Shown one piece after another: positions 1-64,000 of a stretch of DNA of 64,000 nt. This DNA comes from Acidobacteriota bacterium (GTDB lineage Bacteria; Acidobacteriota; Thermoanaerobaculia; Multivoradales; Multivoraceae): contig JAJCXN010000039.1 in NCBI GenBank assembly GCA_029263415.1, positions 248,001 to 312,000 of the forward strand. Direction: 5' to 3'. Position numbers and translations under genes: made by a program. Every line of letters starts with the position of its first letter. Positions within the stretch are counted from its first letter, which is position 1. The notes beneath the pieces were generated by a model, which worked only from the letters and a program-made list of their open reading frames with translations, had not been told where the DNA came from and searched no databases.

Positions 1-141
1 AAGGGGTACTGGATTGTCGACGGAGTGCCTATTGACTATGAAGCGTACGTCAAGAAGAGGGCGGACGAGATCAAGGCGCTGCAGAACGAGCTTCGCAAAA
101 AAATGGATGCAAACGCTCGGAAGCTTCGCGACGCTGGCTAG
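1..141 (+). CDS. C-terminal end of an unidentified protein (partial)
   Basis: The first frame is open from base 1 and stops at TAG 139-141, giving 46 residues that begin KGYWIVDGVP and end in a Lys/Arg/Glu-rich, probably helical tail (ELRKKMDANARKLRDAG). Third codon positions are mostly G or C, as in the neighbouring genes, so this is the end of a real gene that starts outside the window. I do not recognise the family from this fragment. A hairpin 28 bases downstream looks like its terminator. Confidence 0.6.
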   Translation, partial: KGYWIVDGVPIDYEAYVKKRADEIKALQNELRKKMDANARKLRDAG

Positions 142-168
142 CGAGCAGCTGACTTGCCTCGAAGGGAA

Positions 169-198
169 CGGTCGGCCTAGCGCCGGCCGTTTCTCGTT
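169..198 (+). terminator. Probable Rho-independent terminator
   Basis: An 8-bp stem (169-176 pairing with 182-189, one G-T pair) closes a 5-base loop and is followed by TTTCTCGTT. It sits just after the stop of the partial gene at the window start. The U-tract is imperfect. Confidence 0.6.
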
Positions 199-382
199 GG
201 GGCTATGACTGGTGCTGGTAGAACCCCGACGGGGTGGATGTTCGCCGGGCAGGAGGCGGGACGATGCGGTCGCTCGGGGCGATCGCCTGGGGCACCGTGC
301 GGTAGGATGCCGCCTCTTGATGACAGGTTGAAGTGATGGTGGGCGGCCTCGCGGCCCCTTCAGACTCGTGGAGGAGATTCCA

Positions 383-1774
383 GTGGCAGGTATTCAACGG
401 TACGGCAGCTACGTTCCCTTTTGTCGGTTGCAACGGTCGGCGATTGGCGCAGGCAAGGGTGAGCGCGCCGCGGCCAGCTATGACGAAGATGCTGTGTCGA
501 TGGCAGTCGAGGCCTCGCGCGAAGCAATGCGTGCCTTCGAAGGTGGGATCGATCGCTTGGTCTTCGCAACCACTAGTGCGCCCTACCTCGAGAAGCTGAA
601 CGCCACCACAATCCATGCCGCCCTAGATCTTGACTCTGCGGTGAGTGCTTCAGATATGACGACTTCCAGCCGCTCAGGCGTGGTCGCCTTGAGCGACGCG
701 TTGGACGCGTCGCATGCCGGTCGTACCACGTTGGTGGCGGCTTCGGATGTGGTGGTGGGAGCGCCGGGCGGACCCCGGGAGTCGCAGGGCGGAGACGCTG
801 CAGCGACGGTCGTGGTGGGTCCTGGAGATGGAATCGCCAAGCTGATTGGGCGCGCGTCGCGCACTGAGGAAGTGCTCGACGTCTGGCGCTCTGAAGGTAT
901 GGCGTTCGCTAGCCAGTGGGAAGAGCGCTTTGGAGCTGAGGTCTTTGTGCCGATGTTCGCGTCAACCATCCAAGCAGCGCTCGCCGATGCCGGAATCAGC
1001 GCCGACGATCTTGATGCAGCGCTTATCGATAGCACCAATGCGCGCGTTAACCGCGCAATCCCCAAGGCGACCGGGATCGCAGCTGAGAAGTTTTTGGGAG
1101 CTGCGGAGTTTGCTGGTTCAGTGGGTCGCGCCGGGGCGGCAAATGCGGCCTTGCTGCTCGCCAACGCCTTGGATCAAGCCAAGCCGGGCGACAAGATCCT
1201 GGTGGGAGTCGCAGCGGACGGAGCGGATGTGCTGATCTTCGAGGCGACCGATGCACTTGCTGATGCGCGACCGAAGCACTCGGTTGCTGATTGGCTGGCT
1301 TCGAAGAAAGACGACTTGGCCTACACCGCTTATCTCAAATGGCGCGGAGTATTGCCGTTCGAGCCACCACGCCGGCCAGACCCAGATCGTCCGGCCTCAC
1401 CGCCAATGATGCGCGCGGAGCGGTGGAAGTACGCCTTTGTGGGCTCGAAGTGCACCAAGTGTTCGGCGGTCAACCTGCCACCTCAACGAGTGTGTGTGGC
1501 GTGTCAGGCAGTTGATGAGATGGAGCCAGTTCAGTGTGCGGATGCACAGTGCCGAGTCGCGACATACACCATCGACCGGCTCGCCTATTCGCTGCAACCG
1601 CCTGTCGTTGCTGCGGTGGTAGACTTTTCTGAAGGTGGCCGCCTCAATTGCCAGCTCACCGATGTCGACCCCGAGAGCGTCGGCATTGGCGATGAACTGG
1701 AGATGACCTTTCGCCGTTTCTTCGTGGCGGGAGGCGTGCACAACTATTTTTGGAAGGCGCGGCCCCAGCGCTAG
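383..1774 (+). CDS. HMG-CoA-synthase-like protein fused to a Zn-ribbon/OB-fold (DUF35) domain
   Basis: The protein has 463 residues from the GTG at 383, which has GGAGGAG six bases upstream. A GTG at 368 is in frame, but the ribosome-binding sequence would then lie inside the gene. The first ~340 residues have the thiolase-superfamily fold of 3-hydroxy-3-methylglutaryl-CoA synthases. The last ~120 carry a rubredoxin-like Zn ribbon (CTKC then CVAC) followed by an acyl-CoA-binding OB fold. In archaea these domains are separate proteins in a complex with thiolase; here they are fused and a thiolase gene follows 95 bases later. The segment aligning with the catalytic Cys (normally like ACKAGT) reads SSRSGV, and the catalytic-His segment reads IDSTN. 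The N-terminal domain is therefore probably not a standard HMG-CoA synthase and may be a structural or CoA-channelling partner of the thiolase. Confidence 0.75.
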   Translation: MAGIQRYGSYVPFCRLQRSAIGAGKGERAAASYDEDAVSMAVEASREAMRAFEGGIDRLVFATTSAPYLEKLNATTIHAALDLDSAVSASDMTTSSRSGVVALSDALDASHAGRTTLVAASDVVVGAPGGPRESQGGDAAATVVVGPGDGIAKLIGRASRTEEVLDVWRSEGMAFASQWEERFGAEVFVPMFASTIQAALADAGISADDLDAALIDSTNARVNRAIPKATGIAAEKFLGAAEFAGSVGRAGAANAALLLANALDQAKPGDKILVGVAADGADVLIFEATDALADARPKHSVADWLASKKDDLAYTAYLKWRGVLPFEPPRRPDPDRPASPPMMRAERWKYAFVGSKCTKCSAVNLPPQRVCVACQAVDEMEPVQCADAQCRVATYTIDRLAYSLQPPVVAAVVDFSEGGRLNCQLTDVDPESVGIGDELEMTFRRFFVAGGVHNYFWKARPQR

Positions 1775-1869
1775 CGCCTCGTGTCGAAAGCGACCTCAAG
1801 ATCAAAGGCTCCACGGACGGAATAGCATCGACATCGCGGCTTAGCATCGAGAACGAGAAGGAGAGAGCA

Positions 1870-3048
1870 ATGGGCAGCAAGGGAATTTGTGATCGCGTAG
1901 CCATCGTCGGGATGGGTTGCACCAAATTCGGTGAGCACTGGGGCAAGAGCGTTAGCGATCTCTTGGTCGACGCAGCGCACGATGCCTACCATTCCGCGGG
2001 TGTCGAGGCCGAGCAGATCGATGCGTATTGGCTGGGCACTCTCTCCTCTGGCGTTTCAGGTCTGACAGCGGCTGAACCGCTCAAGATCCAGTACAAGCCA
2101 GTCACTCATGTCGAGAACATGTGCGCTACCGGTAGCGAGGCCATTCGCAATGCCGCCTATGCGGTGGCTAGTGGTGCCTATGACGTGGCCATGGCGATTG
2201 GCGTCGAAAAACTCAAAGACTCGGGCTTCTCAGGCCTTGTGGGCAGCGGCGGCGTTGCCAGTGATGGCACCGAAGCAGGCATGACTGCGCCCGCGAATTT
2301 CTCGCTGCTCGCTCCAGCGTATGCGGAAAAGTACGGTGTCGATATGGAGACGCTGCGCGACGTTCTCTCTCGGATCGCCTACAAGAACCACTACAACGGT
2401 GCGCGTAACGAGAAGGCGCAGTTCCAGCGCGAAGTGTCGATGGAAAAGATCAACGCTTCGCCCAAAGTGGCGGGCATGCTCGGCATTATGGACTGCTCCG
2501 GTGTCTCCGATGGTGCAGCAGCAGCCGTTTTAGTGCGGGCTGAAGACGCTCACAAGTACACCGACAATCCCATCTTCATCAAAGGGCTGTCGTTTGTTGC
2601 TGGTCCTGCCGAGGGCACCAAGCGGCAAGAGTACGACTTCACAACGTTCCCAGAAGTGGTGGCGAGCGCTCACGACGCGTATGCACAGGCTGGGATCAAG
2701 GATGCTCGCGAAGAGATCAGCATGGCAGAGGTGCATGATTGCTTTACACCCACGGAGTTGGTCTTGATGGAGGATCTCGGATTCTCCGAGCGTGGACAGG
2801 CTTGGAAGGACACCGTCGACGGCCGCTTCGATCTCAAGGGCGAACAGCCGATCAATCCTGACGGTGGCCTCAAGAGCTTCGGCCATCCGATTGGCGCCAG
2901 TGGTCTGCGCATGATGTACGAGATGTGGCTTCAACTACGCGGCGAGGCCGGCGAACGCCAGATCGAGAATCCCAAGCTGGGCCTGACCCACAACTTGGGT
3001 GGGCAGCCTGGTCGTTGTGTGAGCTTTGTCTCGGTCGTCGGCCGCTAG
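1870..3048 (+). CDS. Thiolase (acetyl-CoA acetyltransferase, SCP2/archaeal type)
   Basis: The 392-residue protein starts at ATG 1870 behind GAGAAGGAGAGAG; the frame is open further upstream, but only this ATG has a good ribosome-binding site. The acylated Cys lies in ENMCATGSEA, the catalytic His in SFGHPIGASG, and the end has the LGGQPGRCVSFV signature of SCP2-type thiolases. It would condense or cleave acyl-CoA thioesters in the cytosol. It directly follows the HMG-CoA-synthase/DUF35 fusion, repeating the archaeal thiolase-HMGCS-DUF35 gene set, so the two products probably form one complex. Whether it degrades or builds chains cannot be told from the sequence. Confidence 0.88.
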   Translation: MGSKGICDRVAIVGMGCTKFGEHWGKSVSDLLVDAAHDAYHSAGVEAEQIDAYWLGTLSSGVSGLTAAEPLKIQYKPVTHVENMCATGSEAIRNAAYAVASGAYDVAMAIGVEKLKDSGFSGLVGSGGVASDGTEAGMTAPANFSLLAPAYAEKYGVDMETLRDVLSRIAYKNHYNGARNEKAQFQREVSMEKINASPKVAGMLGIMDCSGVSDGAAAAVLVRAEDAHKYTDNPIFIKGLSFVAGPAEGTKRQEYDFTTFPEVVASAHDAYAQAGIKDAREEISMAEVHDCFTPTELVLMEDLGFSERGQAWKDTVDGRFDLKGEQPINPDGGLKSFGHPIGASGLRMMYEMWLQLRGEAGERQIENPKLGLTHNLGGQPGRCVSFVSVVGR

Positions 3049-3073
3049 CGACTGACACCCGTCGGTCAAGGAT

Positions 3074-3493
3074 TTGGTCGATCCAAACGAGGAGCGTCGC
3101 CTGTTCGAACAGGCGCTCGCTGATCTCGACTCGGCAAGCTTGGCAAAGCTGGTTCGCGCGAAGGGTGGAGCTTCATCAGGCCTGTCGTCTGAGCAAGTGG
3201 CACGTCCTCGGTCTCGTCGACTCGATAAGAGACGCAAGACCGCGGAGCCAGATGCGGTGATCGATCTGCACGGCCTCGACCGCCGTGCCGCGATCGAGCA
3301 GGTTCGCGAGTTTATCGTCGCTCACCGATCGAGCGAGCTGCTGCTGGTGGTCCATGGCAAAGGGCGTGGCATCCTGCAGCAGAGGATCAGCGGGTTCCTC
3401 AGTGCCCAAGCGTGTGTTGTCGAGCACGTGGCTGCGCCCCAGCGCCTTGGTGGCACTGGAGCGCGTCTGGTGCGACTGCGCCGAAATCGATAG
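3074..3493 (+). CDS. Smr-domain protein
   Basis: The 139-residue protein starts at TTG 3074, 25 bases after the thiolase gene. The first ~60 residues are charged and probably flexible. The rest is a Smr domain, as found at the end of MutS2, with the DLHGL motif and the VVHGKGRG motif. Smr domains are nucleases or nucleic-acid-binding modules. This is a stand-alone Smr protein with no MutS part, probably acting in DNA or ribosome rescue. The gene ends 26 bases before the convergent peptidase gene. The TTG start is the weakest part of the call. Confidence 0.8.
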   Translation: MVDPNEERRLFEQALADLDSASLAKLVRAKGGASSGLSSEQVARPRSRRLDKRRKTAEPDAVIDLHGLDRRAAIEQVREFIVAHRSSELLLVVHGKGRGILQQRISGFLSAQACVVEHVAAPQRLGGTGARLVRLRRNR

Positions 3494-3519
3494 TTGGAGC
3501 TGGGTGTTGAGCTTGAGAC

Positions 3520-5655
3520 CTACTCGAGCTGTGCCAACAAGAAAGCCCACTGATCGGCGATCGCCTCGATTCGCATCCAGGTCGGTGTGCCAGCTCCGTG
3601 GCCGGCTCGAGTTTCGACTCGCAGCAGAATCGGGTTGTCGCAGCCCTGACTCCTTTGCAGCTCAGCACCGAACTTGAATGAATGCCAAGGAACGACACGA
3701 TCATCGTGATCGGCGGTGGTGATCAGGGTCGGCGGATAGCAGGCGCCCTCGTCCACATTGTGGACTGGTGAGTACGCGAGTTGTGCGCGGAACTCGTCTT
3801 CGTTCTCTGAGAGCCCGTAGTCGTTGTTCCAGTTGCGCGCGTTGGCGCTCGGCGTGTGGTAGCGCAGCATGTCCAAGACGCCCACGGCTGGGAGTGTGGC
3901 CCCGAACAGATCGGGCCGTTGCAAGAGGGTTGCACCGACCAGGAGCCCGCCATTGCTGCCGCCTTGAATCGCAAGTTTCTTAGGGCTGGTATAGCCATTC
4001 TTGATCAAGGTTTCAGCGGCTGCGATGAAGTCGTCGAAGACGTTCTGTTTTTGCGTTTTGGTGCCTGCTGTATGCCAATCCTTGCCGTACTCGCCGCCCC
4101 CACGGAGATTAGGAATTGCCAGCACGCCTCCTTCTTCCAGCCAGGCCATGCGCGGGAGCGAAAAACTTGGGGTTAATGAGATGTTGAAGCCGCCATAGCC
4201 ATAGAGCAGGGTGCGGTGGCTGCCATCGAGCTCGATGCCCTTAGCGTGAGTGACGAACATCGGTACTCGCGTGCCGTCCTTGCTCTCGTAGAACAGTTGG
4301 TGGGTTTCGTATGCATCAAAATCGACATCAACGGCGGGACGCTTGAACAGCTCTGAGGCGCCGGTGGCCACGTTGTAGCGATAGACGCTCGAGGGCACGG
4401 TGAAACTGGTGAAGCTGTAGAAGGTCTCCGGGTCGTCGAACTTGCCGCGGAAGCCGTTGGCTGAACCGATGCCAGGAAGTTCGACGTCGCGGACGTGCTC
4501 GCCCTTGAGAGTGTAGAAGCTGGCCTTGGACTTGGCGTCGACCAGATAGGTCGCGCTTAGGTGGCCGCCCACGAGCCCTGCTGAGTCGAGGGTGTGTTCG
4601 GACTCCGCAAGAACTTCGGCGATGACTGCAGAGGTGGCATCGACCGAGATGACGCGCTCCTTGGGAGCATCGAGATTGGTGGTGAAGTAGAGCGTGTCGC
4701 CAACGTTGCCGATGAAGTTGTAACGTGCGTCCCATTGATCAAACAGGGGCGTGACCTTTGAGCCGCTGCGGTCCAGCCGCCTGAACGACACCGCATTTGT
4801 AAGGTAACCCTCTTGAATGGTGATGATCAAGAAGCGGCCATCGTCGCTCACCCGAGCATATGGATTCTGGATGGGATGTTCGGGCAGGGCGAACACCTGC
4901 TGGTCGGCGGAGTCGTGCTCGCCGATGGTGTGGGAGTAGATGCTCACTGCCTTTTGGTCGTCTCCCTTGCCGTCAGAATCTTGTGGGTAGCGGCTGTAGT
5001 AGAAACCCTTGGAATCGGGTGCCCACGAGGGTGTGGTGAACTTGGTGTCGTTGATGACGTCCGGTAGGTCTTCGAGCGTGGTGAGGTCGCGCACGTGCCA
5101 GGTGTTCCAGTCGGAGCCGCCGTCGGACCGGCCGTAGGCGATGTAGCGACCGTCCGGAGAGACGGAGGTTCCAGCGAGCGAGACGGTGCCGTCCTCACGA
5201 AAGCCATTGGGGTCGAGCACGATCCGGCCTTCTTGGGCCAGGTCTTGGGTAGCGTAGAGCACGCTTTGGTTCTGCAGGCCGTCATTGCGATAGTAGAAGT
5301 AGGTGTCGCCCTCTTTGAACGGCTGCGAGTAGCGCTCGTGATTCCACAGCTCGGTGAGGCGCGTTTGAATTCGCTCCCGAGCGGGTAGGCTTTCGAGATA
5401 GGGCCGCGAGATGGCGTTCTCAGAAGTCACCCAGGACGCAAGCTCGGTCGAATCCAAGTCTTCCATCCATCGGTACGGATCGGCGACTTGAGTGCCGAAG
5501 TAGTCGTCGACGTGATCGGTTCGGCGGACCTCCGGGTACTCGAAGGCGTTGGCTTGGTCGGTAGTGCCGCCCGTGCAAGCGAGGGAAGACAAAGCGATGA
5601 TGGCGCTAGCGAGAACTGCGACGGTGGATTGGATCTTGGTGAGCCTGAGCTGCAT
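3520..5655 (-). CDS. Prolyl oligopeptidase family (S9A) lipoprotein
   Basis: The protein has 711 residues from the ATG whose first base is 5655, behind GAAGGA; a TTG five codons upstream is less likely. The N-terminus is a lipoprotein signal (LSSLAC), so the mature protein is membrane-anchored in the envelope. Residues ~40-420 are the seven-bladed propeller, and the rest is an alpha/beta-hydrolase domain. The nucleophile is in GGSNGG (~565), the Asp in TTADHDDRVVP and the His in RAGHGAG. It should cleave short peptides after proline. It differs from the oligopeptidase-B-type enzyme at 27.6 kb, so the window has two S9 peptidases. Confidence 0.93.
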   Translation of the reverse strand: MQLRLTKIQSTVAVLASAIIALSSLACTGGTTDQANAFEYPEVRRTDHVDDYFGTQVADPYRWMEDLDSTELASWVTSENAISRPYLESLPARERIQTRLTELWNHERYSQPFKEGDTYFYYRNDGLQNQSVLYATQDLAQEGRIVLDPNGFREDGTVSLAGTSVSPDGRYIAYGRSDGGSDWNTWHVRDLTTLEDLPDVINDTKFTTPSWAPDSKGFYYSRYPQDSDGKGDDQKAVSIYSHTIGEHDSADQQVFALPEHPIQNPYARVSDDGRFLIITIQEGYLTNAVSFRRLDRSGSKVTPLFDQWDARYNFIGNVGDTLYFTTNLDAPKERVISVDATSAVIAEVLAESEHTLDSAGLVGGHLSATYLVDAKSKASFYTLKGEHVRDVELPGIGSANGFRGKFDDPETFYSFTSFTVPSSVYRYNVATGASELFKRPAVDVDFDAYETHQLFYESKDGTRVPMFVTHAKGIELDGSHRTLLYGYGGFNISLTPSFSLPRMAWLEEGGVLAIPNLRGGGEYGKDWHTAGTKTQKQNVFDDFIAAAETLIKNGYTSPKKLAIQGGSNGGLLVGATLLQRPDLFGATLPAVGVLDMLRYHTPSANARNWNNDYGLSENEDEFRAQLAYSPVHNVDEGACYPPTLITTADHDDRVVPWHSFKFGAELQRSQGCDNPILLRVETRAGHGAGTPTWMRIEAIADQWAFLLAQLE

Positions 5656-5744
5656 GAAATTGTCCTTCAATCACTTTTGAGTTGGGTGCGGGTGCGTTGG
5701 GAGGGATACCCATTGAACGCTGTCCTAAGGATACTCTGGCTCCG

Positions 5745-5759
5745 TGCATGCCGCATGCA
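5745..5759. promoter_or_regulatory. Inverted repeat in divergent promoter region
   Basis: TGCATGC-C-GCATGCA is a perfect 7-bp inverted repeat around one central base. It lies between the divergent S9 peptidase and CPBP protease genes. A second inverted repeat, TTCGAT-TG-ATCGAA, lies at 5769-5782. Either could be an operator; no regulator is assigned. Confidence 0.3.
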
Positions 5760-5801
5760 ACATCAGCATTCGATTGATCGAAAAAGGGAGAGCCAGTCGC
5801 T

Positions 5802-6749
5802 GTGAAGAATCGCCTAAGACCTGATGGTCCGGGTGCGCCCTCGCTGCCCGCTACCGAATCGCGGCAGGCTAGGTCGCCGCGACGCACCAGACTACTTGCG
5901 TTGTTGGCGTTGGCTGTGTTCGTGTTGATCACCTACGGCACAGCGCCTTTCATTGCCGCGTCCTTTCCCGACGCCGATCTATCCGGACCACTGGGTGAGG
6001 AATCAGTGATGCCTGGCGTGGTCGCGGCAGTCGAACTCTACGCCGTTCTGTGCGCTAGCGCGTTGGTACCAGCGTTCCTCTGGTTGGCGTGGCTGGGTCG
6101 TCACCCGGGTCCTCTCGGAGCGATTGGTTTCGCTGGGCCGCCGCAGGTCCGCCAATGGCTGTTGGGTGGGTTGGCGGGCGCTGCGTTGATCAGCCTATTG
6201 TGTGCGCTGCTAGCGGGCGCTGGTTGGTATCGCGTTGCCCTCGTTGGATTCGACCCAGTGGTGATTGTCGTCATCTTGGGGTTGGTGCTGGCTGCGTTGT
6301 ATGAGGAGTTGCTGTTTCGCGGCTTCGGGTTCTGGGCGATCGAGACTGTGGCCGGGTCGGTGGCGGCGGTGGTGGTGAGCTCCGTGCTCTTTGCTCTTGC
6401 GCACGCAGATAACTCGGGGGCGCACTGGCTCGGCATGGTCAACACTGCTTTGGCCGGGGTTCTGCTCGGCGTTCTACGTTGGCGATCGAGTTCGCTATGG
6501 ACGGCGTGGGGGGTTCATCTCGGCTGGAACGCGGCGCTGGGCCTGGTGTTTGGCGCCAAGACCAGTGGTTTTGCGTTTGCGGGACGACTCTTGGAGTCGG
6601 AAGTGTCCTCGTCAGGCGCCAGGCATGTTGCGATGGCGGGAGGTGCCTATGGTCCCGAAGGTAGCCTGCTCTTGACCCCGATGCTTGCGGTCGGGATCAT
6701 CTGGATGGTGAGGCGGCCGAGCTCTTTGCCTGCGGGATCCGCTGCCTAG
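5802..6749 (+). CDS. CPBP-family intramembrane metalloprotease
   Basis: The 315-residue polytopic membrane protein starts at GTG 5802 behind AGGGAGAG. After a charged N-terminus come about eight hydrophobic segments. The CPBP (Abi/Rce1-like) motifs are all present: EELLFR near residues 168-173, FALAH with His 201, and a final HLGWN with His 239. Related proteases cleave CAAX-like or bacteriocin substrates within the membrane; the substrate here is unknown. The gene converges on the hydrolase downstream, and the two stop codons share a CTAG at 6746-6749. Confidence 0.87.
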   Translation: MKNRLRPDGPGAPSLPATESRQARSPRRTRLLALLALAVFVLITYGTAPFIAASFPDADLSGPLGEESVMPGVVAAVELYAVLCASALVPAFLWLAWLGRHPGPLGAIGFAGPPQVRQWLLGGLAGAALISLLCALLAGAGWYRVALVGFDPVVIVVILGLVLAALYEELLFRGFGFWAIETVAGSVAAVVVSSVLFALAHADNSGAHWLGMVNTALAGVLLGVLRWRSSSLWTAWGVHLGWNAALGLVFGAKTSGFAFAGRLLESEVSSSGARHVAMAGGAYGPEGSLLLTPMLAVGIIWMVRRPSSLPAGSAA

Positions 6750-7444
6750 GCGCTGTGCTTGGCGATCCAACCCGCCGTGACGCGTGCCAGCTCTTGCTCG
6801 ACATCGACCAGCTCTCGGCCGCTCTTCTTGGTGGGAATGAAACTGTGGTCCGCGGTATCGACCACATGCAAGGTTGCAGATTCGATCTGGGCCAAGGTTT
6901 GTTCGAGCAGGTGAAGGCGTGAGAGCCGGTCGCGAGTGCCTGCAAGGAACAGCATTGGCTCTTTGATCGAGAGCGGGTGACTGGCGCGCTCCAAGGATGG
7001 GTCGGGATCGCTGAGGTTCACCGGGCGGTGGAGGGGGAAGGCGAAGAAGACTAAGCCCTTGATGTCGAGTGGTTGTTGCGCATGTGCGCGTGCACTCATG
7101 CGTGCACCCATGGACCGTCCGCTCGCGAACAACGGAAGCTCAGCTTCTCGCTCTTGAGCGAACGACACAGCTGCGCGAACCGTGGTCTCAAGACGAGGAG
7201 CGCGATCCGGTCTGCGCGATCCCTTCTCCATGTAGGGAAACTGATAACGCAGAGTTGCAATGGTGTGGTCCGCTAGACAACCTGCGAGCCGTTCGAGGTG
7301 CGGGTGTTCCATTCCGGCACCTGCTCCATGCCCAAGCACCAAGAGTGCGCTCGCATGGACTGGACGCATCAGCAAACCCGAAACCTTGATGTCGTCGCGA
7401 GCGATCAGAACCCGCTCGACGGAGTGCTCTATCGATGTGGTCAT
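6746..7444 (-). CDS. Alpha/beta hydrolase (dienelactone-hydrolase/Tex30-like)
   Basis: The protein has 232 residues. LGHGAGAGMEHP near the start forms the oxyanion-hole loop, SGRSMGARMS is the nucleophile elbow, and TADHSF near the end supplies the His. The length and the GHGAG start match the KANL3/Tex30-like group of small hydrolases of unknown substrate. The ATG overlaps the end of lhgO by four bases (ATGA), making it the last gene of a pheA-lhgO-hydrolase operon. No signal peptide is seen, so it should be cytosolic. Confidence 0.8.
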   Translation of the reverse strand: MTTSIEHSVERVLIARDDIKVSGLLMRPVHASALLVLGHGAGAGMEHPHLERLAGCLADHTIATLRYQFPYMEKGSRRPDRAPRLETTVRAAVSFAQEREAELPLFASGRSMGARMSARAHAQQPLDIKGLVFFAFPLHRPVNLSDPDPSLERASHPLSIKEPMLFLAGTRDRLSRLHLLEQTLAQIESATLHVVDTADHSFIPTKKSGRELVDVEQELARVTAGWIAKHSA

Positions 7445-8670
7445 GGATGCGAGGTCGCGAGCGGGGTAAGTGCGAAGTGCTTCGAGGCACGCTCGGCAAG
7501 TTGATCGGCGATTGCCAAGGACGCGGTTGCGCCCGGCGAAGGAGCATTCAAGACGTGCAAGGCACGGTCGCTGTGCTCAATGACGAAGTCATCAAGTAAG
7601 TCGCCCTTGGCATTCAAGGCTTGAGCTCTAATACCGCAACCGCCCGGTGCTAGGTCGTTCTCGGTGATCTCAGGCACGAACTTTTGCAGTGCCGCTGCAA
7701 AGCGTCGTTCGCTACCCGCTCTTAGGTACTCGCCCATGCCGATCTTCCAGAAACGGCTCCCAAGCCTCCAAAGTCCAGGGTAGAGCAGCGCGCTCGCTGC
7801 GTCGCGGGCGCTGAAGCGAGGGGCTTCATATCCTTCGCGGCGCAATGCAAGTACGGCGTTAGGGCCGGCTTCGATCGAGCCGTCGAGCCTGCGCGTGAGG
7901 TGCACACCTAGGAATGGGAAGCGGGGATCAGGGACCGGGTAGATGAGCCCGCGCAGCAAGTTACGTTTGCTCTCTTTGAGGTCGAAGTAGTCGCCTCTAA
8001 ACGGGACGATACGGATCTTAGGCTTAGCACCCGCCATGCGTGCCACGCGATCACTTTGCAGTCCTGCGCAGTTGATGAGGTGCTTGGTCTCGATGGTGCC
8101 TTGTGCTGTTTCGAGCTGCAGGCGATCGCCGTCGCTGCTCACCGAGCGCAGCCTTGCTGCTAACCGGAGTAAACCACCATGTTCGGCGAACTGTTTGGCG
8201 TAGAGATCGAGCACCGATGAGTAGTTGATGATCCCAGTTTCAGGGACCCACAACGCCTCGACGCCGGTGGCGTGGGGTTCGTATTGTGGAATCTCCTCTG
8301 GAACGACGCGTTTTAGACCCTCGAGGCCATTGGCGCGACCCCGTTGTTCAAGCTCTTCGAGACGCGGTAGCTCGCTCTTGTCCGTTGCGATCACCAGCTT
8401 GCCGCACACTTCGTATTCGATGCCGTGTTGATCGCACAGCTCCAATAGCTGACGCCGCCCGACGTAGCAGTTCCGAGCCTTGAGCGAGCCGGGCTTGTAG
8501 TAGAGGCCTGAGTGGATGACTCCGGAGTTGCGTCCGGTTTGGTGCAGTCCGGTCTGGCGTTCGGCTTCGATCACTGCGATGCGGATCTGGTAGCGCTGCG
8601 CCAAGGTCATCGCAGTTGCCAGCCCGAGGATGCCCGCGCCCACGCACACGACATCAAATCGTTCAGTCAT
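7441..8670 (-). CDS. lhgO: L-2-hydroxyglutarate oxidase/dehydrogenase
   Basis: The 409-residue FAD-dependent oxidoreductase has the dinucleotide motif GAGILGLATA at its start and the family signature HQTGRNSGVIHSG around residues 43-55, then YYKPGSL. LhgO oxidises L-2-hydroxyglutarate to 2-oxoglutarate, clearing a by-product of central enzymes and passing electrons to the quinone pool. Both ends overlap neighbours by four bases (pheA upstream, hydrolase downstream), so the three genes are probably translated together. Length is normal for the family. Confidence 0.92.
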   Translation of the reverse strand: MTERFDVVCVGAGILGLATAMTLAQRYQIRIAVIEAERQTGLHQTGRNSGVIHSGLYYKPGSLKARNCYVGRRQLLELCDQHGIEYEVCGKLVIATDKSELPRLEELEQRGRANGLEGLKRVVPEEIPQYEPHATGVEALWVPETGIINYSSVLDLYAKQFAEHGGLLRLAARLRSVSSDGDRLQLETAQGTIETKHLINCAGLQSDRVARMAGAKPKIRIVPFRGDYFDLKESKRNLLRGLIYPVPDPRFPFLGVHLTRRLDGSIEAGPNAVLALRREGYEAPRFSARDAASALLYPGLWRLGSRFWKIGMGEYLRAGSERRFAAALQKFVPEITENDLAPGGCGIRAQALNAKGDLLDDFVIEHSDRALHVLNAPSPGATASLAIADQLAERASKHFALTPLATSHP

Positions 8671-9845
8671 GGTTGGCTAGCGAGCTGCTCGAAGAAGCGC
8701 GCTCGCGGATAGGTGCCCAGCACGCGTAGCTCTTTGGTGTGCGGCCTAATCGCTTCGAGTGCCTGGCTGAAGATCTCAGTGGCCGAGTGGCCCTGGACGT
8801 CGAGGTAGAAGCGGTAGTTCCAAGGAGCATCTGGCATGGGCCGTGACTCGATCTTGGTGAGGTTCAAGTTTCGCCTCGCGAAGTGTGTCAAGACATCGGC
8901 CAGATCGCCTGGGGCATGGCCGGTGGTGAGCACGAGTGAGGTCTTACAGGCACCGTCGGCAGGGCAGTTGGCCGCTTCGCGTGCGAGTTCAACGAAGCGC
9001 GTGTAGTTGCTTGCCTGATTCTGGATGTCGGCGGCAATGACCTCTAGGCCAAACACGGTGCCGGCAGTTTCACTGGCGATCGCCGCCACCTTCGGGTCTT
9101 GCACCAACCGGACCTCTTGGGCCGCGCCCGCGGTGTCGGAGAAGGCGCGAACCTCAACCCCAGACAAGGTTCGCAGGAACCGTTCGCATTGAGCTAAAGC
9201 TTGCGGATGTGAGAGCACGCGCTCGATCGTTAAGAGCTTGGTACCTGGAAGTGCCAGAAGTTGATGTTTGACTTCTGTGACTTCTTCGGCGTTGATGACC
9301 AGGTCGCCAGCCGACAGCAGGTCGTAGGTCTCGTTGATGCTGCCCGCGGTGCTGTTTTCGATCGGCAGCAGGGCGACGTCGTTCTTGCCCGTCCGCACCG
9401 AGTCTGCCGCGCTGCGGAAGTTGTCGAAGCCCGAGAGCAACACCCCGGCGTCCCTGCCGGCGTAGCGCCGTTGTGCGGTCAGGTGGGAGTAAGACCCTTC
9501 GACGCCTTGATAGGCCACGCGCAACGGCGTATCCGGGAGGTTCTCGAGATGGGTTTGTTGCTGCGCGACAGAGGCCTCGATGATCAGTCGGTAGAGCTGC
9601 TCGAACCGGTGCGGGTCAAGACCAAGAGAACTCGCTTCGGCACGAATGCTCTCCAGCAGCTGTCCTTCGCGACGTTGGTCGCGAATCGCGACTGCCGACA
9701 GCAGTTTTACGTCCGCTACGCGAATTGCCAGTCCCATTCGCTCCTTGAGCGCCTCGAGGATGCGGGTGTCGATGTGCTCGATCTCGGTTCTGATCTTGCG
9801 CAAAGTTTCGAGATCGGCACTGTTTGTGTTGACATCATCTGTCAT
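8667..9845 (-). CDS. pheA: Bifunctional chorismate mutase/prephenate dehydratase
   Basis: The 392-residue protein has three parts. An AroQ-type chorismate mutase domain covers residues ~10-95. A prephenate dehydratase domain covers ~105-290, with YQGVEGSYSH and LPIENSTAGS. An ACT regulatory domain covers ~300-385, with the phenylalanine-binding ESRP motif followed by YRFYLDV. It converts chorismate through prephenate to phenylpyruvate and should be feedback-inhibited by phenylalanine. It is the first gene of the pheA-lhgO-hydrolase operon. Confidence 0.94.
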   Translation of the reverse strand: MTDDVNTNSADLETLRKIRTEIEHIDTRILEALKERMGLAIRVADVKLLSAVAIRDQRREGQLLESIRAEASSLGLDPHRFEQLYRLIIEASVAQQQTHLENLPDTPLRVAYQGVEGSYSHLTAQRRYAGRDAGVLLSGFDNFRSAADSVRTGKNDVALLPIENSTAGSINETYDLLSAGDLVINAEEVTEVKHQLLALPGTKLLTIERVLSHPQALAQCERFLRTLSGVEVRAFSDTAGAAQEVRLVQDPKVAAIASETAGTVFGLEVIAADIQNQASNYTRFVELAREAANCPADGACKTSLVLTTGHAPGDLADVLTHFARRNLNLTKIESRPMPDAPWNYRFYLDVQGHSATEIFSQALEAIRPHTKELRVLGTYPRARFFEQLASQP

Positions 9846-10103
9846 GGCTAAGACCTATTGTTGCGGCGCTGATCGTTGCCGCTCTATCGAGGAACGGGGC
9901 AATGGTGGCTGACCCACAATGATCAGTATCCCCATAGACTGGATTGTCCGATTTGGCGTTCAGTCGCGAGGAGCCTATCCGTACAATGGGTACTGCGGGG
10001 AGTCTCACACTGCGACACAAACGAAGGAGAACCACGCGTTGCGCTGTTGCGAGGTTGCCTTGAGCCTGATTGCCTTGAGATCGTAGAAAAGGGATAGTGA
10101 ACG

Positions 10104-11531
10104 GTGACAATTCATATTGAGCTGGTAGGGGACGACCGGGTTGAAGTCGTTGCTGGCGACATTGCTGATTTCATCGGTCACTTTTCTGAGCACCTCTCCC
10201 GAGAGGGCGTTTTCCTTGAGACCGACCTAGCCCTCGATCGCGGGCGCGAGCTGCAGCTATCGATGCGGCTCGAGGACGGTTTTGTGCTGGTGCGAGGATC
10301 GGTAATGGTTGCATGGCAGCGGCAGCAACGCGCCGATTCGTCGATTCGAAGTGGCGTCGCGATGCACCTGCTCGAGATCGCTGAGGGATCTGAATTCCTC
10401 GAGCGGTTGGTGCGGGAGCATGAGAGCAGCGGTGGCTTAGCGTTCACTGTGGATCGAGACGCGCCGTTGACAGATGACGGCGGCCCGCTGCCCCCGGACG
10501 CGTTGGACCAGATGATGACGCAGCATGGCGATCTTAGGGCGATCGCGGAGTTGAAGGATGTCGTTGTGGCGCAGGATCGCGAGGTGGATCTGGATGAGAA
10601 CGCTCCCGAGTTTGCGCCTGGATTCGGCAAGGCAGACTCCTGGGACAGCGAGGTCGGGTTGGAGATTCCAGGCCAGGTCAATAATTGGCTGCAACAACAG
10701 TCGGTGTCACCCCTGCCTCCGGCTGCATCGCCTGCTTCTGCATCGCCGCCAGCGGCGCCGACACACGTAACTGAGCGTCCCGATGTGCAGCAGCCTCTAG
10801 CGGCGCCACAACAGCCGCTAGCAGCCTCAGTGCGTGGGCTCGCGAACAGGGGGCAAGCAGCGGATCAGCCGGCAGAGGAGCCGAAGGTTCGGCGTTCGGG
10901 TCCAATCAAGATGAAGCTCGCGGCTGATCGGCAGCCCGATTCGAGTCCAAGCTTCCAAGCGCAGGTGCCGGCTCGTGAGCCCACGCAGTCGAGCAGCTTT
11001 GTTGAAGCCTCGCGGCGGGTGACCGAGTTGATGGGAGAAGGATCGAGGACGCGGATGAAGCCGATGGTGCCGAGTTCGTCCGGAAGCGTGACTGGAGCGG
11101 TAAGAGGCAGTAGCCAGTCTCGAGCTGAGGACCCCACTCTGGCCACGGTAGCCATCAAGCCGGGAGAGCTCGCCAACATGCTCGAACGCCAAGCAGCCGC
11201 CCACGCTGCGAGTTCTCAGGGTAGGGCGGAGAATGCGAAACGCGAGTCGTCTCGGGTCGGCGAACCGCTAGTTCGGTCGGCAGTCGGGGCGACGGAGTCA
11301 GGGGCCGCATCGGCTTTCGCTGATCAGACTCTGGTGACGAAGCCGTCGGATGCTGGCGAGCCGTCGAGCAGCAACAAGTCAGAATTGGTGATCGATCCCG
11401 AAGTCATGGGTGAGGCTGACTCGGTCTCTGGCTACGGCTATCCAGAGGAGGACCGAACCCCGATGTTGATCATTGGGGTGTTGGTCGCAGTGATCGTGAT
11501 CGCACTGGTGGTGTGGAGTCTGGTGTTTTAG
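10104..11531 (+). CDS. PilZ-domain protein with a C-terminal membrane anchor
   Basis: The protein has 475 residues from GTG 10104. The first ~110 resemble the PilZ variant common in deltaproteobacterial and acidobacterial proteins: a beta-barrel core with GRELQLSMRLEDGF and VMVAW. I do not see a clean RxxxR motif for c-di-GMP. Residues ~200-440 are rich in Ser, Ala, Pro and Gln and probably disordered. The last ~23 residues (LIIGVLVAVIVIALVVWSLVF) form one membrane helix, so this looks like a tail-anchored protein with its PilZ domain in the cytosol. The 258-base gap upstream separates it from divergent pheA. Function unknown. Confidence 0.75.
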   Translation: MTIHIELVGDDRVEVVAGDIADFIGHFSEHLSREGVFLETDLALDRGRELQLSMRLEDGFVLVRGSVMVAWQRQQRADSSIRSGVAMHLLEIAEGSEFLERLVREHESSGGLAFTVDRDAPLTDDGGPLPPDALDQMMTQHGDLRAIAELKDVVVAQDREVDLDENAPEFAPGFGKADSWDSEVGLEIPGQVNNWLQQQSVSPLPPAASPASASPPAAPTHVTERPDVQQPLAAPQQPLAASVRGLANRGQAADQPAEEPKVRRSGPIKMKLAADRQPDSSPSFQAQVPAREPTQSSSFVEASRRVTELMGEGSRTRMKPMVPSSSGSVTGAVRGSSQSRAEDPTLATVAIKPGELANMLERQAAAHAASSQGRAENAKRESSRVGEPLVRSAVGATESGAASAFADQTLVTKPSDAGEPSSSNKSELVIDPEVMGEADSVSGYGYPEEDRTPMLIIGVLVAVIVIALVVWSLVF

Positions 11532-11582
11532 GCACGCGGGGTCGTCCGTGTGCTTGATGGGTGTCAGGGACCGCAGACACCT

Positions 11583-12089
11583 TTAGACCAGCACTAGTTC
11601 GGCGAGCTCCAACTGGACGTTCCTACGTCGGATCGGAGAACGGCGCGATAGTCGGTAGTCTGAGTTGAGGTGAAAGAGCCGTAGAACCTGGGTGGTGTCC
11701 TGCGGGGCTGGTTGCGATTCGGTCTGGTTGAGGCGGTCAAACGCGGTGGCGAAACGCTGCAAGAGGAAGATGCGGTCAGGCGCCATCGACCTGAGCCTCG
11801 AGAACGTGGCGTCGGTGAGCTCCAGGGGTGCAGGGAAGCGGATCAGCAAGATTGTGGTTTCTGCGTCAACGCGCTGAGTTGCCTCAACCAGGCTTGGTGC
11901 GGGCGGCCCCCACACTTGCAGCGCCGGAGGCCCAGAGTCAGTTGAAGCTGCATCGAGCCAGCTGAGAGCCCTTCTCGAACTGTGATCGAGTGCCTCGCGG
12001 AGATTCGATTGCCAGTAGTCGAGTTCGCCTGGATGAACGCTCTCGAGGGCCATCGTCTGGGGTTCTGAGATAGGGTTCGCGGCACCCAT
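11583..12089 (-). CDS. Hypothetical protein
   Basis: A 168-residue frame starts at the ATG whose first base is 12089 (MGAANPISEP). It is open further upstream, but that part would run into the divergent cytochrome gene. No signal peptide, membrane segment or known motif is visible; the middle has a hydrophobic stretch (TTILLIRFPAPLEL) typical of a folded cytosolic protein. Third-position GC is moderate. It converges with the PilZ gene. I do not recognise the family. Confidence 0.45.
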   Translation of the reverse strand: MGAANPISEPQTMALESVHPGELDYWQSNLREALDHSSRRALSWLDAASTDSGPPALQVWGPPAPSLVEATQRVDAETTILLIRFPAPLELTDATFSRLRSMAPDRIFLLQRFATAFDRLNQTESQPAPQDTTQVLRLFHLNSDYRLSRRSPIRRRNVQLELAELVLV

Positions 12090-12117
12090 GGTGCGTTCGA
12101 GTTCCTTCGTTCGGTCG

Positions 12118-12741
12118 ATGGTCACGACTGGTGTGCCCTGCGACCTTGATTCTTCATTGCGGCAGCATAGCCGTGGATGGAGCCTGGGCTTGCTCGCTGG
12201 CATGATCCTGTTGGTCGGATCCTTAGGCTGCGCCAAGTCCTCCGCCGAAAGAACAGACGTCCAGGCATCAGACCCTCCTGAGTTAGCAGCAGGCGCCGAG
12301 GTGTCAAGCGCAGGGCCAGGCTCTGGCACTCAGCCCGTTGCCTACAGCCACGCCGTACACATTGAGGCGGGGCTTGAATGCAAACGCTGTCATGCAGGAG
12401 CGTTCGAAAACAAGCGTGCTGGCTTGCCGCCGCTGGCGACCTGTATCTCTTGCCATCGCCGTACCATTCCGGACCATCCCGAGGTGAAGAAACTGTTGGC
12501 GGCCTGGGAGGCCGAGACGCCGCTTCAGTGGGTCAAGGTAAACGTTCTACCGAAGGCGTCGATGGTGCAGTTTCATCACGCAGCGCATGCGCGCGCCGAC
12601 GTGGGCTGCGAGCAATGCCATGGTGATGTGGCGTCGATGGCGATCGCTGAGCCAGTGATCGACGTTGCCCGCATGGGCTGGTGTGTTCAGTGTCATCGCG
12701 ACAATGGTGCGACCGACGACTGCCTAGCGTGTCACTACTGA
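12118..12741 (+). CDS. Pentaheme cytochrome c lipoprotein, ActA/QrcA-like
   Basis: The 207-residue protein has a lipoprotein signal (LLVGSLGC) and five CXXCH haem sites: CKRCH, CISCH, CEQCH, CVQCH and CLACH. Five c-type haems, a lipid anchor and the genes that follow match the first subunit of alternative complex III (ActA) or Qrc. The start is uncertain: ATG 12088 and 12118 are in frame, and a TTG at 12157 would put the signal peptide right at the N-terminus. It leads the operon that continues with the MopB, FeS and NrfD subunits. Its role is electron transfer on the periplasmic side, between the quinol-linked core and an external partner. Confidence 0.87.
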   Translation: MVTTGVPCDLDSSLRQHSRGWSLGLLAGMILLVGSLGCAKSSAERTDVQASDPPELAAGAEVSSAGPGSGTQPVAYSHAVHIEAGLECKRCHAGAFENKRAGLPPLATCISCHRRTIPDHPEVKKLLAAWEAETPLQWVKVNVLPKASMVQFHHAAHARADVGCEQCHGDVASMAIAEPVIDVARMGWCVQCHRDNGATDDCLACHY

Positions 12742-12755
12742 GACCTGGACTAAGA

Positions 12756-15035
12756 ATGAAACCGAAGAACGCCAAGAGCAAGAACCAACACGATCCGTCC
12801 GACCAGACCGGTTTGGTTGCCGGCACCGAGCTACTCCACCATATGCCTCGTCGGGCGTTCTTGGGGTTGACCGGGACAGCGGCAGGTGTGGCTTTGCTTC
12901 AAGGCTGCGCAAAGCGCGAGACGGTCTTGATAGAGCAGTCGCTGAAGCGCAGCTCTACGAACCCTGGAGAGGCTTCTTGGCGCCGGTCGATTTGTCAGCA
13001 ATGTGCCGGAGGTTGCGAGGTCCAAGTACGCATGATCGATGGCCGAGCGAAGAAGATCGAGGGAGATCCGACATCGCCGGTGAACTCTGGCGGCGTGTGC
13101 GCGCTCGGTCACTCTGCTCTGCAAGAGCTCTACCACCCCAACCGGATCTTGCACCCACAGCGCACGGCGGGGAGCGCTGAATCGACGGTCGAGGCTTCAT
13201 CTTGGGAGGACGCACTCGCCGCGATTGGACCGATATTCAAGAGCGCTGGCGGCACTGGGGCGATTGCCGTATGTTGCGGTCCGGATCCGGTCGAGCGTGC
13301 GATGGTCGAACATCTCGCGTCGGCGTTGGATGCAACGGTTTGCGTGGTCGAGTCTGCCCATGCAGCAGTTGAGCGCGAGGCGCAACGACGGTTCTTCGGC
13401 GGTGAAGTGGAACTCTTGCAATCGTTGGCGGATGCCGACCTCATCTTGGCGGTCGGTGCATCGATTTTGGATCGATGGGGGAATCCCGTTGCGCAGGCTC
13501 TCGGTGTCGCTGAGGCGCGAGCTCGCGGCGCTCAGTTGGCAGTGATCTCAGAGCGTATGTCGTTGACCGCGGCCAAGGCCGATCTCTGGTTGCCCGTTCG
13601 AGGAGGCACGCAACCGTTGGTTGATGCGCTGGTTGCGCTGGCGGAGGGTTCGTCTGGAGCTGTGGATCTAGCGGTCCTTGCTTCGCAGCTGGATGTTCCG
13701 AGCGAGCGCCTCGAACGACTAGCGGAGCTGCTCGCTGCGGCCGAGCATCCCGCGATCCTGGTCGGCGGCGAGGGCGCCACCGTCGAAGATGTTATGGCTG
13801 GCCATCGGTTGCAGAGCGCCTATGGAGTGCTGCCACGAGCCGTGCGTGCTGATCGGTTGTTGGGTAACGTCGCCGATCCGCGCACCGGTCCTTCCACCGG
13901 TCCTTCCACCGGTCCTTTGCGTCAACTCTCGCTCAAAGAACTCACCGCTAGGGTCGCAGACGGCTCCGTCCGAGTAGTGATCACCATCGGCGTGGATCTC
14001 CTAGGCGCGGTACCTCAAAGTTGGGGCCTCGCTGATTCCTTGAGTAGCAACTCAAGCTCTGCATTGATCGCGCTGGCGACAGCCAACGACGCGACCACTC
14101 GGGCCGCCGATTGGATACTGCCGATGCAGACCGATCTCGAGCGGGTGCAAGTGAGCTTGACTCGTTATGGGCAAGAGGCCGCCGCCTTGGTAGTCGCAGA
14201 TCCGTTGGTCGAAGCGCGCGGTGAGTCACGCCACCCGGTGGACATTGTCTTGGCCATGATCGCCGCGTCGGGTCAAGACGCAGGCTGGGAGGATGCCTCA
14301 GCGGCGCGCGAGGCCATGGTGGCTGCGATTGGAGATCTTGGTGGCAAGACCGCGAGCGGAGTGGTTCGCTCAGCGGTTCGCGGCGACGGTCGCGTTCCGC
14401 TGCTGGGTGACGCACTGCCCACAGTGTCGGCGCTCAATGCGGACGGGGCACTCGCGGTGCAACACGCCGAAGGTGACGGTTCACTTGAGTCAAGGGGTCC
14501 CAGTACCGGTGATCGCACTCAGCTCACGCTGTTCGAGGGGGTTCGCGGAGAACGATCTGGTTGGGGTCGGCCATGGCTGGCCGAACTGCCTGATCCAATA
14601 TCTTCGGTGATGTGGGGCTCATGGATCGACCTTGACCCGCACGCCGCGAACGAATTGGGTGTTTCCACAGGCGATCTGGTGACAGTGAAGTCGGCCTACG
14701 GCGCCACGTCCACTACGGTGTTCATCAACCCGGCTACACGACCAGGCACTGCGTCTATGCCACTCGGCGCTTTCGACCCATCGGTTCCAGGAGATGGCGA
14801 TCCGCGCAATTTGTTGGGCCCAGAGGACGTCGCGGGCGCTCCGTCTCAACGCGTCATGGTTGTTGTGAAAGTAGCCGGCGATAGTAAGAACAAGCCGTCT
14901 CCGATCTTCGGCCGAGGCCTTCATGCAGCAGAGCAGATCCCTGCGGGATGGAAAGGTCACGGTGCCGCAACAGCTGAGCCAGGCAAGCAGCTGATCGTTA
15001 TCGGCAACGGACCCTCGGGAGAGACTCATGACTAG
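12756..15035 (+). CDS. TAT-exported MopB-fold subunit (ActB1/QrcB-like)
   Basis: The 759-residue protein starts at ATG 12756. A twin-arginine signal (PRRAFLGLTG, Arg 32-33) ends in a possible lipobox (LLQGC, Cys 51). The motif C80-x2-C83-x3-C87-x27-C115 binds one FeS cluster, and the rest has the molybdopterin-oxidoreductase fold with a C-terminal molydopterin-binding-like barrel. In ACIII and Qrc this subunit keeps the fold but is thought to lack the Mo cofactor; I see no obvious Mo-ligand Cys, Ser or SeCys, but cannot prove its absence. It follows the cytochrome gene by 14 bases and overlaps the FeS gene by 8. Residues around TGPSTGPSTGP are a tandem repeat. Confidence 0.88.
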   Translation: MKPKNAKSKNQHDPSDQTGLVAGTELLHHMPRRAFLGLTGTAAGVALLQGCAKRETVLIEQSLKRSSTNPGEASWRRSICQQCAGGCEVQVRMIDGRAKKIEGDPTSPVNSGGVCALGHSALQELYHPNRILHPQRTAGSAESTVEASSWEDALAAIGPIFKSAGGTGAIAVCCGPDPVERAMVEHLASALDATVCVVESAHAAVEREAQRRFFGGEVELLQSLADADLILAVGASILDRWGNPVAQALGVAEARARGAQLAVISERMSLTAAKADLWLPVRGGTQPLVDALVALAEGSSGAVDLAVLASQLDVPSERLERLAELLAAAEHPAILVGGEGATVEDVMAGHRLQSAYGVLPRAVRADRLLGNVADPRTGPSTGPSTGPLRQLSLKELTARVADGSVRVVITIGVDLLGAVPQSWGLADSLSSNSSSALIALATANDATTRAADWILPMQTDLERVQVSLTRYGQEAAALVVADPLVEARGESRHPVDIVLAMIAASGQDAGWEDASAAREAMVAAIGDLGGKTASGVVRSAVRGDGRVPLLGDALPTVSALNADGALAVQHAEGDGSLESRGPSTGDRTQLTLFEGVRGERSGWGRPWLAELPDPISSVMWGSWIDLDPHAANELGVSTGDLVTVKSAYGATSTTVFINPATRPGTASMPLGAFDPSVPGDGDPRNLLGPEDVAGAPSQRVMVVVKVAGDSKNKPSPIFGRGLHAAEQIPAGWKGHGAATAEPGKQLIVIGNGPSGETHD
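13884..13918 (+). repeat. 12-bp tandem repeat inside the MopB gene
   Basis: ACCGGTCCTTCC occurs almost three times in tandem and in frame, adding a TGPS repeat to the protein. The reading frame is kept. Confidence 0.9.
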
Positions 15036-15738
15036 TTGGGGCATGGCGATCGACACCGACCGTTGCGACGGCTGCAACGCATGCGTGGTTGCGTGCAACG
15101 CGGAAAACAACATCCCCACTGTGGGTGCGCCCGAAGCGCGCAAGGGACGCACCATGCACTGGCTGCGCATCGAACGCAGTGTCGAGGGCGAGTTTCCTGA
15201 TGCCAAGGTTCGCTTCAGACCGGTCCTGTGCCAGCAGTGCGATCACGCGCCGTGTGAGCCGGTGTGCCCGGTGTACGCCACCTACCACAACCCCGAAGGC
15301 CTCAATGCCATGGTGTACAGCCGGTGCGTGGGCACCCGTTACTGCGCCAACAACTGCCCGTACTCGGTAAGAACCTTCAACTGGTTCGAGCCGGTGTTTG
15401 TTGAGCCTCTGAACGAGCAGCTCAATCCCGATGTTTCAGTGCGCACGGCCGGAGTCATGGAGAAGTGCACGTTCTGTGTGCAGCGGATCCAAGAGGGCAA
15501 ACAGAATGCTAAGGCGGATGGCCGCGCGGTCAGGGACGGTGAGATCCAGCCCGCATGCGCTCAGTCATGCCCTCCCAAGGCGATCACTTTTGGTGACTTT
15601 GACAACCCGGATTCTGCGGTGTCCCGAGCGGCGCGCAGCGATCGTGCGGAACGCTTGCTCGGCGACTTGGGCACGCAGCCATCGGTGGTATACCTGAGTG
15701 GGCCAGCCGATCGCGCCGAGCGGCAGAGCGATGACTGA
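15028..15738 (+). CDS. FeS electron-transfer subunit with one Cys-to-Thr site (ActB2/QrcC-like)
   Basis: The 236-residue ferredoxin-like protein has four cluster sites. Visible ligands are CDGCNACVVAC (residues 13-23), CQQCDHAPCEPVC (68-80), CVGTRYCANNC (100-110) and CTFC (147-150) with CAQSC (177-181). In the third group the second Cys is Thr (CVGT), as in the FeS part of alternative complex III, where a [3Fe-4S] cluster is bound. It has no signal of its own and probably leaves the cell with the TAT-bearing MopB subunit. It links the cytochrome/MopB layer to the NrfD membrane subunit. It overlaps both neighbours by 8 bases. Confidence 0.9.
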   Translation: MTSWGMAIDTDRCDGCNACVVACNAENNIPTVGAPEARKGRTMHWLRIERSVEGEFPDAKVRFRPVLCQQCDHAPCEPVCPVYATYHNPEGLNAMVYSRCVGTRYCANNCPYSVRTFNWFEPVFVEPLNEQLNPDVSVRTAGVMEKCTFCVQRIQEGKQNAKADGRAVRDGEIQPACAQSCPPKAITFGDFDNPDSAVSRAARSDRAERLLGDLGTQPSVVYLSGPADRAERQSDD

Positions 15739-17608
15739 CTCGCAAGCATCACTGGTTTCGACCTCAAAGGCCGACGCGGATTTCAGCGACGCAGGCGGTC
15801 CCCTGATCGATCACCTACTACGTTGGCGTCCGCGTCTGGCCACTGCCACGGTCTTCGCTGGCTTGGTCGCACTCTTGATGTTCGTTTGTTGGGGGATCCA
15901 GATCAAGTACGGCCTCGGGGTCGCCGGAATCAATCGTCCGGTGTTCTGGGGCTTCTACATCATCACCTTCGTGTTCTGGATCGGCATTTCCCACGCTGGC
16001 ACGTTGATCTCGGCGATCTTGCGGGTGACTGGAGCCGGGTGGCGCAGGCCGGTGACTCGGTGTGCCGAGGCGGTCACGGTCTTTGCCTTGTGCGTTGGCG
16101 GCATTTTTCCGCTGATCCATCTGGGTAGGCCATGGGTGTTCTTCTACATGATCCCCTATCCCAACGATCGCATGCTGTGGCCCAATTTTCGCTCGCCCTT
16201 GGTCTGGGACATGGTTGCGATCACCACCTACCTCACCGGCAGCTTGCTGTACCTGTCGCTACCGCTGCTGCCCGACCTGGCCTTGGTGCGCGACCGAATT
16301 GCCAGTCAGGGTGGTCTGCGGCACAAGGTGTTCTCTGCATTGTCGCTTGGCTGGCGGGGAACGCCCGGCCAGTGGCACGGACTCGACCAGGGCATCAAGA
16401 TTCTCGCGGTCGCGATCATTCCGGTGGCGATCTCGGTGCACACCATTGTCTCCTGGGACTTCGCCATGACCCAAGTGCCGGGCTGGAAGAGCACGATCTT
16501 TGGCCCGTACTTTGTGGTCGGCGCGATCTACTCGGGAATTGCCATGCTGCTGATTGCCATGGCGCTTTTGCGTCGTGGCCTGCAACTCAGTACCGTGCTC
16601 CACGATCGATTGTTCAACAACCTGGGTTTGTTGTTCTTGGCGATGACGCTCTTGTGGGGCTACTTCACGTTCTCCGAACACCTGACCACCTGGTACGCGG
16701 GCGATCTTGCTGAACAGATCGTCCACCATCGCTTGATGCAGGGCGGCTCGTTGATGGTGCTGATCGCCATGGTGGTCGTCAACGTGGTGATCCCGCTGGC
16801 GGTCTTGCCCTTTCGTTGGGGCCGCAGACCGCTGCCGCTAGCCTTGGTGAGCTGTGGAGTAGTGGTGGGGATGTGGCTCGAGCGCTGGATCATTGTGGTG
16901 CCGTCATTGTCGGCGCCCCGCCTCACCTTCTTTGAAGGCAGTTACTCACCCACTTGGATCGAGATCGGGATTCTGATCGGGTCGGCCGGACTCTTCGCAT
17001 TTCTCTATCTGCTGTTCATGCAGTTGTTACCGATCGTCTCGGTGTGGGAAATCCGTGAAGGCCTGATCGAGGACGAGCATGCTCAAGCAGCTGAGGACCA
17101 TTCGCTGGAGGTCGCCGAACCCAGCGGAGTGCCAGATGCGTCGGTTGCTTCGGTGGTATTGGCGACCGTGGCGGATTTGCGCACCCTACAGGTGTCAGCC
17201 GCTGATGCCGACGCCAAGATTGTGGGACTGCGCAGTTCTGCGCCGCTCCCCGGTGTGACTGCTGCGCAAACTCATCGGCGCCCTGTTCCAGTGCTTCGGT
17301 TCGCATTGATCGGTGCTTTGCTTGGCGGCCTCGGTGCGTTCTTGTTGGCCTCCCGAAGTGCGCTGGCTTATCCCCTGCCCACGGGTGGGATGGAGATCGT
17401 TGCGGGACCGCCGGTGGCGATCGTCACCTATGAGGGAACTGCACTCGGACTGATTCTGGCTACCGTGTTTGCCGTGGTTCTCGCGGTGCGGCGGGACAAA
17501 GATGTCGTTGTGAGTGACGAGTTGGCGAGTCGCTTAGCGACCGGCGAGATCCTGGCTACCGTGGAGGCTGAGTCTCCTGAGCAACTGACTATGGCCGTCG
17601 GTCGATGA
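15731..17608 (+). CDS. NrfD-type quinone-interacting membrane subunit with a fused ActD-like tail
   Basis: The protein has 625 residues from ATG 15731. Residues ~20-450 hold about ten membrane helices with NrfD/PsrC-family landmarks (PVFWGFYIITFVFWIGISHAG, RPWVFFYMIPYPN, FSEHLTTWYAG), the site of quinol oxidation or quinone reduction. A soluble linker (~455-525) follows, then two more membrane helices around a short YPLPTGG loop (~535-600). That last part resembles the two-helix domain of ActD (DUF3341), normally a separate subunit of alternative complex III. The fusion of ActC-like and ActD-like parts is unusual. Export of protons is possible but not shown. Confidence 0.87.
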   Translation: MTDSQASLVSTSKADADFSDAGGPLIDHLLRWRPRLATATVFAGLVALLMFVCWGIQIKYGLGVAGINRPVFWGFYIITFVFWIGISHAGTLISAILRVTGAGWRRPVTRCAEAVTVFALCVGGIFPLIHLGRPWVFFYMIPYPNDRMLWPNFRSPLVWDMVAITTYLTGSLLYLSLPLLPDLALVRDRIASQGGLRHKVFSALSLGWRGTPGQWHGLDQGIKILAVAIIPVAISVHTIVSWDFAMTQVPGWKSTIFGPYFVVGAIYSGIAMLLIAMALLRRGLQLSTVLHDRLFNNLGLLFLAMTLLWGYFTFSEHLTTWYAGDLAEQIVHHRLMQGGSLMVLIAMVVVNVVIPLAVLPFRWGRRPLPLALVSCGVVVGMWLERWIIVVPSLSAPRLTFFEGSYSPTWIEIGILIGSAGLFAFLYLLFMQLLPIVSVWEIREGLIEDEHAQAAEDHSLEVAEPSGVPDASVASVVLATVADLRTLQVSAADADAKIVGLRSSAPLPGVTAAQTHRRPVPVLRFALIGALLGGLGAFLLASRSALAYPLPTGGMEIVAGPPVAIVTYEGTALGLILATVFAVVLAVRRDKDVVVSDELASRLATGEILATVEAESPEQLTMAVGR

Positions 17609-17639
17609 GCGTTAAAGCGCGATTGGCGTTGCATTTTGC

Positions 17640-17810
17640 GTGTTGCCTGTTGACCGCGCGATCATCGCGCTCTTATTCCTTCATGCAGCTTGGCTCGGCA
17701 GAGAGTACGGTGCGGTGATCCTCAATCCACTCTTGATGGCGTTGATGTTCGCCGCGGCTCTTCTTTCAGCGCGGTCGCTACCGCGATCGGTTGCTAGCAT
17801 CCGAAGCTGA
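17640..17810 (+). CDS. Possible small membrane protein
   Basis: GTG 17640 to TGA 17808 encodes 56 residues with two hydrophobic stretches (AIIALLFLHAAWLG and VILNPLLMALMFAAALLSA). It lies 31 bases after the NrfD/ActD gene. Another ATG at 17605 overlaps the NrfD stop (ATGA) but its own frame closes after 37 codons; a one-base slip near 17645 would join it to this frame. It could be a small extra subunit of the respiratory complex, a frameshifted gene, or chance. Confidence 0.35.
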   Translation: MLPVDRAIIALLFLHAAWLGREYGAVILNPLLMALMFAAALLSARSLPRSVASIRS

Positions 17811-17904
17811 GGCGACCGCTCAGAACGACTGAGGTGTCGCCGTACGACTCTCGAGCAGGGGTTCCTTCGCCCGCCGAATCGCCGCCCGGCGCTACACTAT
17901 TGCC

Positions 17905-18933
17905 ATGCGTCGTCTCGGCAACTACAACATCCAGAACCGAATCGGCGAAGGTGGAATGGGCGTTGTCTACCGAGCGCTCGATCTGCGCGATGGCAGCGAA
18001 GTGGCGCTCAAGTTGCTGCACCCTCAGTTTCGCGAGGATGAAAGCCGACGCGCTCGCTTCTTGCGAGAGGGCGAGTACGCCCAGTCCATTTCGCACGGCG
18101 GCGTGGTCAGGATCTTGGACCTGGGTGAGGTGCATCTGGACACGGCCGACCGTACGCTGTTCTTGTGCATGGAACTGGTCAAAGGGCGCGATCTCCTGCA
18201 GGTGATCTCCAGGGAAACGCCTCAGCAACGCTGGGTGGCGGAGGTCGGGCTCGCGGTGGCCGAAGCACTGCTCGCCATCGAGCAAGCGGGCATCGTTCAT
18301 CGCGACATCAAGCCGGGTAACATCCTGGTGACCTCGGAGGGAGTCGTCAAGCTCATGGACTTTGGGCTTGCCTACCGATTGGGAGAGGCTCCATCTGCAA
18401 GCGGTCCGGCCGTTGAGGACGAGGCGACACAGCCGGCCTCGGGGCTCACTCTCTTTGGCAGTGTGGTGGGCACTCCCGGCTACGCCGCGCCTGAGCAGCT
18501 CCGAGGAGAGCAGGTAGATGCGCGCAGCGACCTCTACGCCTTGGGCGCCACGCTCTACCAGATGCTCACCGGCGCGCTCCCGTTCTCAGGCACAAACCCT
18601 CGAGAGATTCTGCGAGCGACGGAAACCGCGGCCGCACGGTCGGGATTGGGAACCGCTCAGACCACAGCAGCAAGCAGCGTTGTTGTCGCCAAGCTGTTCG
18701 CGGCAGTGCCTGGCGTATCGGTTCGATTTGCCCAACTGGTAGGAGCCTTGATGAGTGCCCCTATGGAGCAGCGTCCGAGCAGCGCTGTACACGTGAGCGC
18801 ATTCTTAGAGGCCATGCTCTTAGACGATCCCGAACTCGACAGCCGGCTAGAAGCGCCCGACGGTAAGCGTTTAGGCGCTGGCACATCTGCTTGGATGCGT
18901 CTGAAAGACTGGTTAGATCGTAAAGAGTCTTGA
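17905..18933 (+). CDS. Soluble Ser/Thr protein kinase (PknB-like)
   Basis: The 342-residue protein is almost only a Hanks-type kinase domain: glycine loop GEGGMGVVY (14-22), ATP Lys 36, catalytic HRDIKPGN (132-139), DFG (152-154), then GTPGYAAPEQ and SDLYALG. All catalytic residues are present. There is no membrane helix and no sensor domain, unlike most bacterial PknB proteins, so input and targets are unknown. It lies 94 bases after the small ORF that follows the respiratory operon, and 47 bases before a lipoprotein gene. Confidence 0.92.
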   Translation: MRRLGNYNIQNRIGEGGMGVVYRALDLRDGSEVALKLLHPQFREDESRRARFLREGEYAQSISHGGVVRILDLGEVHLDTADRTLFLCMELVKGRDLLQVISRETPQQRWVAEVGLAVAEALLAIEQAGIVHRDIKPGNILVTSEGVVKLMDFGLAYRLGEAPSASGPAVEDEATQPASGLTLFGSVVGTPGYAAPEQLRGEQVDARSDLYALGATLYQMLTGALPFSGTNPREILRATETAAARSGLGTAQTTAASSVVVAKLFAAVPGVSVRFAQLVGALMSAPMEQRPSSAVHVSAFLEAMLLDDPELDSRLEAPDGKRLGAGTSAWMRLKDWLDRKES

Positions 18934-18980
18934 AGCCTACCCGCTGTGCACCATGACACCCCAGAACTGGAGACTCAGCT

Positions 18981-19838
18981 TTGAAACCATCCGAATCCTC
19001 CTTCGCGTTGCCGTCAGCCCCAAGCCCAGGCGCGGTCAAGTCCCTCAGATTCCTTGTTGGAACCGTGCTTGTTGCCGCAGCGAGCTTCGCATGCAGCCCT
19101 GCGGTCGAACCCGCGGAGTCCCCGGAAACGGCGAACTCTGGCGCGGATCCTGCCGCAGCGGCGGAGGCCTCGGTCCCCGAGATCGTGGGCCGCGCGCTCC
19201 AATTCCACGGCTCCGAGATGCTCGAACAATCCAACGTCTCGTTGACCGTGACGTCAAAGTCCGGATCGTTCGGGGTGATCGCGCAACCCGGCCCAGTGTT
19301 CGACTACACAATCTTCAGCGGATCGAGCGACAACTCGGTGGTCACCCGCCACACCAACAAGCCTGGCGAACCTGAACTGACGGTCACCGAAGGTGATCAG
19401 CCGGTGGAGATTAGCGACCCCCAGGTGACTCGCGATTTCGTCTCGGCTCGTATGTACTTTCTGTTCTTTCCGTATCGCCTGCTGGATCCAGACACGACCC
19501 TGACCGATCTAGGCATGGAAACGTGGGGTAGTCGAGAACTTCACAAAGTGCGACTGACCTTCGCCAGCGGCACCAGCACCAATGCGGATCAGGGCTTCCT
19601 GTTCTGGTTTGACCCTGAGACCGCGCAGCTGCAGCAGTTTGCCTACACCTTTGACGGCGGCGTGCGGTTTCGCAAGATGGTGAATGCGCGCCGGGTAGCT
19701 GGAGTACTGATTGCCGACCACGAAAACTACGCACACGACGAGAACGTGTCGGTGAACGTGGTTACACCTGAGTTCGCGAGTGGCATGAAGTTGCTATCCA
19801 CCGTGGCCTTGAGTGACGTGAGCATCACCGCGCGCTAG
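18981..19838 (+). CDS. Lipoprotein, DUF6503-like
   Basis: The 285-residue protein starts at TTG 18981 behind GGAGA. A long n-region and hydrophobic segment end in a lipobox (AASFAC). The mature part carries the RALQFHG start seen in a family of about 270-residue exported beta-rich proteins (DUF6503) and resembles outer-membrane lipoprotein-sorting folds. It is probably a periplasmic lipid-anchored protein of unknown role. Confidence in the family name is moderate; the lipoprotein call is firm. Confidence 0.72.
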   Translation: MKPSESSFALPSAPSPGAVKSLRFLVGTVLVAAASFACSPAVEPAESPETANSGADPAAAAEASVPEIVGRALQFHGSEMLEQSNVSLTVTSKSGSFGVIAQPGPVFDYTIFSGSSDNSVVTRHTNKPGEPELTVTEGDQPVEISDPQVTRDFVSARMYFLFFPYRLLDPDTTLTDLGMETWGSRELHKVRLTFASGTSTNADQGFLFWFDPETAQLQQFAYTFDGGVRFRKMVNARRVAGVLIADHENYAHDENVSVNVVTPEFASGMKLLSTVALSDVSITAR

Positions 19839-19946
19839 GGGAAAGATCCCACGTTCTATTTGTGGTCCTAAGGGGGTCTGTTACCGTTGCCGGCCAAGCA
19901 ACTTGGGTCCATCTTTGGGCCCCACAAACGCTCACAGGAGAAGCAC

Positions 19947-20381
19947 GTGAAGAAAGCAATCTTTGAAACCAACCGCGGCACGATCGAGATCGAGTTGTAC
20001 GATGAGAAGACCCCGAAGACGGTCGCCAACTTTGAGAAGCTGGTTGCCGATGGCTACTATGACGGCCTATCTTTTCATCGTGTGATCGACGACTTCATGG
20101 TCCAAGGGGGGTGCCCACAAGGGACCGGCACCGGCGGTCCTGGCTACACCTTCGAGGACGAGTTCGACCCCGAACTGAAGCACGACGGCCCGGGCGTTCT
20201 GTCGATGGCGAATGCGGGACCGAATACCAACGGCAGCCAGTTCTTCATCACTCACGTTGCAACCCCGTGGCTCGATGGCAAGCACTCGGTGTTTGGCAAG
20301 GTCACCTCTGGGATGGACGTGGTCAACTCGATCGTTCAGGGCGATTCGATGAGCAAGGTGACCGTTCAGAACCCGAGCTGA
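19947..20381 (+). CDS. Peptidyl-prolyl cis-trans isomerase (cyclophilin type)
   Basis: The 144-residue protein starts at GTG 19947, four bases after AGGAGAA; the frame is open upstream but lacks a comparable site. It has the cyclophilin motifs [18 protein letters not shown] and [10 protein letters not shown], so catalysis of proline isomerisation is expected. No signal peptide is seen, so it is cytosolic. The last codons and stop lie in a 20-bp tandem duplication. Confidence 0.93.
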
Positions 20382-20401
20382 CGGTTCAGAACCCGAGCTG
20401 A
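20362..20401 (+). repeat. 20-bp tandem duplication at the cyclophilin 3' end
   Basis: CSGTTCAGAACCCGAGCTGA occurs twice, differing at one base. Each copy contains a TGA (20379-20381 and 20399-20401). The first stop ends the gene, so the second copy is a non-coding duplicate of its tail. Confidence 0.9.
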
Positions 20402-20418
20402 TAGCTCGGAACCTGAAC

Positions 20419-20462
20419 CTCGTGTTGATGCTCGCTCCAAGCGCCCGTAGGACGGGCGCGTC
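20419..20462 (+). repeat. Palindrome-containing repeat, copy 1
   Basis: A 44-base sequence matching copy 2 (20715-20758) at about 39 positions. It contains the hairpin GCGCCCGT-AGG-ACGGGCGC, with an 8-bp perfect stem, similar in design to REP-type elements. Confidence 0.8.
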
Positions 20463-20500
20463 GCGAGGAGAGGGCGGAAGCGCGAGGTCGGTTTGGGAAT

Positions 20501-20680
20501 GTGTCGCGCAAGATCCTCGAGCCCTTCATGAGGCGGCGACTCAAGCTCGAGTTGCCGCTCGCTCACCGCAGTTTTGGGGCGGACCCGTCTTACTACGCCA
20601 AGCCGCGGTTCGAGCCTCCGTTGATGACAGCTCAAGCGCTGCGAACACAGCCGCGACGGCTAGGGACCAGTGCTGGTTAG
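20501..20680 (+). CDS. Possible small ORF or gene remnant
   Basis: GTG 20501 to TAG 20678 encodes 59 residues (MSRKILEPFMRRRLKLELPL and onward). Most third codon positions are G or C, unlike the other frames here. No upstream ribosome-binding site is clear and I do not recognise the product. It may be a decayed end of a lost gene. Confidence 0.2.
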   Translation: MSRKILEPFMRRRLKLELPLAHRSFGADPSYYAKPRFEPPLMTAQALRTQPRRLGTSAG

Positions 20681-20714
20681 CGATGTGCAGCCTCCCGTAG
20701 GATGGAACCCTATC

Positions 20715-20911
20715 CTCCTGTTCATCCTTGCTCCAAGCGCCCGTATGACGGGCGCGTCAATACCGAAAGAGGGCGACGCGTTGGCTTTGCGGGCGTCAAG
20801 CCCAAGCTCTCAGCTCCGACTCACCCCGCTTCAGGCCGCTCCTATGGCTTTTCGCCGTTTCCTCGCGACGCGCTCAGTCTTTGGGGCGCTTGGAGCGAGG
20901 GTGAACAGGAG
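20715..20911. mobile_element. MITE-like element with 28-bp inverted terminal repeats
   Basis: The ends 20715-20742 and 20884-20911 are inverted repeats of 28 bases with two mismatches (CTCCTGTTCAYCCTYGCTCC is the outer part). The 197-base interior codes for nothing obvious. The left end is also repeat copy 2 (20715-20758). No transposase is present and no clear target duplication was found, so mobility is inferred from structure only. Confidence 0.45.
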
Positions 20912-20935
20912 CCTAGCCACCTGTCTCGCGGGAGG

Positions 20936-21487
20936 CTACGCACTGCTGTCAGCACGGGTTGTTAGGCGGAAGGTGCCGCGGATGCGATCTTTGGTGACGC
21001 CGGGGAACCGGAGAGCCCGACCGTGGGCCGTGCAGTAGACGCCGGGCGCTAGGCTGCCGGTGCCGAAGATGGCTTCGGTGAGGTTTTGCAAGGCGTCCGA
21101 TTTTTTCATCTCGAACGGGCGCATGGCTCCGGTCAAGACGATTGGCACTGGGGGGTGTGGGAACTCTTGCACGAGGGATTCGCCGGTGTCGGTGAGGGTG
21201 TCGGTGCCGTGCAGAATGACGACGCCGTGGGTCGCGATGTCGTTGGGCTCGGCATCGGGATCGCCAAAGGCGAGGCGTACGGCTTCGACGATCCTCTTGC
21301 GATCCGGCTGCTGCATCTCGAGGCTGTCTTTGCTCATGAGTTCGAGGATGCTGATCCGAGTGTCTTCTAAGCGCAGTTCTTCGAGCATGCGCCGCACAAT
21401 GGTGTGGCGATTGGTGAGTTCACCGGAGGTTTCATCGTAGGTTTTCTCGATGGTTCCGCCAGTGGTGATGAGGGTGACTCGGCGCAT
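20936..21487 (-). CDS. Single-domain asparaginase-family protein
   Basis: The 183-residue protein has the asparaginase signatures TTGGTIEK near the start and HGTDT near residue 95, supplying both catalytic Thr regions, then TGAMRP. Typical L-asparaginases are ~330 residues with two domains; this is the N-terminal domain alone. A family of short stand-alone forms exists, so it need not be broken, but the 3' end directly abuts the repeat region. It may hydrolyse asparagine or a related amide in the cytosol. Confidence 0.8.
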   Translation of the reverse strand: MRRVTLITTGGTIEKTYDETSGELTNRHTIVRRMLEELRLEDTRISILELMSKDSLEMQQPDRKRIVEAVRLAFGDPDAEPNDIATHGVVILHGTDTLTDTGESLVQEFPHPPVPIVLTGAMRPFEMKKSDALQNLTEAIFGTGSLAPGVYCTAHGRALRFPGVTKDRIRGTFRLTTRADSSA

Positions 21488-21549
21488 GTGTCTTCTCTTC
21501 GTTGTCTTGGGTTCTAGGGTCCCGATCCGTGCAGCGGGACCCTAGCTGA

Positions 21550-22104
21550 TCAGTCTCGAACCTCGACGATCATCTCGATTTCGACCGCCGCGCCTAAGGG
21601 CAGCGAGGCCATGCCGAGAGCTGCTCGTGCGTGCTTGGCGCGCTCACCGAACACTTCGACCAAGAAATCAGAGCAACCGTTGACTACGCGGGATTGATCG
21701 GTGAAGGCTGGGGCCGAGTTGACGAAGCCTGAGACCTTGACGATCCGGACCACCTTGTCGAGATCGCCGATTTCTGCTTTCAGCGACGAAAGGAGCCCGA
21801 CGGCGGAGAGCTTGGCGGCTGCATAACCCTGTTCGACGGTCAGGTCAGTGCCGAGCTTGCCGGCAATCAATTCGCCCTCGGCCGAGCGTGAGATGTGGCC
21901 AGCGAGAAAAACCAAGTTGCCGGTTCGTACCGCGCGCACGTAGTTGGCGACCGGCTTGCCTGGCGTAGGCAAAGTGATTCCCATCTCTTTGAGTTTCTGC
22001 TCCGGAGTCTCTGCGGCAACGCTTGTTGTCGAGAATGCGGCGGTTGCGAGAAGAACTGCGATGAGGATCGCAGTCCGGTTGTGTCTTTTGGGTTGGTACT
22101 GCAT
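21550..22104 (-). CDS. RidA/YjgF-family protein with a signal peptide
   Basis: The protein has 184 residues from the ATG at 22104, with GGAG upstream. Residues 1-29 form a signal peptide (TAILIAVLLATAAF, cleavage near VAA-ET). The rest is an Rid-family domain of about 150 residues, longer than RidA itself (~125) and closer to the YjgH/Rid4-7 type. The RidA catalytic Arg is not evident in the usual place, so imine deaminase activity is uncertain. Export is unusual for this family. Confidence 0.82.
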   Translation of the reverse strand: MQYQPKRHNRTAILIAVLLATAAFSTTSVAAETPEQKLKEMGITLPTPGKPVANYVRAVRTGNLVFLAGHISRSAEGELIAGKLGTDLTVEQGYAAAKLSAVGLLSSLKAEIGDLDKVVRIVKVSGFVNSAPAFTDQSRVVNGCSDFLVEVFGERAKHARAALGMASLPLGAAVEIEMIVEVRD

Positions 22105-22174
22105 TGCTCTGAACTCCAAACGTGGTGGTCAGTCGGTGTTGCGATGACGTGGGAAGGCGAACGTGTGAGACACG

Positions 22175-23905
22175 TCACTCTTGCTCAGGGCCGGGTGCCC
22201 CTTCGAACTGTGCGAGCCGGCTAACCCCATCGTACTCGGCTCCGGGGATTCCCAGAACTGCAGCGACCGTGGGTACAAGATCCGTGACGGACGCGCGTCC
22301 ATCGACTTGCTGTGGTGGAAGCCCAGGAATGCGAAACATAAGTGGAACCCAACTGTCGTAGCGATTGGCGGAGCCGTGGCTGGCTACGGTGGAGGTGGCC
22401 AGCGTGTTGGGTTGGAGATGGACCAGCAAGTCGGGGCTCGAGCCCTCGAGATAGTTGTTCTGGAACAACTCCAACAGTGGGTCATTCGTGCTCTCGGCGA
22501 GCTCGGCAGGCAGTATCACACGATCGACTCTCGGGCAGCTGCGCGCCCCTTCGGCGAGGGCTGCACGGATCTCGTCGAAATCGACGGCGTGTTTGTCTAA
22601 GACTTCGCGATCAAAGTAGAACAAGCTGGGCATCCAGTCTTCGCCTTCGAGGCTGAATCGCTCGGTGAGCTGTTGGCCCAGCTGTTGAAAGCACTCAACG
22701 GAGTCGGTGCCCAGCCGTCCGGCGTCGACACCGCGCTCTATGGCGACCTCGGGAACTTGGCCGACACCGTGATCCGAGGAGAACGCGATCAGCACGTTGT
22801 CCATGCCGATGGTCTCAGAGACGGCGTCAAGAAGTTTGCCGATGGTGCGGTCAAGGCGGACCAAAGTGTCGACGAGTTCAGGACTGTCGGGGCCTAGGCC
22901 ATGCCCGACAGCGTCAGTGGCCGAGAAGTTCACTGCGAGCAGGTCGGGATAGGCGTCTTGGCCTAACGATTCAGCTGTGAGCGTCGCGATCGCCAGCTCT
23001 CCCACGTAGTCGTCGATGAACGGAGTCGAATAGATCGAGCTATAGAGGCTCGGACCGGGGGTCATGGAGGAGCCGCCAAGCGAGTAGGGAAAGCCTCGGG
23101 AGAAGGCGCCGCGGTCGAGCGGTTCGATTCCCTCGATGCCGGCTGACTCGATCTCTTGCAGGCTGAATGTTGGGTTCCAGGTGGTCCCGAATAGCTGGTC
23201 GACCCATTGCGCGTCGTGAAAGGTGTCCATCCACACGGGTAGTCCGCTGCCACCGGCTTTGATCTGAGCCTTGAGTTCCGGGTTGTAGAAGCTCGAGGTG
23301 GTGAAGTGTCCAGAACGTCGGTCGTACCAAAACGCACCGTCGGCTTCACGGCCGGCGGTGAGGACGGTGGAACGGTCCTTGCCGCCCATGGTGAACACCT
23401 TGGATTGAGGCCAGTGCGCCTTGATGCGATCACCAAGCGTCGGCACTCGGAGCCGGAGTGGGCTCATACCGTGGTCGTCGTCTTCGACCGAGTAGATCAC
23501 CTTGCCCTTGGTTCGATCGAACCAGTTGTTGTTGACGATGCCGTGTGTTGACGGATGAGCACCGGTGGCGATGCTGGCATGCCCGGGCGACGTGCTGGTG
23601 ATGGCGTGATCCTGATGCGCGTCGGGGAAGAACTGAGACTCAGCGCGCAGTCGGGCAAAGCCACCACTCCACAGCGGGGCGAAGCGATCGAGGTAGTCGC
23701 CGCGTAGTTGATCCACCACGATCAACAGGACCAGCCGTGGCGTTCCCTCGTGCGGTGGGTTCTCCGCCTCGGTGGCGTTGGTGCCGCTGGTGGCGTCGAG
23801 CGTGGTCGGTTCGCTGTCGGTACACCCGAGGGCAACCAGCATCAATGCGATGAGGAGCATAGGAGCTGGGACCGCAAAGGCTCTGCGTGAGGAGTACTTG
23901 TTCAA
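22175..23905 (-). CDS. Alkaline-phosphatase-superfamily phosphodiesterase lipoprotein
   Basis: The 576-residue protein starts at a TTG (23905) behind GGAAGAAG, overlapping the M61 stop. The signal ends in a lipobox (VALGC). The fold is that of type I phosphodiesterase/PafA: metal ligand Asp 65 in VVDQLRGD, nucleophile Thr 105 in STSPGHAS, then FSATDAVGHGLGP and FSSDHGVG supplying the other Asp/His ligands. It should remove phosphate from organic phosphates outside the cytosol. It is coupled to the M61 peptidase gene upstream. Confidence 0.9.
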   Translation of the reverse strand: MNKYSSRRAFAVPAPMLLIALMLVALGCTDSEPTTLDATSGTNATEAENPPHEGTPRLVLLIVVDQLRGDYLDRFAPLWSGGFARLRAESQFFPDAHQDHAITSTSPGHASIATGAHPSTHGIVNNNWFDRTKGKVIYSVEDDDHGMSPLRLRVPTLGDRIKAHWPQSKVFTMGGKDRSTVLTAGREADGAFWYDRRSGHFTTSSFYNPELKAQIKAGGSGLPVWMDTFHDAQWVDQLFGTTWNPTFSLQEIESAGIEGIEPLDRGAFSRGFPYSLGGSSMTPGPSLYSSIYSTPFIDDYVGELAIATLTAESLGQDAYPDLLAVNFSATDAVGHGLGPDSPELVDTLVRLDRTIGKLLDAVSETIGMDNVLIAFSSDHGVGQVPEVAIERGVDAGRLGTDSVECFQQLGQQLTERFSLEGEDWMPSLFYFDREVLDKHAVDFDEIRAALAEGARSCPRVDRVILPAELAESTNDPLLELFQNNYLEGSSPDLLVHLQPNTLATSTVASHGSANRYDSWVPLMFRIPGLPPQQVDGRASVTDLVPTVAAVLGIPGAEYDGVSRLAQFEGAPGPEQE

Positions 23906-25935
23906 CGGTCTTCTTCCTTGCTGTCGTTCGTCGCTGCGTCGTCGTCTTTGTCGTCAGGCCAGGGGTGTCCTACCCAGGAATGATATGAGGCCTTCTGTTG
24001 ATCGGTGGGTGTCGCTGAGCGCCTGATTTGCCACGATGCTGCGGTTCGCGCGCCAAGGGCAACGTCTAGCTGCTTGAGGTCGCCGTGTCTCACATAGTGC
24101 ACGGTCACCGTCTCGCTCGGTTCAAAGGTTTCCACGAGCTCGCTCCAACCTTTGGTCTCGATCCTACGGCCCGCGATCGCCACAAGCTCGTCTCCAGGGA
24201 TGAAGCCCGCTTCGTAGAAGGAACTACCTGCTCGGATCGAGCGGATCACAGCCTTGCCTGAGGCATCGGTGAGGCTCGCCCCACTGTCGGCGACGACGCG
24301 CGGTTGCTTCTCGCCTGCGTCTTCGGGTTGGGCTGCGTCATCGCCAGTAGCGTCGCCGTCTTGGGCGTGTTCGTCTTGGGCGTGTTCGTCCTGGTCCTCG
24401 TCGGCCGGTCGTGCGCCGTTGGCTCGCTTCTCGGGCTTGTAAAAGAGCTCAAGACCGACATGCTTGAAGGCATCTGCCAATGGCAACGGCGTAACTCCAT
24501 CCACATACTGCTCGAAGAACGAAGACCAAGAACGGCCACTGACGCCGGCCACGGTGTTCTCGAGATCCTCTCGCGAGTAGCCGCCCTGATCGAGTGGGAA
24601 GCGTTCGTAGAGCGCGCGCATCACCTGGTCCAGCGTCTTCTCATCGGAGCTTTCGGCACGGATCATGAGATCCAAGACCATACTCACTAGCGCTCCTTGG
24701 CTGTAGAAGGAAACGGTGGTGTTGGCCGCGTCTGGGGTGCGACGGTTGAACTTCACCCACGCGTCATACGACGAATCGGACAGGCTTTGCACGCCCGTGC
24801 CGGGGCGAGTGCGGCTGCCGTCGACTAGCTTTCCTAGTTCTTCTAGGTACTTGTCGGTTTTGACTAAAGCGGTCCGCGCCAGCGTCATGCTGTCGTAGTA
24901 GCTGGTGGTGCCCTCGGCGACCCAGAAGAGAGTGCTGTAGTTCTCGTTCTGCAGGTCGTAAGGAGCCATGGTGCTGGGCCTGATCTGCTTCACGTTCCAT
25001 GTGTGGAAGAACTCATGGGACACCAGGCCCAGAAAGTTCCGGTAGTCATTGTTGTTGCTCAGGCTGCCTTCGAGCCGACTGACCGGGACCTGCATGATTG
25101 TGCTGTTGAGATGTTCGGTACCGCCGCCTACTCCTGCGCCAGCGTGTACCAGAAACACGTAGCGTTGGTAGGGCAAGGTGCCAAAGATCGACAGTTGACT
25201 TTCAACGATCGCGGTGAAGTCGTCGATCAACCGAGTGCGATCGAATCGGCGGCCTTTGGGCCAAACGATGATCTCGTGCGGCGTGTCTGCTACCTCGAAG
25301 TCGATGCGGTCGTGCAAGCCGATCTCGATCGGCGAGTCGATCAAGACGTCAAAGTTCGGTGCCCCTACAGCGCGAGCGTTGCCCGCGACTTGTTCTAGTC
25401 CGCCTGCGATGCTCCAAGTGTCGGGTGCTGAGAATTCGACCTCGAGAGCGCTATTGCGAAGCTCCGGTGCATACAAGAAGACGGCAGACCCAGAAAGGAA
25501 GGCGTGGGTGTTGTCCGCGTGTCGCGTGCGCATGCCCAAGGAATTGGCGTAGAGTTCATAGCTCACGCTCAAGCGCTCAGCACCGCGAGTGTCGATGCGC
25601 CAGGTTGCTTTGTCCTGCTTCTGGACCGCGCGCTCAGATCCACCTTCGTCGCGTGCGGTCAAGTGAACGATCCCGCCTGCTGGATCGAGGATGACGTAAC
25701 GGCCGGGTCTCCACGCTGGCATGGACAGGTCGACGGAGTCGCGGCCTGAGAGCGGGCCGGACAGTTCAAAACTCATCGAGACCTTGACCCGCTGGGTGGC
25801 AGCGCGCTCGAGGTCGACGTGGTACCTCACCTCGGGTAGTTGTGCGGCCGCTGGAGCAGAGAACGCGATGAGTAGGGACGCGGTTGCACTGAGCAGCAGC
25901 CAGGGGGTTGGTCGGTTTGTCGTTGCAGCGAGCAT
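23902..25935 (-). CDS. M61 (glycyl aminopeptidase) family metallopeptidase with PDZ domain
   Basis: The 677-residue protein has a signal peptide (ATASLLIAFSAPAAAQ). The N-terminal beta domain is followed by a gluzincin catalytic domain with HEFFHTWN and a downstream Glu in VAEGTTSYYD. A PDZ domain (SSFYEAGFIPGDELVAI) sits near residues 570-630. An acidic insert (~505-545) before it contains the repeat DEHAQDEHAQD. It should trim peptides in the periplasm. It is the first gene of a four-gene minus-strand run. Confidence 0.92.
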   Translation of the reverse strand: MLAATTNRPTPWLLLSATASLLIAFSAPAAAQLPEVRYHVDLERAATQRVKVSMSFELSGPLSGRDSVDLSMPAWRPGRYVILDPAGGIVHLTARDEGGSERAVQKQDKATWRIDTRGAERLSVSYELYANSLGMRTRHADNTHAFLSGSAVFLYAPELRNSALEVEFSAPDTWSIAGGLEQVAGNARAVGAPNFDVLIDSPIEIGLHDRIDFEVADTPHEIIVWPKGRRFDRTRLIDDFTAIVESQLSIFGTLPYQRYVFLVHAGAGVGGGTEHLNSTIMQVPVSRLEGSLSNNNDYRNFLGLVSHEFFHTWNVKQIRPSTMAPYDLQNENYSTLFWVAEGTTSYYDSMTLARTALVKTDKYLEELGKLVDGSRTRPGTGVQSLSDSSYDAWVKFNRRTPDAANTTVSFYSQGALVSMVLDLMIRAESSDEKTLDQVMRALYERFPLDQGGYSREDLENTVAGVSGRSWSSFFEQYVDGVTPLPLADAFKHVGLELFYKPEKRANGARPADEDQDEHAQDEHAQDGDATGDDAAQPEDAGEKQPRVVADSGASLTDASGKAVIRSIRAGSSFYEAGFIPGDELVAIAGRRIETKGWSELVETFEPSETVTVHYVRHGDLKQLDVALGARTAASWQIRRSATPTDQQKASYHSWVGHPWPDDKDDDAATNDSKEEDR
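24360..24389 (+). repeat. 15-bp tandem duplication inside the M61 gene
   Basis: CTTGGGCGTGTTCGT is present twice in tandem and in frame (minus strand), encoding the DEHAQ repeat of the acidic insert. Confidence 0.9.
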
Positions 25936-26418
25936 AGAGTGCCTCGGGTTGCTAGTGGTGGTTTGTTCTGAACTGTTCGGTCGCGGGGTACTAGGCGTTT
26001 GGCGCGAATGGACGGAATCGCCACCTGATCACTACTGCTGAGTGGCGGCTCCTGACTCGACGTGCCAGTTTCTGATGGGCGGGCGGGAGCGCGAAGACTG
26101 TACCTTCGCAGCCACTGGACCGCTTGGCCACCAGCAGGAGTCCCTCCCCTTACCTTGGTATGCATCCTCGCGCATGCCTAGCGACGCGGCGGCAACGCAC
26201 TGCCACTGCCGTGATTGAATCTGTGCTGCCACGCGGGCGGGACTCAATGCTGAACATCGGCTTTAGGCACGGAGAGAATAATGTGGGCCCACCTAGAGGT
26301 TAGAGATCGATATCGCGCATCTACGCCCGATCGAGGAGTCGCTCGATCTCGTTGCGGTTTTGCAGCCATCATTGTACGGTGCAAGATCGTATGCCATCCA
26401 TCAGAGGTCATTGTTCCG
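25936..26418. other. Divergent intergenic region, 483 bases
   Basis: This lies between the minus-strand M61 gene and the plus-strand TPR gene. I see no convincing gene or structured RNA. A GGAGAG precedes an ATG at 26281 that is in frame with the TPR gene, but codon use between 26281 and 26418 does not look coding. Both promoters must lie here. Confidence 0.6.
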
Positions 26419-27390
26419 ATGCTCTTTTCAACACTACCGAACGACGGGAATGCACAGGGGAGTGGTTCGCTTGTCGTAGCTGGCTCTGGCGGTCCGCTAC
26501 AGCTTCTGTCCAGCAGGCCGTTGCTCTTGTTCACCCTGCTGTTTGCCGGCGTGCTGCTTGCCGTGCCAGGGTCTGCGCGCCAGTCTGACCGAGACCCAGA
26601 GGCATCGTCTCCGCTTGGGCGATTGCTCTTCGCTAGGCTCGACGATGCCAGCAACGCCGAAGCCTTCCAGTTGGTCCGAGATGCTCGGACGGCGGTTGAT
26701 GCGACGCGCACGGACGCGCAGTTCCGTACCGCTATCTTGGATCTGGGGCTCGCGTTGGAGGGCGTATGGCGATATCGAGAAGCAGTGTCCGTCTATTCTC
26801 GCGGACTGTCCCGTTTTTCCAACGACGGGGAACTGTTCTTGAGACGAGGTACCTCTTCGCTGAGGTTACGTAACTTCGAGCGAGCCTTGAACGATTTGCG
26901 CACCGCGGTCAAACTGCTCGATTCCAGTTTCGAGAGCCACTATCGCCTGGGCCTAGCCCAGTTCGTCACCCGTGACTACCGGCGCGCTGGCAAGACGATG
27001 GAACTGGCGGCCGCGCGCGCTGCAGATGATGAAGAGATGGTGGCGGCACTTCACTGGGCTTATGCGAGCTTCAAGCGAAGCGGTCGACGGAGCGATTCAG
27101 TGGCTGCGCTGGAAGCAATCCCGAGGAGACCGAACGTTGCTGAAGACTCAGACTATTTGGCGTTGGTGAAGATGTATCGGGGCGAGGTGGGCGAGATCGA
27201 CGTGTTCGATCAGGATGCTCCTGAAGCAAACCGCAGTTCGACCCGCGGATTTGGGGTAGCGAACTGGCACCTTGGCGCGGGCAGCGAGGTGAGGGCGCGA
27301 GAGATTCTTAGGGTGGTCGTTGGCGGTGCCGATTGGCCAGCCATCGGAGTGGTAGCCGGCGAGGTCGATTTGGAACGGCTGCTTCAGTAG
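26419..27390 (+). CDS. Exported TPR protein
   Basis: The 323-residue protein starts at ATG 26419 (MLFSTLPNDG); an ATG at 26281 would add 46 residues with poor codon bias. A hydrophobic segment (PLLLFTLLFAGVLLAVPG) near residues 34-52 is a signal peptide or anchor. Three to five TPR-like helical pairs follow, e.g. YREAVSVYSRGLSRF and FERALNDLRTAVKLL. No catalytic domain is present. It probably mediates protein contacts in the envelope. Not clearly in an operon with the next gene, which lies 205 bases on. Confidence 0.75.
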   Translation: MLFSTLPNDGNAQGSGSLVVAGSGGPLQLLSSRPLLLFTLLFAGVLLAVPGSARQSDRDPEASSPLGRLLFARLDDASNAEAFQLVRDARTAVDATRTDAQFRTAILDLGLALEGVWRYREAVSVYSRGLSRFSNDGELFLRRGTSSLRLRNFERALNDLRTAVKLLDSSFESHYRLGLAQFVTRDYRRAGKTMELAAARAADDEEMVAALHWAYASFKRSGRRSDSVAALEAIPRRPNVAEDSDYLALVKMYRGEVGEIDVFDQDAPEANRSSTRGFGVANWHLGAGSEVRAREILRVVVGGADWPAIGVVAGEVDLERLLQ

Positions 27391-27477
27391 CTGGCAGGGC
27401 ACAACCCAGAAGGGCAGCGGCGGATGGTGGCCGCCTAGCGGTCGCGCCATTCTGAGCAGATAGCTCGAAGCCCTTCT

Positions 27478-27495
27478 GTATGCGTTCGCGCATAC
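27478..27495 (+). terminator. Hairpin with UUCG loop
   Basis: GTATGCG-TTCG-CGCATAC is a perfect 7-bp stem with a UUCG loop in the gap after the TPR gene. There is no T-run, so it may be a weak terminator, an RNA-stabilising end or part of the ptrB leader. Confidence 0.4.
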
Positions 27496-27595
27496 GCGTC
27501 TCAGCTGTTGCTTGAGCAGCAATTCTGGTGCGGTCACGTATAGGCTCGCGATGCACGTGCGGGCACGCCTTAAAACTTAGTAAGAGGGAAGTCTT

Positions 27596-29734
27596 GTGAA
27601 ATCTCGTTCTGGGTCCCGTCTTTGGCTAGTTACGCTCGCTTTGGTTGCGGGTGCTCTCTATCTCACCTCGACCGCTTGTCAAGAAACGTCTATGAATCAT
27701 CCTGCGCCTCCGATTGCTGCGAAGAAGCCCCATGAGCTAACGGCTCATGACGATACCCGGGTCGACGACTACTACTGGTTGCGCGAGCGCGAGAACCCGG
27801 AGGTGATTTCCTACCTAAAGGCCGAGAACGCTCACACCGAAGCGGTGATGAGTGGAACGGATGCACTGCGTGACGAGCTGTTTGAGCAGATGCGGTCTCG
27901 CATTGCCGAAGACGACACCTCGGTGCCCTACCTATTCAACGGCTACTACTATTCGACACGCTTTGAGACCGGCCAGGAATACCCCGTGCACGTTCGACAG
28001 AAAGGTGCCCTTGATGCGGCAGAGGAGCTCTTGGTCGACGTCAACGTCGAGGCCGAGGGGCACTCATTCACCTCGGTGCGCGGCCGTCAGGTGAGTCCTG
28101 ACAATCGGATCATGGCTTGGGCGATTGACCATCAGGGCCGTCGTAAGTACACCTTGCGATTTCGCGACCTCGTGAGCGGTAAAGATCTCGAAGAACAGAT
28201 TGAGAATGTGACTGGCAACGTCGCTTGGGCGGCCGACTCGAAGACCGTGCTCTTCACTCAGCAGGATCCTGCCACCTTGCGTTCGGATCGCGTGTTCCGC
28301 TACATGTTGGGATCGGGAGCCGAACCCGAACTAGTGTTCACCGAGGAGGACGAGGAGTTCTCGGTGTTCGTGTCGCCATCGAAGTCGCGTGCGTACATGT
28401 TCATCGTCTCCTCGCAAACCTTGCGCAGCGAAGTCCGGGTTGTGCCTGCTGACGAGCCAACGGCTGAGCCTCAAGTCTTCTTGCCGCGTCGCGATGATCA
28501 CGAGTATTACCTCGATCACCACGAGGATCGGTTCTACATCAGGAGTAGCCGCGAGGGCAAGAACTTTGCTCTCTACTCGACACCGGTGACGGCGACTGAG
28601 GAGTCGAATTGGCGCGAGGTGGTGGCCCATCGAGCTGATGTTTTGCTGGAGGACTTTGAGATCTTGCGAGACTTCCTGGTGCTCAGTGAGCGCACCGAAG
28701 GACGGATCGATTTGCGGGTCAAGCGCTGGCAGGACGGCGAGGAGTTCTTGGTTGACTTCGATGAGGCCGCCTACGACGCGGGGCTCTCGGCGAACTTCGA
28801 GTTCGACACCGACGTTTTACGCTATGTGTACGAGTCGCCCAAGACTCCGGATACGACCTACGATCTGAATCTAGTCACCAAAGAACGCACCGAGTTGAAA
28901 CAACTGCCGGTGCCGGGTTTTGATTCGGATGACTACGCGGTCGAGCGGCTCAGTGCAACAGCTCGTGATGGCGTGGAGGTTCCGGTCTCGGTTCTTTACC
29001 GCAAGGACTTGGTCAAGGATGGCACAGCGCCGGCGCTGCTCTATGCCTATGGCTCGTATGGGTCGAGTTCAGATGCAGGCTTTCGTATCCCGGAACTGAC
29101 CCTGGTTGATAGGGGCTTCGTCTTCGTCATCGCGCACATCAGGGGCGGCCAAGAAAAAGGGTATGCCTGGTACGAAGACGGCAAATTGCTCAACAAGATG
29201 AACACTTTCACCGACTTCATCGATGTCGGAGATTTCCTGGTCGAGCAGAAGTTCACCAGTGCGGATCGCCTGTTTGCGCGCGGCGGGAGCGCTGGTGGTC
29301 TGCTGATGGGCGTCGTCTACAACCTGCGGCCAGACTTGTTCAAAGGGGTGTTGGCTGGCGTGCCGTTCGTCGATGTGGTGACCACTATGCTCGATTCGAG
29401 TATCCCTCTGACTACCTTCGAGTACGACGAGTGGGGCGACCCCAACGAGCGCGAGTACTACGACTACATGCTCTCGTATTCACCCTACGACCAGGTCTCA
29501 AAGAAGCAGTACACGAACTTGTTTGTCACTACTGGCTTGCACGATTCTCAGGTTCAGTATTGGGAGCCTGCTAAGTGGGTTGCCAAGCTGCGGACGCACG
29601 CTGAAGGTGACAGCCAAATCCTTCTGCGGACCAACATGGAGGCGGGCCACGGTGGCGCTTCAGGTCGTTTCTCGAGGATTGAGGAACTGGCTTGGGAGTA
29701 CGCATTCGTGCTGAACCTGGTGCCAGAGGGTTAA
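27596..29734 (+). CDS. ptrB: Oligopeptidase B-type S9 lipoprotein
   Basis: The protein has 712 residues from GTG 27596 behind AGAGGGAAG. Unlike cytosolic PtrB it begins with a lipoprotein signal (LTSTAC). PtrB landmarks include DDYYWLRERENPEV, HIRGGQEKGYAWYEDGK and the nucleophile in GGSAGG (~565); the Asp lies in TGLHDSQV and the His in EAGHGG. The family cuts after Lys/Arg in short peptides. It is the first of four genes that run on to arsC. Confidence 0.9.
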   Translation: MKSRSGSRLWLVTLALVAGALYLTSTACQETSMNHPAPPIAAKKPHELTAHDDTRVDDYYWLRERENPEVISYLKAENAHTEAVMSGTDALRDELFEQMRSRIAEDDTSVPYLFNGYYYSTRFETGQEYPVHVRQKGALDAAEELLVDVNVEAEGHSFTSVRGRQVSPDNRIMAWAIDHQGRRKYTLRFRDLVSGKDLEEQIENVTGNVAWAADSKTVLFTQQDPATLRSDRVFRYMLGSGAEPELVFTEEDEEFSVFVSPSKSRAYMFIVSSQTLRSEVRVVPADEPTAEPQVFLPRRDDHEYYLDHHEDRFYIRSSREGKNFALYSTPVTATEESNWREVVAHRADVLLEDFEILRDFLVLSERTEGRIDLRVKRWQDGEEFLVDFDEAAYDAGLSANFEFDTDVLRYVYESPKTPDTTYDLNLVTKERTELKQLPVPGFDSDDYAVERLSATARDGVEVPVSVLYRKDLVKDGTAPALLYAYGSYGSSSDAGFRIPELTLVDRGFVFVIAHIRGGQEKGYAWYEDGKLLNKMNTFTDFIDVGDFLVEQKFTSADRLFARGGSAGGLLMGVVYNLRPDLFKGVLAGVPFVDVVTTMLDSSIPLTTFEYDEWGDPNEREYYDYMLSYSPYDQVSKKQYTNLFVTTGLHDSQVQYWEPAKWVAKLRTHAEGDSQILLRTNMEAGHGGASGRFSRIEELAWEYAFVLNLVPEG

Positions 29735-29741
29735 AGACTCG

Positions 29742-30029
29742 ATGAGCCCGTTGCAGCCCAGCCGACAAGCACACACTGCGCGATGGGCTTTGCGCGGTGT
29801 CATGATCGTGGCGATTCTGTTCATCGCGATACAGCGGGGTTTCGGTGGTCGCGAGATGGCCGGTGTGGTATTGGCGATTGTTTGGGCGCTCTCGTTGCCG
29901 GTGATTCTTACTTGGGTGTGGCGGCTGACTCGGGAGCGACCCAGTTGGCAACGAGTTGCTGCTACCTTGGGTGTGGCGCTGTTGCTGCTGGTGGCCTTTG
30001 CTTCCGGCGTTCGACCGCTGCTTGGTTGA
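29742..30029 (+). CDS. Small membrane protein
   Basis: The 95-residue protein has three hydrophobic segments: VMIVAILFIAIQRG, GVVLAIVWALSLPVILTWVW and VAATLGVALLLLVAFASG. It starts seven bases after ptrB, and its end lies 20 bases before the GNAT start. No family is recognised. Confidence 0.65.
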   Translation: MSPLQPSRQAHTARWALRGVMIVAILFIAIQRGFGGREMAGVVLAIVWALSLPVILTWVWRLTRERPSWQRVAATLGVALLLLVAFASGVRPLLG

Positions 30030-30049
30030 ACTCCGCGAGGGTACGTACA

Positions 30050-30619
30050 TTGTCGTCGTTGAAGCCACCTGCGGCCCTTCTTCTGGGCCCAGAATTCGAG
30101 TTGGTGCCAATCACCGACGCAAACGTCGACGATCTCCATTCGCTGTTCTTGAATGCCGAGGTTCGGCGCTATCTGCTGGATGGGCTCGAGATGGATCGCG
30201 ATTGGGTCAGCCAAATCGTGGTCGAAAGCGCAACTCAGTTCGAGTGCCAAGGGACGGGACTGTGGGGCATCTGGCCGGTTGGGCCAGGGCTTCGCACCGA
30301 GCTTGTTGGTGTGGTCGGGCTTCGAGAGTTCTTTGAACCGCCACGGATGCAGCTCATCTTTGCCCTAAGTCCCAGTGTTTGGGGTCAAAGACTAGCAGTG
30401 AAAGCTTCGACACGAATCTTGGAGTACTTGGCTGATGAGTTGTCGTGGGTTCGGGTCGAGGCCGCCACCGACCCTCCGAACACTGCGTCGATTCGAGTTC
30501 TTGAACGGCTTGGTTTCCAGCGCTTCTTGCCAGATGTCTCTAGTCGCTTGTCAGAGGAATTCGGTGAGACTCTGTTCTATGAGCTTTGCCATGGCTCGAA
30601 GGAGATCGACCGTCAATGA
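30050..30619 (+). CDS. GNAT-family N-acetyltransferase
   Basis: The protein has 189 residues from TTG 30050, eight bases after GAGGG. It has the RimJ/RimL-type GNAT layout: an N-terminal strand and helix (FELVPITDANVDDLHSL), a core with VGVVGLREF, and the final NTASIRVLERLGFQ that closes the acetyl-CoA site. It likely acetylates an amine on a small molecule or protein N-terminus. The stop overlaps the arsC ATG (ATGA). Confidence 0.85.
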   Translation: MSSLKPPAALLLGPEFELVPITDANVDDLHSLFLNAEVRRYLLDGLEMDRDWVSQIVVESATQFECQGTGLWGIWPVGPGLRTELVGVVGLREFFEPPRMQLIFALSPSVWGQRLAVKASTRILEYLADELSWVRVEAATDPPNTASIRVLERLGFQRFLPDVSSRLSEEFGETLFYELCHGSKEIDRQ

Positions 30620-31113
30620 GTGAAGCAGATCAACAGCTGCTCCGCGTCGTGTTCTTGTGCACCCACAACTCGGCACGCTCCCAAATGGCCGAAGCTCTAC
30701 TACGACATGGGGTGCCTGGCTTGCAGGTTGAGGTGGAGTCGTACTCGGCCGGTGTTGAGGCGCGCGGAGTTCATCCGTTGGCCGTGCGTGCCCTCGCTGA
30801 GATCGATGTTGAGGCGGAACGCCAATGGTCTAAGACAGTGACCGATCTCGTGGCGCAGCTCAGCTCAAGCGCGACATCTGAACCGCTGTTTGACGTCGTG
30901 GTGACGGTGTGTGACAACGCACGCGAAGCGTGTCCCTACTTGCCCGCGAGAGTTCTCAACCTTCATCGGCAGTTCGAGGATCCCTCTGCGGTGGTGGGAA
31001 CCGAGGAGGTGCGACTCGCTGCCTTCGCCCGGATCCGAGACGAGATCCGAGAGTGGCTCGGGGTGGCGGTGAAGGAGTGGGTGGAACTTGCCGGGGTTAG
31101 GCCCTCTCGGTAG
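30616..31113 (+). CDS. arsC: Arsenate reductase, thioredoxin-coupled type / low-MW phosphatase family
   Basis: The 165-residue protein starts at ATG 30616, overlapping the GNAT stop. It has the phosphatase P-loop VVFLCTHNSARSQ (Cys 15, Arg 21) and two further Cys (99 and 106) in VTVCDNAREACPY. This three-Cys layout is that of thioredoxin-dependent ArsC, which reduces arsenate to arsenite. No ars efflux pump or ArsR gene is nearby, so a role as a phosphotyrosine phosphatase remains possible. Confidence 0.86.
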   Translation: MSEADQQLLRVVFLCTHNSARSQMAEALLRHGVPGLQVEVESYSAGVEARGVHPLAVRALAEIDVEAERQWSKTVTDLVAQLSSSATSEPLFDVVVTVCDNAREACPYLPARVLNLHRQFEDPSAVVGTEEVRLAAFARIRDEIREWLGVAVKEWVELAGVRPSR

Positions 31114-31169
31114 GCGCCGTTGCCACTGCTAGCGACCGTGGGTTCAATGCACGGGTTGAGTGCACGAGT

Positions 31170-32342
31170 TCAATACGAACGAGGCAGACCGAGTTCTTTC
31201 TCAGAAATGTAGTTGAGAATCATCTGCGGCGAGACCGGCGCAATGCGATTGATCAGGACTTCTCGTAGCAGCCGCTCGACGTGGTACTCCTTGGCGTAAC
31301 CCATGCCTCCGTGGGTCATGACGGCGCGGGTGCATGCTTCGAAACCGGCTTCGGCGCCTAGGTACTTTGCGGCATTCGCTTGTGAGCCGCATTGCTCACC
31401 TCGGTCGTAACGAGCTGCTGCGTCCAGCGCCATCAGTTCGGCGGCGGCGAGTTGCATCCAGCTCTCCGCAAGTGGATGTTGGATTGACTGGTTCTGCCCA
31501 ATCGGTCGGTCGAAGACTCTCCGTTCGCGCGCGTAGTCAGCGGCGCGTGCTAGAGCATTGCGACCAACGCCAACGGCTTCCATGCCGATCAGAATGCGTT
31601 CGGGATTGAGACTGTGGAGCAGTAGGCCAAAGCCTTGGCCCTCCTCTCCAATGAGGTCCTCTTTGGCCACCGGCATGTCCAAAAAGACCACTTCGTTCGA
31701 GTCGACCGCTGCGCGGCCCATCTTTGGGATCCGAGTGATGTCGGCGAAGTCGCGATTGAGGTCGGTGTAAAAGAGGCTCAGGCCCGCCGTTCGTTGTTCG
31801 GGGTTGTAGGGCGCAGTGCGCGCCAGCAGCATGATTTTGTCTGCGACTTGCGCGGTGGTGGTCCAGATCTTGCGGCCGCGAACGCGGTAGTTGTTGCCAT
31901 CGCGATGTGCGGTTGTGCTGATGCGTGTGGTGTCGAGGCCTGCGTCGGGCTCGGTTACCCCAAAACAGCTCTTGACCTTGCCCTGGATAAGGTCGGGGAG
32001 AAAGCGCTCTCGTTGCTCTCGGGTGCCATGCCGAACGATGGGATGAGGACCGAAGATATTGATGTGAATCGCCGACGCTGCGGACATGGCGCCTGACGAT
32101 CTCGCCACCTCGTGCATCACGATCGCAGCCTCGGTGACTCCCAGCGCACTTCCACCGAACTCTTCGGGCATGGTGAGACCCAAGATTCCCAGCTCAGCCA
32201 TCGCGGCGTGAAACTCGACTGGGAACTCGGCTGATTGATCGAGCCGATACCAATAGTCGTCGTCAAACTGTTGGCAGGCGCGGGCGACGCTTTGACGGAG
32301 TGCGTCGTGGTGCGCTCGGTTTGATTCGGAAGCTGTTGGCAT
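31170..32342 (-). CDS. Acyl-CoA dehydrogenase
   Basis: The protein has 390 residues from the ATG at 32342; the frame is open further upstream but without coding-like codon use. It has the three-part FAD acyl-CoA dehydrogenase fold, with CFGVTEPDAGLD for FAD/substrate binding and a C-terminal helical domain with THGGMGYAKEYHVERLLRE. It introduces the first double bond in beta-oxidation or amino-acid breakdown; the substrate is not determinable here. It is a lone gene in this window with no electron-transfer flavoprotein nearby. Confidence 0.92.
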   Translation of the reverse strand: MPTASESNRAHHDALRQSVARACQQFDDDYWYRLDQSAEFPVEFHAAMAELGILGLTMPEEFGGSALGVTEAAIVMHEVARSSGAMSAASAIHINIFGPHPIVRHGTREQRERFLPDLIQGKVKSCFGVTEPDAGLDTTRISTTAHRDGNNYRVRGRKIWTTTAQVADKIMLLARTAPYNPEQRTAGLSLFYTDLNRDFADITRIPKMGRAAVDSNEVVFLDMPVAKEDLIGEEGQGFGLLLHSLNPERILIGMEAVGVGRNALARAADYARERRVFDRPIGQNQSIQHPLAESWMQLAAAELMALDAAARYDRGEQCGSQANAAKYLGAEAGFEACTRAVMTHGGMGYAKEYHVERLLREVLINRIAPVSPQMILNYISEKELGLPRSY

Positions 32343-32700
32343 AGCTAAGAGGCTCCGGTGACTGTCGGTCTGTGTCGGCGAGGCACCGCAGGCTAAGGCT
32401 ACCGGACTGCGAATCAGCAGGGAATGGCAGGCGTGCGGCAGAGAAGGTTTCCCTGTTTTGAGCGAGGCGGGGTGCAGCGTGCGTCTATGAAGGGTGGAGA
32501 GGCCTCGGCCCAAGTCATCGAAGAGGTCATGGGAGCAGGTCATCGGCGGATTGAGTTGGCGAAACAGCAGTGCATACAGAAGGAGGCAGGCGAAGGTGTT
32601 GCATGGTCGGATTCAGATCAGAGAAGTTGGCGGGAGAGGCTCGGCATCGATCGCTCTTCGGAGAAGGACCAAGAGGGCTCCTGAAGTAGTCGGTGAACGA
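32343..32700. other. Intergenic region, 358 bases
   Basis: This separates the divergent acyl-CoA dehydrogenase and PilZ-like genes. The PilZ frame is open back to 32494, but codon bias and basic composition upstream of 32701 do not look coding. No repeat or RNA is recognised. Confidence 0.5.
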
Positions 32701-33123
32701 GTGCCGGTGGTCAGTCGTTGCTTGAAGGGAACGTTGAATGGAACGCGGGCATCGGCTAACCCGCCACGGCCTCAGTTGCGACCGGTTGCGCGCCAATGCG
32801 CTGAGCACAGGAAGGCGCTTCGACAGGCGGTCCCGCCGTGGGGTGTTCTGCTGGACCATCGCCACAACGGCAAGTTGGTCAACTTGAGTCGCAAGGGCCT
32901 GGCCATCGAGACGCGACAAGCGCCGACTTTCGGCCCGCGCGCCGTGCTCAAGGTCTGCTGGGATCGAGGGGCCGCCGTGCAGCTCGAAGTCGGGGTTGTT
33001 TGGTGCCGAATGATCGGTACCGAGGAGGTGGGCGAGGATTTGGCGCCGCGATTCCTAGTGGGTCTCGAGTGTACGGATAGCGAGGCATTGGTGGCGCTCG
33101 GGGCGGTTAGGGAAGTGGCCTAA
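32701..33123 (+). CDS. PilZ-like domain protein
   Basis: The protein has ~140 residues from GTG 32701; the start is uncertain. After a basic segment (RPVARQCAEHRKALRQ) comes a small beta-barrel with GKLVNLSRKGLAIET, which matches the DxSxxG-like strand of PilZ domains (NLSRKG here). The arginine-rich N-terminal segment could hold the c-di-GMP-binding residues. It would act as a c-di-GMP effector. It is convergent with the DksA-like gene, with overlapping stops. Confidence 0.6.
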   Translation: MPVVSRCLKGTLNGTRASANPPRPQLRPVARQCAEHRKALRQAVPPWGVLLDHRHNGKLVNLSRKGLAIETRQAPTFGPRAVLKVCWDRGAAVQLEVGVVWCRMIGTEEVGEDLAPRFLVGLECTDSEALVALGAVREVA

Positions 33124-33476
33124 CTATCCTCCATGCTCTGTTGGCAGTCCATACAGAATGGCGCCTCGGGGACAGCATCAAGCCGTTCAAAGGCTAGTGG
33201 AAAACGGCACTTGCGACAGACTCCGAATTTCCCGGCATCGAGCATTAGTAGTGCAGCGTCGATCTGACGGAGTTTGATCTGAATCTGATGACGGCTGAGT
33301 TGAGACATGGCTTGCAGCTGGAGCGCATCCATCCGAGTCAGTCTGCCGATGGTCTGGCCGCTAGCTTCGACCTGCTTGTGCCCGGCGCCTTGGTGGAGGA
33401 CCGCCTTGGCTGCGATTTGGGCTGCTTGCAGCCGGCGGCGGAAGTCGGCCAGTTGCTCATGGGTGAGGTCGGTCAC
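33120..33476 (-). CDS. DksA/TraR-family zinc-finger protein
   Basis: The 118-residue protein starts at the GTG at 33476 (VTDLTHEQL). An N-terminal helical hairpin is followed by a C4 zinc finger (VCRKCRFPL, then FCMDCQQ) near the end. Members bind the RNA polymerase secondary channel and modulate transcription, often with ppGpp. DksA itself is ~150 residues, so this is a short form. The acidic DxxDA motif at the hairpin tip of true DksA is not evident. Confidence 0.83.
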   Translation of the reverse strand: MTDLTHEQLADFRRRLQAAQIAAKAVLHQGAGHKQVEASGQTIGRLTRMDALQLQAMSQLSRHQIQIKLRQIDAALLMLDAGKFGVCRKCRFPLAFERLDAVPEAPFCMDCQQSMEDS

Positions 33477-33666
33477 GCACGCTAGTCTAGTATGCGTGGT
33501 CGTTAGCGGAGGCTTCAAAGATCGGGTTGGCTGGGAGTGGCGCCGCGCGGCTCTTCGCGAGATTGAGGCAGGGACCAGACGGTCTTGGCGTGGAGGTTTG
33601 GGGACATGCCCAGGATTGTCGGTGCTGTGGACACACAAGATTCTTTGACAAAAACTCGAGTATTCG

Positions 33667-34365
33667 GTGTCTTACTATCCGATGCCCCAAGACGCCTCCA
33701 CACCTAGCCAATGCCCCACGGGCCTGACGAGCGTTCCCGTGAAGACGGAGGGTGTTCTGGTTCAGCGACGGCAACCTGAGGCAGCGTCTTTCGACTGGGA
33801 AGGTGCGCTACGTGAGCTTGCCCAGGACGATCACGCCGTTCGAGAGGGCCTCGTCGATGGGTTGACGGATCAGCTTTTCCCTTTCGCGCTCTGGCTATGT
33901 GGTAGTCGAACAAGAGCCGAGGAGGCAGTGCAAGACGTCTTCTTGCGCCTCCTTGAGCGTCGCGGCCGGCTGGGTGAAATCCGCGACCCTCGCGCTTACT
34001 TGCTGCGAGTCGTCCGCTCATCAGTGGCCAGCTTTGCTGCACAACAGGCTCGGCATCCAACGGTAGGGCTTAACGCGGTGAGCGGAGACGAACTATTGGT
34101 GCAGCCTGAGCGCGGTCTCGAAGACGCTTCTACGATCAGCGCTCTACTGCTGCGGCTACCTGTTGCACAACGGGAGACGCTGTATCTCCGCTACTACTGT
34201 GGTCTGAAGTTCCGGGAGATCGGGGTGGCGTGCGACGTTTCAACGTTCACCGCTGCCGCGAGGTACCGACTGGCCATGGCTCGTCTGAGGCGCTGGTTGA
34301 AGGTAGCACTCCATGAACAACACGTTGAGTCGTCGGTCGAGAAGGTGGAACATGAAACACGATAA
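33667..34365 (+). CDS. ECF-type RNA polymerase sigma factor
   Basis: The protein has 232 residues from GTG 33667; an extended N-terminus of ~50 residues precedes sigma region 2 (LWLCGSRTRAEEAVQDVFLRLL). Region 4 (LPVAQRETLYLRYYCGLKFREIGVACDVS) is near the end. There is no region 3. It overlaps the next gene by 14 bases. The neighbour is a single-pass membrane protein, the normal arrangement for a sigma factor and its anti-sigma factor. Confidence 0.88.
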   Translation: MSYYPMPQDASTPSQCPTGLTSVPVKTEGVLVQRRQPEAASFDWEGALRELAQDDHAVREGLVDGLTDQLFPFALWLCGSRTRAEEAVQDVFLRLLERRGRLGEIRDPRAYLLRVVRSSVASFAAQQARHPTVGLNAVSGDELLVQPERGLEDASTISALLLRLPVAQRETLYLRYYCGLKFREIGVACDVSTFTAAARYRLAMARLRRWLKVALHEQHVESSVEKVEHETR

Positions 34366-34831
34366 CCCTCTGCGAGGATTCAGGCCTGCTGCAGCTTCTG
34401 ACCGACTCAAATCGGTTCTAACAGAGGCTGCGGCGAAGTCCCGGCCGCTGATGCCCGGACCACCGGCGCCCGTCGATACTACTTCCTTGATCTCTGGCAC
34501 GGAGTCGATGTGGCGCGGTTTCAGTTGGTCGCGGTTGAGTTGGTGGCCTACCGCCGTCGCCAGTTTTGTTGGCGCGAGCCTATTGCTGATCATGGCGGCG
34601 TTACAGGCGGTGCCGACACTTGGCTGGCATGGCGTCAGCACCCCACAGTTGCCGGCTTCGATCTCTGGCGACAAGGTAGACGACCTTTGCGCTACCAAAC
34701 TTCTCGTGGGCGCTGGTCTTTACTGTCCGCCCGGAAGTCGAGGGCACAGTGAGTTTCTCGAACTCCTTCAGTCGCGCTCGGGTGCGTGGGTGGAGGAACC
34801 TACCGACAATGGAGAGAGCAATGGACCGTAA
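34352..34831 (+). CDS. Single-pass membrane protein, possible anti-sigma factor
   Basis: The 159-residue protein starts at ATG 34352 behind AGAAGGTGG. Residues ~1-55 are polar, one membrane helix spans ~67-90 (VASFVGASLLLIMAALQAV), and ~65 residues lie outside. It has no zinc-binding anti-sigma motif (HxxxCxxC) that I can see. Position, overlap with the sigma gene and topology suggest anti-sigma function. It overlaps the next gene by 11 bases. Confidence 0.65.
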   Translation: MKHDNPLRGFRPAAASDRLKSVLTEAAAKSRPLMPGPPAPVDTTSLISGTESMWRGFSWSRLSWWPTAVASFVGASLLLIMAALQAVPTLGWHGVSTPQLPASISGDKVDDLCATKLLVGAGLYCPPGSRGHSEFLELLQSRSGAWVEEPTDNGESNGP

Positions 34832-36212
34832 GACTTGGGGCACGATGGTGGTTCGTCTTGGCGTCGCCTTGGTTGGAGCCGTCGTCGTCGCATTTCTACT
34901 GGACAGGCTGCTGCTTGGGCCGCTCGCCGGCAACCACCTACTGAAGACGCAGGCAAGAGCGGAGGCCGTCGGTATTCCCCTTGAACTGCAGGATCTGGTT
35001 AGGCCTTCCATTCCTACCCATCAGAACGCCGTTGACTGGATCATCGCCGCCCACTCGGTCCCCTCGTTGCTAGACCCTGCAGTTGGCGGGCCGTTGAAGA
35101 GGCTCGTAGAAACAGGCGCGTGGCCACTGAGCGAGGAAGATCGAGGCATTGCTCGCGGTCTCCTTGCTGAACGGGCTCCCGCTATCGCGCTCGCTTGGCA
35201 GGCCGGTGATCTGTCGGAGAACAACTATGGGATTCCCTATGGCAAAGGGTATGCGGCCGAGATTCCCAACCTGCTTGAGCACATCCAGCTTGCGCGACTG
35301 TTAGCGATCGAAGGGCGGTTTCAGCTGTTCGAAATGGGTGAACTCGCAGCAAGTGCAAGTGGCAGCGAAAGCAGGAGCGAGAACCGGCTGCGTTCACTCA
35401 GAGCATTGTTCAAGATGGCGCAAGCTTTGGGTGAGGAATCGACTTTGATCACACATGTGACGGGTCTGGCGATCCAGAGGGGCCTCTTGGAGATCGTGCA
35501 CAGTAGCGTCGAACGTGAGCTTCTCAGTCTGGCCGAATTGCGGGTTGTAAAAGATTGGCTAGAGCAGCTCGACAGTGACGCAGCACTCAGACGTGCGGTG
35601 GCGGGTGAAGCGATCATAGGTGCGAAGGGCATCGTAGCGGGTCCGCCTTATTTGGGGGGCTTCCCTTCTCGCGGAGTGTCACGGCCGCGGTCCGTTGCAG
35701 TCGCAAGATGGCAGGCGTCAGTGTTCCTTGAACGACATATGGAGGTTTTGGAGCGGGTCGGAAAACCGTGGATTTCGAGCGAAGCAGGCGAGATTCTGAG
35801 TCAACCGCAAGTGGATAAGCTCTTTTCCCAAGCTCCGATGATTGCCATCGCCGACGCCCTCATCCCGTCCTATGGAGATCCAGTTCTTCGAACCAAGCTT
35901 GTGACTACGATCAAGAACCTCGCGTTGGACGCTCTCGATTTGGCCCAGCAACCGAACCTGCTTTCTGGTGAATCAGGCTCGATTTCCGGGTTCACTCCAA
36001 GGCTCGACGGGATCACAGGTCAACCGTTGCAGTGGAGTGTCTCTCACGAGGATCCAAGGAAGGCGGTGGGGCGGTCTCCCGGTATCGACAATGTTTGCGA
36101 CAAACGGCGTGTCAAGAAGTACATGGCACTTCTAGTTTGGGAAATCCCCACCGCGTCTTCACAAGCGTCCCGTCCTTCCGTAGGGCGTTCGTCGTCCGAG
36201 CGGCCGCAGTGA
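34821..36212 (+). CDS. Large membrane-anchored protein of unknown function
   Basis: The protein has 463 residues from ATG 34821 (MDRKTWGTMV) behind GGAGAG. One N-terminal helix (VRLGVALVGAVVVAFLLDRLLLG) anchors it, and the rest is alpha-helical and extracytoplasmic. The end (TGQPLQW to ALLVWEIP) resembles a terminal motif I associate with uncharacterised Planctomycetes/Acidobacteria proteins. As third gene of the sigma operon it may be the signal input or output. No enzyme motif is seen. Confidence 0.7.
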   Translation: MDRKTWGTMVVRLGVALVGAVVVAFLLDRLLLGPLAGNHLLKTQARAEAVGIPLELQDLVRPSIPTHQNAVDWIIAAHSVPSLLDPAVGGPLKRLVETGAWPLSEEDRGIARGLLAERAPAIALAWQAGDLSENNYGIPYGKGYAAEIPNLLEHIQLARLLAIEGRFQLFEMGELAASASGSESRSENRLRSLRALFKMAQALGEESTLITHVTGLAIQRGLLEIVHSSVERELLSLAELRVVKDWLEQLDSDAALRRAVAGEAIIGAKGIVAGPPYLGGFPSRGVSRPRSVAVARWQASVFLERHMEVLERVGKPWISSEAGEILSQPQVDKLFSQAPMIAIADALIPSYGDPVLRTKLVTTIKNLALDALDLAQQPNLLSGESGSISGFTPRLDGITGQPLQWSVSHEDPRKAVGRSPGIDNVCDKRRVKKYMALLVWEIPTASSQASRPSVGRSSSERPQ

Positions 36213-36588
36213 TGACAATCGCAAGCCTCAAGGCACTCGGAGCGTTTCGCCGAAGGCACCCGCGAGTGTGCGCTAGTTTCCTTGATTACCGCTCGGCGAA
36301 CGGTATGCAAGAGACTGCTTGAGACGGCTGAGAAGGTGGTGCAAGGAGCGTGAACTGCCGTTATGGTGCCGGGTAGTTCGATCGGCCGGGAGAACCCCTG
36401 GCCGTTGGGGCGGGGCTTGACCAACGGCTTGGGGCGCGCCGTCAAGAGAGCCGATTCTAAGTCGAGGGAAGCTCTTGGCAGTTGTGCTTGTTTGAGAGGC
36501 TGGTTGCTCCGCCAGACACGTCGCTCCGCTAGACACACTGCTACGCTTCGACACGTTGTCTAGCAGCGCTCATTGCTTTATCTCTCAT
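36213..36588. other. Intergenic region, 376 bases
   Basis: This separates the sigma operon from the ASPIC/UnbV-M16 operon. I see no gene. Short CGCTAGACAC-like motifs recur near 36500-36560 without clear order. Confidence 0.5.
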
Positions 36589-38328
36589 ATGTCGATCCTC
36601 CGTCCACCCGCCAACTCAACCAACGGCATGTGGAGCCGGCAGTTGACTGGCTCCTGTGTCCTAGTCTTGATGATCGGAGCTTCTCACGTGGGTGCACAAT
36701 CAGCGTGCCCGCTGTCTTTCGTTGACCAAACAGGAGCGCTCGGGATCGACTTCGTTCATGTGTCGGGTGCCACCGGTGAGAAGTATCTTCCTGAGACGAT
36801 GGGTGCTGGCGCCGCCTGGCTCGACTTCGACGGTGACGGTTGGATGGATCTCTATTTGGTCCAGAGTGGTGAGTTTCCGCCAGTTCGAGAGCGCAGCGCG
36901 ACTGAGCAAGCTTCCGATCGGTTGTATCGAAATCTCGGGCCCGATGCTTCAGGTCAAGTTCGATTTGAGGATGTAACTGTGCGCGCAGGGATCGACCTGC
37001 ACGGCTACGGACAAGGTGTTTTGGCCTGGGACTTCGATGGCGATCGTGATCAAGATCTTGTTGTCAGTCACTTTAGCGGCGAGGATTCTGTAGGCGAGGT
37101 CCTGCTGGAGAATCGGGGCGGGGTATTCAACGCGCGCGACCTCACCGACAAAGAGGTATCGCGACTGTGGGGTTCGTCGATGACCGCGGGGGATGTCGAC
37201 GGCGACGGCGATTTGGATCTCTACGTTGCGCGCTACCTCGAGTTCGACCCCAAGACAGGCGGCTCGTGCGGCTCTGAGAACGTGGAGTACTGCGATCCGT
37301 CACAGTTCGCCGGGCAGCGCGACCAGCTTTGGCGCAACCTGCTCAATGACGGCGGAGGCGGCTTTCGGGCGGATGCTGCTGCAATGGGGTTCCAGCTTCC
37401 ACCGGGCGAACTAGTCGGCAAGGGCCTAGGTACGCTTCTGGTCGACGTGACCGGCGATCGGTTGCTGGATCTGTATGTAGCGAACGACATCACACCGAAT
37501 CATCTGTTCATCCGCGATGGCCAAGGCTTCCGCGATGACTCGCTGCTCTCGGGTGCCGCAGTCAACGCTGCAGGGCGTGCCGAAGCGGGCATGGGCCTCG
37601 CGGTCATTGACGATGATCGCGACGGAGACCCAGATCTCTTGGTTACCAACTTCGACGTCGAAACCAACACCCTCTATCGCAATGAAGGCGACGGCTTCTT
37701 CGCGGATCAAGCGATTGAGTCGGGCTTCGGTTTGCCCTCGTTTAATGATCTGGGTTTCGGCTTACTAGCGGAGGATTTCGATCTGGATGGGTGGGTGGAT
37801 ACCTATACCGCTAACGGGCATATCTTCGAGCAGCCGAAGCGGCGCAACGTGGCCTATCGCCAGGCGGACAAGTTGTTGAGGGGGAGCGAGTCCGGTTTCG
37901 TGGCAGCCACCTGCGCGGTGACGAGTGCGCCGCGGGTCTCCCGTGGCGCTGCCAGCGCAGACTACGATCTGGACGGCGACCTCGACTTGGTGGTCACCCA
38001 TGTAGACGATGCACCTGGCGTGCTGGAGACGCGATTGGAACAGAGAGCCCGTTGGCTCGCAGTCGATCTGTTGGGGCGCGGCGTCAACAGCGAAGCGATT
38101 GGCGCAGTGGTCACCGTCGCGGGAGCTGGGCGTCGATGGGTAGTGGCGGGTGGCAGTTATCTGTCGAGTTCTTCTCGTCAGCTTCGGTTTGGTCTGAGCA
38201 AGGCCGCGGAGAGCTCGCAGCTCGAAGTTGCGTGGCCCTCCGGTAGAACCGTGGTCATCAGGAATCCCCCGAGTGGCAAGATTCTGCGAGTCCATGAGCC
38301 TGCGATCGCCCGTGAGGAAGCCCCTTGA
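36589..38328 (+). CDS. Exported ASPIC/UnbV (VCBS/FG-GAP) protein
   Basis: The protein has ~579 residues; the start is uncertain (ATG 36589 or 36628, the latter giving the neatest signal peptide MWSRQLTGSCVLVLMIGASHVGAQ). Repeated FG-GAP blades carry calcium-binding loops of the form DxDGDG (LDFDGDGWMDLYL, DVDGDGDLDLYVA, DLDGDLDLVVTH). The ASPIC/UnbV domain closes the protein (GGSYLSSSSRQLRFGL, WPSGRT). It is a secreted or surface beta-propeller, probably for binding proteins or glycans. The stop TGA overlaps the M16 start (TGATG). Confidence 0.88.
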   Translation: MSILRPPANSTNGMWSRQLTGSCVLVLMIGASHVGAQSACPLSFVDQTGALGIDFVHVSGATGEKYLPETMGAGAAWLDFDGDGWMDLYLVQSGEFPPVRERSATEQASDRLYRNLGPDASGQVRFEDVTVRAGIDLHGYGQGVLAWDFDGDRDQDLVVSHFSGEDSVGEVLLENRGGVFNARDLTDKEVSRLWGSSMTAGDVDGDGDLDLYVARYLEFDPKTGGSCGSENVEYCDPSQFAGQRDQLWRNLLNDGGGGFRADAAAMGFQLPPGELVGKGLGTLLVDVTGDRLLDLYVANDITPNHLFIRDGQGFRDDSLLSGAAVNAAGRAEAGMGLAVIDDDRDGDPDLLVTNFDVETNTLYRNEGDGFFADQAIESGFGLPSFNDLGFGLLAEDFDLDGWVDTYTANGHIFEQPKRRNVAYRQADKLLRGSESGFVAATCAVTSAPRVSRGAASADYDLDGDLDLVVTHVDDAPGVLETRLEQRARWLAVDLLGRGVNSEAIGAVVTVAGAGRRWVVAGGSYLSSSSRQLRFGLSKAAESSQLEVAWPSGRTVVIRNPPSGKILRVHEPAIAREEAP

Positions 38329-39890
38329 TGCGGTACCTGTTGGGGCTCCTACTAGTGACACTCTTAGTGTCTGCGGCAGCTGCGAATAGCCAAGGAGGCG
38401 AGCCCGCGGCTAGTCCTCCGTGGCTACCGGTGCGTTCGTTTGAACTGAGCAATGGGATTCAGGTTCATCTAGTGCGTCGCCCGTTCGCCAAGATGGTCGC
38501 GGCGGGTTGGGCCGTTCGGTCCGGCGGAGCGGACGATCCGGCGGGCAGTACCGGGCTCGCGCATTTGGTTGAGCACTTGCTGTTTCAGGGCACCGAGACG
38601 ATCGGTACCAAGGACTGGGGCCGCGAACTCGAACTCTTGGGAATAGAGCGGCGCCTGGTGGAAACAGGAGAAGGCCCTGAGGACGAACGCGAACTCGCGG
38701 CCGTGCGTCGCAACTTGACCCGGGTTCAGTGGCCGGGAGAACTCGCCAAACTGTGGGCAGATGGCGGCATGCTAGGGACCGGTGCTCTGACCACCAAAGA
38801 CTTTTCGTTCTATACCGGGTCCTTCCCCAAGGAACGCCTCGAAGCGTGGTTGTGGCTCGAAACCGATCGCATTAGGGCGCCAGCAATGCGGGGCATCTTG
38901 CGTGAACAGAAGGTGGTGCTCGAAGAGGCACTGCAGCGTGTGGGAAGTGAGCAACGTGGGTCGGCGGAGGTTGCCTTTGATGCATACTTCTGGGGCGCCT
39001 CACCCTACCGGCGCCCGACCGACGGAAACCCTGGTGAGATGGAGAGTAGCCAGCGTGAGGATGCGTTGGCTTTTCATCGGTTGCACTACGTGCCAAACAA
39101 GATTGTCGTTGCTCTCGTTGGCGACCTTAAGGTTGAGGAAGTGAAGCCTCTCCTGGAGCGCTATTTGGGGGCTCTCGATTCCACCGCTTGGAACGCCGGT
39201 GCCGGTCCGGTCGCCGAATCAATCGTTGACCTAGTTACAGGGTTCGAAGCGAAGCCAGAAGGCCCCCTCTTTCGAGCTTCTTGCGACTGCAGACCAACGG
39301 TGAGAGTTCGGTTTCCCACGGTTCCTTATGGTCACCCGGACGCAGTCGCACTCGACGTGTTGGCCGCCATTCTCAATGGACGCAGCGGGCGGTTGTATCA
39401 GCAGGTCGTCAGGGCCCAGAGCACTGCATACGCCGCTTATGCGACGCATAAGGCGCAAGCCCGGGCGGGCTCGTTCACTCTGGTCGCGGAAGCCGCTGAA
39501 GAGTCATCCACGCCAGCGGTGCTTGAGCGACTGAGGTCGGCGGTCATGGACCAGTTGAACGCGCTCCGATCCACGGCTGAAGATGGGGGCTTAGGAGAAC
39601 AGGAGTTGATACGAGCGCGCAATGGACTCTTAGCGGAGGCAGCGCGAGAGGTGAAAGCGTCCGATTCACTCAGATCCCGCTTGTTGATCGACGACGCGCT
39701 GGGTGACGGTTCGCGACTCGAACAGTGGCCACAGCGGTTGGCTGCTGTCTCGGTCGATCAGGTGCGAGCGCTCATTGGGCGGTTGTTGACGACCGATCGC
39801 GGCGTGACGTTTTTTCTCGAAGGTACGCAGCGTTCGGCCAGCTTTGGGCTCGATCGAACCATGAGCCAGGCCGAAGGTGAGCGTCGATGA
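38328..39890 (+). CDS. M16 family zinc peptidase (active subunit)
   Basis: The 520-residue protein has a signal peptide (YLLGLLLVTLLVSAAAAN). The inverted zinc motif HLVEH occurs at residues 79-83, and the third ligand Glu lies about 76 residues on in VVLEEAL. It is therefore a catalytically complete M16B-type peptidase, exported. It is coupled to the upstream ASPIC/UnbV gene (TGATG) and to the downstream M16-like gene (ATGA). Confidence 0.92.
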   Translation: MRYLLGLLLVTLLVSAAAANSQGGEPAASPPWLPVRSFELSNGIQVHLVRRPFAKMVAAGWAVRSGGADDPAGSTGLAHLVEHLLFQGTETIGTKDWGRELELLGIERRLVETGEGPEDERELAAVRRNLTRVQWPGELAKLWADGGMLGTGALTTKDFSFYTGSFPKERLEAWLWLETDRIRAPAMRGILREQKVVLEEALQRVGSEQRGSAEVAFDAYFWGASPYRRPTDGNPGEMESSQREDALAFHRLHYVPNKIVVALVGDLKVEEVKPLLERYLGALDSTAWNAGAGPVAESIVDLVTGFEAKPEGPLFRASCDCRPTVRVRFPTVPYGHPDAVALDVLAAILNGRSGRLYQQVVRAQSTAYAAYATHKAQARAGSFTLVAEAAEESSTPAVLERLRSAVMDQLNALRSTAEDGGLGEQELIRARNGLLAEAAREVKASDSLRSRLLIDDALGDGSRLEQWPQRLAAVSVDQVRALIGRLLTTDRGVTFFLEGTQRSASFGLDRTMSQAEGERR

Positions 39891-41455
39891 AATCACGTGT
39901 CTTGCTCCTTTGGAGCCTGGGGCTCGGTGCCCTGATGACGTCGAGCATGGCGATCGCACAACCGATCGCGCAGCCCGTCCCTGAGTCGATTCCGAAGCGC
40001 CCGGAGTCGTTGCTGCGTCAACCCGTTCCTCCGTTCGAGGTGCCCTACGGGGAGGTACGCGAGCGGACGCTCGCCAACGGGCTGACCTTGGTCGCGCTAG
40101 AAGATGAAACGGTGCCGCTCGTTGATGTAGCAGTGGCTGTTCGCGTTGGTAGTCAACTTGAAGACCAGTGGGACTCAACGTCGGATCGTCCAGCTCCTGG
40201 GACAATGTCGATGTTGGCGACCTTGCTGCGCCGCGGGGGCACCAGTACTTTGAGCGTCGCCGCTCTCGATGAGGCGAGTGAGTCGCGCGGTGTGGAGATT
40301 CAGAGTTTCGGTGGCCGCTACCGTAGCGGTGTGATCGGTTCTGCGGCGAGCGCCGATTTTGACATGCTGAGCCAGTGGCTCGCGGACGTGCTCGTCAGAC
40401 CGGGCTTGGACTCTTCGCTTTTGGCTCGCTATCGAGAGGCGACCAAGCGCAGTTTCCCGCTGCGATACGACAGCTTGCACGCGGTGGCCGATCGCGAGTG
40501 GAATGCGCTCGTTCTTGGCCCAGAGCACCCGCGCTTTCGTGCGCTGCGCCCGTCAGATGTAGATCGGTGGACACAAAGCGCACTGCGATCTGCTCACCAG
40601 TTCTACTACCGGCCTCAAAGCACGGTGATTGCCATCGCCGGAGGGGTCGCCGCTGATCAGGCACTGGATCGGTTTGAGCAGCTCTTTGGTAGCTGGCAAC
40701 CTGCAGATGTTGATGAGCCACGGCGTCAGAGCGTCGAGCACCCTGCCGCTGACGCGGCCGGTGCGCGCGATGGTCAACAGACCATCGTGACGCCGCGCGC
40801 CCCGGGTTTCTACCAGCTGGTGCGAGACATTCCGCAAGGGGTACTGATGCTGGGGCACATGGGCTCCGAACGGCGCTCTTGGTCGGACAGCAGCGCTGAT
40901 GCAGCTGAGCTGGTGGCGGAGATCTTGGCCGGCCCGGGCCCGGTTTCGAGATTGCGCGGGCGCCTGCGCGACCGCGATGGCCTGGTCTATTCCGTCTCGG
41001 GCAGCGTGGGGGTGGGATCGAGCGAGCCGGGCTTGGTGCAGATCGCGTGGCAGGTGGACCCGGCGAACGGGCTCGCGGCTCTAAGCGCGGCCCTAGAAGA
41101 GATCGACCGACTGCGTGAACAGCCGCCGCCGCAAAAGGAGCTTGATCTGGCGCGCGGTGGTCTGGTGGACGCTCTGCCGACGTTGTTCGATACCGCTGAG
41201 AAGATCGCCGGGCGCTACGCGGAGGATCTGTTACTGGGTAGACCGCACGACTTTTGGCAACGTTATGCAGGACGGCTCGCGCGGGTCACCGCCCAAGAAG
41301 TTCAAAGAGCCGCCGCTTCGATGATCCGGCCAAGTGAGTTTCGCGCAGTCTGGGTCGGCCCGAGGTTGCCGAAGAAGGAACTCCGCCGGTTAGGGTTTCA
41401 GCGGGTTGAGGAGCTTCTGGAGCGCGACCCGGTGACGCTCGCACCGCTGCCGTAG
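39887..41455 (+). CDS. M16-like protein lacking the zinc site (partner subunit)
   Basis: The 522-residue exported protein (signal SLGLGALMTSSMAIAQ) has the M16 fold and the substrate-side motif LRDRDGLVYSVSG near residue 365. At the place of the HxxEH motif it reads SMLATLLRRGG, so it cannot bind zinc. In M16B enzymes an active and an inactive chain form a heterodimer, and this pair matches that plan. It ends 37 bases before the convergent small exported protein. Confidence 0.9.
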   Translation: MKSRVLLLWSLGLGALMTSSMAIAQPIAQPVPESIPKRPESLLRQPVPPFEVPYGEVRERTLANGLTLVALEDETVPLVDVAVAVRVGSQLEDQWDSTSDRPAPGTMSMLATLLRRGGTSTLSVAALDEASESRGVEIQSFGGRYRSGVIGSAASADFDMLSQWLADVLVRPGLDSSLLARYREATKRSFPLRYDSLHAVADREWNALVLGPEHPRFRALRPSDVDRWTQSALRSAHQFYYRPQSTVIAIAGGVAADQALDRFEQLFGSWQPADVDEPRRQSVEHPAADAAGARDGQQTIVTPRAPGFYQLVRDIPQGVLMLGHMGSERRSWSDSSADAAELVAEILAGPGPVSRLRGRLRDRDGLVYSVSGSVGVGSSEPGLVQIAWQVDPANGLAALSAALEEIDRLREQPPPQKELDLARGGLVDALPTLFDTAEKIAGRYAEDLLLGRPHDFWQRYAGRLARVTAQEVQRAAASMIRPSEFRAVWVGPRLPKKELRRLGFQRVEELLERDPVTLAPLP

Positions 41456-41492
41456 CAGCGACGCTAGGCAGAGCGCATGGGGCGAGAGCCCC

Positions 41493-42095
41493 TTAGGGCT
41501 TCTTGAGTTCGAGGATGGTGCTGACCTCTGAGGGTAGGCCCGGCACCGCACCATGGGGTGTCCAAACGTCGATCTTCGCGCCGGAAGCATCCTCTTCTTG
41601 AGTGATCTCGAGCCATTGAGCTTCGACCAATCGGACTGTGACCGGAAGCTTGCCATTTGCTGGAGCAGGCCTACGCGAGTCGGAGGTCCAAAAATTGAAG
41701 AGGTCGAGTTCGAAGGGTTCGCCATGGCCTTTGTCGCCGGTGTTGTCGCCGGTGTTGTCGTCGGCCCTCACCATCGGTTCGACCGGCACCATGAACAGCT
41801 GCTTCTCATATACCGCGAGGCCCTGACCGCCGACTTCTACCTCGAAGGCCAGTGAGAACACGGGGCGTTCGGCCGAGTTCTCTATCAGTACCTTGAGCTG
41901 GCATAGGGCATCCGTGCTCGGATCCGACGGGGTCACCTCGATGCCCACCAGCTGCACCTGTGCGCTGTTGGGCTCGGCGGTAGGCGCTTTTGTCTCTTGG
42001 GCTATTGCCGCGGGCGCGGTGGTGAGAACCAGGAGGAGGAGCGCAACGAGGGCTGGGACTCTAGTCATGGTCTTGTGCACCGAACTAGCCGTCAT
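41493..42095 (-). CDS. Small exported protein of unknown function
   Basis: The protein has 200 residues from ATG 42095, overlapping the preceding ASPIC/UnbV gene by 11 bases. A signal peptide (VPALVALLLLVLTTAPAAIAQ) is followed by a beta-rich, immunoglobulin-like domain of ~165 residues. DDNTGDNTGDK is a tandem repeat. No family is recognised. It is the last gene of the fol-ASPIC-small protein operon. Confidence 0.65.
   Translation of the reverse strand: MTASSVHKTMTRVPALVALLLLVLTTAPAAIAQETKAPTAEPNSAQVQLVGIEVTPSDPSTDALCQLKVLIENSAERPVFSLAFEVEVGGQGLAVYEKQLFMVPVEPMVRADDNTGDNTGDKGHGEPFELDLFNFWTSDSRRPAPANGKLPVTVRLVEAQWLEITQEEDASGAKIDVWTPHGAVPGLPSEVSTILELKKP
41731..41760 (+). repeat. 12-bp tandem repeat inside the small exported protein gene
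   Basis: TTGTCGCCGGTG is repeated 2.5 times, in frame on the minus strand, encoding NTGD repeats. Confidence 0.85.
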
Positions 42096-44511
42096 GATTG
42101 TGATGGGTGTTGGCGTCAGATGAGCGAGGCTTGAACTTGAAGGGTCGCAGTGCAACGGCCTGTACCCGGTCGACGGCGCCACTATCTTTGGCGCCTCCGT
42201 CTGTCCTACCCCTGGTTGATGGGCCGCCGGCCGGCGCACGGCCTTCGATGATGAGGTAGGAGTGATCCAACTCAAGCTGATCACCACTGAGCACGCGGGG
42301 TTCCTGCTGCCCAGGCCAACTTATCGTGACCGACTCGATCTTGGTTGCCGACCCGAGACCCATTTCGAGCTTGAAGCTCGATCCGCCGAACGAGCCGCCC
42401 GATGAGACCACCCGATGAATCGATCGCTTTTGCCCGCTGGCTTCGGTAAAGCGAACCACGACCCGGGCTCCGACAGCGCTGCTATTGGCAGCAGTGCCGC
42501 GAAGCTCGAGGGTCAAGAAGCGATGGCCTTGGGGCGCGCCGAAGCGTTGGTCGTTGATCGGGTTGAGGTACAGCGCGTTGCCGAAGCTGTCGTACGGAAA
42601 GGCGCCGCCGAGTTGCTCAAACATTTCGAGATCGCCATCGTCGTCGATGTCACTGAAGGCGACCGCGTGGCCTTTTTGCAGGTGACCGAGACCGCTGTCG
42701 GCAGTGGCGTTGGAAAAGGTCCTACCCTCCTGATTGCGGAACACGACATTGGGATGAACGGCGGTGTAGTCGGGCACGCCTGTGCCTAAGACGATGTCCT
42801 CGAAGCCGTCCCCGTCCAGGTCGCCGAAGTTGGCGCCCATCACCAGGAGCGGCTGTCCGAGGCCGGTCGGGCTCGCTACATTGACCATGGTGTCGCCGTC
42901 ATTGCGATAGAGACGAGGATGCCCGCCCTCGACCTTCTCGCCAGCTAGGGATGCTGCGACCATGGCGACCGAGGCGCTGTAGTCCGAGTTGAAGAGGTCG
43001 AGGTCGCCGTCGTTGTCATAGTCAAAGAACCAAGCGACGAAGCTCCGGGACGGATCTTGAACACCCCACTCGCTGGCCACATCTTCAAAGCGCCCGTTGC
43101 CCAGGTTCAAGTAGAGCCGGTTGGGTCCGATGTTGGCGACGAACAGATCCTGATCCCCATCGTTGTCGATGTCCCCCCAGGCCACACCTTTGGCAAAGCT
43201 CTGGTTCTGCACGCCGGCCGCGCGTGCGACGTCAGTGAAGCGGGGAATGCCGTCGTCGCTGAGACCGGTGTTTTGGAACAACTGAGCAGGGTAAGGGCGG
43301 GTGGCTGCGGCGTCAAACGATAGAAAGTCGGTGCTCGAGATCGACGACTCGTTGCCGACATAAAGATCTAGGTCGCCATCCAAGTCGTAGTCGGCAAACG
43401 CTGCGGCTTGGGTTGGGTAGGCAGGATGAGCGAGGCCGGCGGCGTAGGTGACGTCGATGAAACCCTCGTTTTGAGTCACTCGATTGAGCAGCAAGGAACT
43501 GCGGATCTGGCCGCGCTTCCCCGCCCAGGCTCCGCGCAGCACCAACACATCGAGAGCGCCGTCGTTGTCGACGTCAGCGTGCACCAGATTGATGCCGCCC
43601 ATCTGCGAATCGAGGCCCCACGCTTGGGTTACATCTTCGAAGCCGCCGCTACCAGTGGAGCGAAAGGCACGCAAGGTAGAGCAAGGGTCCCAAGACGAGG
43701 AGATGAGGTCGATATAGCCGTCGCCATCGAAGTCGTCTGAGAGCGCGCCGCCGGCAAGGTCTTGCACGTCAACGCCTAAGGCGGGGCCAGCGTTGATCAT
43801 CTGTGGCATCGCCTTGTGGGAGGCCGCAACGCCCTCGGGTGGCGTTGATGAGGGCAGGATCAACTCGGGCGCGATGAGGTGGCGAGGGGGAACACCATCT
43901 GGATAGCTGCCAGCCAGCATGTGCGAGAGGTTGAGTAGCCAGCGAGCTTCAGGATCCTGCGGTTCGAGAGCCAAGAAACTCTCGAAGGCTGCAGTTGCCT
44001 TGAGGATCGGTTCGACCTCGCGATGCACTGCTTCAGGTCTAATCGGCAGGATGCAGCTGGCGGCGTTGTTGAAGGCCAGACAATTGGCGTCTTCGGCGGC
44101 AAAGAAGTGAGTCATTGCTTGCAGCATCAGTACATTGGACCGGCCCGTCTGAGGGTCCTTGTTGGCGATGACGAGCGCGTCGCTTAAGAAATCTTCGGCG
44201 CGATCGAATTCGCCGAGTCGCACCGCGTCGTCGGCGAGTTGAAGAAGCAAGTCGAGGTCTTGCGGAGTATTGCGCTCGGCCGAGAGCTGCTTTTCGACTT
44301 GTTCGCGGAAGCCGCGGCCAAAGAAATCGGAGGTGGCTCGATCGCGTTCGCAAATGGCACGAAACTCGGCGGCTATCGCGTCGTTGTTGGCGGCCGCTAC
44401 GGGAATCGAAAACGCAGTCCAGCTGACTGCGAGGGCGGTGAAGGTGGCCACGGCTTGGAGCCGGCTGGCTGGCTTCGTGATCCGAAGCTTTCCTGGCGGT
44501 CCGGTAGTCAT
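42085..44511 (-). CDS. Exported ASPIC/UnbV protein with an N-terminal helical region
   Basis: The 808-residue protein starts at ATG 44511, overlapping the folate gene stop (ATGA). A signal peptide (FTALAVSWTAFSIPVAAA) precedes ~200 helical, TPR-like residues (LADDAVRLGEFDRAEDFLSDAL). FG-GAP blades with DxDxDG loops follow, then a C-terminal ASPIC domain (GGSFGGSSFKLEMGLG, ISWPGQ). Combining a TPR-like part and an ASPIC part in one chain matches the separate ASPIC and TPR genes paired elsewhere in the window. The function is probably surface binding. Confidence 0.87.
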   Translation of the reverse strand: MTTGPPGKLRITKPASRLQAVATFTALAVSWTAFSIPVAAANNDAIAAEFRAICERDRATSDFFGRGFREQVEKQLSAERNTPQDLDLLLQLADDAVRLGEFDRAEDFLSDALVIANKDPQTGRSNVLMLQAMTHFFAAEDANCLAFNNAASCILPIRPEAVHREVEPILKATAAFESFLALEPQDPEARWLLNLSHMLAGSYPDGVPPRHLIAPELILPSSTPPEGVAASHKAMPQMINAGPALGVDVQDLAGGALSDDFDGDGYIDLISSSWDPCSTLRAFRSTGSGGFEDVTQAWGLDSQMGGINLVHADVDNDGALDVLVLRGAWAGKRGQIRSSLLLNRVTQNEGFIDVTYAAGLAHPAYPTQAAAFADYDLDGDLDLYVGNESSISSTDFLSFDAAATRPYPAQLFQNTGLSDDGIPRFTDVARAAGVQNQSFAKGVAWGDIDNDGDQDLFVANIGPNRLYLNLGNGRFEDVASEWGVQDPSRSFVAWFFDYDNDGDLDLFNSDYSASVAMVAASLAGEKVEGGHPRLYRNDGDTMVNVASPTGLGQPLLVMGANFGDLDGDGFEDIVLGTGVPDYTAVHPNVVFRNQEGRTFSNATADSGLGHLQKGHAVAFSDIDDDGDLEMFEQLGGAFPYDSFGNALYLNPINDQRFGAPQGHRFLTLELRGTAANSSAVGARVVVRFTEASGQKRSIHRVVSSGGSFGGSSFKLEMGLGSATKIESVTISWPGQQEPRVLSGDQLELDHSYLIIEGRAPAGGPSTRGRTDGGAKDSGAVDRVQAVALRPFKFKPRSSDANTHHNHDG

Positions 44512-46268
44512 GACGCCGGTGTTCCGAGTTCGCGGCTCGCCTGGGTCAGCTGGTCGAGTAGCTCGGCAGCGGTCAGGCCTAGTTGCGGGTGCAGCGCATC
44601 CGGGGCGATCTCGACCAAGGGGCCAAGCACAAAGTCTCTTTGATGCATGCGCGGGTGGGGCACGGTGAGGGCTTCACAATCGATAGTTTCTTGGTCGTAC
44701 AAAAGGAGGTCTAGGTCGAGCGTTCGAGGCTGAGCGTTGGGCGAAGCGGATTCAGAGGCGGATTCAGAGGAGGACTCAGAGGAGGATTCGACCCCGCGCT
44801 GCCTGCCGAAACGCTGTTCAATCTGCAGAAACTCCGCGAGGAGATCTACCGGGGCCAATTCTGTCGTCAAATGGGCGACGCCGTTCAAGTAGTTTGGCCC
44901 GTCCTGTCCATGCTCGGGCGCGGTCTCAATCCAGGTGCTGAGTCGAACCACCATGCCGAGCCGCCGCAGTTCGCTGATTGCGGCGTCCAAAAACCGTTGA
45001 CGATCGCCGACATTTGACCCGAGTGCCACGAAGGCGTGATGGACCAGCGGACGGTCTGATTCGAATGAGCGCTCTACGATGACATCGCTGCAGCCGATTG
45101 CTGATGCCGCGTTGGGCTTGTGAATGCGGACGCACACAGTCGAGGCCGCGGTTTCGCGCAGCAAAGGTTGTGCGATGCGCTCGGCTAGAGTTTCTAGCAG
45201 CTTAGTCTCCTCCTCCTGACAGAGGGACTGCACCCGCTTGGGTAGGTGCTGGTAGTCGAGCGTGTCGGCGACGTCATCAGTGTAGCCAAGATACGGAAAC
45301 TCGAGCGTTAGGTCCACGCTGATGCGTTGTGACTGAGCGCGCTCCTGGTGAGGGACCCCAAGCTTGAGATCAACTGGGATCCCATTGAGCTGGATTGTGG
45401 TGTTGGGTCTCGCGGGCGAAATCTGAGTGGCATCAATCGCTTCTGAGACCTGGATCAGCTCGCGATGCTCGCGCACGTCGTGGACGCGCAGAAACGCGGC
45501 GCCGTGTGCGAGCGCATGGGCTGCGGTGGCCAAGGAGGCCGTCAATCGATCGTCAACTGCCGCACCTGTGAGCGCTCCGAGCGTTGACTTGCGCGAGGTG
45601 CCGATCAGTAGGGGGACTCCCAGCTGTCTGAATCGAGGCAGTGCTCGTAGCAGTTCGAGGTTCTGATGTACGGTCTTGCCGAAGCCGAAACCAACATCGG
45701 CGATCGTCTGCACGTCGCGCGCTTGGGCGGCCCGGATGCGCTCACGCAGGAATTCGAATACTTCGGTGGCGGCGTCGGTAAGAGCCGGAGCCTGTTGCAT
45801 GGTTTTGGGCGAACCAGCCATGTGCATGACGATCGCCGGCGCTTTGTGACTCGAGACCACCTCCAGCATCTCGGCTCGGAGTCCCGTGATGTCGTTGATC
45901 AGGTGAGCGCCTAGGCCGAGAGTGAACTCGGCTACTTCTGGTTTGTAGGTGTCGATACTCACTGGTGCGCCGAGTTCGAGAATCTGAGGTAGGACGCTGT
46001 TCAATCGTGCGAGTTCCACACTCAGTGGAACTGGGTCAGCGCCGGGCCGACTGCTCTCTGCTCCAATGTCTAGGATGTCGGCGCCTTCCAGAATGAGTCG
46101 CCTGGCGCTTGCGATCGCGGCTTCAGGGTCGGTGTACTGACCGCCGTCGAAGAAGCTGTCTGGGGTGAGATTCAGCACTCCGACGAGCAGCGGTCGCCGC
46201 ACGACGATGGTGCGATCATGCAGGCGTAGCTCGAATGGCGCCTGATTGGAACCGGGCTCGTCTAGCAA
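44508..46268 (-). CDS. Trifunctional folate enzyme: dihydropteroate synthase, dihydroneopterin aldolase, HPPK
   Basis: The protein has ~586 residues. Domain 1 (~10-285) is FolP with VLNLTPDSF, DILDIGAESSRPGA, ADVGFGFGK and GTSRKS. Domain 2 (~290-402) is FolB with GVPHQERAQSQ, DTLDYQHL and LLETLAERIA. Domain 3 (~410-586) is FolK with VALGSNVGDR, RTLDLDLLLYD (Asp 518 and 520) and HPRMHQRDFVL. Together they catalyse three consecutive steps from dihydroneopterin to dihydropteroate. The order P-B-K is the reverse of the fungal FolB-FolK-FolP enzyme. The start is not clear; TTG 46268 fits the domain boundary, and the open frame reaches 46691. A Ser/Glu tandem repeat sits in the FolK loop before RTLDLD. 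Confidence 0.9.
   Translation of the reverse strand: MLDEPGSNQAPFELRLHDRTIVVRRPLLVGVLNLTPDSFFDGGQYTDPEAAIASARRLILEGADILDIGAESSRPGADPVPLSVELARLNSVLPQILELGAPVSIDTYKPEVAEFTLGLGAHLINDITGLRAEMLEVVSSHKAPAIVMHMAGSPKTMQQAPALTDAATEVFEFLRERIRAAQARDVQTIADVGFGFGKTVHQNLELLRALPRFRQLGVPLLIGTSRKSTLGALTGAAVDDRLTASLATAAHALAHGAAFLRVHDVREHRELIQVSEAIDATQISPARPNTTIQLNGIPVDLKLGVPHQERAQSQRISVDLTLEFPYLGYTDDVADTLDYQHLPKRVQSLCQEEETKLLETLAERIAQPLLRETAASTVCVRIHKPNAASAIGCSDVIVERSFESDRPLVHHAFVALGSNVGDRQRFLDAAISELRRLGMVVRLSTWIETAPEHGQDGPNYLNGVAHLTTELAPVDLLAEFLQIEQRFGRQRGVESSSESSSESASESASPNAQPRTLDLDLLLYDQETIDCEALTVPHPRMHQRDFVLGPLVEIAPDALHPQLGLTAAELLDQLTQASRELGTPAS
44749..44790 (+). repeat. 12-bp tandem repeat in the FolK-coding part
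   Basis: GATTCAGAGGMG-type units repeat 3.5 times, in frame on the minus strand, coding SSSESSSESASESAS between EQRFGRQRG and PRTLDLD of the HPPK domain. Confidence 0.9.
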
Positions 46269-46457
46269 AGTTGCGTCATTAGGCGAAGTTCTGCTGCGCG
46301 GGCCTGAGTGGGAGTAGGAATGGACCAAACCGTGTTGTGCTGTGAGTAGTGACTTGAGTCGGAACGGAGAACCGAAGTCGTTCGCCCTGACCGATAGAAT
46401 GACAGGCCGGAGGACGTGTGCACCAGCACTTTCCTCGCATTCCCGAGCAAGCTGACA

Positions 46458-46502
46458 TCTGGAGTCGTGATGTCTGGAGTCGTGATGCCTGGAGTCGTGA
46501 TG
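46458..46502 (+). repeat. 15-bp triple tandem repeat upstream of the folate and ASPIC genes
   Basis: TCTGGAGTCGTGATG occurs three times in tandem (the third starts with C). It lies in the ~295-base gap between the divergent folate and ASPIC/UnbV genes. It could be a binding-site array or a simple slippage repeat. Confidence 0.85.
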
Positions 46503-46563
46503 CAATGCACGAGTCGCGGATTGTCTCGGATCCCCCAATCCCCCAATAAGCACTGAACTTGTG

Positions 46564-48456
46564 ATGACCAAAATCTCGAAGAGCACCTGTTTGCCCTTGC
46601 TACTCGCCCTCTTCTGCCCGGCATGGGCTGCGAGCGGTGCGACGCAGCATTGGTTTGCCGAGAAGGCGACTGCCGTAGGTCTCGACTTCATGCACTACAA
46701 CGGTATGACCGGCCAGCTCTACGGACCGGAAATGACCGGCGGCTCGGTGGCTTTGTTTGACTACGACAACGACGGCGATCTCGATGTCTACTTTGGCCAG
46801 GGCACGCTGTACTTCGAGGACAAGGAGGAGCAGTCGGTGTTACCCAGCCGCTATCCCCATCCGGTGAAAGATCGGTTGTATCGCAATGACCTGATCGTGA
46901 AGGTCGGCGACAAGGAGACGACTGGCCCACTGCGATTCACCGACGTCACCTCAGAAGCGGGCCTGGCTGCCTTCGGCAACAACATGGGTGTCGTGACTGG
47001 CGATGTCAACAACGATGGATGGATCGATCTCTATTTGACCAACGTCGGCGAGAACGCGCTGTTGCTCAATAACGGCGACGGCACATTCCAGGATTTCACC
47101 AAGGAGTCGGGGACCGGATCTGATCGTTGGAGTGCCGCCGCGAGTTTCTTTGACTACGACCGCGATGGATGGCTCGACCTGATGGTGGGCGACTATGTCG
47201 AGTTCCGCAAGGCCACTGTGAAGCAGTGCACCGGTAGCACCGGTGCGCTCGACTATTGCGGACCTCAGGCGTACCCGTCGCTGGACAATAAGCTGCTACG
47301 CAACAAGGGTGACGGCACCTTCGAAGATGTCACTGTCAAGGCGCTCATCGACTCAGCGGCTGGGGCGACCCTGGGCCTGGTCAGCGCCGATTTCGACACC
47401 GATGGGTGGATCGACATCTACGTGACCAATGACCTGATGGCCAATGATCTGTGGATCAACCAGAAGGACGGCACCTTTCTCAACGATGCGATGTTCATGG
47501 GAGCGGCGGTCGATGAGCATGGCTACGCTCAGGCCAGCATGGGTGTGGTCGCTGGTGATCTCAATGGAGACGGGACCGAGGATCTGTTTATGGCGCATCT
47601 CGCCTCTGAGATGAACACGTTCTATGTGAACGACGGTACCGGCATGTTCACTGATGGTTCGCGAGACTCAGGGTTGGGGCAGCCGTCGTGGAAGTACACC
47701 GGTTTTGGAACCGGACTGGGCGATTTCAACAATGACGGGTTGATGGATCTCTATCTAGCGAACGGGGCGGTGAAAAGGGTCGAGGCGCAGATGCGGGAGA
47801 AGCACAAGCACCCGCTGCACGAGACCAATCTCTTGTTTCGTGGCGTGAGTCCTGGTGCCTTTGAAGAAGTGCCCGATGCTGAGCGCGTGGACGTGGTGCA
47901 TTCGGAAGTCTCTCGCGGCGTCGCTGTCGGAGACCTCGACAACGATGGCGCGCTAGACATGGTGATCGCCAACAACGCTGGTCAAGCTCGGCTGCTGCAC
48001 AATGTTGGAGCGCGGGGCAGGTGGGTTGGGCTCGCACTCAAGATTGAAGTGCCGCAAAAGCCTGCGCCTAGCGTTGCAGCCTCAAAGATGGCGGCGAAGC
48101 CCCAGAGCGTCTCGAAGCTGCCGATCAAGCGCGACGCTCTTGGCGCAAGAGTGAGCTTGCATTGGGAGCCCGTGCCACCCAAGGCGGGGGCGGCTGCTGA
48201 TCACGGGGCCGGCTCGGTCGGCCCGATGGTGCGGCGTGTTCGCACTGACGGGAGCTTCGCATCTGCCCGAGATCCGCGTGTGCATTTTGGGCTTGGTGAA
48301 ATTGCGACGCCAGACTGGGTTGAGGTGATCTGGCCTGATGGGAGTCATGAGCGCTTCGACGGTGTTGCCGTGGGTCGCTACAGCGAGTTGGTGGCCGGTA
48401 AGGGCCTACCAGTCGCGCCAGCGGACCCCGCAGGCAACGACACCGCGAAACCCTGA
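46564..48456 (+). CDS. Exported ASPIC/UnbV protein
   Basis: The 630-residue protein starts at ATG 46564 (a GTG at 46561 is also in frame). A signal peptide (CLPLLLALFCPAWAASGA) precedes FG-GAP blades with loops such as FDYDNDGDLDVYFG, DVNNDGWIDLYLT and DLNGDGTEDLFMA. The C-terminal ASPIC domain includes DGSFASARDPRVHFGLG and IWPDGS. It is the first of four genes with gaps of +3, 0 and -4 bases: ASPIC, TPR, TPR, ASPIC. Confidence 0.9.
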   Translation: MTKISKSTCLPLLLALFCPAWAASGATQHWFAEKATAVGLDFMHYNGMTGQLYGPEMTGGSVALFDYDNDGDLDVYFGQGTLYFEDKEEQSVLPSRYPHPVKDRLYRNDLIVKVGDKETTGPLRFTDVTSEAGLAAFGNNMGVVTGDVNNDGWIDLYLTNVGENALLLNNGDGTFQDFTKESGTGSDRWSAAASFFDYDRDGWLDLMVGDYVEFRKATVKQCTGSTGALDYCGPQAYPSLDNKLLRNKGDGTFEDVTVKALIDSAAGATLGLVSADFDTDGWIDIYVTNDLMANDLWINQKDGTFLNDAMFMGAAVDEHGYAQASMGVVAGDLNGDGTEDLFMAHLASEMNTFYVNDGTGMFTDGSRDSGLGQPSWKYTGFGTGLGDFNNDGLMDLYLANGAVKRVEAQMREKHKHPLHETNLLFRGVSPGAFEEVPDAERVDVVHSEVSRGVAVGDLDNDGALDMVIANNAGQARLLHNVGARGRWVGLALKIEVPQKPAPSVAASKMAAKPQSVSKLPIKRDALGARVSLHWEPVPPKAGAAADHGAGSVGPMVRRVRTDGSFASARDPRVHFGLGEIATPDWVEVIWPDGSHERFDGVAVGRYSELVAGKGLPVAPADPAGNDTAKP

Positions 48457-48459
48457 ACG

Positions 48460-50514
48460 ATGCAACATGGGCTTCAACAGGCCGACACTTGGCTGTATCA
48501 GGGTGCGCTGAGTCGAGCAGCGCTGAGTCGAATAGTGCTGAATCGAATAGTGCTGAATCGAGTAGTGCTGAGTCGAGCGGGGCTGATCCTGAGCGTTTTT
48601 GTCCTTGGTGGGCAGGTTTGCCAGGAACCTCTGATGGCGCAAGCAGGCGGCCCGATCGTGAGCGAGCAACTGCAAGAGCTGCCGATTCCAAACCTTGAGG
48701 CGGAAGAACCTGAAGTTCGGGCTCAGTTGCAGCTGGCCAGGCAGCAGTTAGATGCGCGCCTTGCCGCTTCCAAGGTGACCGAGGGGCGCAGTCAAGGAAC
48801 CCAAGATGCCGAGTCGATCGCACTGCTTGCCGGAGACTTTGCCGAGCTGGGTCGGCTTTACTACCTCTACGAGAAGCTCGATCTAGCGGATATCGCATTG
48901 TCAAACGCCCTGATCTTGGTGCCCGAAGCAACGGACTGGAGCTACCTGCGGGCGGTGGTCCGTTCGCTCGACGGCAAATCTACTGCTGCGCTCGAGGAGT
49001 TCGAAGCGATCGTTTCGGCATTCCCTGAGAACGTGCCGGCTTTGGTGCGAACCGGCAATTTGCTCTATGACCTTGGTCAGTATGAGGCTGCGCGCGGCCA
49101 TCTCCAACGTGCGGTTGCTCTGGCGCCTGAGGAGGTCGCGGCGCTGGCAGGGCTTGGACAGGTTGCCTTTCGACTCGGTGAACAAGAGCTTGCCGTGGAG
49201 CTGCTAGAGCGCGCGCTCGCGCTTCAGCCATCGGCAGACTCTTTGTACTATCCGTTGGCGCAGAGTCTGAGAGCACTGGGCCGAGTGGATCCGTCTCGAC
49301 AGGCGCTCAAGCGACACGGCCAAGGTGCAGTGATGCTCGATGATCCTGTGATTGATGGGTTGGGGACCGAGAATCGCAGCTCTCAGGCATTGCTGCACGC
49401 AGGGAACCGCGCAATGCGCCGCGGAGAAATGGCCGCCGCGGCCGGATACTTCCGGCGCTACATTCTGCGTCGTCCGGACCACGCTCTTGCCACCCACAAC
49501 CTGGGCTTGACGCTGCTCGCAGGCCAGCAACGCGAAGAAGGTCTTAGGGCATTGCGCAAGGCGGTGGTGCTGGACCCTGAATTTCGCGGTGGCCACTATT
49601 TCCTTGCAGCAGCGCTGGCTGAGGATGGTCGCTTTGAAGAGGCGCTCGGGCACTACCGCAAGGCGCATGAAATCGATCCGCAGGAGCGTTCGATCCATGC
49701 GGACTACGCAACCCTCCTGGCACGGATGGGGCGCGTCGATGAAGCGCTCTTAGAACTCGCGCCGGTCGTCGAGACCGATCCTGATGCGCACTACGTTCAT
49801 CTCAAGTACGCAACGATCCTCGCGAGTGTTGGTCGTCAGAGTGAAGCAGAGCCGCTGCTGGTGCAGGCGAGTCGGGTGGGAATGGAGGACTCTCAGCGTG
49901 CCGAGGCGCTCTATCATCTTGGCCTCATGCGGCTCAATGAGAACCGTGTCGATCTCGCTCGCGAACGCCTCGAGCAGTCGCTGGAACTCGCGGCCGGATC
50001 GGGACCGGCGAACGTCGCGATGGCTCAGTTGTTGGGCAGGTCCGGGGACTTCGCGAGGTCTGCGGTTCATTTTGAGCGCGCGCTCAAAGCGCAGCCCTAT
50101 GATGTCGGAACTCACTTCGGCTATGCCATGAGCCTGCTTCTTTCGGCTCGCGATGCCGCTGCCCTCAAGGCGCTGGAGACGGCCGTTGGACTATTGCCGG
50201 AGCAGCGATCCTTGCATCATCTACTTGCACGGCTGCTGGCGACGTCTTCGGACGAGACGGTTCGAGATGGCGCCCGAGCCGTGAAGATGACCGAAGAACT
50301 CGTGGAGAAGACACAAGATCCGGACTACCTGGAGACGCTGGCGATGGCACTTGCAGAGACCGGTCGCTTCTCTGAAGCGGTGTCCTGGCAGAAGCGTGCC
50401 GTGCAGCGCGGCTTAGAGCGCAGAGAGTCCGCCGCAGCACAGCGCGACCGGCAGGCGCGAGTCATTCAGTTCGAGCAAGGCAAGCCAGTTCGCAATCTCT
50501 GGGAGTTGCGGTAG
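48460..50514 (+). CDS. TPR protein A of an ASPIC-TPR-TPR-ASPIC unit
   Basis: The protein has 684 residues from ATG 48460, three bases after the ASPIC gene. The N-terminus holds an odd repeat (LSRAALSRIVLNRIV and onward) followed by a hydrophobic signal (LILSVFVLGG). PIPNLEAEEPEVRAQ near residue 75 is shared with the next protein as PVPNLESEEEAVRAQ. About 14-16 TPR-like units follow. No enzyme domain is present, so it is probably a periplasmic or surface protein-binding scaffold. Confidence 0.85.
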   Translation: MQHGLQQADTWLYQGALSRAALSRIVLNRIVLNRVVLSRAGLILSVFVLGGQVCQEPLMAQAGGPIVSEQLQELPIPNLEAEEPEVRAQLQLARQQLDARLAASKVTEGRSQGTQDAESIALLAGDFAELGRLYYLYEKLDLADIALSNALILVPEATDWSYLRAVVRSLDGKSTAALEEFEAIVSAFPENVPALVRTGNLLYDLGQYEAARGHLQRAVALAPEEVAALAGLGQVAFRLGEQELAVELLERALALQPSADSLYYPLAQSLRALGRVDPSRQALKRHGQGAVMLDDPVIDGLGTENRSSQALLHAGNRAMRRGEMAAAAGYFRRYILRRPDHALATHNLGLTLLAGQQREEGLRALRKAVVLDPEFRGGHYFLAAALAEDGRFEEALGHYRKAHEIDPQERSIHADYATLLARMGRVDEALLELAPVVETDPDAHYVHLKYATILASVGRQSEAEPLLVQASRVGMEDSQRAEALYHLGLMRLNENRVDLARERLEQSLELAAGSGPANVAMAQLLGRSGDFARSAVHFERALKAQPYDVGTHFGYAMSLLLSARDAAALKALETAVGLLPEQRSLHHLLARLLATSSDETVRDGARAVKMTEELVEKTQDPDYLETLAMALAETGRFSEAVSWQKRAVQRGLERRESAAAQRDRQARVIQFEQGKPVRNLWELR
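48505..48579 (+). repeat. 15-bp minisatellite coding the N-terminus of TPR protein A
   Basis: Five 15-bp units (GYGCTGARTCGARYA) run in tandem and in frame, each coding [AV]-L-[SN]-R-x, just before the signal-peptide core. The units differ by a few bases. Confidence 0.9.
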
Positions 50515-52437
50515 ATGCCACTGCGGAGGCGATGCGGTGCTAGGTGGGCCGTAGGCGCGGTTTTGGTGCTGCTGACCTATTCGGTCCCGGCGCGCTCTCA
50601 GGGTCCCAGCAGCGTTGACGCCCTGCTGCCAATTCCGGTTCCAAACCTCGAATCGGAAGAAGAAGCTGTCCGCGCTCAACTTCTCCGCGAACGTGCCGAG
50701 GTCGATGCGCTGCTTGCTGCTGGCGATCGCTCAGCGCAGGAACTCGCGCGAGCTATGGGGACTCTCGGCGAACTCTACTACCTGTATGACCTCAAAGAGG
50801 CTGCGGGCGTGTGCTGGGAGAACGCCGTGCAGCTCACGCCTGGGGAGGTCCGCTTACACTATCTCTTGGCAGTCGTGGAGACGCTGCGCGGTTCGCCAGA
50901 AGCGGCGCTCGAGCGCCTTGCGATTGTGCTCGAGACCCAGCCAACCAACACTGCAGCGTTGATTCGTTCGGGCCGATTACAATTCGACCTCACTCAGCTT
51001 GAAGCAGCTAAGACAGCCTTCAAGCGAGCTCTTGAGATTCGTCCGTCGAGCGCGGCTGCGCTGGGTGGTCTTGGGAATGTGGCGGTGCGAGAGGGCAAGC
51101 ACGCCGAAGCTCTGCCACTTCTAAGTAGGGCAATCGAGCTGCAGCCGGGGGCCGACTCGCTCTACTATTCGCTTGGCCAGGCGCTGCGCGGCACCGGTGA
51201 TACCAAGGGTGCACGGGCAGCGTTTGCTAAAACCAAGTCCGGGCGTTTGCTGTTTGACGATCCTTGGGTGCAGCAGATGATGCAGTTCAGCGTCAGCACC
51301 GAAGGCTTGTTCCATGCGGGCAATCGAGCCCTCAGGAACAACGATTTCGCCGAAGCGGTGGTTCATTTCGAGTCCTACGTCGCCGCCAACCCGAAGCATG
51401 TGCGCGCACGCTACAACCTTGCGCTGTGTTACTTCCAAGTGAGCCGTCGCGAGGACTCGCTGCGGTTGATCGAAGAGGTCCTGGCAGATGATCCGAACAC
51501 CCGCGGTGGGCATCGACTCATGGCCGACGCGCTAGCTGAGGGTGGTGACTTAGAACCATCGCTGGTTCACTTTGAACGTGCGCACCAAGCAGAGCCGGGC
51601 GAAGCAACCATCGTTGCCGACTGGGCGACGGTTCTGGCCAAGCTTGGGCGGGTTGATGAAGCACTCGAGAGGTTGTCGCCGCTTGCCGCTCCAGAGCAGA
51701 AAGAGCACTATGCGCGGCTCAAGTACGCGACCATCCTTGCCACCAGCGGTCGCCAGTCGGAGGCGCTGCCGATTCTGCGCGACATTGTGGGCTCCGGTGG
51801 TCTACGCAAGAACCTTCGCGCCGAAGCGCTGTACCACATCGGCAGCTTGGCACTGCGGGCCGGCGAACGTCGTGTGGCGCAAAGAAGCTTCGAGCAAGCC
51901 CTTGAGTTGGATCCCGAGTTGGTTCAAGCCAGTGCAGCTCTGGCGCCGCTGGTCGCGGGTGGTGGAGATCTCGAGCGCGGAGCAGCGCTCTATCGAATTG
52001 TGACGCAAAGCACGCCGGCAGATGATCGTGCGCAGTTTGGACTCGCAATGAGCTTGTTGCTAGCGAGACGCGACGCTGAAGCGAAAGAAGCACTGGAGCA
52101 AGGGGTCGCCGGACTACCCGACAATGATGATCTACGCCACTTTCTTGCGCGACTGCTGGCGGCTTCTGACGATGCTGCGGTCCGTGAGCCCGACCGAGCG
52201 GTGAGCATGGCGCGTGCGCTCTTACAACGGAACCCAAACCCGGAATACGCCGAGACCCTAGCGATGGCGTTCGCGGCTAGTGGTGCCTATGCTGAGGCTG
52301 TTGCTCTGCAGCAGCGAGTGGTCGATCAAGCTGCGAGCGCTGGCGAGGCTGGCAGTGACCAGCGTAAGCGCATGCAGCGGCTGGAGGCGTACCGCGCCGA
52401 GATACCGGTTCGGTCGCCGTGGAGGGGCAGCCCGTGA
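50515..52437 (+). CDS. TPR protein B of the same unit (paralogue of A)
   Basis: The 640-residue protein has its ATG directly after the stop of protein A. A signal peptide (WAVGAVLVLLTYSVPARS) is followed by VPNLESEEEAVRAQLLRERAEVDALLA and LGELYYLYDL, both close to protein A (LGRLYYLYEKL). About 13-15 TPR-like repeats follow. A and B are tandem duplicates. The gene overlaps the following ASPIC gene (GTGA). Confidence 0.88.
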   Translation: MPLRRRCGARWAVGAVLVLLTYSVPARSQGPSSVDALLPIPVPNLESEEEAVRAQLLRERAEVDALLAAGDRSAQELARAMGTLGELYYLYDLKEAAGVCWENAVQLTPGEVRLHYLLAVVETLRGSPEAALERLAIVLETQPTNTAALIRSGRLQFDLTQLEAAKTAFKRALEIRPSSAAALGGLGNVAVREGKHAEALPLLSRAIELQPGADSLYYSLGQALRGTGDTKGARAAFAKTKSGRLLFDDPWVQQMMQFSVSTEGLFHAGNRALRNNDFAEAVVHFESYVAANPKHVRARYNLALCYFQVSRREDSLRLIEEVLADDPNTRGGHRLMADALAEGGDLEPSLVHFERAHQAEPGEATIVADWATVLAKLGRVDEALERLSPLAAPEQKEHYARLKYATILATSGRQSEALPILRDIVGSGGLRKNLRAEALYHIGSLALRAGERRVAQRSFEQALELDPELVQASAALAPLVAGGGDLERGAALYRIVTQSTPADDRAQFGLAMSLLLARRDAEAKEALEQGVAGLPDNDDLRHFLARLLAASDDAAVREPDRAVSMARALLQRNPNPEYAETLAMAFAASGAYAEAVALQQRVVDQAASAGEAGSDQRKRMQRLEAYRAEIPVRSPWRGSP

Positions 52438-54137
52438 TCTGTTTAGTGGGTACAAATTCGTCAGCCTCCCGCATCTGGAAGACTCTGAGTGCGGCTGGAT
52501 GGTGTGCTCTCGCTATCGCTAGCACAGGCGTCCTCAGAGCCGAGGCCGCGCTCCGTTTCGTGGAGCGTTCGGTCGACTGGGGACTCGACTTTAGGCATCA
52601 CCATGGAGGTTCGGGCGAGCGCTTCATGGTCGAGACGATGGTGGGTGGAGTCTTGGCTTTCGACTACGACGGTGATGGCGATGACGACGTTTTGTGGATC
52701 GATGGGGCGGCACTGCCGGGGTATGACCCAGAGCCGAGCGCCGGCGCACCCCGCTCGATCTTGCACCGCAACGATGGCGGTCGCTTCGTCGACGTGACTG
52801 CTTCAGCCGGGATTGCGTTCGCTGGCTACGGCTGCGGCGGCGCAGTTGCTGATATCGACGACGACGGCGATCTAGACGTACTGGTCACCGCGTTTGGCGA
52901 CAACGCGCTGTTTGTCAACCAGGGTGACGGAACGTTCCGCGAGGAGACCACTCAACGCGGGCTTCAAGATCCGTTGTGGAACTCCTCGGCAGCCTTCGCC
53001 GACGCCGATCTGGATGGTGACCTCGACCTCTACGTTGGGTCCTACGTTGATTTCAACTTGAGCAACCATAAGGCGTGCGGTAAGCCGGATCAGGGTTTGG
53101 TCGGCTACTGCCATCCGGACTCGTATCAAGGTGAACGTGACCGCTTCTACCTCAACGACGGTCTAGGCGTATTCCGTGAAGTGGGCGAGAGCGCAGGGCT
53201 GGGCGCGGCGCGCGAAGCGTCATTGGGAGTCATCTTTGCGGACGTGGACGGCGACATGTTGCCCGATATCTACGTTGCCAACGACCTGGATCCCAATCAG
53301 CTGTTCCGGAATCTAGGCGGTGCAAAATTCGAAGACGTGTCTCTCCTGTCAGGCACGGGCTATAGCCTGGCTGGTCGGGCCGAGGCCGGGATGGGGGTGG
53401 AGTTCGCGGATCTTGATCTCGATGGTCGAGGCGATTTGGTGGTGACCAACTTTGCGCTCGAGTCGAATGCCTACTACCGGAACCAAGGTCTAGGTCTGTT
53501 TATAGATTCGCGCTATCCAGCCCGTCTGGCTGAGGCATCGCTTCAATCGTTGGGTTTCGGCCTGGTCGCTGCTGACTTTGACCACGATGGCGACCAAGAC
53601 CTGCTCATTGCCAATGGTCACATTCTGGACAACGCTGAACAGCTCAGCGCGGTCAGGACCTATGCGCAACCCAACCAATTGATGCGCAACCTCGGTGGCA
53701 CCTTCGAAGAGGCGAAGGGCATCGGCCTCGACGTGGTGCGCGTCAGTCGAGGGCTTGCGGTTAGCGATCTCGACCTGGATGGCGATCTGGACGCGCTGGT
53801 TGTCAATTCGAACCAACTGTCCGAGGTCTATGAGAACGTTGGAGCAGCAACTGATCTCTTCTTGGGCCTTGCAATGCGTGCGACCGTTGGCAACGCGACT
53901 GCGATCGGTGCGCGCGTGAAGTTGTCTGGCGCTGCAGCAAGACCGCAGGTGCGCGTGCTCAAGACTGGCGGCTCGTACTTGTCTCAAAGTAGCCTGACGC
54001 TCCACTTCGGCATGCCGCTAGGCGCCCAGTCCGAGACAGCGGCGACCCTCGACATCCATTGGCCGCAGAACCCCCACGCCGTATTGCGGCTTGAGAAGGT
54101 GCCTCATGGACGGCGGTTACTGGTGATACAGCCGTAG
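52434..54137 (+). CDS. Exported ASPIC/UnbV protein, last gene of the unit
   Basis: The protein has 567 residues from GTG 52434, five bases after GGAGGGG and overlapping the TPR gene stop. A signal peptide (GWCALAIASTGVLRAEA) precedes FG-GAP blades (FDYDGDGDDDVLWI, DIDDDGDLDVLVT, DADLDGDLDLYVG). The ASPIC domain follows (GGSYLSQSSLTLHFG, IHWPQNP). It resembles the 36.6-kb ASPIC protein closely in layout. Confidence 0.88.
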   Translation: MICLVGTNSSASRIWKTLSAAGWCALAIASTGVLRAEAALRFVERSVDWGLDFRHHHGGSGERFMVETMVGGVLAFDYDGDGDDDVLWIDGAALPGYDPEPSAGAPRSILHRNDGGRFVDVTASAGIAFAGYGCGGAVADIDDDGDLDVLVTAFGDNALFVNQGDGTFREETTQRGLQDPLWNSSAAFADADLDGDLDLYVGSYVDFNLSNHKACGKPDQGLVGYCHPDSYQGERDRFYLNDGLGVFREVGESAGLGAAREASLGVIFADVDGDMLPDIYVANDLDPNQLFRNLGGAKFEDVSLLSGTGYSLAGRAEAGMGVEFADLDLDGRGDLVVTNFALESNAYYRNQGLGLFIDSRYPARLAEASLQSLGFGLVAADFDHDGDQDLLIANGHILDNAEQLSAVRTYAQPNQLMRNLGGTFEEAKGIGLDVVRVSRGLAVSDLDLDGDLDALVVNSNQLSEVYENVGAATDLFLGLAMRATVGNATAIGARVKLSGAAARPQVRVLKTGGSYLSQSSLTLHFGMPLGAQSETAATLDIHWPQNPHAVLRLEKVPHGRRLLVIQP

Positions 54138-54227
54138 CGCCGTCGTCTGCCCCTTGGCTGCGTCCCCTAACTTTGTGGGCTCTTTGGTTGAGGCTCAGAC
54201 TAGCCCTGCAAGCGAGTGGGTGTCGAG

Positions 54228-55913
54228 CTATGAACGACTGTTGAGAATTTCGAGATTCTGGGTTGCCAGTGGGTGGCCGGGCATGAGCTCGAGCACCTTC
54301 AAGAGCAGGCGTGCGGCTTCGTCGTCTTGCTTCTTGGACATCAAGACCACAGCGAGATCACTGAGCGCTCCGGTGTGATCAGGAGAAATGGTCAAAGCTT
54401 GACGGAGGGTTACCTCGGCCTGGTCGGGCTGCTCGACAGCGATCTGTGCAGCCCCGACCAAGTAGAGGGCGTCCGCCTCCAGTGGTCCCTTGTCCTTGAG
54501 CAAGGCAGACATGTCGCGCGCAATGTTCAATGCCTCTTCGGGGCGTTCAAGCAACAACAGGGCACGTGCCTCATAAAGACCCGGCCTCGGATCCTCAGGA
54601 GCGATCGCTGCTTCTGCTCGAATGCGCCGCAGCGTGTTGTCAGGATCGGTGCTCAGTCCTGCCATGGCCTCGCGCAGTACTTTGCCGGTTGGGTCTTCGA
54701 GATCTCGCTCGGAGGTGTCACCCGTTTGCTGCATGCCGCCTTGCGCCAGTTGCTGAAATCGTTGGAGGGCTTGCTGTGCTCGTTCGGTGTCGCCGGTGGC
54801 TGCCAACGCTTGGCCGAAGTTCTGCCACGCCATGCGTGAGTTGGGCTGCACCGCTACTGCGGCCTGAAGGTACTGGAGGCTGTCTTCAGCCTTGCCATCG
54901 TTGAGCAGCATGCGGCCATATTCGAGGGCGACGCTGCCCAGCAATGCTGGATCGAGCTCGTCGCGAAACTCGGGATTGGTGAGCATGCTTTCTGCGGTCG
55001 GACGGAGAGTCGTTAGTGCATCGCTCAAGGCGCCATTGCGATACTGAGCTATGGCCATGTTGAGCGCCATCTTAGGCTCTTCAATCGAAGTCCCTTCGAG
55101 GAGTTCTAGCGCCTTGGTGGAATCGCCGATGAGATTGTAGGCTTCGACCAACGAACCGCGAACATCGTTCTGCATCACGTCGGGAGCGTCCGCTAGGAGC
55201 GCTTCAAGATATCCGATGGCGCCGTAGGGATCGCCCTTCTGCAGCAGTGTGCGTCCCCACAGGAAACGGACGCCGACCTCGTGCTGCGGAAGCTCGGAAA
55301 GGAGCGTTTCGGCTTCGACCGGTCGTCTGAGCTGTACCGCTCCTGCTGCTGCTGCAATCCTTGCTTCGGCATCGTCGGGGTTCTGGCTCACCCAGCGTTT
55401 GAGCAGAGCGTATGACTGAGCCGTTTCGCCGAGTTGACCTCTGAGTAGACCGAGCTGGCGGGCCGCAGGAGAGGTGGGTGCGATGCGCACTGCCCGCGTG
55501 AGGTAGCGATCGGCGCGTTGAACGTCACCCTGATCCATCGCTGCGCGACCGGCATTGAACAGCACTGCGGGATTGGCGTCGTCTTGTTCGGCGATCGGAC
55601 CTAGCAGTTCGAGTGCCTCAGTGTTGCGACCGACCTCGGCGTAGAGAGCGCCAAGAATCGCAGTCAGTTGAGACGGGCTATCGGTCCGTGCCGCACGCAC
55701 CGCCTCTAGTTCCGCGATCGCTCCGGCGAGATCGCTGCTTGCCATGAGCTCCTGGAAGCTGGTCAGCGCCGTTCTGAGGTCGTCGTCGGCCATGTCTTGT
55801 GCAACGCCTTGAGTGGCGAACAGAGAACCGACGAAGAGCAAGATCATCACCACCAAGCTAAGGCGGCGTAAGGAAGCGAGATGGACGGTGTTGTTGGTAG
55901 CTGTGGCGAGCAT
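54228..55913 (-). CDS. Exported TPR protein
   Basis: The 561-residue protein starts at ATG 55913. A signal peptide (LSLVVMILLFVGSLFATQGVAQ) is followed by TPR-like repeats throughout, e.g. AEVGRNTEALELLGPIAEQ, AMDQGDVQRADRYLTRA and GDTERAQQALQRFQQL. It has no catalytic domain. It converges with the ASPIC gene and is preceded on its own strand by a decayed ASPIC fragment, so it may once have been an ASPIC-TPR pair. Confidence 0.85.
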   Translation of the reverse strand: MLATATNNTVHLASLRRLSLVVMILLFVGSLFATQGVAQDMADDDLRTALTSFQELMASSDLAGAIAELEAVRAARTDSPSQLTAILGALYAEVGRNTEALELLGPIAEQDDANPAVLFNAGRAAMDQGDVQRADRYLTRAVRIAPTSPAARQLGLLRGQLGETAQSYALLKRWVSQNPDDAEARIAAAAGAVQLRRPVEAETLLSELPQHEVGVRFLWGRTLLQKGDPYGAIGYLEALLADAPDVMQNDVRGSLVEAYNLIGDSTKALELLEGTSIEEPKMALNMAIAQYRNGALSDALTTLRPTAESMLTNPEFRDELDPALLGSVALEYGRMLLNDGKAEDSLQYLQAAVAVQPNSRMAWQNFGQALAATGDTERAQQALQRFQQLAQGGMQQTGDTSERDLEDPTGKVLREAMAGLSTDPDNTLRRIRAEAAIAPEDPRPGLYEARALLLLERPEEALNIARDMSALLKDKGPLEADALYLVGAAQIAVEQPDQAEVTLRQALTISPDHTGALSDLAVVLMSKKQDDEAARLLLKVLELMPGHPLATQNLEILNSRS

Positions 55914-56084
55914 CGATGAGACTCCTGATCTGCACGCGTGCGGATCGGCGTGGGCCGCCTAGGTAGTGGCCGGTGGTGATGTAGAGAGGAGGAGGGGCAA
56001 AACCAACCCGGTTTGGTCAGCGGTGTGGAGGAGTTTCGCTGGTGCGCCTATTGAGTGTGGGGTGGCAATCACTGGGCGCAACTT

Positions 56085-56273
56085 GCCCGTCCCCTGTAAC
56101 ACACGATGATATCGGTTGATTTCTCCGCCCGTGTAGCTTTCTTGAGCTCTGCTCGGCCCAGGTGCGGCGACCGACTCCAGGGCAGTAGCGTCGCCAAGGC
56201 CGAAGTGAGCGGGATATCTGGAGCCACCGAATGATGCGCTTGCGTTGAGGATCTCGTTCGAGGTCTGAGGGGA
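56085..56273 (-). pseudogene. Remnant of an ASPIC/UnbV C-terminal domain
   Basis: On the minus strand the peptide TSNEILNASASFGGSRYPAH is followed by FGLGDATALESV and ends INRYHRVLQG. It has the ASPIC plan (GSSF-type start, FGLG, then WPSG region). The WPSG part is garbled (APGPSRAQES), suggesting a small frameshift, and no N-terminal propeller or start is present. It lies directly upstream of the TPR gene, where an ASPIC partner would be expected. Confidence 0.65.
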
Positions 56274-56438
56274 CCGGCTCATCACGGGCATCAGAGATGC
56301 TTATGGGGTGCGCTAACAAGGAAGTTGGGTAAGGGCCGCAGATGAGGATCGGTATCGTTCGTGGCAGGATTGGGTAGAAGACGCGATGATTCAACTGCTG
56401 GGATCTTGACCCGGAGTTCTGAGCACTGCGTGAATGGA

Positions 56439-57419
56439 ATGAAAAGACACCACACCATACTCCTAGTGACATCCGAGCCAACTGTTGAAAGGGCCAAGCC
56501 TGGTGGCGGCTATCGGCTACCGCCGGTTGCCCAGGCGATTGTGATGGTGATTGGTCTGGCACTGAGCGCTGCACCTTCGGCTGGGCAGATGCCTGTGCGT
56601 GAGGTTTCTGGCGAGCTTGAGGAACTCACTCGGTGGGCTCGGACCGTGGTGGCAGACGGACGGCCTGAGCAACTCGGCCTACGGTTTGCCCCAATCCTCT
56701 CGAACTGGCGCCAGGCAGGTCGGACAGCGCAGTCGCGGCAGCTGTTGTCGCACTGGACTCGACTTGTGCCTGGAGCTTCTGGTGCATGGCTACAGCTCGG
56801 TGACCTTCTGGGCGAGCTTCAGGAGTTCCCCGAGGCGATCGAGGTGTACTCCAAGGGCATCGAGGCTGCGACCGCTTCTGATGGTCTCGGCGCCGAGCGC
56901 AACCAAGCAACCCCTGTCCTGGTTGACCTTCATTTAGGTCTTGCCATGGCCAGCTGGGAGCTGGGCGATGTGGCGACGGCCGAGCGCTCGTTCGAACTTG
57001 TACTCGATAATGCACCGTCGCAGTTCGCCCTGCTCCAGTGGACCCGATTCTTGGCGTGGCAGGGCCGCGCCGTTGAGGCTCTTGAGGTTCTGGGTCGGTT
57101 GCCAAAGCAACTGCGCGATCGTGGAGATGTAGTGTTGCTCGAGGCCAAGGTCTGTGCGGCATCGATCAAGGCGAGTGACACCGCTGGATCATCCCAAGGC
57201 GCTTGCGACGCTCAGGCTGCGCTGGCCTCCTTTCAGCGCGCGGTGGAACTTCTGCCCGATCACGCGGAGGCTCACTACGGCTTGGCGCGCTCCTACCTAA
57301 GGGTTGGTGAGCGAGATCGGGCAGCGGCAGCCATGAGCCGGTACCGACAGTTGTTGACTGAAGATCTGGAAGCGACGCTGCGACCGCGAACGCCAGATGG
57401 GGTGTTGCCGCGCAACTGA
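56439..57419 (+). CDS. Exported TPR protein
   Basis: The protein has 326 residues from ATG 56439 (MKRHHTILLV); the frame is open from 56361. A hydrophobic segment (VAQAIVMVIGLALSAAPSAGQ) near residues 31-50 is the probable signal. TPR-like pairs follow (LGELQEFPEAIEVYSKGI, LPDHAEAHYGLARSYLRVGERD). It is divergent from the preceding TPR gene and converges on the sulfatase pair. Confidence 0.75.
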   Translation: MKRHHTILLVTSEPTVERAKPGGGYRLPPVAQAIVMVIGLALSAAPSAGQMPVREVSGELEELTRWARTVVADGRPEQLGLRFAPILSNWRQAGRTAQSRQLLSHWTRLVPGASGAWLQLGDLLGELQEFPEAIEVYSKGIEAATASDGLGAERNQATPVLVDLHLGLAMASWELGDVATAERSFELVLDNAPSQFALLQWTRFLAWQGRAVEALEVLGRLPKQLRDRGDVVLLEAKVCAASIKASDTAGSSQGACDAQAALASFQRAVELLPDHAEAHYGLARSYLRVGERDRAAAAMSRYRQLLTEDLEATLRPRTPDGVLPRN

Positions 57420-57463
57420 AGGACGTCGGTGTCGGGAGGCTACGGCTGTTTGCCGCACTAGGC

Positions 57464-57501
57464 GCCGGAACTAGCGGCCGGAGCTAGCGGCCGGAGTTCT
57501 G
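57464..57501 (+). repeat. 13-bp tandem repeat at the sulfatase gene end
   Basis: GCCGGARCTAGCG occurs twice, plus a partial third copy. The sulfatase stop codon (TAG on the minus strand) lies in it, so the 13-bp period, not a multiple of three, is tolerated after the stop. Confidence 0.85.
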
Positions 57502-59697
57502 ATTGAACGCGCCCGGGAACCGCTGTTGGGCGGACCGGAGCAGTGCCTGAGCCGAGGCTTCGTCGCCGAGAGTGCGCAAAGTCTGCACGGCTTCAAGATA
57601 TGCCGTCGGCGTGTCGTTGACCTCGAGCATCGACTGCAGTGTGGTGATCGCGCCTCCAGGGTTGGACTTGAGTGCCTGCAGGACAGCCAGGTGGGTATAG
57701 GGAGCGAGTTCTGCCGGCGACCGTTCGATCTCGAGTCGAAATGCGACCTCAGCGGGCTCGAGTCGGTTGAGTCGGGCCAGGGCGCTGCCGCGCTCAAACT
57801 CGAGGCCTTTGAGGATTTCGATGTCGTTGCGGCCCTGAAACTCCGCGTCGACCTCGTCAGCGGCAGCGAGCGCCTGTTCGAACTGCCCCTGTTTGACCAG
57901 CAGCGCTACGCGGGTGATCAGCGGTTCGATCCGACCGCTGCGCTTGGCAAGCGCGGTTGCTAGGTGAGAGCTTGCGCCGTCTAGGTCGCCGCCGAGGAGC
58001 GCGATTTGTGCCAAGAGATCGTGAGCAGCATCCTGAGTGGGTGCGGCAATCAGGGCGTGTTCTCGGGCCAAACCACTCTGGCCGGTCTCGAGATAGATCT
58101 CGGCGAGCGAGAGCGCAACGGGGCCGGAGCCATTGGGGGCATTGGCCAAGGCGGTGGTGTAGGCCTTGATGGCGCGGGGAAAGTCGCGGGCACGGCGGTA
58201 GGTCTTGCCGAGCTGTTCCCAAGCGAACACCATTCCCGGATCCTCTTTGGTCACCGCCGAATAGCGTTGCACCGCTTCGTCGAGTTGGCCAGCAGCGAGA
58301 GCGCTGGCGGCGCGGCCGAGGTCTTCGAGCACGCCGATCCGGGACTTTGGATCAGGGAGATCGCCGATCCGGGAGGCGCCGCCGCTGACATATCCCAAGC
58401 GCTCTAGCCGCGCTTGGGTTTCGGCATCGACCTCCGCCGGCGCCACTAGCTCCCGATCAATGGCGTCGATTGCTGCGGATAGCTTGCGAGCCGTAGCGCG
58501 TTCACTTTGCAAAAGATTGTTGGTTTCAGCTGGATCCTGGCTCAGGTCGAAGAGCTCGGGATCTGGACCTTGAATGTAGTGATAGCGCCCATCGATCATG
58601 GAGGCTAGATCGCTCCAGCCAAAGTGGATCCGGGGATACATGCTCTCCGAGAAGACGAGTCGATCTCGACCGTGCAAGTCGAACAAGGAGGTGCCGCGGA
58701 TGGACGGGTTCACGGTTATCGGGTCGATATCGAGGAGTTCGAGGATCGTTGGCAGAACGTCGACCAGTTGGGCCGGTTCGGACACCATGGTGCCGCCACG
58801 TTGTCCGCGCGGCAGGCGCACCATGAGTGGGACCTGCAGGACTTCTCGGTAGAGCAGGACCTCGTGCTCGTACTCGCCATGATCGTTCAGGCCCTCACCG
58901 TGATCAGAGAGCAGAACGATCAGCGCCTGATCGAACAGCTTCAAGCGGCGGAGTTCAACAAACAATCGCCCCATCACCAGATCGGCTTCTGCTACTTCGC
59001 CGTCGTAGGCGGAGGCGTAGCGAGACTTGAACGGTTCGGCAGGGTCGTTCGGTGTGTGTGGTTCGTAGATGTGAAAGAACAGAAACGGAGGCTTGCCGGA
59101 ATCAGCGTTGCCTTGCAGTAGTTCCACGGCCGATTGCAATGTCTTGAGCCCGGACCGCTGCAGAGCGCCCAGCGCGGTCCCGCTGGTGACCTTGATGCCG
59201 TCGTCGTAGTGATCGAAGCCACGAGCGATACCGCTGGTGGCGCGCAAGACGTAAGCCGAGACGGCTCCTAAGGTGGCGTAGCCTTGGCGCTGCAGGATTT
59301 CCGGCAGCACCGCCGTGTCCTCACTAACTCGGTAGCCAACATTGTCCCTGACTCGATGATCGACCGGCCAGACGCCACTGAAGATCGAGGTGTGCGCCGG
59401 CAGCGTCAACGGCATGTTCGAGTAGGCCCGCTCGAACAGGATCGACTCCGAGCGGAAGGCGTCAATGCTTGGCGTCTCAACACCGTCGTAGCCATAGGCT
59501 GGCAGTCGGTCCGATCTCAGTGTGTCGATAGAGATCAAGATGATGGGCGTGTTGGGGGGCAGCTTGGGAGAAGCTGAGGAGACACCTTCGCTGTCACTGA
59601 CCGCGTTCGTGCCGCCGCTGCAGCTGGCCACCAGAATGGAAAGAGTAAGCGCAAAGATGAGGTGCCGCCCGTGATGCCGGGTCTGGTTTGCTGTCAT
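57484..59697 (-). CDS. Sulfatase-fold/TPR lipoprotein (first of pair)
   Basis: The 737-residue protein has a lipoprotein signal (LVASC). Residues ~50-460 form a sulfatase-like domain with ISIDTLRSD (Asp 58), FHIYEPHTP and LLSDHGEG. The nucleophile position is Thr 98 in LTLPAHTS, not the Cys or Ser of formylglycine sulfatases, so it is more like LTA synthase/phosphoethanolamine transferases or phosphodiesterases. Residues ~480-737 are TPR repeats. It probably acts on a phosphate or sulfate ester at the cell surface, guided by its TPR part. It overlaps the upstream gene by four bases. Confidence 0.88.
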   Translation of the reverse strand: MTANQTRHHGRHLIFALTLSILVASCSGGTNAVSDSEGVSSASPKLPPNTPIILISIDTLRSDRLPAYGYDGVETPSIDAFRSESILFERAYSNMPLTLPAHTSIFSGVWPVDHRVRDNVGYRVSEDTAVLPEILQRQGYATLGAVSAYVLRATSGIARGFDHYDDGIKVTSGTALGALQRSGLKTLQSAVELLQGNADSGKPPFLFFHIYEPHTPNDPAEPFKSRYASAYDGEVAEADLVMGRLFVELRRLKLFDQALIVLLSDHGEGLNDHGEYEHEVLLYREVLQVPLMVRLPRGQRGGTMVSEPAQLVDVLPTILELLDIDPITVNPSIRGTSLFDLHGRDRLVFSESMYPRIHFGWSDLASMIDGRYHYIQGPDPELFDLSQDPAETNNLLQSERATARKLSAAIDAIDRELVAPAEVDAETQARLERLGYVSGGASRIGDLPDPKSRIGVLEDLGRAASALAAGQLDEAVQRYSAVTKEDPGMVFAWEQLGKTYRRARDFPRAIKAYTTALANAPNGSGPVALSLAEIYLETGQSGLAREHALIAAPTQDAAHDLLAQIALLGGDLDGASSHLATALAKRSGRIEPLITRVALLVKQGQFEQALAAADEVDAEFQGRNDIEILKGLEFERGSALARLNRLEPAEVAFRLEIERSPAELAPYTHLAVLQALKSNPGGAITTLQSMLEVNDTPTAYLEAVQTLRTLGDEASAQALLRSAQQRFPGAFNQNSGR

Positions 59698-61913
59698 CGG
59701 CTGAGGCTCACGAGAAGTTCGCTGGCTCGTCGTTGGTCGGCGGCATAAAGATCTGCGGGTGCCTCAGCGACAAAACGCTCGAGTGCACGCACTGCTTCGT
59801 TGCGGCGTCCTGCTTCGGCGGAGACGATGGCGTAGTTGTAGAGCACGTCGAAGTCTTTGGGGTCCAGTCTCAAGGAGCGTTGCCACGCTTCGAGTGCCGG
59901 TCCTCGTTGGTTGAGGTTGTACCGCGCGATACCAAGGTAGTTCCAAGGAAGAGCGAGGTTTTCATTCAGATTGATCGCTTGTTGGGCTTGCTCTTGTGCC
60001 AATGGCCAATTGCCAGCCTGCACTGCGACAAGCGCTAGCGCCTCGTACGCTTGCGCGTTCTCATCGTCACGTTTGAGGACGTCTGTCAGAGTCTCGCGCG
60101 CGCCCTCGAGTTGGCCTGCCTTCGCCTGAGCTTGTGCGTAGGCGAGAAGGGTATCGAGATCGCCGCTTTCGACCAACGGCTCTAACACTCTGAGTGCTTC
60201 TTGGTGCCTCCCTGCTTCTGCTAGCGACAAACCCAGTTGCCGCAAGAGTGAGGGGGTAGTGGTGCCGTTGCGGTAGGCGTCTGAGAGAACACGGAGTGCT
60301 TCTCTCTTGTTGCCGGCCTCCAGCAAGACTTGGGCAAGGTGGTAGTGGCCCAAGCCCATTTGAGGACGGAGTCGCACCATGCTGCGGGCAAGCTCCGTTG
60401 CCTGTTCGAGGCGGCCGCGTCGGTAGGCGTCGATGAACTTGTGGAGGGTGTCGTCCAATGTGACCAAGTTCTTTGGATCATCCGCGGCGGTAAACTCCGT
60501 TGGGACGTTGGATGGGCCGCCCCCGGAGAGGTAACCGAGGCTCTCAAGAGCCCTACGCTCTTCTTCACTCACCGCGCCGGCCTGGGGTGGCCATTGCGAT
60601 TCCGTGGGTAGCACGCTGCACACGCGATCAGCGACGAGTTTTTGCTTGGGCAACAGATTGGCGAGTTCGGTGGGATCAAGATCGAGATCGTAAAGTTCGG
60701 CCACCGGTAGGTCGATGCACTTCTTGGCCGTCCAGGTGTCGGCCAGAAGATCGGCTTCGATGACGCCGCGGAGCGGGGCCCAACCGCGCAAGAGAGTGCC
60801 GTTGAGAGCCTCGAAGTAGGTGGTCACCGGTGATGTCTGCGGACTAGAAAGCAGGCTCCGGCCGGTCAGCGCAGCAGGACTCTGCAGGCCAACGCTCTGC
60901 AGAATGGTCGGCACGATGTCTCGATGGGAAGCCGGTTCCTCACTGAGTTCTGGGGCAAGTCCTCCGCCCCAGAGGAGCAAGGGCACCCGTAGCGTCGCGT
61001 CATAGGCGAACAGGCCATGGGTAGCTTCGCCGTGCTCGCCTAGGGACTCTCCATGATCTCCAGTGACTACGACCAGGGTGGTCGAGGCAGCTGGATCGGA
61101 ACCGTCCAACAACGGATCGAGGATTCTAGCGAGGTGCCGATCGACGTCGGCAACTTCGCCGAGATAGGCGTTGCCACCAGTCTCCGCTAAGGCCTGCTGC
61201 GTGGGCGAGTAGGGAGTGTGTGGATCATAAAGGTGCAGCCAAAGGAAGCGCTGACGGTCTTGGTGTTGACGCCACCAGGCCAGGCCGAGATCAACCACGT
61301 CACTGCCGTTCCGTTCGGCCATGCTAAAGCTGACTCCATCTCCTTTAGGAAAGGAGTCGTCGTAGCTATCGAAACCCTGGTCGAGCCCGTTGCTTGAGTC
61401 GAGTGGGAAAGCACCGACCACCGCACCGCTGGTGAAGCCTTCCGCCTTGAGGCGCTCCGCGAGGGTGACGTGGTTACTTCGTAGAAAGAAGCCAGCGTTG
61501 TCTCGCACCCCGTGCTGGTAAGGCAACAGCCCAGTCAGGATGTTGGCGTGCGAGGGCAAGGTAAGGACATTGTGAGCGTGGGCGCGTTTGAATAGCAGGC
61601 CGGTCTTGGCCAATCGGTCGAGGGTAGGCGTCTTCGCAGTTTGTGATCCGGCGAAGCCAGCCGCGTCGTAGCGCCACGTATCGATCGTGATCAGCAACAC
61701 GTTTTGGTAGAGCCCATCAGGTGCTCGACTCGTTGCAGGGAGGTTCCGTGCGCCGGGTCCGTGGGGCGCTCCGCCTGCCGGAGAGACTGCATCGAGCAGT
61801 GACCCGGAGTCAGCTTCATGGGCCTCCTCGCCCGATGCACAGCCAGTGGCTAGAGCAATGGTGGTGGCGATGAGGCACGCTGTGCAGATCGATGGGGGTT
61901 TGCGGAAAAACAC
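59694..61913 (-). CDS. Sulfatase-fold/TPR lipoprotein (second of pair)
   Basis: The 739-residue paralogue of the preceding protein has a lipoprotein signal (LATGC). The sulfatase domain has ITIDTWRYD (Asp 78), Thr 118 in LTLPSHANILTG, LYDPHTPY and VTGDHGESLGEHG. TPR repeats fill residues ~500-739. Again Thr replaces formylglycine. It is the upstream gene of the pair (ATGA overlap). The two differ enough that they probably have different substrates. Confidence 0.88.
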   Translation of the reverse strand: MFFRKPPSICTACLIATTIALATGCASGEEAHEADSGSLLDAVSPAGGAPHGPGARNLPATSRAPDGLYQNVLLITIDTWRYDAAGFAGSQTAKTPTLDRLAKTGLLFKRAHAHNVLTLPSHANILTGLLPYQHGVRDNAGFFLRSNHVTLAERLKAEGFTSGAVVGAFPLDSSNGLDQGFDSYDDSFPKGDGVSFSMAERNGSDVVDLGLAWWRQHQDRQRFLWLHLYDPHTPYSPTQQALAETGGNAYLGEVADVDRHLARILDPLLDGSDPAASTTLVVVTGDHGESLGEHGEATHGLFAYDATLRVPLLLWGGGLAPELSEEPASHRDIVPTILQSVGLQSPAALTGRSLLSSPQTSPVTTYFEALNGTLLRGWAPLRGVIEADLLADTWTAKKCIDLPVAELYDLDLDPTELANLLPKQKLVADRVCSVLPTESQWPPQAGAVSEEERRALESLGYLSGGGPSNVPTEFTAADDPKNLVTLDDTLHKFIDAYRRGRLEQATELARSMVRLRPQMGLGHYHLAQVLLEAGNKREALRVLSDAYRNGTTTPSLLRQLGLSLAEAGRHQEALRVLEPLVESGDLDTLLAYAQAQAKAGQLEGARETLTDVLKRDDENAQAYEALALVAVQAGNWPLAQEQAQQAINLNENLALPWNYLGIARYNLNQRGPALEAWQRSLRLDPKDFDVLYNYAIVSAEAGRRNEAVRALERFVAEAPADLYAADQRRASELLVSLSR

Positions 61914-61984
61914 GGTTGTGAGCTTAGAGCAAAAGAAGCCGAAGAAGGATCCAAGCGTACGGATCCTGACTCCGGCTTCATGCC

Positions 61985-62010
61985 TGAGAGGAGCAGATCT
62001 GCTCCTCTCA
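61985..62010. other. 26-bp perfect palindrome
   Basis: TGAGAGGAGCAGA and its exact complement TCTGCTCCTCTCA abut with no loop. It lies 71 bases upstream of the sulfatase-TPR gene and downstream of the carboxypeptidase-regulatory/TPR gene stop. It has no T-run, so an operator dimer site or a transcript-end cruciform are both possible. A second hairpin, AGAGCC-CAAAAA-GGCTCT, lies at 62032-62049. Confidence 0.7.
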
Positions 62011-62047
62011 AGGTGGGGCTGTTTCGGTCTAAGAGCCCAAAAAGGCT

Positions 62048-63034
62048 CTATAGGTACTGAAGGAAATCCTTTGCTTCGGCCGCCTTCGGGTGTTCGGGCG
62101 CCATCTCGATCAGCTTGGTGAAGTCAGCCTTCGCTTCATCGGTCTTGCCCTGGGCAAGGTAGCAAAGGCCGCGGTAGTAGTAGGCCTCTGGCACTTCAGG
62201 ATAGTCGGCAACAATCTTCTGGAAATCCACCAATGCAGCATCGGTATCGCCGTTGTTGTACTTGGCGATACCCTGGTTGAGTAGCGCATTGTGGTCGATC
62301 TTGGCACCAGCTGGCATGCGGTCGATGTACTGCTGAGCCTCCTCGGCCCGGCCTTCGTTGATCAAGATCGAGCTGAGTTTCGAGAGCGTGTCTACGTGTT
62401 GCGGATCCACGGCCAATGCGCGTTCCATAGTGGAGATCGCGTTGGTTGTATCTTCCTCTTCGAGGTAGGTCTGTGCGATGGCCATGAAGATGCTGCCTTG
62501 CCGGTTGGCATCGAGTGTGCCAACAATCTCCTCAAGCACTGCGCGCCCCTCCGCACGTTGCCCAGACTCCAACAACTGACCTGCGCGACTCAGAGCTTCA
62601 GAGGCTGCCTGGGCAGCTGCCGCGGCTGCAGCTGCGGCCGGATCAACACTACCCACAGCTGCTGCTACCGAGCCCGCAGGCTTCAGCTTCTTGTTGATCG
62701 GCTCGTTGGGGACAGCTTGTGAGATCGGCACGCTGCCCTCTGAAACAGCGTAGCCCGGGGCTTCAATGACGACCGACCACGGGCCGCCGGTGAGTCCCAA
62801 GTAGCTCCACTTACCCTTTTTGTTGGTCTGGATTGGTGCTGGGCCCCTGCCGCTCAGGGTCAGGGTGACGGTGGCGCCTGCGATCGGTTCATCGTTTTCG
62901 TTGAGCACGGTACCTTGAATCCGTGCACGCCCCTTCCAATCCTGAGCGAGTGCCGCGGACGATGTGAGGCCAAAGAGCAGAATGAAGGCGAGGACGGCAA
63001 GCTGGATCGTTAGGGGACGTCTTGTGGACGACAT
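62048..63034 (-). CDS. Carboxypeptidase-regulatory-like/TPR exported protein
   Basis: The protein has 328 residues from ATG 63034 behind CAGGAGAAAC. A signal peptide (IQLAVLAFILLFGLTSSAALAQ) leads into a carboxypeptidase-regulatory (beta-sandwich) domain at ~37-115 (RIQGTVLNENDEPIAGATVT). An alanine-rich linker is followed by ~6 TPR units at 150-328, ending AKADFTKLIEMAPEHPKAAEA. It probably binds proteins in the periplasm and may assist the TonB-dependent receptor encoded upstream on the same strand. Confidence 0.85.
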   Translation of the reverse strand: MSSTRRPLTIQLAVLAFILLFGLTSSAALAQDWKGRARIQGTVLNENDEPIAGATVTLTLSGRGPAPIQTNKKGKWSYLGLTGGPWSVVIEAPGYAVSEGSVPISQAVPNEPINKKLKPAGSVAAAVGSVDPAAAAAAAAAQAASEALSRAGQLLESGQRAEGRAVLEEIVGTLDANRQGSIFMAIAQTYLEEEDTTNAISTMERALAVDPQHVDTLSKLSSILINEGRAEEAQQYIDRMPAGAKIDHNALLNQGIAKYNNGDTDAALVDFQKIVADYPEVPEAYYYRGLCYLAQGKTDEAKADFTKLIEMAPEHPKAAEAKDFLQYL

Positions 63035-63246
63035 GGGAGTTTCTCCTGGAGGGACTGCGGGGGGTAAACGCTGGGGTTCGTCGAAATCTCATCCCTAAGG
63101 CGTTTGCGGAGCGGAGCAGTGCGCGAGCACACACTCACTAGGGCCTCGGATTTTACAACAGTCGCACCCGGTAGAGGATTCCGCGGTAGGTGGTCGAGTG
63201 GTCTTGGAAGGAACCCCTCCAGTGGGCCCATTTCACTAGGCACAAA

Positions 63247-63273
63247 AAAGGCCGGAGCATGGCTCCGGCCTTT
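63247..63273 (-). terminator. Strong Rho-independent terminator for the TonB receptor gene
   Basis: AAAGGCCGGAGC-ATG-GCTCCGGCCTTT is a 12-bp stem with a three-base loop. Read on the minus strand it is followed by TTT, so it ends the receptor transcript; plus-strand reading also gives TTTCTCTTT, so it may act both ways. Confidence 0.88.
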
Positions 63274-63306
63274 CTCTTTCCATGGTGGCTTACGCCGCTA
63301 TGGAAT

Positions 63307-63330
63307 GTGAGTCTTCCAAGGAAGACTCAC
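63307..63330. other. 24-bp palindrome after the TonB receptor gene
   Basis: GTGAGTCTTCC-AA-GGAAGACTCAC is an 11-bp perfect inverted repeat with a two-base centre. It lies between the receptor stop (63344) and the terminator at 63247. It may form a second RNA stem in the 3' end of the receptor mRNA. Confidence 0.7.
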
Positions 63331-63343
63331 GATCTCTTCTGAA

Positions 63344-64000
63344 CTACTTCCAGCCGAGACGGACACCAAGACGGTAGATCCGCGGGCTGACGTTGTCGTT
63401 CAAGAAGAAGGCGTTCGAGTTGTTGACCGCACGGATGCGAGACAGCTCGGTGCCTTCGTTGGTGACGTTGAACACGTCGATACCGAAGGTGAAGTTCACC
63501 GCGCTCGAGAGCGCGAATTCCTTCTCCACACGGAGATCGATGGTGGTCAGGTCGTCCAAGCGATAGTCGCCGAAATCGTCAACAACGTTGATGTCGCGGG
63601 TACGGTTGTCGCCGCCAGCAAAGTTGTCGAAGATGTACGGTGTGGGATAGCCCTCACGTGCCTGCATTGAAGCAGATACGTTGAAGCCCCACGGACGATC
63701 AGGAGCAACCTGATACATGCCGTTGAGGTTCGAGGTCCACGTGGACTGGAGGAAACGCTCGCCCTTGCCAGAGCCCGTGGAACGGGTCAGGTAGAGCTGA
63801 CCGTCAACATCGCCACCACCCGATGCCGGGTTGGGGTCGCTGTTGAAGCGGTACGTGTCATCGATGTCCCATTCGGCGTCGCCGTAGTTGACGTAACCAC
63901 GGAGCATCCAACGGTTGGATAGGCGCTTGGTGAAGTTCACTGCCACACCTTGGTAACTACGCTCGCGGCTGCCGTTCGTGAGGAACGAACCACCGGTACG
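63344..64000 (-). CDS. TonB-dependent receptor, C-terminal part (truncated by window edge)
   Basis: The frame is open to the window end and codes 218 residues without the start. The sequence is of outer-membrane beta-barrel type: alternating strands such as NRWMLRGYVNYGDAEW, LTTIDLRVEKEFAL and VNFTFGIDVFNVTNEG, and a final strand PRIYRLGVRLGWK ending in an aromatic-Lys pair. It belongs with the carboxypeptidase-regulatory/TonB receptor family (OmpA-related or CarboxypepD_reg-like barrels). It would import a large substrate across the outer membrane. The terminator at 63247 ends the gene. Confidence 0.88.
   Translation of the reverse strand, partial: RTGGSFLTNGSRERSYQGVAVNFTKRLSNRWMLRGYVNYGDAEWDIDDTYRFNSDPNPASGGGDVDGQLYLTRSTGSGKGERFLQSTWTSNLNGMYQVAPDRPWGFNVSASMQAREGYPTPYIFDNFAGGDNRTRDINVVDDFGDYRLDDLTTIDLRVEKEFALSSAVNFTFGIDVFNVTNEGTELSRIRAVNNSNAFFLNDNVSPRIYRLGVRLGWK

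Follow-up and report, generated by a model that had tools for sequence, protein, structure and literature searches.

Positions 383-3048 of the window, by which we mean the whole stretch of 64,000 nucleotides that was analysed, carry two genes, one for an HMG-CoA-synthase-like domain fused to DUF35 and one for a thiolase, and the question is what the synthase-like domain does in such company. A fusion and a thiolase had been recognised there in the first-pass annotation; the coordinates hold, and the expected domains were found with Pfam and NCBIfam models. We think it likely that the products of the two genes form a single enzyme complex whose only catalytic member is the thiolase, with the fusion protein as the non-catalytic partner of a CoA-dependent thiolase. 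The features are as follows.

383..1774, + strand: fusion protein of 463 aa, HMG-CoA-synthase-like domain and DUF35 (open reading frame, ribosome site, Pfam, NCBIfam, fold match).
383..1372, + strand: HMG-CoA-synthase-like domain, approximately residues 1-330, lacking the catalytic Glu, Cys and His (alignment to 6esq_I and alignment columns; the domain end is approximate).
572..574, + strand: codon of Thr64, at the site of catalytic Glu82 (alignment column).
668..670, + strand: codon of Ser96, at the site of catalytic Cys114 (alignment column).
671..673, + strand: codon of Arg97, Arg in 113/113 fusions and Lys in 33/33 unfused relatives (alignment column).
1028..1030, + strand: codon of Asp216, at the site of catalytic His238 (alignment column).
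1412..1771, + strand: DUF35 part, approximately residues 344-463, with a zinc ribbon (Cys357, 360, 371 and 374) and an OB fold (PF12172, PF01796, match to 6esq_E, Cys columns).
1870..3048, + strand: thiolase of the PRK06157 family, 392 aa, with Cys85, HDCF at 289-292 and His339 (NCBIfam above the cut-off, nearest solved chain 6esq_A, motif columns).

The fusion gene begins with a GTG codon at 383, with GGAGGAGA as the ribosome site in front of it, and its stop codon ends at 1774. The frame of the thiolase is open from a TTG at 1750 and ends at 3048; its start is likely the ATG at 1870, which is preceded by GAGAAGGAGAG. The C-terminal part of the fusion was matched by OB_ChsH2_C (E 1.6e-11) and zf-ChsH2 (E 3e-6) of Pfam, and the DUF35 families PF01796/PF12172 scored above their Pfam cut-offs (44.4 bits, cut-off 27.1, and 27.4 bits, cut-off 23.2); this part also matches chain 6esq_E by sequence. 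The N-terminal part scored 144 bits with the NCBIfam HMG-CoA synthase model PRK04262, below its cut-off of 244, and the fusion scored 94.5 bits with the HMG-CoA synthase model TIGR00748, below the cut-off of 353. The thiolase reached 598 bits with PRK06157, above the cut-off of 403. The gene pair lies in a 6.9 Mb genome assembled as 60 contigs.

The AlphaFold model of the fusion (35 sequences) had a mean pLDDT of 90.8 and a pTM of 0.92. In structural alignments the best match was 6esq_I, the synthase chain of the archaeal thiolase/HMG-CoA synthase/DUF35 complex (Z 43.9, rmsd 1.9 over 323 residues), followed by CsATase 9SKH (Z 42.3), PhlA 5MG5 (41.2) and MucA 9VBO (39.1), while other HMG-CoA synthases ranked lower, with Z of 36.5 and below. 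The top matches are thus the A-type subunits of the three-part complexes 6ESQ, CsATase, PhlABC and MucABC. The fusion is therefore predicted to have the thiolase-superfamily fold of archaeal HMG-CoA synthase, although a shared fold alone does not imply a shared function.

When the fusion was aligned to the synthase 6esq_I of M. thermolithotrophicus, S-S-R-S-G lay opposite A-C-K-A-G, so that Cys114 corresponds to Ser96, and I-D-S-T-N lay opposite F-H-Q-P-N, with Asp216 in place of His. Both replacements had been read in the first-pass annotation; the alignment added a third that was absent from it, as catalytic Glu82 of the archaeal synthase falls on Thr64. To these we added the counts in 113 distinct fusions, window included, which span several bacterial phyla and haloarchaea and were aligned with 33 unfused archaeal-type synthases and two PhlA fragments. 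It was found that Glu was kept in none of the fusions, Cys in none and His in 3, whereas Glu, Cys, the Lys after Cys and His were all kept in 33/33 of the unfused relatives. The position after the Cys column is Arg in all 113 fusions and Lys in all 33 unfused relatives. The PhlA fragments have Cys, Gly and Gln in the Glu, Cys and His columns, respectively.

The sample was composed in several ways. Eighty loci were the best of 581 confirmed places reached by two peptide patterns, one of which includes the Thr of the Glu column and so biases the Glu counts among those 80 loci; the 45 distinct fusions retrieved without a peptide pattern gave Glu 0, Cys 0 and His 3, in agreement with the full set. 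Loci with a match of less than 400 query residues were left out, and when the remaining 126 rows were compared over their last 440 residues, 113 proved to be distinct fusions. The 33 controls comprise 32 loci of the window's phylum and the 6esq chain; they were found with an intact query and hence show the intact state, not its frequency. The 32 genomic controls end within 60 aa of the match and are therefore unfused.

The serine of the window turned out not to be a conserved replacement of the cysteine. The Cys column holds V in 26 fusions, S in 25, T in 25, L in 12, P in 8, I in 5, Q in 5, A in 3, G in 2, R in 1 and a gap in 1; since Ser is not conserved there, and V, L, P, I or Q stands in many fusions, we ruled out a Ser nucleophile in place of Cys. 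The His column is also variable, with Asp the commonest residue (58/113). A conserved Cys or His elsewhere was looked for as well: no column of the synthase-like domain has Cys in more than 29/113 fusions, and a column near residue 254 that has His in 84/113 is non-catalytic and is Asn in the window. Other synthase-invariant residues are altered too, and Gly303 and Ser304 are deleted in 111/113. The loss of HMG-CoA synthase catalysis in this domain is strongly supported by the replacement of all three catalytic residues and by the lack of a conserved Cys column; with Cys and Glu absent in 113/113 distinct relatives, the loss is not due to chance. The loss of catalysis proposed for the window thus extends to the whole sampled clade.

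In a tree calculated with the four diagnostic columns removed, the fusions fell on one side of a branch with support of 100/97, the synthases were supported by 100/97 and PhlA by 100/100. The tree rows were 45 fusions, 12 synthases and 2 PhlA (59 of 148, picked by hand), and the root was placed by the synthases only. The fusions came from Acidobacteriota, Pseudomonadota, Myxococcota, Actinomycetota, Bacillota, Binatota, Rokuibacteriota and haloarchaea. By this sequence tree the fusions are one clade, separate from the active synthases and from PhlA, and a single history of fusion and loss would be the simplest reading. In 55 pairs from 11 loci of the window's family, the mean dN/dS was 0.154 for the synthase-like domain and 0.099 for DUF35, the former value meaning that the synthase-like domain is under purifying selection. 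It is also the fastest-changing and least constrained part of the pair: over 88 loci the mean pairwise identity was 47.8% for this domain, 60.6% for DUF35 and 71.0% for the thiolase, whose identity was the highest in 3828/3828 pairs. The degeneration first noticed in the window is thus real, though not particular to it, being family-wide among the 113 fusions; local decay at this locus is ruled out by that spread together with the purifying selection.

The thiolase, by comparison, is intact. Cys85, HDCF and His339, which we take to be its catalytic residues, were kept in 91/91 distinct thiolase sequences, 15 loci lacking a full-length thiolase match at an accepted place having been left out of the motif count. 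By sequence, the thiolase of the window is nearest to the archaeal acetoacetyl-CoA thiolase 6esq_A (E 1.9e-58), and its match to the PhlC-type chain 9skh_I is far weaker (E 6.6e-32). The YDCY motif of the Sal/Ltp2 aldolases was not seen, HDCF standing in its place in 91/91. Since the thiolase keeps the residues of CoA-dependent thiolases, thiolysis of a beta-ketoacyl-CoA is likely, and CoA-dependent thiolysis is favoured because of the proximity to the archaeal enzyme and of HDCF in place of YDCY. The thiolase Cys and His are also given in PMC6392133.

Among 396 genomes of the phylum, 24 contained the fusion and the identical 24 contained the thiolase, at cut-offs of our choice (E <=1e-30 for the fusion and E <=1e-80 for the thiolase); these 24 belong to 8 genera, 15 of them to the window's family, and are therefore not independent. 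The two genes were adjacent in 22 of the 24 and on different contigs in G068 and G305, and both occur twice in G011. The thiolase starts no more than 200 nt downstream of the fusion in 106 of the 113 distinct loci compared; these loci were distinct by DNA, with the window not counted, and that their number equals that of the fusions is chance. Two of the seven remaining loci are those of G068 and G305, at another a contig end precludes a judgement, and in one the thiolase follows 1.26 kb downstream. At locus L069 the thiolase is not adjacent; it lies in another part of the genome, with 79% identity, at a distance of about 37 kb provided that C1 represents the same record. At two haloarchaeal loci the thiolase is annotated directly upstream of the fusion. 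An extra gene between the two was considered and rejected, since gaps of about 2.6 kb were long stop-to-stop frames overlapping the fusion. Gene order and co-occurrence thus support the view that the domain kept its place beside the thiolase, and the partnership of fusion and thiolase is well supported by genomics. The non-adjacent genes in two genomes of the phylum and at L069 were counted against our preferred explanation.

All three parts of the archaeal complex (6ESQ) are also present in the window pair, the thiolase being closest to 6esq_A by sequence and the synthase-like domain to 6esq_I by fold. Unlike in the archaeal complex, the synthase-like domain and DUF35 are in one chain and Glu82, Cys114 and His are replaced. 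The closest worked-out case is PhlABC (PpATase, PDB 5M3K and 5MG5; CsATase, 9SKH), joined, by fold, by MucABC (9VBO). PhlABC likewise combines a synthase-like part without Cys and Glu with DUF35 and a Cys-bearing thiolase; it differs in having three separate subunits, in the Cys, Gly and Gln at the lost positions and in its separate clade, as the fusions do not group with PhlA (branch 100/97, root by synthases only). According to the sections available of PMC6392133, CoA in the archaeal complex lies at the interface of all three proteins. In PhlABC, as described there, the key Cys and Glu are missing from PhlA, DUF35 is represented by PhlB, and the substrate is contacted only by PhlC residues, yet the whole operon is required for activity; acyl transfer proceeds without added CoA, and the CoA region is unlike the one in the archaeal complex. 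PhlA had earlier been called inactive, and DUF35 fusions to the thiolase superfamily had been listed, in the passages found of PMC2954200. ChsH2-Ltp2, the Shy-Sal aldolases and the benzoylsuccinyl-CoA thiolase BbsAB share DUF35, a thiolase-fold enzyme and a place in acyl-CoA catabolism; the parts of their descriptions that were available mention no synthase-like domain. Sal carries YDCY in the text available of PMC12329534, as against HDCF in the window thiolase.

In our preferred explanation, the fusion chain would supply two non-catalytic parts, the DUF35 zinc-ribbon/OB domain and the dead synthase-like domain. DUF35 would bridge the thiolase and the synthase-like domain as in the archaeal complex and PhlABC, and the synthase-like domain would complete the assembly, perhaps offering a CoA- or acyl-binding surface. 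The complex would cleave a beta-ketoacyl-CoA by thiolysis, for many relatives in the setting of acyl-CoA catabolic gene clusters. We infer the physical complex, the contact of the dead domain with CoA, the direction of the reaction and its substrate. The 3 of 113 fusions that keep His and the different CoA region of PhlABC were counted against this explanation.

It could be argued that the fusion has remained an active HMG-CoA synthase by relying on Ser, or on a Cys or His at a displaced position. The host genome has an HMG-CoA reductase and gave no match to Dxr, so mevalonate is most likely the host's route to isoprenoids, for which an HMG-CoA synthase is required, and some relatives of the fusion are annotated as such. 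Against this stand the missing Glu, the unconserved Ser and the lack of a conserved Cys column, as well as another synthase-like gene of the host that scores above the PF01154 cut-off and in which GTETAVD, KHACYGG and CFHVPFPK, read by eye, have Glu, Cys and His in place. That gene scored 237 bits with TIGR01835, below the cut-off of 360, and it is likely to serve as the HMG-CoA synthase of the host. An active synthase at our locus is therefore very improbable. Even less credible is the view that the fusion is decaying into a pseudogene and stays next to the thiolase by chance: its active site is lost and the domain is the least conserved part, but the fusion is open in 113 distinct sequences, has a mean dN/dS of 0.154 and shares the distribution of the thiolase, with the same 24 of 396 genomes containing both.

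Two further explanations accept the dead synthase site, and we regard both as unlikely. The pair might be a biosynthetic C-acyltransferase of the PhlABC kind, in which the thiolase transfers acetyl to a carbon acceptor and the dead domain is a scaffold; the parts are the same, and Cys and Glu are likewise missing from the partner in PhlABC and from MucA, the latter judged by pairwise alignment. We give this little weight, since the thiolase is much nearer to the archaeal acetoacetyl-CoA thiolase than to PhlC, HDCF is found in all 91 thiolases, the annotated neighbourhoods are catabolic and the fusions lie apart from PhlA. The chances are about equally slim that the dead domain has acquired a new chemistry, for example that it binds or converts a second acyl-CoA by means of Arg97 and Asp216. 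Purifying selection, the invariance of Arg97 and the frequency of Asp in the His column would suit this; the Cys and His columns are nevertheless highly variable, the domain changes fastest of the pair, and Lys occurs at or beside the counterpart of Arg97 both in PhlA and in active synthases, which means that Arg97 is not necessarily catalytic.

The gene neighbourhoods are consistent with catabolism in many of the relatives. Acyl-CoA dehydrogenases, hydratases, CoA ligases or CoA transferases were seen near the fusion in 14/14 plasmid records inspected, out of 50 plasmid records with a fusion relative; the hosts were Rhodococcus, Novosphingobium, Sphingobium, Sphingomonas, Sphingopyxis, Azoarcus, Variovorax, Paraburkholderia, Streptomyces and two haloarchaea. 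On chromosomes, 49 loci of at least 14 kb were compared, of which 17 had at least two of six catabolic families and 20 had none. Around the window pair, none of the six was found within 12 kb before or 16 kb after, and one acyl-CoA dehydrogenase match lay between 19 and 35 kb away; a catabolic cluster around this pair was accordingly rejected, as no nearby family member supports it. Four pieces of the window's own genome served as comparison stretches in this survey. The window and the 20 of 49 chromosomal loci without catabolic neighbours were also counted against the proposal of a thiolase with a non-catalytic partner.

Plasmid p3 of Novosphingobium sp. ES2-1 encodes a fusion whose Glu and Cys columns are occupied by Thr and Leu, respectively, and a thiolase that scored 415 bits with PRK06157 (cut-off 403). 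Its gene order resembles the edc cluster for estrogen degradation as given in the available part of Ibero et al. 2020 (PMC7793797), the shared order being cytochrome P450, DUF35 protein, lipid-transfer protein, hydratases, thiolase, 'HMG-CoA synthase' and dehydrogenases. In the edc cluster of Novosphingobium (Caenibius) tardaugens, the 'HMG-CoA synthase' EGO55_13555 adjoins the thiolase EGO55_13550; we likened it to the fusion family by synteny with ES2-1 p3 only. In the passages found of Ibero et al. 2020 (PMC7793797), EGO55_13555 is given no pathway step, a condensation is judged senseless there, the protein is assigned to a separate group in a tree of HMG-CoA synthases, and its lack of condensation activity is already proposed. 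A 2025 review names the pathway thiolases and, in the passages found, not EGO55_13555 (PMC12507874). By analogy, our results suggest that EGO55_13555 may be the partner of the thiolase EGO55_13550, which may answer the question of the gene that Ibero et al. 2020 left unplaced in estrogen catabolism (PMC7793797). A wider idea, which we offer tentatively and hold with some doubt, is that the clade turned an HMG-CoA synthase into the non-catalytic half of a thiolase, and that the emptied pocket and DUF35 form an acyl/CoA site for bulky beta-ketoacyl-CoAs derived from steroids or aromatics, including the unassigned step of estrogen degradation.

A clade without catalytic residues that is tied to one thiolase family points to a testable function, that of a thiolase subunit, and would be a separate clade beside PhlA in which the synthase fold seems to be retained only as a partner. 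Such a function would correct pathway predictions. In the records, the names given to the fusion relatives are OB-fold protein, ACP synthase III or HMG-CoA synthase; if the wider idea is true, databases that give some fusions the last of these names misplace mevalonate chemistry.

We counted the conserved columns of the DUF35 part in the alignment of the 113 distinct fusion proteins. All four cysteines of the zinc ribbon were kept in 97 of them, and at least one of the four was missing in the other 16. In contrast to these cysteines, three OB-part residues (Arg444, Tyr455 and Lys458) were present in every fusion (113 of 113).

Some genomes of the phylum carried more than one fusion. Two fusion–thiolase pairs were found in genome G011 (loci L020/L148 and L041/L163), where the second fusion was 57% identical to that of the window; two fusions were also seen in genome G018. 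In addition, two loci (L025 and L026) in genomes of the window's order encoded HMG-CoA synthases of the archaeal type that were not fused and kept the catalytic Glu, Cys and His; the DUF35-like match on their contigs lay at another place than the synthase.

The translations of the neighbouring frames were judged by eye. Upstream of the fusion we noted:

1-141 of the window (end at 141; 10741-12141 in locus L128): putative LIV (branched-chain-amino-acid-type) periplasmic binding protein gene

In Streptomyces cathayae, too, an ABC transporter with a substrate-binding protein was located immediately 5' of the fusion. Downstream of the thiolase, the window contained:

3074-3493: putative small Smr-domain protein
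5802-6749: putative CAAX-type membrane protease
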